A stretch of DNA of 33,554 bases, taken from the NCBI GenBank assembly GCA_016209275.1, contig JACQWM010000062.1, positions 1 to 33,554 of the forward strand. Direction: 5' to 3'. Position 1 is the first letter of the stretch, and every line of letters starts with the position of its first letter. Under the pieces are notes generated by a model that worked only from the letters and a program-made list of their open reading frames with translations, had not been told where the DNA came from and did not search any database. This DNA comes from Candidatus Omnitrophota bacterium. Its GTDB lineage: Bacteria > Omnitrophota > Gorgyraeia > Aquiviventales > Aquiviventaceae. A program made the translations under genes and the position numbers. Positions 1 to 33,554 of the stretch are shown here, piece by piece.

Positions 1-73
1 ACCGACGCTTTCCTCGTCGGACAACCCACGTTCTCGTGTACTGGCAGTGTGGGCATCGGTGCCGCCGGGTCAT
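1..73 (-). CDS. Partial zinc-ribbon protein, possibly a transposase N-terminus
   Basis: An ATG at 73 opens a minus-strand frame that runs off the window after 24 codons. The peptide has a CxxC pair (CPHCQ, residues 7-11) followed by a basic stretch containing WVVRRGKRR. This resembles the N-terminal zinc ribbon of several transposase families, which are basic and end in a second CxxC just beyond this point. The only ribosome-site-like bases, GGAGG, lie a single base from the ATG, which is unusually close. The second Cys pair is off the window, so the identification is weak. It would be transcribed in the same direction as the GH1 gene upstream of it. Confidence 0.33.
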   Translation of the reverse strand, partial: MTRRHRCPHCQYTRTWVVRRGKRR

Positions 74-111
74 GCCTCCATGATACTAAACTAGGTGGCT
101 GGAACACGACT

Positions 112-1407
112 TTACCCTTGGTTATTCAGTTGAATGCGGTTCGTTCTGCAGACTTCTGCATATTGGTAGGCGCTGGGACGAGGACGGCGCTCTTGGGTGG
201 CATAGTCGACTTCCACGATGCCGAAGCGCGGGCCGTAGCCATCCGCCCACTCGAAGTTATCGAGCAGCGACCAATAGCAGTAGCCGATCACCGACACCCC
301 CCGCCGCATGGCGCGCGCCATCGCTTGCAGATGCCGGTGAATGTAACTCCACCGCCGCGCATCATCGGCCATGGAGGTGCCGTTTTCCGTCACCAAAATC
401 GGCAGGCAGTATGGCTTCAACCGCATCAGCACCCGGAGCAATGATGCGGGGTGCACGTCCCAGCCCATCGACGTGCGCTCCGTGACCTGGCGCGGATGGT
501 GCCCGAGATCGCAGCCATCGCCCGGCCACACGCCCGGCGGCGGCACGTAACGGATGAATTGCCGCCCATAGTAGTTGAGGCCGATGTAATCCAGCGTGTT
601 GGCCGCCTCAGGCACATGCCAGCGCTGCGTGACACCCGGGACGGACCACCGGCCGGTCGTCAACGCCTGAAACCACGACAGGATGAAAATGCGATCGGTC
701 ATCCAGGTGACCAGATGATCCAGCGGCGAATACCATCGGCACGGCCAGAACGCCGGCACGTTGTGCGCGATGCTCACCAAGGGCGCTGGGGCCGCAGGTG
801 TCGCCTGCGCATGAATGATGCGGTAGGCTGCGGCGTGCGCGCGCACCAAATGCTCGACGACTTGAAGCGTCTTCGGCAGGCTTTTCGCGCCCGGCGGCCC
901 CAACCCTTGGATGAAATGCATTCGCACATACACCATCGGCTCGTTGATCGTAATCCAATACCGCACCGAGGAGCCCAGGGTGTCCACGACCCGCGCGACA
1001 TACTGTTGAAAGTGCTCGACGGCCTTAGGGGTAGTCCACCCGCCTTGCCGCACCAGCCATTGCGGCGTCGTAAAATGATGCAGGGTGACGATCGGCTCAA
1101 GGCCTCGGCTTCGCAGCGCGCGCACCACCTCCGCATAATGGGCGAGGGCGGCGCCATCCCACTGCCCTTCCGCCGGCTCGACCCGGCTCCACTCAATGGA
1201 AAAGCGGTGGGCCGAGTGATGCAAAGATTCGGCCAGGTCGAAATCTTGGGCGAAGCGGCGGTAATGATCGCACGCGGCTCCTGAGCGCTCGTTGACGCGA
1301 CCCGCCTGCTCCCATGCCCACCAATCGCTGTGGAGGTTGTCGCCTTCCACCTGATGGGCGGCCGTCGAGGCGCCCCAGAGGAACCCTTTTGGAAACTCAA
1401 ATTCCAA
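112..1407 (-). CDS. Glycoside hydrolase family 1 (beta-glucosidase-like)
   Basis: This 431-residue protein is a retaining GH1 beta-glycosidase of near-usual length, with a single (beta/alpha)8 barrel and no signal peptide, so it should be cytoplasmic. The N-terminal family signature FLWGASTAAHQVEG is at residues 9-22. The acid/base Glu is E156 in TINEP and the nucleophile is E341 in VTENG. The C-terminal aglycone/sugar-site stretch beginning WSLLDNFEW is at 379-387. The start codon is TTG, chosen because GAGGAG lies 6 nt upstream and the conserved N-terminus begins immediately after. The frame overlaps the end of the hisN-like gene by 11 bp, so the two are probably cotranscribed and translationally coupled. 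The substrate (glucoside, galactoside or phospho-sugar) cannot be read from sequence alone. Confidence 0.9.
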   Translation of the reverse strand: MEFEFPKGFLWGASTAAHQVEGDNLHSDWWAWEQAGRVNERSGAACDHYRRFAQDFDLAESLHHSAHRFSIEWSRVEPAEGQWDGAALAHYAEVVRALRSRGLEPIVTLHHFTTPQWLVRQGGWTTPKAVEHFQQYVARVVDTLGSSVRYWITINEPMVYVRMHFIQGLGPPGAKSLPKTLQVVEHLVRAHAAAYRIIHAQATPAAPAPLVSIAHNVPAFWPCRWYSPLDHLVTWMTDRIFILSWFQALTTGRWSVPGVTQRWHVPEAANTLDYIGLNYYGRQFIRYVPPPGVWPGDGCDLGHHPRQVTERTSMGWDVHPASLLRVLMRLKPYCLPILVTENGTSMADDARRWSYIHRHLQAMARAMRRGVSVIGYCYWSLLDNFEWADGYGPRFGIVEVDYATQERRPRPSAYQYAEVCRTNRIQLNNQG

Positions 1408-2200
1408 TGTCTTCTCCTCGAAGCGTAGCGCTGATCAGTGTTGCCAACGCTGGCGCGGCCATAATGGAATCCGGTCCGGCAAAGCTCGGTTGATTCTTAA
1501 AGTTGACGAGAACACGGCCGGTGGCGGCGGCCAGCGCGCACCAGGGCGCGATGTCGTACGGTTTCACGCCGCAATCGATGACGGCATCCGCGTGAGCTCG
1601 CAGCGCCCAGAGATAGCCGTAGCAATCGCCGTAGGCCCGCTCTAAATAGCATGAGGCGATCAGGCGGCGGAACCCGCGATCATAGCGCGTGCGCTGCCAC
1701 CAGCCCGCGCCGCCATGAAAAATCACCGCGTCTGACAGCGTGTGGACGGCGCGCGGCCGCGGCAATGGCTGCGGACTCCCCCGCCCCCGCTCGTAGGCGC
1801 GCACGCCGGGTGCCACCGCCAGGGTCGCTCCGGCGATGGGAAAATCGCACACGCCCAGCGTCGGGCGCCCGCGCTCCACGTGCGCGACCAGAATCCCCCA
1901 GGAGGGCAACCCGCTGGAAAACGCTCGGGTGCCGTCGATGGGATCGATGAGCCAGTACGTGCCATGGGACGGCGGCTCGCCGCCGAACTCTTCTCCGACG
2001 ATGGATTCGCCGGGGCAGCGCTTGGCCAGCGCCGCTCGCAAGTATTCTTCCACGGCTCGATCGGCGGCGGTGACCGGGGAGGCATCCGCCTTGCGCTCAA
2101 TGCGAAGGCCGGCCGACCGGAAATACCGCAGGGCCAGCGGCCGGCACCGCCGCACCTCGCGCTCCACCGCGCGCAATAAGGCGTGCTGGTTGGTGCTCAT
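1397..2200 (-). CDS. hisN: Inositol-monophosphatase-fold phosphatase, histidinol-phosphatase (HisN) like
   Basis: This 267-residue protein belongs to the Mg2+-dependent, Li+-sensitive phosphatase superfamily. Metal-site motifs are GEE (70-71), DPIDGT (86-91) and KPYD (D216, in the place of the usual WDxAA motif). The run around TRAFSSGLPSWG (91-102) resembles HisN-type histidinol phosphatases more than inositol monophosphatases, so HisN is the favoured call. No other histidine genes are nearby, and the pairing with a glycosidase leaves a sugar- or inositol-phosphate substrate possible. ATG at 2200 was chosen over an upstream in-frame TTG at 2236 because a -10 hexamer (TACAAT) ends only 7 nt before it. 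The TTG would lie upstream of that transcription start. The mRNA may therefore be leaderless. Confidence 0.75.
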   Translation of the reverse strand: MSTNQHALLRAVEREVRRCRPLALRYFRSAGLRIERKADASPVTAADRAVEEYLRAALAKRCPGESIVGEEFGGEPPSHGTYWLIDPIDGTRAFSSGLPSWGILVAHVERGRPTLGVCDFPIAGATLAVAPGVRAYERGRGSPQPLPRPRAVHTLSDAVIFHGGAGWWQRTRYDRGFRRLIASCYLERAYGDCYGYLWALRAHADAVIDCGVKPYDIAPWCALAAATGRVLVNFKNQPSFAGPDSIMAAPALATLISATLRGEDIGI

Positions 2201-2207
2201 CTCTGGT

Positions 2208-2236
2208 ATTGTACGCGGGGCGGCCGTCCTTGACAA
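2208..2236 (-). promoter_or_regulatory. Sigma70-type promoter of hisN/GH1 operon
   Basis: On the minus strand TTGTCA (2236-2231) and TACAAT (2213-2208) are separated by 17 nt. Transcription would begin about 7 nt past the -10 box, at or next to the hisN ATG (2200), which predicts a leaderless transcript. The -35 box shares five of its six bases with the -35 box of the divergent marR promoter. Confidence 0.6.
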
Positions 2237-2259
2237 CCATCGCGACGATTCTATATACT
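2230..2259 (+). promoter_or_regulatory. Sigma70-type promoter of marR-tolC-RND operon
   Basis: TTGACA (2230-2235) and TATACT (2254-2259) are 18 nt apart, a near-consensus promoter. The expected transcription start is near 2266, leaving a leader of about 28 nt before the marR ATG. Its -35 box overlaps that of the divergent hisN promoter, so the two promoters probably compete for polymerase. Confidence 0.65.
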
Positions 2260-2279
2260 TAGCTGCAATAATAGTTAAG
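2258..2279. promoter_or_regulatory. Candidate MarR operator
   Basis: Inverted repeat CTTAGCT (2258-2264) / AGTTAAG (2273-2279), 6 of 7 positions matching, with an 8-nt spacer. It overlaps the end of the marR -10 box and the predicted transcription start, where a bound MarR dimer would block its own promoter. The assignment to MarR is inferred from position only. Confidence 0.4.
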
Positions 2280-2293
2280 GGTATAAACTACTG

Positions 2294-2758
2294 ATGAATA
2301 TTGACCGCTTCAGCAAACGGATGGTCGAGCTGATGCCGGCTCTCATTCGAGGCTTCGCGCGGCATGAGCACAATTCCCTCTCCCGGGGAGAAATCACCCT
2401 GCCCCAGCTCTGGGCGCTGGAGCACCTCGCCCGCCAATCGCCAAACTGCCCCATGCACGCGCTCGCCGAGTTGCTCCACATTTCCCGGCCGGCAGCAACC
2501 GGGCTGATCAACCGGCTGATCAGCCAGCAGCTCGTCCGCCGCGAAGCCGACGCGCGCGACCGGCGCATCGTGCTCGTCGCCATCACCGCCAAGGGCCGCC
2601 GCGCGCTCACGAACATCTGGGACCAGAAGCAGCGCATGATCGTGGATATCTTCGGCCAGATTTCCCCCTCGGACCGCGCGCACTACCTGGCAATCTTGGA
2701 GCGCGTCACCGCCATTGCCTCGCAAGCTCCCCGCGCCAAGCGGAGACGTCAGCCATGA
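2294..2758 (+). CDS. MarR-family transcriptional regulator
   Basis: A 154-residue winged-helix regulator of typical MarR length. A recognition-helix region (LAELLHISRPAATGLINRL) is followed by the family wing signature DARDRRIVLVAITAKGR, and dimerisation helices lie at both ends. MarR proteins bind DNA as dimers and usually release it on binding small phenolic or xenobiotic ligands. It is the first gene of the efflux operon and its stop overlaps the tolC start (ATGA), so it is most likely the local autorepressor of the pump. An imperfect inverted repeat at its transcription start is the candidate operator. The ligand is unknown. The basic tail (RAKRRRQP) is not part of the conserved fold. Confidence 0.88.
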   Translation: MNIDRFSKRMVELMPALIRGFARHEHNSLSRGEITLPQLWALEHLARQSPNCPMHALAELLHISRPAATGLINRLISQQLVRREADARDRRIVLVAITAKGRRALTNIWDQKQRMIVDIFGQISPSDRAHYLAILERVTAIASQAPRAKRRRQP

Positions 2759-4077
2759 ACCATCCCAGCCGCCTGTGCCTCGGGCTGGCCTCGCTGCTCT
2801 GCGCGGGCGCTGCCGCGCCGACGGGGGAAACCGAACCGTCGGCGCAGCAGATCATCCCGATCAGACACCATGAAGCAGGTCTCGCGGTCAGCGCGGAGGG
2901 CCTCACACTCGCCGACTGCTATCGGCTCGCGCTCGCGCAGAGCGAGGCCGTCGCCATCCGCAACGAGATGCTCAACGCCACCGAGGGGCAATTCCTGCAG
3001 GCCCTCAGCACGGCCCTGCCGAGCGTTGACTATCAGATCGCCGAAAAACGCCAGGACGGCTCGGGCGCATCCGCCTTTTCGCTGAAGCGCATCCCGGAGC
3101 AAAAGTTCGCGCTCAGCCAGCCGCTGTTTTCCGGATTCAAGGAGTTCGCCGCGATGGCCGGCAGCCGGGCCCAACGCCGGCAGCGCGCGCATGAGACAGC
3201 GCGGGCCGAGCACCTGCTGCTCATCGACGTGGCGAACGCGTTTCATCTGCTGCTGCAACAGCAAGGGGACATCCGAGCGCTTGACGCCACCCGCAAGGCC
3301 CTGGAGGATCGGCTCGGCGAATTGCACCGGCGTGAGGAGCTCGGCCGCTCCCGCCAGAGCGAAGTCGCCAGCGCCGAAGCCAGGCTGCGGCGGGTGGAGG
3401 CCGATCTGGAGTCGGCCCGCAGCAGCGAGATGACCGCCCGGCAGCTGATGGAATTTCTCACCGGACAATCGCCGCTGGGGCTCCTCAACGATGATCAGCC
3501 TGACCCGCTCGCACTGCCGGCGGAAGGCGAGTACCTGGCGAAAGCGCACGCCCGGCCCGACGTCAAATCGGCCGAGGAGGCCTGGAATGTGGCCAGGAAA
3601 GCCGTGTGGGTGGCCCAAGCCGGGTTTTGGCCGACGGTCAGCCTGGATGCCAATTATTACACGAAGCGCGCCGGGGTCTCCGAGGACATCACGTGGGATG
3701 CCACCCTCGATGTGAGCATCCCTATTTTTCACGGCGGGAACAATCTGGGAGCCACGAAGACCGCGCGCTCTGAAGCGCGCCAGGCCAAACTCACATTCGA
3801 GCTGACCAAACGCCAGGCAGAGCTGGAGATCCGCAGCGCCTACGCCACCTTGCAAGGCAGCATCGCCCGCTACCTGGCCTTGGTGCGGGCCTTGGATGCG
3901 GCGGAGGAAAATTACCGCCTGCAAGTCGAGGATTACGGACGGAACCTCGTCAACAACCTCGATGTGTTGCAGGCGTTGCAGGACGTGCAGGACGCGCGCC
4001 GCGACGTGATCGCCGCGCAGCATACCGCCAAACGCGACCATTGGAAGCTCCGCGTCGCCACCGGAGAAACGTTATGA
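2755..4077 (+). CDS. TolC-family outer-membrane efflux protein
   Basis: This 440-residue protein begins with a hydrophobic signal segment rich in Leu and Ala ending near AGAAA. Two repeats of long amphipathic helices follow, typical of the outer-membrane efflux protein (OEP) family: the first begins at LTLADCYRLALAQSEAVAIRN (about 56-76) and the second half ends with the NLVNNLDVLQALQDVQDAR helix. Such proteins trimerise into a channel-tunnel spanning outer membrane and periplasm and work with an inner-membrane pump. The start overlaps the marR stop (ATGA), and its own stop overlaps the RND gene start (ATGA), so all three are translationally coupled. The usual periplasmic adaptor gene between channel and pump is absent. 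Confidence 0.9.
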   Translation: MNHPSRLCLGLASLLCAGAAAPTGETEPSAQQIIPIRHHEAGLAVSAEGLTLADCYRLALAQSEAVAIRNEMLNATEGQFLQALSTALPSVDYQIAEKRQDGSGASAFSLKRIPEQKFALSQPLFSGFKEFAAMAGSRAQRRQRAHETARAEHLLLIDVANAFHLLLQQQGDIRALDATRKALEDRLGELHRREELGRSRQSEVASAEARLRRVEADLESARSSEMTARQLMEFLTGQSPLGLLNDDQPDPLALPAEGEYLAKAHARPDVKSAEEAWNVARKAVWVAQAGFWPTVSLDANYYTKRAGVSEDITWDATLDVSIPIFHGGNNLGATKTARSEARQAKLTFELTKRQAELEIRSAYATLQGSIARYLALVRALDAAEENYRLQVEDYGRNLVNNLDVLQALQDVQDARRDVIAAQHTAKRDHWKLRVATGETL

Positions 4078-7000
4078 CGCTGTCTGATTTCTCGATTAAA
4101 AACCAGGTCTTCGCGTGGATGCTGATGGCCTCGCTCATCTTGTTTGGGGCGATTAGTTTCAAGCGGATGGGGGTCAGCCAAATGCCGGAGGCGGAATTCC
4201 CCGTCGTATCGGTGACGATGACGTGGGAGGGCGCGGCCCCTGAAGTGATGGAAAGCGACGTCGTGGACATCGTCGAAGATGCCATCACCAGCATCCAAGG
4301 GGTGCGCGACATTGCATCGACGACTCGCCAAGGCCAGGCGACCATCACGATCGAGTTTGACTTGGAGCGAGACATCGACGTGGCCCTGCAGGAAGTGCAG
4401 ACGAAAATCGCGCAAGCCCAGCTGCGCCTGCCGCGCGAGCTGGATCCGCCGGTCGTCATCAAGCTCAATCCGCAAGATCAGCCGATCATGTGGCTCGGCG
4501 TCTCAAGCAATCTCCCCATCCGCGATCTGATGGAATATGTGCAGGATCATCTGAAAGATCAGTTCCAGACCATCAACGGTGTGGGCGAGATCTTTCTCGG
4601 AGGGTTCTTGGAGCGCAACCTGCGCGTGTGGATCGATGCGCAGAAATTGGAGCCGTTGCAACTGACGGTGCAAGACGTCATCGACGCCATCCAGCGCGAG
4701 CATGCGGAGCTGCCGGCCGGACGCATCGAAACCGGCCAGCAGGAATTCAACGTCCGCTCGATGGGCGAGGCGACCAGCGTTGAGGAATTCGGCAACATCA
4801 TCATCACCCGGCGCGCGGGAGGGCCGATCTACAAGCCGATCTACCTCAAGGATGTCGCCACGATCGAAGACGGCTTGGCGGATCGGCGGCGCATCGCGCG
4901 CATCAACGGCAAGCCGGCGGTGGGCCTTGGCATCCGCAAGCAGCGCGGAGCGAATGAAGTCGCGGTGGCGCATCGCGTCTTGGAGCGGATGAAGCAGCTC
5001 CAGCCCACACTGCCGAAAGGCGTTGAGCTCGGCGTCAACTTCAACCGCACCCAGTTCATCGAAGAGTCGATCAACGAGTTGACGTTTACGCTCGTCCTCT
5101 CGGCGATTCTCACGTCGCTGGTGTGCTGGCTGTTCTTGGGCTCCTGGAGTGCGACCCTCAATATCCTGATGGCGATTCCGACCTCGATCGTCGGGTCGTT
5201 TATTTGCCTGTACTTCTTCCGCTTCACCCTGAACACGTTCACGCTGCTGGCCCTCTCGCTGGCCATCGGCATTGTGGTCGATGATGCCATCATGGTGCTG
5301 GAAAACATCGTGCGCTACCGGGAGCAGGGTCTTGAAAAGGCCGAGGCGGCTCGCCGGGGAGCTCGGCAGATCACCTCGGCGGCCCTCGCCGCCACCCTGG
5401 CGATCATCGCCATCTTCCTGCCGGTGGCGTTCATGACCGGCATCATCGGCAAATTCTTTTTTGAGTTTGGGGTCGCGATTTCTGTCGCCGTCGCCTTATC
5501 GCTGTTGGAAGCCCTAACACTAACTCCCATGCGCTGCTCCCAATTTTTGCAAGTGGGTGCTCGCCGCACCATCATCGGCAAAGCCGTCGAAGGCGCGTTC
5601 CATGGACTGGCCAATGGATACCGCGCGGCTCTGGCCTGGTCGCTGACGCGTCGTTGGCTGGTCCTTGCAGCCGGCGTCGCCGTGTTTGCGGGCTCGATCA
5701 TGCTCGTGAAGTTCCTGCGGAAGGAGTTTGTGCCGCCGCAGGATCAGAGCATGTTTTTGGTCCGCCTTCAAACGCCGGTCGGCTCCTCGATTGATTTCAC
5801 CGACGACCGCTTCAAGCAGGCCGAGGCGTTTGCGATGAGCCGCCCGGAAATCAAGCGGTACTTCGGCGCTATCGGCGGCTTCGGGGGCGGTGAAGTCAAC
5901 ACCGGCATCTTGTTCATGACGTTCAAGCCGCCCAAGGAGCGCCCGATCGTGCCGCCGAACACGAAGCCGCTATCGCAGCGGGAATTGATGGCGCTCTTCC
6001 GCAAGCATCTCAACGCGATCCCGGACACCAAAGCGTACATCCAGGATTTGTCGATGAGCGGCTTCTCCGCCCAGCGAGGATTTCCCATTGAGCTTACCGT
6101 GCGAGGGCGGGAGTGGAATACGCTGGCGGAGTTCTCCGAAGAGCTCAAGCATCGGATGGCCGCCAGCCCCTTGATGGTGGACGTGGATACGGATTATCTG
6201 ACCGGTGTTCCGGAAGTGCGGGTGCGGCCGGATCGCATCAAGGCGGCCGAGCGCGGGGTCAGCATCGATGCGATCGGCCAGACGATCAACGCGATGATCG
6301 GCGGGCAGCGGGTCGCAAAGTACACCCGCGGCGGCCGGCGGTATGATGTGCGGGTTCGCTTGATCCCCAGCCAGCGCACGCAGGCCGAAGACATCGAGCG
6401 ATTATGGGTGTGGAACAATCAAGGCGAGCTAGTACAGCTGAAGGATGTGGTCACCGTCACCGAAAAACCCACGCTGTTGACGATTTCGAGGAAAAACCGT
6501 GAGCGCGCGATTGGACTCTTTGCCAATATCGCCGCCGGAGAGTCTCAGACGACCGCGATCGCCGAAGTCAATCGCCTGGCGAAGGACATCATGCCGGAAG
6601 GCTATCGCGTCGTGTTTGGAGGAAGCACCGAAACATTTAAGGAATCCTTCAACAGCTTGCTCTTTGCCCTCGTCCTGGGCATCATCGTCTCGTACATGGT
6701 CTTAGGCTCGCAGTACAACAGCTACCTGCATCCCTTGACCGTGCTGCTGGCCCTGCCCTTTAGCATTTCAGGAGCGTTCTTAGCGCTGTGGGCCACACGG
6801 CAATCCATCAACCTCTACAGTTTTATCGGCCTGATTTTGCTGATGGGGATTGTAAAAAAGAATTCGATCCTGCTGGTCGACTTCACCAACCAGTTCAGAG
6901 AGCAAGGCAAGAACGTCCATGAGGCGCTGATGCAGGCCTGCCCTACGCGGCTGCGAGCCATCCTCATGACGTCGGTATCCACCGTCGCGGCGGCGACCCC

Positions 7001-7163
7001 GCCGGCGCTTTCCCTTGGGCCGGGCGCTGAAACCCGCATGCCGATGGCCATCGCCGTCATCGGCGGCGTGACCTTTTCAACACTGCTCACCCTCTTTGTC
7101 GTCCCCTGCGCGTACAGCCTCCTCTCCCACATCGAACGCAAACAATATACGGTGACCAAGTGA
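4074..7163 (+). CDS. RND (HAE1-type) multidrug/solute efflux pump, inner membrane
   Basis: This 1029-residue protein has the length and duplicated plan of AcrB/MexB-type pumps: TM1, a large periplasmic loop, TM2-6, TM7, a second periplasmic loop and TM8-12. The proton-relay pair is visible as GIVVDDAIMVLENI in TM4 and the matching Lys as GIVKKNSILLVDF in TM10. The start is the ATG at 4074 that overlaps the tolC stop; the conserved N-terminus MTLSDFSIKNQVFAWML begins there. It should export substrates from periplasm or inner leaflet using the proton gradient. Substrate class cannot be told from sequence, though HAE1 over metal-type pumps is favoured by the TM4 motif. An adaptor protein is needed by characterised relatives but is not encoded here. 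Confidence 0.92.
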   Translation: MTLSDFSIKNQVFAWMLMASLILFGAISFKRMGVSQMPEAEFPVVSVTMTWEGAAPEVMESDVVDIVEDAITSIQGVRDIASTTRQGQATITIEFDLERDIDVALQEVQTKIAQAQLRLPRELDPPVVIKLNPQDQPIMWLGVSSNLPIRDLMEYVQDHLKDQFQTINGVGEIFLGGFLERNLRVWIDAQKLEPLQLTVQDVIDAIQREHAELPAGRIETGQQEFNVRSMGEATSVEEFGNIIITRRAGGPIYKPIYLKDVATIEDGLADRRRIARINGKPAVGLGIRKQRGANEVAVAHRVLERMKQLQPTLPKGVELGVNFNRTQFIEESINELTFTLVLSAILTSLVCWLFLGSWSATLNILMAIPTSIVGSFICLYFFRFTLNTFTLLALSLAIGIVVDDAIMVLENIVRYREQGLEKAEAARRGARQITSAALAATLAIIAIFLPVAFMTGIIGKFFFEFGVAISVAVALSLLEALTLTPMRCSQFLQVGARRTIIGKAVEGAFHGLANGYRAALAWSLTRRWLVLAAGVAVFAGSIMLVKFLRKEFVPPQDQSMFLVRLQTPVGSSIDFTDDRFKQAEAFAMSRPEIKRYFGAIGGFGGGEVNTGILFMTFKPPKERPIVPPNTKPLSQRELMALFRKHLNAIPDTKAYIQDLSMSGFSAQRGFPIELTVRGREWNTLAEFSEELKHRMAASPLMVDVDTDYLTGVPEVRVRPDRIKAAERGVSIDAIGQTINAMIGGQRVAKYTRGGRRYDVRVRLIPSQRTQAEDIERLWVWNNQGELVQLKDVVTVTEKPTLLTISRKNRERAIGLFANIAAGESQTTAIAEVNRLAKDIMPEGYRVVFGGSTETFKESFNSLLFALVLGIIVSYMVLGSQYNSYLHPLTVLLALPFSISGAFLALWATRQSINLYSFIGLILLMGIVKKNSILLVDFTNQFREQGKNVHEALMQACPTRLRAILMTSVSTVAAATPPALSLGPGAETRMPMAIAVIGGVTFSTLLTLFVVPCAYSLLSHIERKQYTVTK

Positions 7164-7218
7164 CCCAGTGGCCAAGTGGTTGCGTCGTGGTCACCCGGCC
7201 ACATGGCCACTCGGCCAC
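7160..7218. repeat. Imperfect hairpin repeat between convergent operons
   Basis: Arms 7160-7179 (GTGACCCAGTGGCCAAGTGG) and 7199-7218 match at 17 of 20 positions as an inverted repeat around a 19-nt loop. The first arm contains the RND stop codon. It is built from degenerate copies of AGTGGCC. It lies between the RND gene and the convergent tonB-like gene and could act as a bidirectional transcript end, but there is no T-run, so an intrinsic terminator is not supported. Confidence 0.5.
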
Positions 7219-7247
7219 CGACTGGATATTTGTGAAACGACTTCTCG

Positions 7248-7952
7248 CTAATTGCTGTCTGTGGAAATGAACTCTAGGGGCACGACGAGCAGCTTGGAGG
7301 GCTCTTGGGCCGAGGGCGGAAAGGGCGGAAAGGGGCTGGAGGCTTTCACGATGCGCAGCGCGATCGACTGCAAGAGCGAGGAAGCAACCGAGCGCTCCGC
7401 CACGACATCCGCCGCGTCCGCCGCGCCGTTGCGGTGGATCACGAACCCGATGTAGACGGTGCCGGAGGCCTCGGCCTTGTGCGGCAACCACGCTCGCTCA
7501 TCCGCGGTCCGCTGAATGTGCTCTCGAATCGCCGCGAAGTAGCTATACAGCACCGGATTGCCGCGAGCAGCCACCGTCAGATTCGTCAAATCGATGGCGC
7601 CTGACCAGGCATTGCGGCTCTCAGCGCTTCCGAGCGCCTCCGCAGCTCCTCCTGCGCCGCTGCCGACTCGAATCTGCGTCAGCAAGCCGGAGGCCCCGGA
7701 TCCGAACCCTCCCGCCTCAACGCCCTGGCCGAGGGCAGCGCTCGGAACCCGCGGAAGCGGTGGCACCTCTTCGCGCTGGGCTCCCGTCGTTCTCGATTCG
7801 TAGATCAACCGCAGCGGCTTTTTGGCAGGAACGCTGATACTCCAGTGCCCGGTGATCAGCTGCACGCCCAGCACGACCGCATGGCCTGCCAGCGAGCAGC
7901 CCAGCATGGCGAGCAACCCGCGGTCCCAGAGGGAAGTCGACTGGTCGATCAT
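7248..7952 (-). CDS. TonB/TolA-like energy-transducing protein
   Basis: A 234-residue protein with one N-terminal membrane segment (about 10-32), a short Pro/Gly-rich periplasmic linker and a C-terminal TonB-type domain. The last contains the family pattern GTVYIGFVIHRNG followed by a Ser-rich helix region and PFPPFPPSA. TonB proteins couple the ExbB/ExbD proton motor to outer-membrane receptors. It is the last gene of the ExbB, ExbD, ZIP, TonB series and its start overlaps the ZIP stop (ATGA). The linker is short and lacks long Pro-Lys/Pro-Glu repeats. No TonB-dependent receptor or TolB/Pal gene is present nearby, so the partner is unknown and a TolA-like role cannot be excluded. Confidence 0.72.
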   Translation of the reverse strand: MIDQSTSLWDRGLLAMLGCSLAGHAVVLGVQLITGHWSISVPAKKPLRLIYESRTTGAQREEVPPLPRVPSAALGQGVEAGGFGSGASGLLTQIRVGSGAGGAAEALGSAESRNAWSGAIDLTNLTVAARGNPVLYSYFAAIREHIQRTADERAWLPHKAEASGTVYIGFVIHRNGAADAADVVAERSVASSLLQSIALRIVKASSPFPPFPPSAQEPSKLLVVPLEFISTDSN

Positions 7953-8698
7953 GACCCGAAGAGCTTGACCAGCAGCATCAGGCCGATGCCAACGCCGATC
8001 GCCAGCATTTGAATCAATGATTTGACCGGCTCGCGCTCCTTATGGAGCTCCGGGACCAGATCGGAGCCGGCGAGATAAATGAAGCCGCCGGCGGTCAGCG
8101 GAAGAATCGCCTTCGGAAAGGCGGCGACCAATTCCCCGGCGATCAGCGCGGTGATCGCGCCGACGATTGCGAGCGACGCCGCAAAAAAGTTGAACCACAG
8201 CGCCTTCGCCGTGGTAAATCCCGCGTGCAGCAGCACGCCGAAGTCTCCGATCTCCTGGGGAATTTCATGGAGCAGCACGGCAATCGTCGTCGCCAGTCCC
8301 ACCGGCAGGCTGACCAAGTAGCTGCTGCCGATGAGCAATCCATCAATGAAGTTGTGCAGCCCATCGGCGACGAGGCTCACATACCCCACGGGATGAACGC
8401 ACGCTCCGTAGTGCGGGATATGCTCATGGCGCCAGAGCAGGAATTTTTCCAGCAAGAAAAAAACCAGAATGCCGGCGAGGATATAGGCCGGTGTGGCGAG
8501 GCTGCCGTCGGATTTGAAGGCCTCCGGCAAGAGATGGATGAAGGTGTCCCCGAACATCGCGCCCACGGCCAGGCTGACCATGATGAAAATCGCGCGCTGG
8601 ACCCGCGCCGCATCCTTGGAGAGGGCGACAATCCCGATGAAGGAGGCCAGGCTGACCACCACCACGCTGCCGATGGTGGAACACCATACGCTGAGCAT
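7949..8698 (-). CDS. ZIP-family divalent metal transporter
   Basis: A 249-residue, roughly eight-helix membrane protein of the ZIP/ZupT/GufA family. TM4 carries the metal-site motif DGLHNFIDG (112-120, with H115, N116 and D119). TM5 carries HEIPQEIGDFG (144-154, with H144, E145, E149). A His-containing segment (HEHIPHYGACVH) lies in the loop before TM4. Members import Zn2+, Fe2+ or Mn2+ across the cytoplasmic membrane; the exact metal is not readable here. It is placed between exbD and tonB, in the same direction, with its stop overlapping the tonB start. That suggests, without proving, that the TonB system feeds metal to this transporter. No good ribosome-binding site precedes the ATG, so it may depend on translation of exbD. 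Confidence 0.85.
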   Translation of the reverse strand: MLSVWCSTIGSVVVVSLASFIGIVALSKDAARVQRAIFIMVSLAVGAMFGDTFIHLLPEAFKSDGSLATPAYILAGILVFFLLEKFLLWRHEHIPHYGACVHPVGYVSLVADGLHNFIDGLLIGSSYLVSLPVGLATTIAVLLHEIPQEIGDFGVLLHAGFTTAKALWFNFFAASLAIVGAITALIAGELVAAFPKAILPLTAGGFIYLAGSDLVPELHKEREPVKSLIQMLAIGVGIGLMLLVKLFGS

Positions 8699-8708
8699 CG
8701 GTGGGGGG

Positions 8709-9095
8709 CTAATCCGTCAGCGTGGCAATGCGGATTTCCTGAAAGCCGACATCGCGGCACAGATCCCACAGCTCCACCAGCCGGCTCACGTAGGCGCTGC
8801 GGTCCGCGCGGATCAGCAGCGGCTGCTCGTGAGAGAGCCCGGCGAGCTGCTGCCGCAGGTCTTTCAGGGTCACCGCGTCGCGATTGAAGTAGACGACGTG
8901 CTCTTTGGTGAGCGTGATCATCACGCCGGAGCCGGGGACCCGCCGGCTGGTCGAGGCGCGCGGCAGATTGACTTTAATGCCCTGATCCAGAAGCGGTGCC
9001 GCGACCATGAAAATGATGAGCAGGACCAGCATGACATCGACGAACGGTGTCACATTGATGTCGGCGAGCGGCGCGCGATGGGCCTCAAGCTTCAT
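8709..9095 (-). CDS. ExbD/TolR-family proton-channel subunit
   Basis: A 128-residue biopolymer-transport protein with one N-terminal membrane helix, INVTPFVDVMLVLLIIFMV, containing the conserved proton-carrying Asp (in VDVMLVLL). A small periplasmic domain follows. ExbD/TolR dimers sit inside an ExbB/TolQ pentamer and convert proton flow into movement of TonB or TolA. Its start overlaps the ExbB stop (ATGA), a usual arrangement. The juxtamembrane sequence DINVTPFVDVML fits TolR about as well as ExbD, so the sub-family label is open. Confidence 0.9.
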   Translation of the reverse strand: MKLEAHRAPLADINVTPFVDVMLVLLIIFMVAAPLLDQGIKVNLPRASTSRRVPGSGVMITLTKEHVVYFNRDAVTLKDLRQQLAGLSHEQPLLIRADRSAYVSRLVELWDLCRDVGFQEIRIATLTD

Positions 9096-9724
9096 CGCGC
9101 CTTCGCCTTGACCATCAGCAGCTCCTGATATTCCTCAAGGAATCCCTCGCATCCGTTGCCGAGCTTCCGCGTCCAATTGACAAACACATTGTAGGCCATG
9201 ACGGCGGGAATCGCCGCGGCCAAGCCTGCCGCCGTGGCGATCAGCGCTTCCGCGATGGCCGGGGCCACCACGGCCAGCGACGCCGAGCCGGCCGTGCCGA
9301 TGCCCTGAAACGCATGCAGGATGCCCCAGACGGTGCCAAAGAGGCCGATGAACGGGGTGGTGGAGCCGGTCGTCGCCAAAAAAATCAGGTACGACTCGAG
9401 CCGCTCCATCTCCTGTGCGAGCCATTGCTTCAGCGTTCGGCTGATGTCCTCTTTCGAAGCGCCGCGCAACGCCGTCGTGTGGCGTTGCACCATTTTGGCC
9501 AAGGGGCAACCTTGGAACTGATCCGCGGCGGCGAGCAGCGAGGCGGCATCGCCGCTCGATCGCGCCGTCTGAAGCGCGCCGAGCATGGCCCGGGCGCATT
9601 CGGACGCCGCGCGGAACTGCGCCGTCTTATAGAGGATGATCGCCCATGAAAAAATTGAGAAACCCATGAGCAGCAGCAACACGAACTTGATCAGGAGCGA
9701 AGAATGCAGGAGCGACTCAACCAT
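9092..9724 (-). CDS. ExbB/TolQ-family motor subunit
   Basis: A 210-residue MotA/TolQ/ExbB-type protein with three membrane helices: one at 10-32 and two near 125-150 and 158-185. The conserved block FIGLFGTVWGILHAF, typical of TolQ/ExbB, begins the second helix region. It forms the pentameric stator around ExbD/TolR. The GTVWGILHAF wording is closer to TolQ than to the shorter ExbB consensus in my judgement. The ATG at 9724 is preceded by AAGGA at good spacing and by a near-consensus promoter (9769-9797), making this the first gene of the four-gene operon. Confidence 0.9.
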   Translation of the reverse strand: MVESLLHSSLLIKFVLLLLMGFSIFSWAIILYKTAQFRAASECARAMLGALQTARSSGDAASLLAAADQFQGCPLAKMVQRHTTALRGASKEDISRTLKQWLAQEMERLESYLIFLATTGSTTPFIGLFGTVWGILHAFQGIGTAGSASLAVVAPAIAEALIATAAGLAAAIPAVMAYNVFVNWTRKLGNGCEGFLEEYQELLMVKAKAR

Positions 9725-9768
9725 GGCGCGTCCTTTCAGGTGGCCAGCAGCACGACAGACTAGCTATT

Positions 9769-9797
9769 AGCATACCTCGACGACCATGAGGCGTCAA
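9769..9797 (-). promoter_or_regulatory. Promoter of exbB-exbD-zip-tonB operon
   Basis: On the minus strand TTGACG (9797-9792) and TATGCT (9774-9769) have a 17-nt spacer. Five of the six -35 bases lie in the 15-bp target duplication of the adjacent insertion sequence. Because the duplication restored them, the promoter was kept intact by the insertion. Confidence 0.6.
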
Positions 9798-9807
9798 TCA
9801 TTCGCTC
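9793..9807. repeat. Target-site duplication, left copy
   Basis: The 15-bp sequence GTCAATCATTCGCTC is repeated exactly at 11240-11254, directly flanking both ends of the insertion sequence. An exact copy suggests a fairly recent insertion. Confidence 0.93.
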
Positions 9808-11239
9808 TGTCAACGCAATTTAGAAATGTCCTCGGTCCTGCAAAGTAGAACTGTCCTCTTCGCTGCCAGCGAGACCTGTCCTGTTTCTTAACGCCTTGAG
9901 CCGCTGCACGCGCTCGAATTGTCGCCAGGGATGATCGGGCGTCGGGATGACGACGGCGCGTCGCCGACTCGGAAACCGCACCCGGAGGGCGGGTGCGGGC
10001 GGCCGCGGCACAATCTCCCGAGCGCGCACGACCTCCTCGCCGTGGAGCAGGAGCCGGGTGCCATCAAACGTATCGATGACCGTCACCTGTTTGGGGCGGC
10101 GCGTCCGCCACGGCTCGGTGAGGAGGTACCACTTCCCTCCGCATTGCACCGTGTTGTCCTGGCGTACGAGGCGCGGGGTGTGGAGGGCCAGGATGCGCTT
10201 CAAGGTGCGGGGGGCCGGCGCTGGACGGTGGAGATCCTCCGTCGAGCGCGGAGCGCAACTGAACCGGCGATTGTAGCGGGGGAGATACGCCTGCAGGAAA
10301 CGATTCGCGGCGTCCCGCGTCGTCACCCGAGCAAGCCGCATCTCTTTCAGCACGCGGTCCTGGAACGTGCGAAACAGCCGCTCCACGCGGCCCTTGGCTT
10401 GGGGCGAGTAGGCCGGGATCACCTGCACCCCGAGGTGGGTCAGCGCGCGCTCAAACTGTGTCTGGGGGCGCGTCCGGCCCGCCAGCTCATCTGCCACGCT
10501 CAGCGTCCGCGTCGAGTAGTACGCCCCGTGCCGATCGAGGTAGACGCTCTGGGGCAATCCGTGGCGGAGCACGTAGGCATAGAAGCTCTCAAAGGCCGGC
10601 ATCGTCCCCTCGTAGTCATAGAAGCGGGCGAAGACGTCGCTCGTCGCGTCGTCGATGTAGGCCATCAGCACCAACCGGGGCCCGCGGCCTTCCAACCAGT
10701 CATGGTGCGAGCCATCGAGCTGGAGCATCTCGCCGCATGCCGCCTTGCGCTCGCGCCAGACGTGCTGGGGGCCGACTCGGCGTTGGCGCTGCCACAACCC
10801 GGCCTCGCGCAGCCACTGGCGCAGCGTCTCGCGGCTCACGGTGAGGTGATCGCGCTCGTGGAGCTTCTCGCTTGCCAGCGTCGGCCCGAAGCCCGCGTAG
10901 CGGGCTTGATAGCGCCGCAGGACCTGCTGCTTGAGCGCCGGCGGTGCGCGACGGTTGGACGGGTGGCCGCGCAGTCGGTGCACGATGCCTGGCGGGCCGG
11001 AGCCCCGCACCCGCTGCACCCACCGCCGCACTTGCCGCACCGAGAGTGCGAGCAGCTCGGCGGCCTGCCGCTGACGCATCTTCCGATCGAGTACTTGTTG
11101 CACCACCATCAACCGTCGGGCTTCTTCGCGCGTCATGACGAGCCTCGCCTCCATCGACATCATCCCCTCCTCGTGAGGGCATGATGGTAGAGGACACTTC
11201 TATCTTGCGCAAAGAGGACATTATCATCTTGCTGTTACA
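9808..11239 (-). mobile_element. Complete insertion sequence, IS1202/ISNCY-like, 1432 bp
   Basis: The element is bounded by 15-bp direct repeats and by imperfect terminal inverted repeats of 52 and 51 bp (9808-9859 and 11189-11239). Each end begins TGT and contains two copies of TGTCCTC about 24 nt apart, probably transposase-binding sites. One transposase gene fills almost the whole element, and its stop codon lies in the left terminal repeat. From memory, long target duplications (15 bp and more) are typical of the IS1202-like group. The element separates the livF stop codon from the exbB promoter without damaging either. Confidence 0.9.
9820..11163 (-). CDS. DDE transposase, IS1202/ISNCY-like
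   Basis: A 447-residue transposase with an N-terminal helix-turn-helix region (about 30-120, including QRQAAELLALSVRQVRRWV) and an rve-type catalytic core. The likely DDE triad is D150 (LQLDGSHHDW), D210 (VYLDRHGAYY) and E261 (QAKGRVERLFRTFQ). It has an additional C-terminal region of about 130 residues. No frameshift or stop interrupts it, so it should be active. A strong GAGGAGGGG precedes a cluster of start codons; MM at 11163/11160 and M at 11154 are all possible starts. It cuts and joins DNA at the element ends. Confidence 0.92.
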   Translation of the reverse strand: MMSMEARLVMTREEARRLMVVQQVLDRKMRQRQAAELLALSVRQVRRWVQRVRGSGPPGIVHRLRGHPSNRRAPPALKQQVLRRYQARYAGFGPTLASEKLHERDHLTVSRETLRQWLREAGLWQRQRRVGPQHVWRERKAACGEMLQLDGSHHDWLEGRGPRLVLMAYIDDATSDVFARFYDYEGTMPAFESFYAYVLRHGLPQSVYLDRHGAYYSTRTLSVADELAGRTRPQTQFERALTHLGVQVIPAYSPQAKGRVERLFRTFQDRVLKEMRLARVTTRDAANRFLQAYLPRYNRRFSCAPRSTEDLHRPAPAPRTLKRILALHTPRLVRQDNTVQCGGKWYLLTEPWRTRRPKQVTVIDTFDGTRLLLHGEEVVRAREIVPRPPAPALRVRFPSRRRAVVIPTPDHPWRQFERVQRLKALRNRTGLAGSEEDSSTLQDRGHF

Positions 11240-11254
11240 GTCAATCATTCGCTC
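11240..11254. repeat. Target-site duplication, right copy
   Basis: Exact copy of the 15-bp GTCAATCATTCGCTC at 9793-9807. Its last two bases are the last two bases of the livF stop codon (minus strand TGA, 11255-11253), so the element landed at the very end of livF. Confidence 0.93.
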
Positions 11255-11957
11255 ACCCGCCGAGGTAGGCGGCTTTGATGTGGGGATTGGTGGCAAGGCG
11301 CTGCGCCGTATCCGACAACACGATCTGCCCGCTCTCAAGGACATAGCCGCGGTGGGCGACCTGCAAGGCTTGGTAGGCATTTTGTTCCACCAAAAGCATC
11401 GTCAGGCCCTCACGATTAATCCGCTGAATCGTTTCGAAGATCGTCAGCACCAATTTCGGGGCTAAGCCAAGCGACGGCTCATCCAAGAGCAACAGCTTCG
11501 GCCGCGCCATCAATCCTCGCGCGATCGCCAGCATCTGTTGTTCGCCCCCTGAGAGCGTTCCCGCCAACTGTCGACGACGATCCTGCAATACGGGAAATAG
11601 CGCACCCATGCGTCGAAGATCGTCGCGAATCCCGGCGCGATCTCGCCGCAGATAGGCTCCGAGCTCAAGATTCTCCTGCACGGTCAGCCGCGGCAAGATG
11701 CGTCGCCCCTCAGGCACGTGGCTGATCCCCAACCCCACGATGTCAGCGGCCGCATACCCGCTTAAGGATTGCTGTTGAAAGGTGATCGTGCCATCGCGCA
11801 GTGGCAGCAGCCCGGAAATCGCCATCAGCGTCGTCGTCTTGCCGGCGCCATTCGCTCCCAGCAACGCGACAATCTCGCCTGCGTTGACTTCAAGACACAA
11901 CCGCTTGAGGCAGCTCGTCGGGCCGTACCCGACTTCAACATTTTCAAGTTTCAACAT
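11253..11957 (-). CDS. livF: Branched-chain amino-acid ABC transporter ATPase (LivF type)
   Basis: A 234-residue ABC ATPase with Walker A GANGAGKTT (34-42), signature LSGGEQQ (135-141) and Walker B LLLLDEP (155-161). Length and motifs fit LivF, the shorter of the two ATPases of HAAT-family importers. It is the last gene of the livKHMGF-type operon. It hydrolyses ATP at the cytoplasmic face with LivG to power uptake of branched-chain amino acids or, in many relatives, urea, amides or other amino acids. An insertion sequence lies immediately after the stop codon, but the reading frame is intact. Confidence 0.9.
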   Translation of the reverse strand: MLKLENVEVGYGPTSCLKRLCLEVNAGEIVALLGANGAGKTTTLMAISGLLPLRDGTITFQQQSLSGYAAADIVGLGISHVPEGRRILPRLTVQENLELGAYLRRDRAGIRDDLRRMGALFPVLQDRRRQLAGTLSGGEQQMLAIARGLMARPKLLLLDEPSLGLAPKLVLTIFETIQRINREGLTMLLVEQNAYQALQVAHRGYVLESGQIVLSDTAQRLATNPHIKAAYLGG

Positions 11958-11969
11958 CGGAGGCGCCCT

Positions 11970-12755
11970 TTACCTTGTGTTGATGGTTCCAAGGTACGCT
12001 TCGATGACCCGGGGATCGCGTTGAATCTCTTTCGGCGGCCCCTCGGCAATCTTCTTGCCGTAATCCAACACGGCCACGGTGGTGGAGATGGGCATGATGA
12101 CTTGCATGTCGTGCTCAATGAGCACGATGGTCAACCCTTGAGCGTTCAACTGCTGGATGAGCTGAAGGAGTTGCTGTTTTTCCGTGGGATTCAATCCGGC
12201 CGCCGGCTCATCCAACAGCAACAGCTCAGGGTCCGATGCCAGAGCCCGCGCAATTTCTACTCGCCGCTGAAGACCAAACGGCAGCGCGCTGGCGAGCTCG
12301 CCTGCGCGATCTGAGAGTCCCATGGTTTCCAATAATCCCATGGCTCGATCATGCGCCCATCGCTCTTCCCGGCGCGCTGCGGGACTGAGCAGAATGGCGC
12401 TCGCCAATTCTGCCTGCGTGCGAATATACATGCCGATGAGGACATGTTCGAGCACCGTCATGCTCGCGAAGAGGCGGATATTTTGGAAGGTTCGCGCGAT
12501 GCCATACTGGACGATTTCGTCAGGGGCCAATCCCGTAATGGGCTCAGCGGTGTCGCGACCAAACGTCACCTCGCCGCCATCCGGCCGCAACACGCCGGTG
12601 AGGCAATTAAACAGCGTGGTCTTCCCTGCGCCATTCGGTCCAATCAGGCCCACGACGTCGCCGTGCATGACCTGGAGGCTCACGCCATCAAGCGCGGCCA
12701 CGCCGCCGAACCGCTTGGTGAGGTGGCCAATGTTAAGCAGGAATTGCGCGGACAT
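11970..12755 (-). CDS. livG: Branched-chain amino-acid ABC transporter ATPase (LivG type)
   Basis: A 261-residue ABC ATPase with Walker A GPNGAGKTT (39-47), the LivG-style signature LPFGLQRRVEIARAL in place of LSGGQ, and Walker B LLLLDEPAAGLNP. The insertion around the segment ending in GIARTFQNIRLF is typical of LivG. It pairs with LivF. Its first 23 bp overlap the end of livM, which implies translational coupling inside the operon. Confidence 0.9.
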   Translation of the reverse strand: MSAQFLLNIGHLTKRFGGVAALDGVSLQVMHGDVVGLIGPNGAGKTTLFNCLTGVLRPDGGEVTFGRDTAEPITGLAPDEIVQYGIARTFQNIRLFASMTVLEHVLIGMYIRTQAELASAILLSPAARREERWAHDRAMGLLETMGLSDRAGELASALPFGLQRRVEIARALASDPELLLLDEPAAGLNPTEKQQLLQLIQQLNAQGLTIVLIEHDMQVIMPISTTVAVLDYGKKIAEGPPKEIQRDPRVIEAYLGTINTR

Positions 12756-13710
12756 AGCGAGTGCGCCGTCGATGGCGTGTGGCGCCGAAGAGCCCTTGAG
12801 GACGCCAGCGGATCATCAGTATCATGGCGAGGCCAAAGACCAGCATGCGGTACTCATCGAAACCTCGAAGCAATTCGGGCAAGATTCCGAGGATGAGCGC
12901 GCCCGCCACCGCTCCGCGGATGCTGCCCAATCCGCCGAGCACGACCATCGCTAGAATCATCACGGAAAGGATAAAGTCAAAACTATCCGGGGTAATCGTG
13001 CCTTGCTTCGCGGCGAAGATCGCCCCGGCCAAGCCCGCGATACACCCCCCGCAGCCTTGAGCCAGCAGCTTGAGCCGCAGCACGGGAATCCCCGCGCAGG
13101 AAGCGGCTAATTCGTCATCGCGAATCGCCACCCAGGCCCGTCCGATCCGAGAGCGGGATGCGCGCACGCAGACTCCGATCACGATCAACGTGACGAGGCA
13201 CGCCAACACGTAATAGGGTGCTGAGGACACGCCAAAACTGACCCAGCCGCGGCCCGGCACCCAGATCGTCGGATGCGCAATGCCTAAGAGCCCATTCGGT
13301 CCGCCGGTCCACCGGTCGAGATTCGTGAAGGCAATGCGCACGATCTCGCCGAAGCCTAAGGTGACAATCGCCAGGTAATCCCCGCGCACGCGAAGGGCAG
13401 GTGCCCCCAGCAGCACCCCAAACACGCCGGCCATGAGCGACGCAGGAATCCATCCGATCCAAAACGGCCAATGCCAATGGAGATTCAGGAGCCCGTACGT
13501 GTAGGCGCCGATGGCAAAAAATGCGGCGTAGCCCAAGTGCAACAGGCCGGTGAGGCCGACGATGATATTCAACCCTAAGGCGAGCAGCGCGTAGAGCAGC
13601 GATGTGGTCAAGACATCAAGGTGGTAGGGATTTGGATCGATCAAAGGCAGCGCCAGCATTGTCATGCCAACACCAGCCCACTGCCACGTCACAAACTTTT
13701 TAAACCTCAT
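12733..13710 (-). CDS. livM: Branched-chain amino-acid ABC transporter permease (LivM type)
   Basis: A 325-residue, multi-spanning permease. The family stretch LALGLNIIVGLTGLLHLGYA near residues 43-62 and the cytoplasmic coupling segment RIGRAWVAIRDDELAA (about 178-193) identify LivM. It forms the transmembrane path with LivH. A palindromic repeat fills the gap between the livH stop and this start. That repeat ends 10 nt before the ATG, leaving only a weak AAAAGA as ribosome-binding site. The tail (RHRRRTRYVRAIPA) overlaps livG. Confidence 0.88.
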   Translation of the reverse strand: MRFKKFVTWQWAGVGMTMLALPLIDPNPYHLDVLTTSLLYALLALGLNIIVGLTGLLHLGYAAFFAIGAYTYGLLNLHWHWPFWIGWIPASLMAGVFGVLLGAPALRVRGDYLAIVTLGFGEIVRIAFTNLDRWTGGPNGLLGIAHPTIWVPGRGWVSFGVSSAPYYVLACLVTLIVIGVCVRASRSRIGRAWVAIRDDELAASCAGIPVLRLKLLAQGCGGCIAGLAGAIFAAKQGTITPDSFDFILSVMILAMVVLGGLGSIRGAVAGALILGILPELLRGFDEYRMLVFGLAMILMIRWRPQGLFGATRHRRRTRYVRAIPA

Positions 13711-13720
13711 TCTTTTAAGG

Positions 13721-13760
13721 CGATATCAGATATGAAATAGCCATTTCATATCTGATATCG
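13721..13760 (-). repeat. GATATC palindromic repeat, copy 1 (livH-livM gap)
   Basis: A 40-bp palindrome with 18-bp perfect arms (CGATATCAGATATGAAAT) around AGCC. It begins 3 nt after the livH stop codon and ends 10 nt before the livM start. Read in the direction of transcription it is followed by CCTT. Related copies are at 27994, 30488 and 32991. Confidence 0.9.
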
Positions 13761-13763
13761 AAT

Positions 13764-14669
13764 TTAAGCACGGTCGGTGACTCGCTCGCCAAGCAGCCCT
13801 GTCGGTTTAAACAGCAGCAGCGCGATGAGGATCACGAACGCAAACACATTCTTCCATTGCGAGGAGAGATACCCCGCCCCCAGCCCCTCGAGCAACCCGA
13901 GGGCCAGGCCTCCCAGCATCGCGCCGGGGATGTTGCCGATGCCGCCGAGCACGGCCGCCGTGAAGGCCTTCAACCCCACCATGTAGCCGTCGTGAAAATT
14001 GATGGTGCCGTAGTGCAATCCAAAGAGCATCCCGCCCATGGCCGCGAACATCGAGCCGATGGCAAAAGTGATAGCGATGATCCGATCGACGGGAATCCCC
14101 AGCAAGGCGCAGGCGTTGAGATCTTGGGAGGTGGCGCGCATGGCCATCCCAAGCTTGGTGCGCATCACGAGCGCTTGTAAACTCAGCATCAGCGCGCCGC
14201 TCATGACCCATGCCACCACCTGCATCAAGGTGATCGAAACCCCGCCGATGTCCCATCGCATCAAGGGAATCGGATTCGGAAACCGCCGATCGTTCGGGCC
14301 ATAGAACACCATCAAGACATTCTGCAAGAGGAAGGACATGCCGATGGCGGTGATCAACGCATTCAGCCGAGGGGCTCGGCGGATGGGCCGATAGGCGAAT
14401 CGTTCGACGCCAAGGCCAAGCCACGCAGACACGGCCATGGCACCCACGCCCATGATGACCACCACGACGGCCCATGGGAACCCGCCACCGAGAGCCAGGA
14501 CGAGACTTAAGGCGATATACGCGCCGACGATGAAGATCTCCCCATGGGCAAAGTTGATCAGCTGGATCACGCCGTAAATCATCGTGTAGCCTAAGGCGAT
14601 GAGGGCGTAAATCGCGCCGAGGGTGAAGCCGTTGGCGAGCTGCTGAAGAAAAAGTTGGAGGGACGTCAT
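13764..14669 (-). CDS. livH: Branched-chain amino-acid ABC transporter permease (LivH type)
   Basis: A 301-residue membrane permease. The conserved LivH opening is GFTLGAIYALIALGYTMIYG, followed by LINFAHGEIFIVGAY. The coupling segment KLGMAMRATSQDLNACALLG and the C-terminal GGIGNIPGAMLGGLALGLLE also fit. The ATG at 14669 (MTSLQLFLQQ) was chosen over an upstream GTG because conserved sequence begins there. It forms the membrane channel with LivM. An imperfect hairpin separates it from the upstream binding-protein gene, which may lower expression of the membrane genes relative to the binding protein. Confidence 0.88.
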   Translation of the reverse strand: MTSLQLFLQQLANGFTLGAIYALIALGYTMIYGVIQLINFAHGEIFIVGAYIALSLVLALGGGFPWAVVVVIMGVGAMAVSAWLGLGVERFAYRPIRRAPRLNALITAIGMSFLLQNVLMVFYGPNDRRFPNPIPLMRWDIGGVSITLMQVVAWVMSGALMLSLQALVMRTKLGMAMRATSQDLNACALLGIPVDRIIAITFAIGSMFAAMGGMLFGLHYGTINFHDGYMVGLKAFTAAVLGGIGNIPGAMLGGLALGLLEGLGAGYLSSQWKNVFAFVILIALLLFKPTGLLGERVTDRA

Positions 14670-14680
14670 GAATTCGCACA

Positions 14681-14747
14681 CAGCACCTAGCACACAGCAT
14701 ACAGCAATGGCTCTATCTGTGTGCTGTTTGCTGTGTGCTGTCTGCTG
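14681..14747 (-). repeat. Imperfect hairpin repeat between livK and livH
   Basis: Arms 14681-14706 and 14722-14747 form an imperfect 26-bp stem (about 21 pairs) around a 15-nt loop. Both arms consist of degenerate TGCTGTGTGCTG-type heptads. It begins 3 nt after the livK stop codon. Hairpins in this position often protect the abundant binding-protein mRNA from decay, a role inferred here from position only. Confidence 0.6.
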
Positions 14748-14750
14748 ATG

Positions 14751-15959
14751 TCAGGTTTGGGGCTGAAAGATAAAGCGGCCGTCTTTGTCGGTGTAGGTGC
14801 CGACCTCGACAAATGAGCCGTTCTTGACGGTGACGAGGCCGATGTCGCGGATAAGCGTATCGCCCTTCTCATCGAAATTCTGCGTGCCGAAAATGCCGGG
14901 AAAATCCTTGAGCGTTTTCATGGCGGCCAACACCGCGGCGCGGTCTTTCTTGCCCGCGGCGCGAATGGCCCAAATCGCCATGTTGGTCGCTTCATAGGCA
15001 TACGACGAATAGGCGCCGACCGGGCCGAATTTCGCTTCAAAAGCCTTCACGAACGCCTGCGCGGTCGGGATGCGATGAATATCGGCTCCTAATTTGGTCA
15101 AATAGACGCCCTCGGCCGCTTGGGGAGTGGCGAGATGGATGAGCTCCGCATCGAAGAGGCCATCACCGCCCATAAACTGGCTGGTGATGCCGAGCTCGGC
15201 CCGCTGTTTAATCAATAACGCCCCCTGCGGATACATGCCGGCGAAAAAGATCAGATCCGGATTCAACGACTTGATTTTTGTCAGCAACGGCACGAAATCC
15301 TTGTCTTCTTGCGAAATGCCCTCATGGCCGATGATTTCCATCTGCACCGTGCTGGCTTTCTTGATGAACTCATTTGCCAAACCGCGGCCATAGGTCGTCA
15401 TGTCATCCAAGAGGAAGACCCGTTTGGCCTGCAGCTGCTCAGCGGCGAAGCTGGCCGCGGCCGGCCCTTGCAGATCGTCGGTGGGGCAGGTCCGGAAAAA
15501 GTTCTCGAAGCCTTGCCGGGAAATCTGCGGATTCGACGACACGGGACAGATTTGCAGCATCCAGGCCTGATGATAGACCGCCGAGGCCGGCATCGTGCAG
15601 GAGGAGTTCAGATGGCCAACGATCACGACCACATCCGAATCGGAGACGAGCCGCTTCGCGGCCGCCACGGTCTGCGTGGGGCTATGCTGATCATCCAGCG
15701 CTTCCAGGCGCAGGGTGTACCCTGGCAAAATCGGACCGCGCGCATTGGCCTGCTCGACCGCGAGCTGCGCGCCATGCATCATGTCTTGCCCTTCCATGGC
15801 TTGATCGCCGGTGAGCGGGCCGACAAAGCCGATCTTGATGACGGGCTCAGGCTTACCGCAGCCGGCCGCGAGCAGGAGAAGAAGAGTCATGGGGACGGTT
15901 CTCTTTTTCAACGAAAAAGAGAACCGTCCCCAGCGTCTAGCTCGTTGACTCAGACGCAT
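14751..15959 (-). CDS. livK: Branched-chain amino-acid-type substrate-binding lipoprotein (LivK/LivJ family)
   Basis: A periplasmic-binding-protein type 1 receptor, 402 residues from the ATG at 15959. A lipobox (LAAGC, Cys34 with this start) follows the hydrophobic run MTLLLLL, and the mature part opens with IKIGFVGPLTGD as in LivK-type receptors. Two possible starts exist. An ATG at 15890 would give a signal peptide of only ten residues before the Cys and no basic residues. The ATG at 15959, inside the end of hppA, adds a basic N-region (LKKRT) and is favoured. The extra codons are largely supplied by a palindromic repeat. The ligand may be a branched-chain amino acid or a related compound. 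Confidence 0.82.
   Translation of the reverse strand: MRLSQRARRWGRFSFSLKKRTVPMTLLLLLAAGCGKPEPVIKIGFVGPLTGDQAMEGQDMMHGAQLAVEQANARGPILPGYTLRLEALDDQHSPTQTVAAAKRLVSDSDVVVIVGHLNSSCTMPASAVYHQAWMLQICPVSSNPQISRQGFENFFRTCPTDDLQGPAAASFAAEQLQAKRVFLLDDMTTYGRGLANEFIKKASTVQMEIIGHEGISQEDKDFVPLLTKIKSLNPDLIFFAGMYPQGALLIKQRAELGITSQFMGGDGLFDAELIHLATPQAAEGVYLTKLGADIHRIPTAQAFVKAFEAKFGPVGAYSSYAYEATNMAIWAIRAAGKKDRAAVLAAMKTLKDFPGIFGTQNFDEKGDTLIRDIGLVTVKNGSFVEVGTYTDKDGRFIFQPQT
15890..15932 (-). repeat. 43-bp GGGGACGGTTCTC palindrome at the livK 5' end
   Basis: Two perfect 20-bp arms (TGGGGACGGTTCTCTTTTTC) surround AAC. It begins 4 nt after the hppA stop codon and abuts the inner livK ATG. From memory, GGGGACGGTTCTC-type sequences are dispersed in many genomes of uncultivated and deltaproteobacterial lineages; I cannot verify that here. 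It differs from the GATATC palindromes. Confidence 0.85.
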
Positions 15960-18222
15960 GGTCAATCGCCGCTTGCCACTTCAGCGCCTCGGGCGATTCC
16001 TGTTTGCTCTGATAGATGACGAAGCCGAGGACGATCACACACACCAACACGACGAGCCAGATCACCGCCGAGGGCTGCTCCGCTTTGACAACAAACGGCA
16101 GGATGAGCAAGCTCACGAGATTCATCACTTTGATGAGCGGATTCAGCGCAGGCCCAGCCGTATCTTTCAGCGGATCCCCAACGGTATCGCCGGTGATCGA
16201 GGCCTTATGGGCTTCCGAGCCTTTGCCGCCGTAGTGGCCGTCTTCCACAAATTTCTTCGCGTTATCCCACGCCCCGCCGGCATTGGCCATGAAGACCGCC
16301 AGCAGCTGCCCGGAGAGGATGATGCCCGCAAGAAATCCCCCCAGCGCTTCCTTATGGAGCAGCAGCCCGACGACGATCGGCATCAACACCGCCAGCAACC
16401 CAGGACCGATCAGCTCCCGCTGGGCTTCGGCCGTGCAGATGGAGACCACGCGGCCGTAATCCGGCGTTTTCGTGCCGTCCCAAATCGCTTTATCTTTGAA
16501 TTGCAGCCGCACTTCCTGCACGATCAAAAACGCCGCCCGGCCGACGGCGCGGATCGTCATCGAGCTGAACAGAAACGGCACCGCCCCGCCGATGAGAAAG
16601 CCGATGAAGACGATCGGTTCGGAAATGGACAGGCGAGAGGCGATCTGCTCGTAGGTGGCACCGGAAAATTTCGCCGCGTCGGTGATGAAGGCGTTGAACA
16701 GCGACACCGCCGCGATCACGGCCGAGCCGATGGCGATCCCCTTCGTGATGGCTTTCGTCGTGTTGCCGCACGCATCCAGATCGGCCAGGGTTTGCCGAGC
16801 CTTTTTATCCAGATGCGCCATTTCGCCGATGCCGTTGGCGTTATCCGCCACCGGCCCGAAGACGTCCATCGAAATATTGTTGCCGGTTAAGGTCAGCATC
16901 CCGATGCCGCACATCGCGACCCCGTAGGCAATGTACGTGGGATTCGTCCCGGCATAGATGAGGAAGGATGCGAAGACCGCCAGCGCAATGACGAGAATCG
17001 ACCACACGCTGCTTTCATAGCCAACCGAAATACCGGTGATGATCGTCGTGGCATGGCCGGTCTGGGTGGAGCGCGCCACGGATTGCACCGGTGGCTTTTC
17101 CGGTGCGGTGAAGTAATCCGTCAAATAGTTGATGGCAATCGCCAGCAAGATCCCGATCAATGTGGTCCACACCGGCCGCATATCCAAACCAGCCACTCCG
17201 AAACTGATCCATCCCGGCAGCGCTACGGCCTCAGGAAAACGCAAATAGTAGAAGCCGACGACGCAAAAACCGATGATCGAGACCGCGGCCGACACTGCAA
17301 AGCCGGTGTGGATGGCCTTCATGGCGGCCCGGGCTTCTTCCGTCGTCCGCACCAGGTAGGTGCCGATAATGGAGCTGACGACGCCGATGGCGCGGACCAG
17401 CAGCGGAAAGATCACGCCCTTATGGCCGAAGGATGCCCAGCCGAGGATCATGGCTGAAACGATGGTGACCTCATATGATTCGAAAATATCCGCGGCCATG
17501 CCAGCACAGTCGCCGACGTTATCGCCCACGTTATCAGCAATGGTTGCCGCGTTGCGGGGATCATCCTCCGGGATGTTATGCTCAAGCTTCCCGACAAGAT
17601 CCGCCCCGACATCAGCCGCCTTGGTGTAGATCCCGCCGCCCACGCGCATGAACAACGCCAGCAGCGTGCCGCCAAAGCCAAAACCGAGGAGCACCTCGTA
17701 CGCCTTCTCGCCATAGACCATGAAGATCAACGTGCCGCCCAGCAGCCCAAGCCCGTCGGTGAGCATGCCGGTGATCGTGCCGGTGCGATACGCGATCTTC
17801 AGCGCCTCGGCAAAGCTGGTGCGAGCGGCCGCGGCCACGCGCACGTTGCCCTGCACCGCCATGTTCATGCCGATGAAACCTACAGTCGCAGAAAAAATTG
17901 AGCCCATCAAAAACGCGCAGGCGCGGCCGACGGCGATCGAGGTCTCCCCGGCGGTGAAGTACAGCAGCCCCGTCAAGACCAAGATCAGCAGCGCAATCGC
18001 CTTGAATTGGCGCTGCAGATACGCATTCGCCCCCAGGCGGATCGCGCCGCTGATGCGCTTCATCGCCTCGGTCCCCTGATCTTTGCTGAGCATCTGCCCG
18101 ACGAGCAGGCCGGCGTAGAGCAAGCCAGCCACCGCCACCAGCAGCACCACGAACAGCGCGATCCGCTCCCAGAAGGTGAAATTGGGATCGGCGATCACCG
18201 AATAGGAGAATAACGACGCCAT
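15937..18222 (-). CDS. hppA: Membrane-bound pyrophosphatase, K+-independent H+-pump type
   Basis: A 761-residue, about 16-helix membrane pyrophosphatase that couples PPi hydrolysis to ion export. The active-site blocks DVGADLVGKLEHNIPEDDPR and DNVGDNVGDCAGMAADIFES are both present. In the cation-specificity motif the sequence is GNTTKAITKG. Lys and Thr at these positions mark the K+-independent, proton-pumping subfamily, whereas K+-dependent enzymes have Ala there. The start at 18222 is preceded by GAAGG at 7 nt; an upstream extension is not conserved. It follows the DUF502 and phoU genes and overlaps the livK start. Its Pi product and its place at the end of the phosphate block suggest a link to phosphate economy. 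Confidence 0.94.
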   Translation of the reverse strand: MASLFSYSVIADPNFTFWERIALFVVLLVAVAGLLYAGLLVGQMLSKDQGTEAMKRISGAIRLGANAYLQRQFKAIALLILVLTGLLYFTAGETSIAVGRACAFLMGSIFSATVGFIGMNMAVQGNVRVAAAARTSFAEALKIAYRTGTITGMLTDGLGLLGGTLIFMVYGEKAYEVLLGFGFGGTLLALFMRVGGGIYTKAADVGADLVGKLEHNIPEDDPRNAATIADNVGDNVGDCAGMAADIFESYEVTIVSAMILGWASFGHKGVIFPLLVRAIGVVSSIIGTYLVRTTEEARAAMKAIHTGFAVSAAVSIIGFCVVGFYYLRFPEAVALPGWISFGVAGLDMRPVWTTLIGILLAIAINYLTDYFTAPEKPPVQSVARSTQTGHATTIITGISVGYESSVWSILVIALAVFASFLIYAGTNPTYIAYGVAMCGIGMLTLTGNNISMDVFGPVADNANGIGEMAHLDKKARQTLADLDACGNTTKAITKGIAIGSAVIAAVSLFNAFITDAAKFSGATYEQIASRLSISEPIVFIGFLIGGAVPFLFSSMTIRAVGRAAFLIVQEVRLQFKDKAIWDGTKTPDYGRVVSICTAEAQRELIGPGLLAVLMPIVVGLLLHKEALGGFLAGIILSGQLLAVFMANAGGAWDNAKKFVEDGHYGGKGSEAHKASITGDTVGDPLKDTAGPALNPLIKVMNLVSLLILPFVVKAEQPSAVIWLVVLVCVIVLGFVIYQSKQESPEALKWQAAIDHASESTS

Positions 18223-18235
18223 CACGATGCCTTCG

Positions 18236-18904
18236 CTACGGTGCGGATTTCCGGCTCGATTCAAGAGGGGGGGCGACGACACCGCCGGACAAGATCAGCT
18301 TCATCGCGTCTTCCACGGACATGGTCAGGGGAATCACGTCTTTCTCGCGGAGAAAGATGATGGGGCCGGTCACGGGCGAGGGGGGTGTCGGGATCAGCAC
18401 GGTCACCAGCGTCTCCGGCGCCCCGGTGACAGACGTGGTGGTCTCATTGGTGACGAAGGCGATGGAAAACGAGCCGAGCCTGGGCCACTCCACCAAGACG
18501 ACATGGCGGAAGGCCGCCTGCCCCTTGCCTTCCTCTTTGAAGAGGAATTGCGCGAGCTGTTTGGCCGCCGGATAGATTTTCTTGATGATCGGCAGCCGCA
18601 CGAGCCAGGCCTCAAGGGTGTGGAAGATGACGCGCCCCACGACGTGAACGGAGAGCACGCCCACCAGCAGAATGATCAGGAGGGTGACCAAGAGGCCAAG
18701 CCCGGGGATCGCATACGGGAGATACTGTCCTAAGAATTGGTCGGAAAATCTGAAGATGATTTTCACGACCCACGCGGTCACCGCCACGGGGAATAACGTC
18801 GCGAGTCCGGTGATGAAGTAGCGGCGGATGGCCAGGCCGACACGGCGCGAGAAGGACGCTGAGGGCCCTGGGTTGGGAGCGCTGGGCTTCGGAAGGTCAG
18901 GCAT
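18236..18904 (-). CDS. DUF502-family membrane protein
   Basis: A 222-residue protein of the DUF502 family. The order is a proline-rich N-terminus, a first membrane helix (RRYFITGLATLFPVAVTAWV, about 26-45), a second helix (about 70-92) and a conserved soluble tail with PIIKKIYPAAKQLAQFLF and the GSFSIAFVTNET region. The function of the family is unknown. The ATG at 18904 was taken over an upstream TTG; neither has a clear ribosome-binding site, so the exact N-terminus is uncertain. It lies between phoU and hppA, 13 bp from hppA, and is probably cotranscribed with both. Confidence 0.82.
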   Translation of the reverse strand: MPDLPKPSAPNPGPSASFSRRVGLAIRRYFITGLATLFPVAVTAWVVKIIFRFSDQFLGQYLPYAIPGLGLLVTLLIILLVGVLSVHVVGRVIFHTLEAWLVRLPIIKKIYPAAKQLAQFLFKEEGKGQAAFRHVVLVEWPRLGSFSIAFVTNETTTSVTGAPETLVTVLIPTPPSPVTGPIIFLREKDVIPLTMSVEDAMKLILSGGVVAPPLESSRKSAP

Positions 18905-18955
18905 CGGATCGTGGGACAATGCTACCGTGCCGTCGGCAATTCGTCAACAAGCTTC

Positions 18956-19627
18956 CTAGGCAGGGGTGCGGTCTTGGGCATGGTGCTTGATGTTCTTGCC
19001 CTGCGCCATGTAGATCACGTCTTCGGCCACATTGGTGGCGTGGTCGGCGATGCGTTCGATATGCCGGGAGACGAGAATGAGATTCACCGAACGCGTGATG
19101 GCTTTGGGATCCTCCATCATGTAGGTCAGCAACTCACGGAAGATTTGATCGTCATACTGATCCACCTCGTCGTCGCGCTCGCAGACCGATTGGGCGAGCG
19201 CCGCGTCCTGCCGGACGAACGCATCCAGGCTGTCTTTCACCATCTGCTGGGCCACCTCGGCCATGCGCGGGATATCGATGAGGGGCTTGAGCAGCGGCTC
19301 TTTCAAGAGCTCCAGCGTCCGCTCGGCGATGTTGACCGCCTGATCGCCCATGCGCTCCAAATCATTATTAATTTTCAACGCCATGGCGATAAACCGCAGA
19401 TCCTTCGCCTCCGGCTGGTAGAGCGCCATCGTGCGCAGGCACAGCTCGTCAATCTCGATTTCCAGCTGATTGATCGCGCCATCCGAGGCGATCACCTGCC
19501 GTGCCATGTCCGCGTCGCGCTTGACCAGCGCCTTCACCGACAGCCCGATCGCCGCCTCGGCCAACCCGGCCATGCGCACCAACTCATCCTTCAACCGTTG
19601 CAGTTCGACATCCACGTGCCGTTGCAT
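18956..19627 (-). CDS. phoU: Phosphate transport regulator PhoU
   Basis: A 223-residue, all-helical protein with two PhoU three-helix repeats. The metal-binding signature RFIAMALKINNDLERMGDQAVNI is in the first repeat and its equivalent SVNLILVSRHIERIADHATNV in the second. PhoU links the Pst transporter to the PhoR kinase and lowers Pho signalling when phosphate is plentiful. The ATG at 19627 has a strong GGGAGGTGA site. It is the last classical Pho gene of the block and lies 22 bp after ppx. Confidence 0.93.
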   Translation of the reverse strand: MQRHVDVELQRLKDELVRMAGLAEAAIGLSVKALVKRDADMARQVIASDGAINQLEIEIDELCLRTMALYQPEAKDLRFIAMALKINNDLERMGDQAVNIAERTLELLKEPLLKPLIDIPRMAEVAQQMVKDSLDAFVRQDAALAQSVCERDDEVDQYDDQIFRELLTYMMEDPKAITRSVNLILVSRHIERIADHATNVAEDVIYMAQGKNIKHHAQDRTPA

Positions 19628-19649
19628 GGCTCTCACCTCCCCCTTCAGT

Positions 19650-20528
19650 CTATCGAATGAGCAACCCTTCACGCAATGATCCCGGCGCAAACCGCAAGCG
19701 CCCAACGCCCCAGCGCTGCATCCACGCCAGGAGGGTGACGCTGGTGGCCAGCAAGAGGTCCTGGCGCCGCGGGTCGATGCCCGGAATCCGACGGCGCTGC
19801 GCGGCTGTCGACCGGCTCAGCCAAGCCGAAAAGCGCTGCAATGACGCGTGCGTCATCGGCCGATCCGAAGACCGCCTCACGGCGATGATCACTTGGCGGA
19901 TCAATCCTGAGCTGCCGAGGGCTTCGCGCCACCTCCTCCGGCACGGCGAGCGGCGCAGCCCGGCCCAGCGCTGCCGAACATGCCGCGCCAACGCCTCCAC
20001 GTCCTCTGCCTGAGCCGGATCGTGCGCAAGAAAGCGTTGGGTCAGGCGGCTGCTGCCGAGCGGCACGCTCGACGCTGCGGCCAGCCGACGCGCCGACCCG
20101 CACATGACTTGCGCGCTGCCGCCGCCGATCGTCACCATGAGCGCCTGCCCGCGGAATCGATTCAGGAACATCGCTCCGCGGAAAATCAGCCGCGCCTCCT
20201 CTTCGCCGGAAATGATGCGCAACGGAATGCCGCATCGCCGCCGAACGACGCGCACAAAAGCGCGGCCATTGGAGGCGTCGCGGACGGCGCTGGTGGCCAC
20301 GGCGTCAATGCGGGCCACGCGATCGCGCGCAAGCCGCTTGGCATAGCGTTGCAACACCGCCAGCGCCCGCGACTGAGCCGCCATCGTCAATCGATTGCGC
20401 ACCAGCCCTCCGTCGCCGAGACGAACCAAGGCCTGCTCATGCTTCAGCATCCGCACCTGCCGCCCGGTGCGTTCGGCCACCACCAGATGGATGGCATTGG
20501 TGCCCACATCAATCACGCCGATTCTCAT
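19650..20528 (-). CDS. ppx: Exopolyphosphatase / guanosine-pentaphosphatase (Ppx/GppA) family
   Basis: A 292-residue protein of the Ppx/GppA phosphatase family (ASKHA fold) without the C-terminal HD-like domain of longer Ppx enzymes. Visible motifs are GVIDVGTNAIHLVV (4-17), TSAVRDASNG, ISGEEEARLIFRGA and the phosphate-binding IGGGSA. It would remove terminal phosphates from polyphosphate or the gamma/5' phosphate of pppGpp; sequence does not decide which. Its place between pstB and phoU supports polyphosphate hydrolysis as a route to Pi. The C-terminal part is unusually Arg-rich. Confidence 0.85.
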   Translation of the reverse strand: MRIGVIDVGTNAIHLVVAERTGRQVRMLKHEQALVRLGDGGLVRNRLTMAAQSRALAVLQRYAKRLARDRVARIDAVATSAVRDASNGRAFVRVVRRRCGIPLRIISGEEEARLIFRGAMFLNRFRGQALMVTIGGGSAQVMCGSARRLAAASSVPLGSSRLTQRFLAHDPAQAEDVEALARHVRQRWAGLRRSPCRRRWREALGSSGLIRQVIIAVRRSSDRPMTHASLQRFSAWLSRSTAAQRRRIPGIDPRRQDLLLATSVTLLAWMQRWGVGRLRFAPGSLREGLLIR

Positions 20529-20577
20529 CAGGGCGATCCATGACTATTCATCGCTCAGCACCACATTCCAAATGGTT

Positions 20578-21333
20578 TCATCCAAATCGCCCGGTGATGT
20601 AGTCTTCGGTGCGCTGATCATGCGGGGCCGTAAACATCTGCTCGGTTCGTCCGAATTCAATCAGCTCCCCGAGGAGCAAAAACCCCGCCATGTCCGACAC
20701 GCGAGCCGCCTGCTGCATATTATGCGTCACGATGACAATCGTGTAGCGGGCTTTCAGCTCATGGATGAGCTCTTCCACGCGCGCCGTCGCCACAGGATCC
20801 AGCGCTGAGCACGGCTCATCCATCAAGAGCACTTCCGGGGTGACGGCCAGCAGACGCGCAATGCACAACCGCTGCTGCTGCTCCAAGGACAACCGCAGGG
20901 CGGAGGTGCGCAAGCGATCTTTCAACTCATGCCAAAGCGCCACGGACTGCAGGCTGCGTTCGACGACCTGCTCAATCCCGCGGCCATTCGCCAATCCATG
21001 AATGCGCAGGCCGAAGGCGATATTTTCAAACACCGACAGCGGAAACGGATTCGGCCGCTGAAACACCATGCCCACGCGCTTGCGCAGGCTGACGAGCGAC
21101 ACCGCGGAGTCCATGATGTCCTGGCCGTCCAGCAAGATGCGGCCGGTCACCCGCGCGCTGTCGATGAGCTCATTCATCCGGTTGAGGCACCGGAGCAGCG
21201 ACGACTTGCCGCAGCCTGATGGGCCGATCATGGCGGTGACCTGCCTCGGCGCAATGGCCATCCGCACGCCTTTGAGGGCGTGGAAATCATCATAAAACAG
21301 ATCCAGCCCCTCCACCAGCATCTTCGGCTCCAT
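20578..21333 (-). CDS. pstB: Phosphate ABC transporter ATPase PstB, copy 2 (degenerate signature motif)
   Basis: A 251-residue PstB-type ATPase. Walker A is GPSGCGKSS (37-45), the Q-loop is intact ([10 protein letters not shown]92), Walker B is VLLMDEP with catalytic E173, and the H-switch is intact ([14 protein letters not shown]204). The ABC signature, normally LSGGQQQR, reads LSLEQQQR (148-155), so both Gly residues are lost. Because the signature of one subunit completes the ATP site of its partner, this copy should be poor at activating a partner. It starts 1 nt after the pstB copy 1 stop. A longer in-frame upstream region overlaps that gene and is not conserved PstB sequence. Confidence 0.92.
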
Positions 21334-21334
21334 G

Positions 21335-22093
21335 TTAGCCGAAGCGCCCGGTGATGTAGTCGTTCGTGCGCTGATCATGCGGGGCGGTGAACATGAGATC
21401 CGTCCGATCCAGCTCAATGAGCTCCCCGCCCAAGAAAAACGCCACCCGATCGGAGACCCGCGCAGCCTGTTTGGTATTGTTGGTCACCAGCACGATCGTA
21501 TACTGGGCCTTGAGCTGCACCATCGTCTCTTCCACTTTGGCCGTCGAGATCGGATCGAGTCCTGAGCATGGCTCATCGAAGAGGATCACCTCGGGCTCCA
21601 TCGCCAGCGTGCGGGCGATGCACAGCCGCTGCTGCTGGCCGCCGGAGAGTTTCATCGCCGGACGCTTCAGCCGATCCTTCACTTCATCCCACAGCGACGC
21701 CGCCTTCAGGCTGCGCTCGGCAAGCGCGGCCAAATCGCTGCGGCTGTGCGTCCCGCGCAGCCGGGGCCCGTACGTCACATTCTCCTCAATGGACATCGGC
21801 AGCGGCAGCGGCAGCGCAAACACAATGCCGACCCGCCGACGGACGGATTGACTGTCAAGATCGCGGTACAGATCCTTTCCCTCCAATGACATCCGGCCTT
21901 GATAGCGAAAGACGGGGTTCAGTTCGTTCATGCGATTCAGGCTGCGTAAGAACGAGGTCTTGCCGCTATTCGCCGGGCCGATGACGCCGAGAATCTCGTG
22001 CGGGTGAATGTCCAGCGTCACCGACTTCAGCGCATGAATCGGCCCATACCAGACCGACCACTCGTGCGCAGAAATTTTCGTCGGGTTCACCAT
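21335..22093 (-). CDS. pstB: Phosphate ABC transporter ATPase PstB, copy 1 (degenerate Q-loop and H-switch)
   Basis: A 252-residue PstB-type ATPase. Walker A is GPANSGKTS (39-47), the signature is canonical (LSGGQQQR, 149-156), and Walker B is VILFDEP with E174. The Q-loop is altered: [10 protein letters not shown] (92-101) replaces the usual FQRPNPFP, with Ala93 where Gln is expected, the six following residues being encoded by three exact CTGCCG units (21797-21814). The H-switch reads [13 protein letters not shown], with Asn205 in place of His. Such sites bind ATP but normally hydrolyse it poorly. It overlaps pstA by 7 bp and precedes a second pstB. Confidence 0.92.
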
Positions 22094-22947
22094 TGGCGCT
22101 TCCGGCGGAAGTGAATCCGCAGCACAATCGCCAACATATTCAATGACAACACGAGCATGAGCAAGACCAGCGCCGTGCCATAGCGCTGCATGATCGGGAT
22201 GTTCGGAATTTGCGTTGAGATCACATAGAGGTGATACGGCAGCGCCATGGCTTGATCAAAAATCGACCGGGGCAGGCGCGGCAAGTAAAATGCCGCGACG
22301 GTAAACAGGATTGGAGCCGTTTCGCCCGCGGCTCGGCCGATGCCAAGAATCGTCCCTGTCATGATGCCGGGAACCGCATTGGGCAACACCGCATGGCGGA
22401 TCGTTTGCCAGCGGCTGGCCCCGAGCGAGAGGCTGACTTCGCGAAAACTTTGCGGCACGCTGCGCAACGCCTCTTCCGTCGCGGTGATGATGACGGGCAA
22501 AATCATGATGGCCAGGGTCAGCGCGCCCGACAGCAGGGATGTTCCAAATCGGCAGAAGACCACAAACAGCCCTAAGCCGAAGAGTCCATAGACCACAGAG
22601 GGAACGCCAGCCAGGTTGATGATGGCCAACCGCACAAGGCGCGTGAGCCAATTATTTGCCGCGTATTCGTTGAGATAAATCGCCGCGAGGACCCCCATGG
22701 GCAACGCAAAGATAATCGTCAGACCCACCAACTCCAGCGTGCCAATAATCGCCGGAAAAATGCCGCCGGCGCGCATGCCCTGCGTGGGCATCGTCGTGAG
22801 GAACGACCAGGAGAGGGCTCCCGCGCCATGCCACATGATCATCCCGATGATGATCGCCACCGGCAGGACGATGAGCACTGTCGTCGCAAACAGGAGGCTG
22901 AAGGCCAGCCGCTGAACCTCCATTGCCCGACGCCACGGCTCCGCCAT
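22087..22947 (-). CDS. pstA: Phosphate ABC transporter permease PstA
   Basis: A 286-residue, six-helix ABC permease. The cytoplasmic EAA loop that contacts the ATPase is visible as SFREVSLSLGASRWQTIRHA. GRAAGETAPILFTVAAFYLP near residue 220 is typical of PstA. It forms the phosphate channel with PstC. The start overlaps the pstC stop by 1 nt (TGATG), and the stop overlaps pstB copy 1 by 7 bp. Confidence 0.93.
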   Translation of the reverse strand: MAEPWRRAMEVQRLAFSLLFATTVLIVLPVAIIIGMIMWHGAGALSWSFLTTMPTQGMRAGGIFPAIIGTLELVGLTIIFALPMGVLAAIYLNEYAANNWLTRLVRLAIINLAGVPSVVYGLFGLGLFVVFCRFGTSLLSGALTLAIMILPVIITATEEALRSVPQSFREVSLSLGASRWQTIRHAVLPNAVPGIMTGTILGIGRAAGETAPILFTVAAFYLPRLPRSIFDQAMALPYHLYVISTQIPNIPIMQRYGTALVLLMLVLSLNMLAIVLRIHFRRKRQW

Positions 22948-23816
22948 CAGTCCTCCCGATGGAGAAAGAGGTCGGCGAGCACATTGATGATAAATGAAAT
23001 GATAAACAGCACGATCCCGATCGCAAAGAGCGCGGCATAATGCTCCGAGCCGCGCACCGTCTCGCCCATTTCAGCCGCAATGGTGGCCGTCATGGTGCGC
23101 ACCGGCCGCAATAACGTATGGGGAATCACGGCAGCATTTCCGGTCACCATCATCACCGCCATCGTCTCACCAATGACGCGGCCGATGCCCAGCATCGTCG
23201 CGGCGAAGATGCCGGACCGCGCCGCCGGCAGCAGCACGCGGTGCATCATTTGCCAGCGCGTGGCTCCCAAGGCCAGCGCTGCCTCGCGATAGCCGCGTGG
23301 CACGGCCGCCAGCGCATCTTCGGTGATGCTGACGATCGTCGGCATCGCCATCAGCGCGAGCGTCAGCGACCCGGTGAGCGCGGTGAGCCCGGTGGGCAAA
23401 TGAAACACGTCTTTGATGACGGGGGCGAGCAGCGCCATGCCGATGAACCCCAACACGACGCTCGGAATCGCCGCCAACAGCTCAATGCCGGCCTTTAAGG
23501 TCTCTTTCACCCACCCCTTGGCGATCTCCGAGACCAGCAGGGCGGCCGCGATGCCGAAGGGCACCGACAGCGCAATCGCCCCGACGGTCACCACGCACGA
23601 GCCGAGAATGAGCGGCAGGATCCCGAAGCGCGGAGGATCGGAAATCGGATACCATCGGTCGCCGGCCAGGAACGCGGCCACCGACTCCGTGCGAAACAGC
23701 GCGATCCCCTCTTTCATGAGAAAGAGAAAGATGAGGGCGACAATGACGATCGAGGAAATGCCGCAGAGGTGGATCAAGCCCTCGATCACGCGTTCCTGCC
23801 ACGGCCGCGGCGTCAT
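22947..23816 (-). CDS. pstC: Phosphate ABC transporter permease PstC
   Basis: A 289-residue, six-helix ABC permease. The N-terminal segment contains a first helix and a periplasmic loop (RWYPISDPPRFGILPLI). The EAA loop GYREAALALGATRWQMMHRV and the following GRVIGETMAVMMVTGN match PstC. The start overlaps the pstS stop (ATGA). It forms the phosphate path with PstA. Confidence 0.93.
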   Translation of the reverse strand: MTPRPWQERVIEGLIHLCGISSIVIVALIFLFLMKEGIALFRTESVAAFLAGDRWYPISDPPRFGILPLILGSCVVTVGAIALSVPFGIAAALLVSEIAKGWVKETLKAGIELLAAIPSVVLGFIGMALLAPVIKDVFHLPTGLTALTGSLTLALMAMPTIVSITEDALAAVPRGYREAALALGATRWQMMHRVLLPAARSGIFAATMLGIGRVIGETMAVMMVTGNAAVIPHTLLRPVRTMTATIAAEMGETVRGSEHYAALFAIGIVLFIISFIINVLADLFLHRED

Positions 23817-24685
23817 GAGGCGGGTGCGATCGGCACGAAGTCGATGCGACGCACGACGGCCTGCCCCTCGGGCGAGAGGACATAGTCGAGAAACGCCTTC
23901 GCCAACCCCTCGGGCCCGCCGCGGGTATAGAAGAGCAGCGGCCGCGCAATCGGGTAGGCTCCGGATCGCACGGACGCTTCAGATGGGGCAACAAACGGCC
24001 CGGCAGCGCTTGTTCCGACACCCACGACGGCATTCTGAGGATTGGCGTATCCCATGCCGTAATAGCCGATCGCCGTCGCATTGGCCGCGACTTCATCCGC
24101 AATGGCCTGAGAGGACGGCAACAGCAGCGCCTCTTGGGAGAATTCCCGGTCATGGCCAGAGGCATCCTTGCCCAGCACATGCTCCTTGAAAAAGACATGC
24201 GTTCCCGAATTGACCTCTCGGGACAGCAGGAGGATGCCCGCGTCGTCGCCGCCGACGTCTTTCCAGTTGCGGATCGTCCCGGTAAAAATCCCGGCCAATT
24301 GCTCAATGGTGAGTCGCTTCACCGGGTTGCTTGGATGCACGACGACCGCGATGCCATCTAAGGCCGCGATCCATTCCTTCGGCGCCACCCCTTTGGCCGT
24401 AGCCTTGGTGATTTCTTTTGGCGACATCTTCCGAGAGGTGGCCGCCAGATCGCACGTGCCCCCAATCAAGGCCGCGACGCCGGTGCCGGATCCGCCGCCC
24501 GTCACCGCCACGGTCACCTGCGGATGGATGGCCATAAACTCCTCGGCCCACGCCTGGGCGAGGTTGACCATCGTATCCGAGCCCTTGATCTGCAAGCTGC
24601 CGGTGAGCTCCTCGGCCGCGGCCGCCGCGCCAACACCCAACGCGATGCTCACCGCCGTCAAACACCTTCCCCACCCGTATCGCAT
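23813..24685 (-). CDS. pstS: Phosphate-binding periplasmic protein PstS
   Basis: A 290-residue phosphate-binding protein. A Sec signal peptide (residues 1-23, ending AAAAA) precedes the mature start EELTGSLQIKGSDTM. The ligand-contact motif KGSDTMVNLAQAW and the internal TGGGSGTGVAALIGGTCDLA and REVNSGTHVFF blocks fit the PstS/PBP-like family. The lack of a Cys at the cleavage point suggests a free periplasmic protein. AAGGAG precedes the ATG. It follows the porin by 18 bp and is probably cotranscribed with it. Confidence 0.93.
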   Translation of the reverse strand: MRYGWGRCLTAVSIALGVGAAAAAEELTGSLQIKGSDTMVNLAQAWAEEFMAIHPQVTVAVTGGGSGTGVAALIGGTCDLAATSRKMSPKEITKATAKGVAPKEWIAALDGIAVVVHPSNPVKRLTIEQLAGIFTGTIRNWKDVGGDDAGILLLSREVNSGTHVFFKEHVLGKDASGHDREFSQEALLLPSSQAIADEVAANATAIGYYGMGYANPQNAVVGVGTSAAGPFVAPSEASVRSGAYPIARPLLFYTRGGPEGLAKAFLDYVLSPEGQAVVRRIDFVPIAPAS

Positions 24686-24703
24686 GCCGCGCTCCTTGGC
24701 CAG

Positions 24704-25969
24704 TTAGAACTTGGTGATCCAATCCGTGCGGAATGTTTCCGCATGATTCTTCGCGCCCTTCAGTTCCTGCGTGTCGTAAAACTTCAATTGGACCGCCGAG
24801 TTTTTCAGCACCGCAAGCTTCAGCCAATAGACATGGCCGGTGTGATTCGTGCCGCCATTGCCGAAATCGGAATCGGTGAAGGCTCCAAACGTCGCGTCTG
24901 GCGGCAGCCGCTCAAAGTAGTAGCCGCCTTCCCAGCCTTTGCGCAAGTCAAACGGCACGCGCGCCTGGCCGGCCTTCACGCCGATCTGAAACCCGTGGTT
25001 GGAGGACGCGGAGGGGGTATTGTGGACCCAGTCGCCGAAGACGCCGAAGGGGATCTGGGCGCGCTGGCTCACGACTTCGACGGTGGAGTTCAAGAGATTC
25101 AGATCTTGCAAGCCGTCGCTGTTGCCTCTCAACCCGCCGGCCGTCGTCAGCGCCGTCGACTCCGAGAAGGGATTGGTCACATTCTTGTAGTCGTGGTAGG
25201 CCAAGGCCCCGGTGAATTTCAGATGCTTGGCCGCCTCCTCAGCGGCGTCGGCAAACGGCTTCCACGAGGCTCCGCCTTGCGCCGACCACAAGCTGGCCGC
25301 CTCGGTGATGTCCGATTGCAGCAGAAACACCCCTGCATTGGTGAACACCGTCACCGGCCCCAGCGTTTTGGCCAGATGCACGGCCGCGCCATCAAAACTG
25401 AGATCCTCATCCCACATCAACTGCCCTACGGTCCAGAAGGGATTGGCGAACATGCCGCCGGTCAACCGAGCTTCATCGATGGAGGGCACCTCAGGGCTGT
25501 ATTGGACGTAGGCGCGGTCGAGGAAAAAGTTTTTGTGGTTGAAGGAGGTGTTGAAGGTTTGGTTCGGAGAGCCGGGATCCGTGGACGTGCCTGTCGTCAA
25601 CCTCGCGCCGACGTTGAGACCCTCCGCGACCTTCGCGTCAAACCCGTACCGGAAGCGGATGCGCTGCCGGTTGACATCCTGCCCGGTGCCGGTGCGGTTG
25701 CGGTATTCTTCGCGCAATAAGAGATCACCGCTCCACGTCCAGTTGCGCGCCGACTCCGGCACGAGCTCTTTCGCCAGTTCGGCATTGCGGGCCTCTTTGG
25801 TGTGCTGGACTTCGCTTCGGATCTCGCTGGCATCCGCCTGCGTGAGGATGCCCTTTTCGATGAGCTTATTGAGCAAGACATCCACCTCGCTGACCGCCTC
25901 CGCCACACCAGGCAGGATGCTGACAAGCAACGCCCCCACGACCGCCCATGGTCCTCCTTGTCTTCTCAT
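24704..25969 (-). CDS. Outer-membrane porin (Porin_5-like), phosphate-linked
   Basis: A 421-residue protein with a signal peptide ending near GVAEA. A short coiled-coil/SLH-like helix region follows (VDVLLNKLIEKGILTQADAS), then an alternating amphipathic beta-barrel ending in Phe (TKF), as expected for outer-membrane insertion. It resembles the putative porin group I know as Porin_5. GAGGAGG precedes the ATG at 25969. It is the first gene after a candidate PhoB box and the gene before pstS, so it is likely a phosphate-limitation porin. The specific ligand (Pi or polyphosphate) is inferred from context only. Confidence 0.8.
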   Translation of the reverse strand: MRRQGGPWAVVGALLVSILPGVAEAVSEVDVLLNKLIEKGILTQADASEIRSEVQHTKEARNAELAKELVPESARNWTWSGDLLLREEYRNRTGTGQDVNRQRIRFRYGFDAKVAEGLNVGARLTTGTSTDPGSPNQTFNTSFNHKNFFLDRAYVQYSPEVPSIDEARLTGGMFANPFWTVGQLMWDEDLSFDGAAVHLAKTLGPVTVFTNAGVFLLQSDITEAASLWSAQGGASWKPFADAAEEAAKHLKFTGALAYHDYKNVTNPFSESTALTTAGGLRGNSDGLQDLNLLNSTVEVVSQRAQIPFGVFGDWVHNTPSASSNHGFQIGVKAGQARVPFDLRKGWEGGYYFERLPPDATFGAFTDSDFGNGGTNHTGHVYWLKLAVLKNSAVQLKFYDTQELKGAKNHAETFRTDWITKF

Positions 25970-26034
25970 GGCGCCTCCTCTCATCATCATGTGCCCCAAG
26001 GTTAGCAACAGGATGTCAGCAGCGTTTGAGGGAC

Positions 26035-26053
26035 AGGTAAAAAGTAGGTAAAA
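26035..26053 (-). promoter_or_regulatory. Candidate Pho box upstream of porin-pst operon
   Basis: On the minus strand TTTTACCT occurs twice, at 26053-26046 and 26042-26035, exactly 11 bp apart. Tandem 11-bp half-sites are the layout bound by PhoB/PhoP-type regulators. It lies between the phoR stop and the porin start. No convincing -10 box follows, so the start of transcription is not fixed. Confidence 0.5.
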
Positions 26054-26054
26054 C

Positions 26055-27299
26055 TTAGGAAAGCGGAAGTGTCACGGTAAATGTGGAGCCTTGCCCAGGC
26101 TGGCTGCGGACGTCGACCGTGCCGTGGTGCAATTCCACCAAGTGCTTGACGATCGCAAGTCCCAACCCCGTGCCGCCGAGCTCACGCGAGCGGGCTTTAT
26201 CGACCCGGTAGAACCGCTCAAAAATTCTCGGCAGATCCTGCTCCGGGATGCCGGCACCGGTATCTTCGACCAGGATGCGGATTTGCTCCTCGGAGATTTG
26301 CGCCCGAATCGACACGCGGCCGCTCGGCGTGTTGAATTTCACCGCATTGTCGATGAGGTTCACAAACACCTGCCGCAAGCGATCCGAATCCGCCTGCACC
26401 TGCGGGGCATCCGCCGGAATCAACACCTCCATCGTGATGTGGCGCTCCTGCATCGGCTGTGCGAACATCGGCAGCAGCGATTCGATCAGCACACGGAGAT
26501 TGACCGGCTGGAGGTTCAGCGGTGTGGCCTTGGATTCGATTTGCGAGAGCGCCAGCAAATCATCGATGAGGCGGGTCAGCCGCGTCGCATCTTGGTCGAT
26601 CATCGTGACGAACCGCCGGTTGTTCTGCGCATCTTCCAACGCGCCGGTGAGCAGCGTTTCGGTCAGGCTCTTGATGGAGGTCAGCGGAGTTTTGAGCTCA
26701 TGCGACACGTTGGCCACGAACTCCCGCCGAACACCCTCCAACCGACGGATCTCGGTGACATCTTGTGCCACGACCACGAGGGCCGCCGCCGCGGTCTGGT
26801 CTTCGCAGGGGGTGGCCTGGAATCGGATCGCTTGCTCGCGCGGGCCGAACGTTTGGATCTCGCGGCTGGCCGGCCGCTGCTGCGTTAAGGCCTCTCTCAC
26901 CACATCATCTAATTCAGGATGGCGGAGCAACTCCGTCAGCCGCTTGCCCTTCGCCTGATCAGGGGTCAGCTCCAAGAGGCGCTGGGCAGAGCCATTCAGC
27001 CACAACACCTGGCCTTCCCGATCGAGTGCCACCACCCCCTCTCCCATGCTGTCTAAGATCGCCTGCGCTTGCTGGCGCTGGGATTCGAGCTGCCGCAGCT
27101 GCTGTTGGATCGCCTCGGTGGCTGCCGGCAGTGGAGGTGGGGTGCTTGCCTGCCCTGCCCGCATCATCACCACGCCCCAGAGGAGCGCGACACCCGCCCA
27201 CAGGATGAGCAGGACGGGCAGCGGAAACGGGGCTTTGAGAAGGAGGATGAGGGTCGCGAGCAGCAGCGCATAGCCAAGCAGCCGTTGGAGGCGAACCAT
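26055..27299 (-). CDS. phoR: PhoR-type sensor histidine kinase
   Basis: A 414-residue membrane sensor kinase with two N-terminal helices (about 5-21 and 27-46) and almost no periplasmic loop, as in PhoR. A PAS domain (about 77-185) follows, then a HisKA domain with the phosphorylated His200 in VANVSHELKTPLTS. The HATPase domain has N box VFVNLIDNAVKFN, DTGAGIPE and GGTGLGLAIVKHL. The start at 27299 overlaps the phoB stop (ATGA). A longer in-frame N-terminus overlaps phoB and is not credible. The short loop fits indirect sensing of phosphate through PstSCAB and PhoU. Confidence 0.92.
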   Translation of the reverse strand: MVRLQRLLGYALLLATLILLLKAPFPLPVLLILWAGVALLWGVVMMRAGQASTPPPLPAATEAIQQQLRQLESQRQQAQAILDSMGEGVVALDREGQVLWLNGSAQRLLELTPDQAKGKRLTELLRHPELDDVVREALTQQRPASREIQTFGPREQAIRFQATPCEDQTAAAALVVVAQDVTEIRRLEGVRREFVANVSHELKTPLTSIKSLTETLLTGALEDAQNNRRFVTMIDQDATRLTRLIDDLLALSQIESKATPLNLQPVNLRVLIESLLPMFAQPMQERHITMEVLIPADAPQVQADSDRLRQVFVNLIDNAVKFNTPSGRVSIRAQISEEQIRILVEDTGAGIPEQDLPRIFERFYRVDKARSRELGGTGLGLAIVKHLVELHHGTVDVRSQPGQGSTFTVTLPLS

Positions 27300-27985
27300 C
27301 AGCGGTCGAATCGGTAGCCGGCGTTTTTCACGGTGACGAGACGCTTGGCTTCCTGTTTCAATTTCTTGCGGAGCTGGCCGACGTGGACATCGACCGTGCG
27401 CGTTTCGATTTCCAGGGATTGCTCCAGCCCCCACGCGCGATCCAGCAGGAATTCGCGGGACAGCACGCGGCCGTTCGCTTCAAGGAGGGCTTTGAGCAGC
27501 TCAAACTCTTTCGCCGTCAGCTCCACGGGCTTGTCTTTCAGCCGGACGACATGCCGGCCAAAATCCACATGCAACTCGCCGATCGCCGCCGCCTCATGAG
27601 CCACCGGCTCCTTGATGCGTCGGAGAATCGCCTTCACGCGCGCCACGAGCTCTTTGGGGCTGAAGGGCTTGGTCATGTAGTCGTCGGCTCCGAGCTCTAA
27701 GCCGACGATTTTGTCGGTCTCATCGCCTTTGACCGTCAGCATGATCACGGGAATGCGTTTCGTGCGCGCATCCTGCCGCAGCAGGCGGCAGACCTCCCAG
27801 CCGTCATGCTCCGGCAGCATCACATCCAAGGTGATCAGATCCGGCAGCTCCCGCTGGGCCAGCTCGATCGCGCGCTTGCCGTCAGCCGCTGTCAGCGTCC
27901 TGAAGCCTGCTTTCTGCAAATTGTAGGTGATGGCCTCGACGATGTTTTTCTCATCGTCAACGACCAGGATTTTCGGTTGAGCCAT
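27299..27985 (-). CDS. phoB: PhoB-type response regulator
   Basis: A 228-residue OmpR/PhoB-family regulator. The receiver domain has acidic pair D10-D11, phosphoacceptor D54 (TLDVMLPE) and the KPFSPKEL lysine. The C-terminal winged helix contains VELTAKEFELLKAL and the DNA-contact region RTVDVHVGQLRKKL. It would bind 11-bp direct repeats such as those upstream of the porin. GGAAAG precedes the ATG. A palindromic repeat lies 8 nt upstream, between this gene and aconitase. Confidence 0.93.
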   Translation of the reverse strand: MAQPKILVVDDEKNIVEAITYNLQKAGFRTLTAADGKRAIELAQRELPDLITLDVMLPEHDGWEVCRLLRQDARTKRIPVIMLTVKGDETDKIVGLELGADDYMTKPFSPKELVARVKAILRRIKEPVAHEAAAIGELHVDFGRHVVRLKDKPVELTAKEFELLKALLEANGRVLSREFLLDRAWGLEQSLEIETRTVDVHVGQLRKKLKQEAKRLVTVKNAGYRFDR

Positions 27986-27993
27986 CTTTCCAT

Positions 27994-28029
27994 ACGATAT
28001 CAGATATCGAATTCGATATCTGATATCGT
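27994..28029 (-). repeat. GATATC palindromic repeat, copy 2 (acn-phoB gap)
   Basis: A perfect 36-bp palindrome (27994-28029). It is shorter than the other copies: the arms read CGATATCAGATATCG and the centre is AATT, so each arm is itself palindromic. It begins 1 nt after the aconitase stop codon and ends 8 nt before the phoB ATG. Confidence 0.9.
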
Positions 28030-28030
28030 C

Positions 28031-30295
28031 TTAGCTTGCGAGGAGATTCAGGGCGGCGCCGGCGCGGAACCAGCGGATCTGCTCCTCGGTCATCGAATGC
28101 GCCAAGGGCAGCGGCCGGCTGGAGCCATCGCGATGATGCAGGGTCGCCTGCAACAGCTTATTGGGTGCGAGCTGTGCCAACCCGTGGATGCTGATGCGGT
28201 CGTCGGCTTTGATGTGCTCCCAATCGGTGGGATTGACGAAGGTGCACGGCAAGATGCCTTGTTTTTTCAGATTCGTGAGATGCAGCCGGGCGAAACTTTT
28301 CGCAATGACGAGCGTGCAGCCAAGATACCGCGGCGACATCGCCGCATGCTCGCGGCTGGAGCCCTCGCCGTAGTTGTCATCGCCGACCGCCGCCCAGCCC
28401 AGCCCCTCGGCCTTGTAGTGGCGCGCGACCTGCGCCATCGGCTTCTTGCGCCCGTCGAGCTGATCGATCGCCGTGCCGGCTTCATTGGTGAAGACGTTTT
28501 CCGCCGCCGTGAACATGTTGTCGCTGATCCGATCCAGATGCCCTCGAAATCGCAGCCATTTGCCGGCTGGGGAAATATGGTCCGTCGTGCATTGCCCTTT
28601 GACTTTCAGGAGCATGGGAAGCTGATCAAAATCTTTTCCATCCCAGGCGGGGAACGGCGGAAGCGCCTGCAACCGCTCGCTCTGTGGCGCAATGAGCACG
28701 CGCACGGCGTTCCGCTCCGTTAATGCCTTTGGCGGCAAGAAACCGGCCGCCCCCGGCGCAAAACCTTTCGATGGCAGTTCTGGAGCCGCCGGCGGCTGCA
28801 GCATGATCGTGCGCCCATCAGGAGCCGTCACCGGATCCGTGACAGGATTGAATCGCAAATCACCGACCAGGCTCATCGCGGTGACGATCTCCGGGCTGCC
28901 CATGAAGGACAGCGTCTCCATCGTGCCGTCGTTGCGGCCGGGAAAATTGCGGTTGAACGAGGTCAGAATCGAATTGCTCTCGCCCGGCTTTACATCATCC
29001 CGCTTCCACTGGCCGATGCACGGACCGCAGGCGTTGGCTAAGACGGTGCCCCCGATTTCTTCGAGCGCCTTCAACTGCCCATCCCGGCGGATGGTGTTCT
29101 GGATCTGATCTGATCCCGGCGTGATCAGAAAATAGATCCGCGATGTTAAGCCGGCCTGCTTCGCTTGCTCGGCAACAGCTGCCGCTCGGCCGATATCCTC
29201 ATAGGAAGAATTGGTGCAGCTGCCGATGAGGGCCGCGCGGATCTGCGGCGGATACTGGTGGCGTTCCACATCTTTGGCTAATTGTGAAATCGGCCGGGCC
29301 AGATCCGGCCGCCGCGGCCCGACAATGTGCGGCTCAAGCGTTGCGAGATCGATCTCGACGATCTGGTCAAAAAACCGCTTGGGGTCGCCGTGGACTTGCG
29401 CATCGGCGCGAAGATCGGCGGCGTGCTGCTCTGCCAGCTCGGCAACCCCGGCCCGGTTCGTCGCCCGCAGGTACGCGCTCATGCGCTCATCGAAGGGGAA
29501 CACCGAGGTGGTCGCGCCAATTTCTGCGCCCATGTTGGTGATCGTGCCTTTGCCGGTGGCACTGATCGAGGCGGTGCCGGGCCCGAAAAACTCGATGATG
29601 GCGTCGGTGCCGCCTTTGGTCGTGAGGATGCCGCACAGCTTCAGGATCACGTCTTTGGGCGAGGTCCAGCCGGAGAGCGCGCCGGTTAAGCGCACACCGA
29701 TCAGTTTCGGATGCTTCACTTCCCATGGCAGCCCGGCCATCACATCGGCGGCGTCCGAGCCTCCGACGCCAATCGCGAGCATCCCCAGACCGCCGCCGTT
29801 GGGCGTGTGGGAATCGGTGCCGATCAGCAGCCCGCCGGGAAACGCGTACTCTTCGAGCACCACCTGGTGGATGATGCCGGCCCCCGGCTCCCAGAATCCC
29901 ATGCCGTAGCGCGCAGCAGCACTCCGCAAAAAATCGTAGACCTCTTGATTAGCTTCCAAGGCGTATTTCATGTCGTCGGCGACTCCGACGCGGGCCTGGA
30001 TGAGATGGTCGCAGTGCACCGTCGTCGGCACGGCCACCGTGTCGCGCTTCGCCTGCATGAACTGGAGGATGGCCATCTGTGCTGTGGCATCCTGCATGGC
30101 CACCCGGTCCGGCTGCAGCGTGACGTAGCTCGCACCCCGTTTCCATTCGTGCCGCTCCGGATCCACCGCGTGGGCGATGAGGATTTTTTCGGCCAGCGTG
30201 ATCGGCCGGCCCAGCCGCTTGCGCAGCCACGCCGCCTTCGCCGGCAAGGCGCTGTAGAGCGCCGTGATGGCGCCCAGTTCGTCCGTGGTGATCAT
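28031..30295 (-). CDS. acn: Aconitate hydratase (mitochondrial-type aconitase)
   Basis: A 754-residue aconitase that isomerises citrate and isocitrate in the TCA cycle. The 4Fe-4S ligands are C360 (GSCTNSSYED), C423 and C426 (CGPCIGQW). Other active-site blocks are GTDSHTPNGGGLG (159-171) and GDDNYGEGSSREHAA in the C-terminal swivel domain. Length and the KGQCTTDHISPAGKW stretch fit the mitochondrial-type group rather than bacterial AcnB. A -10 hexamer TATAAT ends 7 nt before the ATG and there is no ribosome-binding site, so the mRNA may be leaderless. It is divergent from the riboswitch-controlled operon and upstream of phoBR. Confidence 0.95.
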   Translation of the reverse strand: MITTDELGAITALYSALPAKAAWLRKRLGRPITLAEKILIAHAVDPERHEWKRGASYVTLQPDRVAMQDATAQMAILQFMQAKRDTVAVPTTVHCDHLIQARVGVADDMKYALEANQEVYDFLRSAAARYGMGFWEPGAGIIHQVVLEEYAFPGGLLIGTDSHTPNGGGLGMLAIGVGGSDAADVMAGLPWEVKHPKLIGVRLTGALSGWTSPKDVILKLCGILTTKGGTDAIIEFFGPGTASISATGKGTITNMGAEIGATTSVFPFDERMSAYLRATNRAGVAELAEQHAADLRADAQVHGDPKRFFDQIVEIDLATLEPHIVGPRRPDLARPISQLAKDVERHQYPPQIRAALIGSCTNSSYEDIGRAAAVAEQAKQAGLTSRIYFLITPGSDQIQNTIRRDGQLKALEEIGGTVLANACGPCIGQWKRDDVKPGESNSILTSFNRNFPGRNDGTMETLSFMGSPEIVTAMSLVGDLRFNPVTDPVTAPDGRTIMLQPPAAPELPSKGFAPGAAGFLPPKALTERNAVRVLIAPQSERLQALPPFPAWDGKDFDQLPMLLKVKGQCTTDHISPAGKWLRFRGHLDRISDNMFTAAENVFTNEAGTAIDQLDGRKKPMAQVARHYKAEGLGWAAVGDDNYGEGSSREHAAMSPRYLGCTLVIAKSFARLHLTNLKKQGILPCTFVNPTDWEHIKADDRISIHGLAQLAPNKLLQATLHHRDGSSRPLPLAHSMTEEQIRWFRAGAALNLLAS

Positions 30296-30302
30296 GACCG
30301 GT

Positions 30303-30308
30303 ATTATA
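30303..30308 (-). promoter_or_regulatory. -10 box of acn (predicted leaderless transcript)
   Basis: A perfect TATAAT on the minus strand with 7 nt between it and the acn ATG, so transcription should begin at or next to the start codon. No good -35 box is visible at 16-18 nt. That region overlaps the -35 region of the divergent plus-strand promoter. Confidence 0.45.
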
Positions 30309-30319
30309 CCGCAATTCCC

Positions 30320-30349
30320 TTGCCGGTACGCCGCGTTCGGAGGTATACT
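30320..30349 (+). promoter_or_regulatory. Promoter of riboswitch-controlled operon
   Basis: TTGCCG (30320-30325) and TATACT (30344-30349) with 18 nt between. The predicted start near 30356 is about 10 nt before the riboswitch. Confidence 0.6.
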
Positions 30350-30365
30350 AATAAGTAGACTGACG

Positions 30366-30440
30366 AGAAAGGCAAACTCACGGTGACGTGAGGGCGCAAA
30401 GCCACGGGTCTCAAGAAAGATGGCCGGGCTACCGTCCGGT
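30366..30440 (+). ncRNA. Class-I cyclic-di-GMP riboswitch (GEMM-I)
   Basis: The conserved GEMM core is present in order: GGCAAAC (30371-30377), a hairpin with CTCACG/CGTGAG stem and GTGA (GNRA) tetraloop (30377-30392), GCGCAAAGCCACGGG (30394-30408) and GGCCGGGCTACCG (30422-30434). In GEMM-I RNAs the GNRA loop docks into a receptor in the other stem. The base directly before GCAAAC is G (equivalent to G20 in the well-studied Vibrio RNA by my alignment), which favours c-di-GMP over cGAMP. An intrinsic terminator follows about 10 nt downstream. Whether ligand turns the gene on or off cannot be decided from sequence by eye. Confidence 0.9.
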
Positions 30441-30449
30441 TAAGAGATC

Positions 30450-30483
30450 GCCGAGCTGCCGAATGAGGCGGCTCGGCCTTTTT
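30450..30483 (+). terminator. Intrinsic terminator, riboswitch expression platform
   Basis: A stem GCCGAGC/GCTCGGC extended by a T-G wobble and GCC/GGC, loop GAATGA, is followed directly by CTTTTT. It lies between the GEMM aptamer and the gene it controls, the usual arrangement for transcriptional control. Confidence 0.9.
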
Positions 30484-30487
30484 AGTT

Positions 30488-30527
30488 CGATATCAGATAT
30501 GAAATGGGCATTTCATATCTGATATCG
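30488..30527 (+). repeat. GATATC palindromic repeat, copy 3 (after riboswitch terminator)
   Basis: A 40-bp palindrome with perfect 19-bp arms (CGATATCAGATATGAAATG) around GG. It begins 4 nt after the terminator T-run and ends 23 nt before the next ATG. It is followed by CCTG in the direction of transcription, as in the minus-strand copies. Confidence 0.9.
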
Positions 30528-30550
30528 CCTGAAGACGCAGGAGGCGAGGG

Positions 30551-31171
30551 ATGGGACGTTCAACGATGAAGGCTTGGCTGCTCGTGGGGTTGCTCCTCGC
30601 CACCGCCGGTTACGTGATCGCCGAGGAGATCACGCTGACCACCTACTACCCCTCCCCCCGCGGGGTGTATCAAGAGCTGCGCAGCACAAGCAGCTCGTAC
30701 TTCGCCACGGGTGGCGGCAGTGTGGGGATCGGGACGGATGCGCTCAACGCAGCCGCCAGGTTTCAGGTCAAGGGCAATACGGTCGTGCAGGACGGACAGT
30801 TTCAATTAGGCGGCCTGCCGGCTGACCCGCCCGCCTTGGGCAGTGGAGCGATGTACTTCAATACCACGGATAACGAAGCCAAGATTTTCCAAAGCGGGGC
30901 CTGGCAACGGTTTGGCGGAGGCGGCGGCGTGAAAGTGGGCAGCGGAGCCGCGGTCAGCGGCGGCACCATCAATCCGCTCCCAGGATTTACACGAGCGAGC
31001 TGCGCTGTCATTGTCGCTCCCAACGGATGCCCCTATCTGATTGGGGGGCACAACATCCCGGCGGCCGGCTGGTCATCGACATGCAACTGGTCCCTGACAC
31101 CGCAAGCCGGCGGAGGCGGCTGGACGTACAGCGGCAGCCAGGGCGGCGCCTACCTGATGATTTGCCAATGA
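30551..31171 (+). CDS. Secreted protein with YYPSPRGVY N-terminal motif, c-di-GMP-controlled
   Basis: A 206-residue protein of unknown function. A signal peptide (1-24, cleavage at VIA/EE) leaves a mature N-terminus with the striking EITLTTYYPSPRGVYQELR. A GSVGIGTDALNAAARFQVKG segment (56-75) and GAMYFNTTDNEAKIFQSGAW (99-118) follow; both resemble repeats in tail-fibre and adhesin-like surface proteins. The C-terminal half is Gly-rich and has four Cys (151, 160, 178, 205), possibly two disulfides. AGGAGG 6 nt before the ATG fixes the start. The riboswitch upstream suggests a role in surface attachment or a cell-surface appendage, an inference only. Its stop overlaps the next start (ATGA). Confidence 0.85.
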   Translation: MGRSTMKAWLLVGLLLATAGYVIAEEITLTTYYPSPRGVYQELRSTSSSYFATGGGSVGIGTDALNAAARFQVKGNTVVQDGQFQLGGLPADPPALGSGAMYFNTTDNEAKIFQSGAWQRFGGGGGVKVGSGAAVSGGTINPLPGFTRASCAVIVAPNGCPYLIGGHNIPAAGWSSTCNWSLTPQAGGGGWTYSGSQGGAYLMICQ

Positions 31172-31611
31172 ACCGACGCGGCGTATGGATGGGAGTGCTC
31201 ATCGCGACCGCCGTGCCGGTTCATGCGGCCATGGCGGATGAGTCTGAAGGCGCTGTCGGCCGATGCGCCGATGCAGTCAAGGCGGTGCTCCAAGCCAACC
31301 CCTCCCAAACAGAGCAGGTCCTTGAGGAGCTCAAGGTCCGGGATCCGGCGACGTACGAGCGTGTGCATCAAGCCCTCACGCTTCAACAGCGCATGGAAGC
31401 CATCATCGACCAATTCCGCAACGGCGGCATCAGCGAGGAGACGGCGCGCGCACAACTCGTGCCGCTCGTCAGGGAGCAACTGGACGGTGAGCTAGCGACG
31501 CTGGATGCGGCGATCGCCGAAACCCGAACGCGCCTGGAAACGCTGGAACGCCAACGGCAAGATCCGGAAGGCACGATCACTTCCCGCATTGACCGGTTGC
31601 TCGGTAACTGA
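31168..31611 (+). CDS. Small secreted coiled-coil protein, unknown function
   Basis: A 147-residue protein not recognised as a known family. It has a signal peptide (MNRRGVWMGVLIATAVPVHA, then AMA) and a single mature Cys (33). The rest is almost entirely helical, with a charged coiled-coil region from about 95 to 140. The ATG at 31168 overlaps the upstream stop (ATGA) and there is no separate ribosome-binding site, so it is translationally coupled to the YYPSPRGVY protein and shares its c-di-GMP control. It may be a periplasmic chaperone or partner of that protein, which is inference from the pairing. Confidence 0.75.
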   Translation: MNRRGVWMGVLIATAVPVHAAMADESEGAVGRCADAVKAVLQANPSQTEQVLEELKVRDPATYERVHQALTLQQRMEAIIDQFRNGGISEETARAQLVPLVREQLDGELATLDAAIAETRTRLETLERQRQDPEGTITSRIDRLLGN

Positions 31612-31618
31612 AAGAAAG

Positions 31619-31641
31619 ATGGGGTCAGATCTTGCGAGATC
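31619..31641. repeat. Possible dispersed-repeat fragment (GGGGTCAGATC type)
   Basis: TGGGGTCAGATCTTG begins 8 nt after the preceding stop and contains a small inverted repeat GATCT/AGATC around TGCG. From memory, GGGGTCAGATC-type sequences occur as dispersed repeats in related genomes. There is no T-run, so it is not a terminator. The rest of the 31612-31721 gap shows only GC-rich sequence without a gene. Confidence 0.35.
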
Positions 31642-31721
31642 ATATTGCCCGCGCGGGGTGTTCTGCGTCGCCGAGGCTTCGCAGCAATGCACCGGCATCG
31701 GGGAGTAAAGCGACCAGGGCC

Positions 31722-31750
31722 TTGCCGGCATAGTGAAAGTATGGTATCCT
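31722..31750 (+). promoter_or_regulatory. Promoter of the toxin-antitoxin operon
   Basis: TTGCCG (31722-31727) and TATCCT (31745-31750) with a 17-nt spacer. Transcription should start near 31757, inside the adjacent operator. Confidence 0.6.
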
Positions 31751-31751
31751 T

Positions 31752-31772
31752 ACTGTAAGGAAATCTTACAGT
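31752..31772. promoter_or_regulatory. Antitoxin operator, perfect inverted repeat
   Basis: ACTGTAAG (31752-31759) and CTTACAGT (31765-31772) form a perfect inverted repeat with a 5-nt spacer. It covers the predicted transcription start of the abrB-like gene, so the antitoxin or its toxin complex probably represses the operon here. Confidence 0.65.
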
Positions 31773-31802
31773 CTCTGTGGCGCGATCAGCAAGGAGCAGA
31801 AC

Positions 31803-32081
31803 ATGGCCGTATGGATGACCGCCACCTTAAGCAGCAAGGCCCAGATTACCCTGCCGAAGCGGGTGCGCGAACTGTTGGGTCTGCGGGGGAAAGGGGACCA
31901 AGTCGGGTTTGTGGTGGATGAAAAAACTCACCGGATTATCATGACCAAGATCACGTTGGTGCCCGAGGAAGAGCCGTATACCGCCGAAGAACTGCGCAAG
32001 CTGCTCAAGCTGGCCAAGGCGCCAGGGGGGAAGGCCTTTCCTTCAGCCGAGGCGTTTTTGAAGCACGTGCGATCGCTCTAG
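31803..32081 (+). CDS. AbrB/MazE-type antitoxin
   Basis: A 92-residue protein with an N-terminal swapped-hairpin AbrB DNA-binding domain (ATLSSKAQITLPKRVRELLG, residues 7-26, then GDQVGFVVDEKTHRIIM). The C-terminal tail is helical and presumably holds the toxin. AAGGAG lies 6 nt before the ATG. The promoter is followed by a perfect inverted repeat that is a good candidate for autoregulation. It lies 6 nt before a RelE-type toxin gene. Confidence 0.85.
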   Translation: MAVWMTATLSSKAQITLPKRVRELLGLRGKGDQVGFVVDEKTHRIIMTKITLVPEEEPYTAEELRKLLKLAKAPGGKAFPSAEAFLKHVRSL

Positions 32082-32087
32082 TGAATC

Positions 32088-32363
32088 ATGCAGTACCAAA
32101 GCAGCCCGCGCTTTGATCGCAGTGTTGCGCGGCTGGATGCCACCCGAAAACGCAGCGTGCAGGAAACCGTGGAACGGCTCGTGGCAGCCTTCGAAACTGG
32201 TCAGGCGCCGGCGGGGTTGGGACTCACGCAGCTTCGACCAAACCTCTGGGAGTGCCGAGCGGGCCTGAGTGACCGCGTGGTGTTCTACCGACGGCGCGAT
32301 GCGGTGGAGTTTTTGCTCGCAGGCAACCACGATGGCATCAAGCGATTTCTTCGCGACTGGTAA
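32088..32363 (+). CDS. RelE/ParE-superfamily toxin
   Basis: A 91-residue protein with the compact RelE/ParE fold: an N-terminal beta-strand and helices (MQYQSSPRFDRSVARLD; RSVQETVERLVAAF), then strands with LWECRAGLSDRVVFYRR and the final LAGNHDGIKRFLRDW. RelE-type toxins usually cut mRNA on the ribosome and ParE-type inhibit gyrase; sequence does not decide. It follows the AbrB-like antitoxin by 6 nt and has no ribosome-binding site of its own. Its end converges on purN, 25 bp away. Confidence 0.75.
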   Translation: MQYQSSPRFDRSVARLDATRKRSVQETVERLVAAFETGQAPAGLGLTQLRPNLWECRAGLSDRVVFYRRRDAVEFLLAGNHDGIKRFLRDW

Positions 32364-32388
32364 GATAATCCGCCGCTGACAAATTGCA

Positions 32389-32976
32389 CTACTGCTTCAA
32401 TCGGCCTGTAAGGAGGAGTGCGATCGCCTTCGGGTAGAGGCGATGTTCGATTTGGTGCAGCCGTGTGAGGACGCGTGTTTCGGACTCGTCCGGTTGAATC
32501 GTCAGCGCTTCCTGCAGCAGGATCGGGCCGTGATCCACCTGCTCATCGACGAGGTGCACCGTCACGCCGGTGACTTTGACACCCGCAGCGAGCGCATCAC
32601 GCACCGCGTGCGCGCCTGGAAACGCCGGCAAGAGTGCTGGATGGATGTTGAGGATGCGGTTGCGGAAGTGACGCACGAAGACCGGCGAGAGAATCCGCAT
32701 AAACCCCGCGAGGCAGACCAGCCGCACCTGATGCGCCTCGCACAACGTGATCAGCGTCTTCTCAAACGCTTCGCGCGATGAATAGCGCTTCGGATCGACG
32801 ACATGCGCTTCCACCCCGGCGCGCGCAGCCCGCGCTAACGCTTTCACATTCGCGCGATCGCTGAGGACGACGGCCACGCGCGCCTTGAGGCGCTTGGTGC
32901 GGGTGGCATCCAGGATCGCTTGCAGGTTTGTTCCCTGCCCCGAGCAGAGCACGGCAAGTGCTGGCTGCGTTCTCAT
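32389..32976 (-). CDS. purN: Phosphoribosylglycinamide formyltransferase (GART)
   Basis: A 195-residue enzyme that transfers a formyl group from 10-formyl-THF to GAR in purine synthesis. The N-terminal ALAVLCSGQGTNLQAIL binds the ribose phosphate. Catalytic residues are N110 and H112 (NIHPALLPAFPG) and D148 (VDEQVDHGPIL). The ATG at 32976 was chosen over an upstream TTG because GGAGAG precedes it and the conserved strand begins nearby. It follows trxA, with a palindromic repeat between the two, and is convergent with the toxin gene. Confidence 0.94.
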   Translation of the reverse strand: MRTQPALAVLCSGQGTNLQAILDATRTKRLKARVAVVLSDRANVKALARAARAGVEAHVVDPKRYSSREAFEKTLITLCEAHQVRLVCLAGFMRILSPVFVRHFRNRILNIHPALLPAFPGAHAVRDALAAGVKVTGVTVHLVDEQVDHGPILLQEALTIQPDESETRVLTRLHQIEHRLYPKAIALLLTGRLKQ

Positions 32977-32990
32977 CTCTCCATCCAAGG

Positions 32991-33030
32991 CGATATCAGA
33001 TATGAAACGGCCGTTTCATATCTGATATCG
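32991..33030 (-). repeat. GATATC palindromic repeat, copy 4 (trxA-purN gap)
   Basis: A perfect 40-bp palindrome: each arm is CGATATCAGATATGAAACGG or its complement. It begins 2 nt after the trxA stop codon and ends 14 nt before the purN ATG. CCTT follows it in the direction of transcription. Confidence 0.92.
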
Positions 33031-33032
33031 CT

Positions 33033-33359
33033 CTAGAGGATCTGGTTGAGGCGGCGGGCGAGCTCTTCTTTGGGCACGACGCCGACGATGCGGTCGACTT
33101 CCTTGCCGCCCTTAAAGAGCAGCAGGGTTGGAATGTTCATGATCCCGAATTGCGCGGCCAGCTGGGGAAAATCATCGACGTTGACCTTGCCCATTTTGAC
33201 TTTACCCTGGTACGTGCCGGCCAACTCTTCCACCATCGGCGCGATCATCCGGCAGGGGCCGCACCAGGCGGCCCAGAGATCGACCAGCACCGGGGTGGAG
33301 GATTTGGTCACTTCCTGCTCAAAGTTCACATCTGAGAATTCCTGCACGGCTCCAGCCAT
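33033..33359 (-). CDS. trxA: Thioredoxin
   Basis: A 108-residue classical thioredoxin. The active site is WCGPC (C33, C36) and the cis-Pro loop is NIPTLLLF. It reduces protein disulfides in the cytoplasm using thioredoxin reductase. AAGGAGG precedes the ATG. It lies just downstream of tRNA-Thr on the same strand, so a shared primary transcript is possible. Confidence 0.96.
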   Translation of the reverse strand: MAGAVQEFSDVNFEQEVTKSSTPVLVDLWAAWCGPCRMIAPMVEELAGTYQGKVKMGKVNVDDFPQLAAQFGIMNIPTLLLFKGGKEVDRIVGVVPKEELARRLNQIL

Positions 33360-33389
33360 CCACGCCTCCTTTACATAACCGGTGAACCG

Positions 33390-33461
33390 AGCCGGTGAGA
33401 GGAATCGAACCTCCGACCCGCTGTTTACGAAACAGCTGCTCTACCTCTGAGCTACACCGGC
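33390..33461 (-). tRNA. tRNA-Thr(CGU)
   Basis: A 72-nt cloverleaf on the minus strand. The acceptor stem is GCCGGTG/CACCGGC, the D arm GCTC/GAGC and the anticodon stem GCTGT/ACAGC. The loop TTCGTAA gives anticodon CGT (reads ACG, Thr), and TTCGATT is the T loop. The 3' CCA is not encoded. Confidence 0.95.
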
Positions 33462-33479
33462 GCGAAATGGCAACGATGT

Positions 33480-33488
33480 ATTTTAGCA
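33480..33488 (-). promoter_or_regulatory. Extended -10 promoter of tRNA-Thr
   Basis: On the minus strand TGCTAAAAT (TG-N-TAAAAT, an extended -10) lies about 18 nt upstream of the tRNA. No good -35 box is visible. Confidence 0.4.
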
Positions 33489-33490
33489 GA

Positions 33491-33554
33491 CTACGATGAC
33501 GATTGCCGAGGCAGCATGAGCGTCACCGTCGTGCCGGCGCCCAATTCACTCGTC
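33491..33554 (-). CDS. C-terminus of a histidine kinase (clipped by the window)
   Basis: The last 20 residues of a frame that enters from beyond the window and ends in TAG at 33491-33493. They read ELGAGTTVTLMLPR and a short Ser tail. The GAGTTVTLMLP stretch is the final strand of the HATPase domain (compare GTTVTLxLP ends of sensor kinases). It is upstream of the tRNA in the same direction. The sensing domain and its partner are not visible. Confidence 0.65.
   Translation of the reverse strand, partial: TSELGAGTTVTLMLPRQSSS

Follow-up and report, generated by a model that had tools for sequence, protein, structure and literature searches.

One of the described systems closest to the leader studied here is the c-di-GMP-I riboswitch (GEMM-I, RF01051), with which it shares the three-helix aptamer, the pocket residues G20, A47 and C92, the position in a leader and the intrinsic terminator. 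It differs in that the 3' half of the aptamer (the 3' strands of P3 and P1, with C92) occurs twice and the second occurrence serves as a terminator arm. In the cGAMP riboswitch of Geobacter pilM, an ON switch of single-strand design, the terminator consumes the aptamer 3' strand that carries the ligand-pairing C (PMC9262584). Our locus is similar in this respect, in its connection with pilus genes and, if the reading preferred below is right, in the sign of its response, but the pilM switch has A, not G, as the discriminating base, and one 3' strand. More than one c-di-GMP-sensing fold in a leader is also known from tandem c-di-GMP-I riboswitches (PMC9481103); these, however, are complete aptamers that can bind simultaneously, whereas here the two folds share a 5' half and exclude each other. 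Our literature searches, confined to open-licence papers, found no duplicated or shared aptamer half. Should both 3' halves prove functional, a single 5' strand contested by two 3' strands would be a riboswitch layout with no precedent in the literature searched.

The aptamer and its predicted ligand

The host is an Omnitrophota MAG (1.8 Mb in 63 contigs, 96.7% complete). The stretch that was analysed, 33,554 nt of contig C62, is called the window below. The leader lies between a divergent aconitase-like gene (28031-30295, minus strand) and ORF1; its features are collected in Table 1. An earlier note, written from the sequence alone, had described a GEMM-I aptamer, an intrinsic terminator and a strong ribosome-binding site here. 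All three were found, the aptamer as an above-gathering Rfam match at 30362-30437 (+).

Table 1. Features of the leader and of the two genes that follow it
Feature	Position	Strand	Basis or remark
Sigma-70-like promoter, TTGCCG-18-TATACT	30320-30349	+	9/12 matches; 1 found against 0.4 expected in shuffles
Aptamer 5' half: P1 5' strand, J1/2 with G20 (30371), P2 hairpin, A47 (30398), P3 5' strand AGCCACGGGTCTC	30362-30412	+	Rfam alignment; pocket positions per PMC6274999 mapped on the Rfam structure line
Copy A of aptamer 3' half (AAGATGGCCGGGCTACCGTCCG), C92 at 30432, P1 GACG/CGUC	30417-30438	+	
Copy B of aptamer 3' half (GAGATCGCCGAGCTGCCGAATG), C92 equivalent at 30459	30444-30465	+	Able to pair with the same 5' half
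Intrinsic terminator: stem 30450-30477, 11 pairs, tail CTTTTT	30450-30483	+	Hairpin -25.2 kcal/mol
Copy of genome-wide palindromic repeat, GATATCAGATAT...ATATCTGATATC, in 5' UTR	30489-30526	.	Between terminator and Shine-Dalgarno
Shine-Dalgarno AGGAGG	30539-30544	+	Sequence; precedes ATG 30551
ORF1, YYPSPRGVY-type exported protein, 206 aa	30551-31171	+	No Pfam or NCBIfam match
ORF2, coiled-coil-like exported protein, 147 aa	31168-31611	+	ATGA overlap with ORF1

The best-scoring model at the window is RF03167 (c-di-GMP-I-GGC; 67.9 bits, gathering 59), with RF01051 at 66.6 bits (gathering 35). The RF03167 consensus has G in J2/3 (GCGAAGCC, GCGAAgCc) whereas the window has A (GCAAAGCC). Taking G in place of A47 as the GGC hallmark, which is our reading of the model consensus and of its name, the window is not a true GGC variant despite its score.

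In the structure of the cGAMP riboswitch (PMC6274999), the discriminating base immediately precedes P2, J2/3 holds a stacking A, and J1/3 ends with the C that pairs with the ligand. At these positions the window has G20, A47 and C92, the c-di-GMP set, rather than the A at position 20 of GEMM-Ib (cGAMP) aptamers. Enzymes that make cGAMP have Ser at a GGDEF position that is otherwise Asp (PMC6456294). In the host genome the motif could be read in five GGDEF domains, all of which keep the c-di-GMP-type Asp; the tally excludes two degenerate GGDEF matches and comes from an incomplete MAG. Because of the pocket residues and these domains, c-di-GMP is the likely ligand, as the earlier note had supposed, and cGAMP is unlikely. 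Four other host loci (C28:16505, C52:40450, C14:20173 and C53:49380) do have the cGAMP-type A at position 20, in a genome with no recognisable Ser-type GGDEF; the aptamer of C28 drives a close paralog of ORF1.

A duplicated 3' half

The leader contains only one aptamer 5' half, and so is not a tandem of two complete aptamers, but two 3' halves, copy B starting about 27 nt after copy A. Copy B is absent from the earlier note. Read side by side, nine of the 21 GEMM-I loci of the host, the window included, have a second copy. It generally lies about 25-45 nt from the first, the distance in C15 being about 97 nt, and in the host loci inspected the terminator draws on this copy or on the sequence right beside it. 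At one of the loci, C13, the Rfam models pick different copies (3302-3419 and 3301-3378, the latter by RF01051). At another, C15:23014 (L021, L037), palindromic insertions lie between P2 and the AAAGC segment, and the 3' halves are still duplicated.

The arrangement extends beyond the host. With a weight matrix, two copies were found at 22 of 108 family loci from nine genomes, whereas dinucleotide-shuffled downstream sequence gave 0.17 such loci on average; the 108 were taken from the best-scoring matches, which makes the fraction a biased one. A strict two-copy pattern matched 20 sites, spread over 14 of 384 Omnitrophota genomes (reversed-pattern controls, 0). Five of these sites, with AT-rich spacers, belong to a different family within the class. 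Copy starts are 25-45 nt apart in 34 of 36 loci. Since the identity of A and B within one locus (14.6/18) is barely above that between loci (13.6), the copies are not fresh duplications. The duplicated-3'-half GEMM-I variant is recurrent in Omnitrophota, the one phylum that was surveyed (the host genome being a draft), and apparently undescribed.

Can copy B pair with the 5' half? In a set of 36 loci, the 12-nt segment that ends with the GAU of copy B pairs with the P3 5' strand of its own locus at a mean of -7.74 kcal/mol, against -4.48 when loci are permuted (z -9.0; 0 of 10,000 permutations), although related sequences inflate permutation tests of this kind. The complementary segment ahead of copy B lies mostly outside the terminator stem. 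In its outer pairs (4, 5 and 6), T-A and C-G, or A-T and G-C, replace each other in step; these changes are compensatory, and the observed pairing was reached by none of 2000 shuffles. Some of this covariation may have been carried over from the duplication event, because at pairs 4-7 the 5' half is complementary about equally to A and B (75/108 and 100/144). The P1 strands also fit their own 5' strand, copy A (z -4.6) and copy B (z -2.8), the signal for B coming mostly from a CTGG/CCAG subgroup; outside that subgroup it is weak, with 828 of 10,000 permutations attaining it. Judged by these pairings, two mutually exclusive aptamer folds can form on one 5' half.

Folding and the proposed sign of the switch

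Copy B contains the 5' arm of the terminator. The terminator stays free in the copy-A fold and cannot coexist with the copy-B fold. A contest between aptamer and terminator, for which the earlier note had proposed a folding check, is therefore present in altered form: the terminator does not overlap the aptamer called by Rfam, which uses copy A, and competes only with the alternative copy-B aptamer.

Folding energies, which leave out ligand and tertiary contacts, were compared at eight host loci. As long as the terminator lacks its 3' arm, the energies favour the copy-B core at every one of them, by 3.7-8.3 kcal/mol; once the arm is present, copy A together with the terminator draws level or moves ahead at seven. 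When P1 and P3 are both enforced, copy B gives the more stable aptamer in seven of the eight. At the window copy A is then better by 3.6 kcal/mol: it has its GACG/CGUC P1 and a perfect inner P3, against one C.A mismatch and a minimal P1 for copy B. The full window leader, folded at equilibrium without ligand, forms the terminator with a probability of 0.99.

The reading that we prefer, with modest confidence, is of a GEMM-I riboswitch with a duplicated 3' half that c-di-GMP would turn on by way of copy B. The single 5' half (P1 5' strand, P2 and P3 5' strand) would be completed either by copy A, which is transcribed earlier, or by copy B. In the first case the terminator would be free to form; in the second its 5' arm would be consumed and transcription would read through. 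c-di-GMP would stabilize the copy-B aptamer against the terminator, and copy A, by competing for the 5' half, would lessen leakage and set the threshold. We prefer an ON switch because the ligand-free leader is predicted to terminate, so that ligand should open it if it is regulated at all, and because, of the presumed ligand-binding folds, only the one made with copy B blocks the terminator. Host loci with a single 3' half that doubles as terminator arm would be ON switches of a comparable design. If, however, copy A binds the ligand as well as copy B does, or better, the ligand would favour termination.

A related and more tentative proposal is that both 3' halves are ligand-competent, giving two exclusive c-di-GMP aptamers of which the first would permit and the second prevent termination. 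The response would then be set by the time during transcription at which the ligand binds, and might be non-monotonic. As the layout occurs in dozens of loci, it could be used to test how the timing of ligand binding sets gene output.

A plain OFF switch is a serious rival, though we rate it as less likely than the ON switch. Here c-di-GMP would lock the early copy-A aptamer, leaving copy B free and the terminator able to form; in the absence of ligand, copy B would invade the 5' half and act as antiterminator. The stronger P1 and perfect P3 of copy A at the window fit such a scheme, as does the use of copy A by the Rfam alignment. So does stepwise folding of the window leader: the earliest structure is aptamer A (P 0.71 at 30438), which at the next stage is displaced, once the copy-A self-hairpin and the outer pairing of copy B appear; the terminator comes last. 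Yet termination of the ligand-free leader at equilibrium means that a strong antiterminator is missing, and the complete copy-B aptamer is more stable by 2-13 kcal/mol in C13, C29:15965, C30 and both C51 loci.

We consider it rather improbable that copy B is a mere terminator arm, the relic of an ancestral single-copy switch, with only copy A binding ligand and the duplication playing no regulatory part. The terminator does constrain part of copy B, and the P1 complementarity of copy B outside the CTGG subgroup is not significant; but the segment ahead of copy B shows specific complementarity to the 5' half of its own locus, with compensatory pairs, and a further Omnitrophota family, whose AT-rich spacers are unrelated, keeps both copies. 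Finally, an ordinary GEMM-I aptamer followed by a separate, uncoupled terminator, in a constitutive or non-functional leader, would be in keeping with the lack of overlap between the copy-A aptamer and the terminator, but is very hard to reconcile with recurrence at conserved spacing across many operons, genomes and families.

Downstream genes and repeats

Omnitrophota appear to be rich in c-di-GMP riboswitches. Ninety-two of 116 sampled genomes have an RF01051 match above cut-off, and the host, with 20 matches in 1.8 Mb, ranks first among them; one genome of the family exceeds it with 25. The earlier note had advised a search for other genes under the same riboswitch, and several of the 20 matches head prepilin-like operons. 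Among the genes downstream of host GEMM-I aptamers, some are prepilin-like or pilus-type (C29, C51 and C52 by inspection; C15 by an N_methyl match), others encode a subtilase (C13), an LVIVD-repeat protein (C54) or a sensor kinase (C53), and three are YYPSP-type genes (C62, C28 and C25).

ORF1 has a signal peptide (by inspection). Its homologs in named records are all from Omnitrophota MAGs, and its C-terminal part has few relatives. Of 27 genomes of the family, 20 encode a protein of the YYPSP type. Seven family genomes other than the host have a same-strand GEMM-I 1.1-5.5 kb upstream of a YYPSP-type gene, and in the loci read it is mostly prepilin-like (minor pilin) genes that stand in between. 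Because the YYPSP-type genes of relatives lie in such GEMM-led operons, a pilus- or tip-associated role for the protein is plausible; the position of the gene is one that we take to resemble the tip-adhesin slot of minor-pilin operons. The surface or matrix role that the earlier note had given to the YYPSPRGVY protein thereby becomes more specific, while its partnership with the coiled-coil protein gained no support. ORF2 has no homolog in 26 family genomes, so that the pair is not a conserved unit, although the ATGA overlap makes the proposed translational coupling plausible at this locus. An Rfam scan beside the named Omnitrophota YYPSP loci gave only two GEMM-I matches, neither directly upstream of the matched genes, and the association of GEMM-I with YYPSP-type genes is therefore clear within the family only. 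There, a conserved, uncharacterized type of exported protein is tied to pilus operons of uncultured bacteria that are predicted to be under c-di-GMP control.

The palindromic repeat in the 5' UTR, also absent from the earlier note, has 93 + 99 half-sites genome-wide (reversed control, 0). A second copy within the window is at 32992-33029. The repeat is found inside the P3 loop of five of the 21 GEMM-I loci (C29:9842, C29:12867, C14:19909, C2 and C56), and C42:11931 and C14:20173 (L010, L014) have a similar long, branched insertion in this loop (CCCACCCCCTGCTGG...CCAGCAGGGGGTGGG). In C42 (L028) the aptamer is followed by a Y1_Tnp-type (IS200-like) protein, a possible source of the palindromes. 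Elsewhere in the window, an ORF at 9820-11163 (-) resembles an integrase-type transposase, and two adjoining small ORFs at 31803-32363 (+) resemble an AbrB-type antitoxin and a RelE-type toxin (all by inspection).
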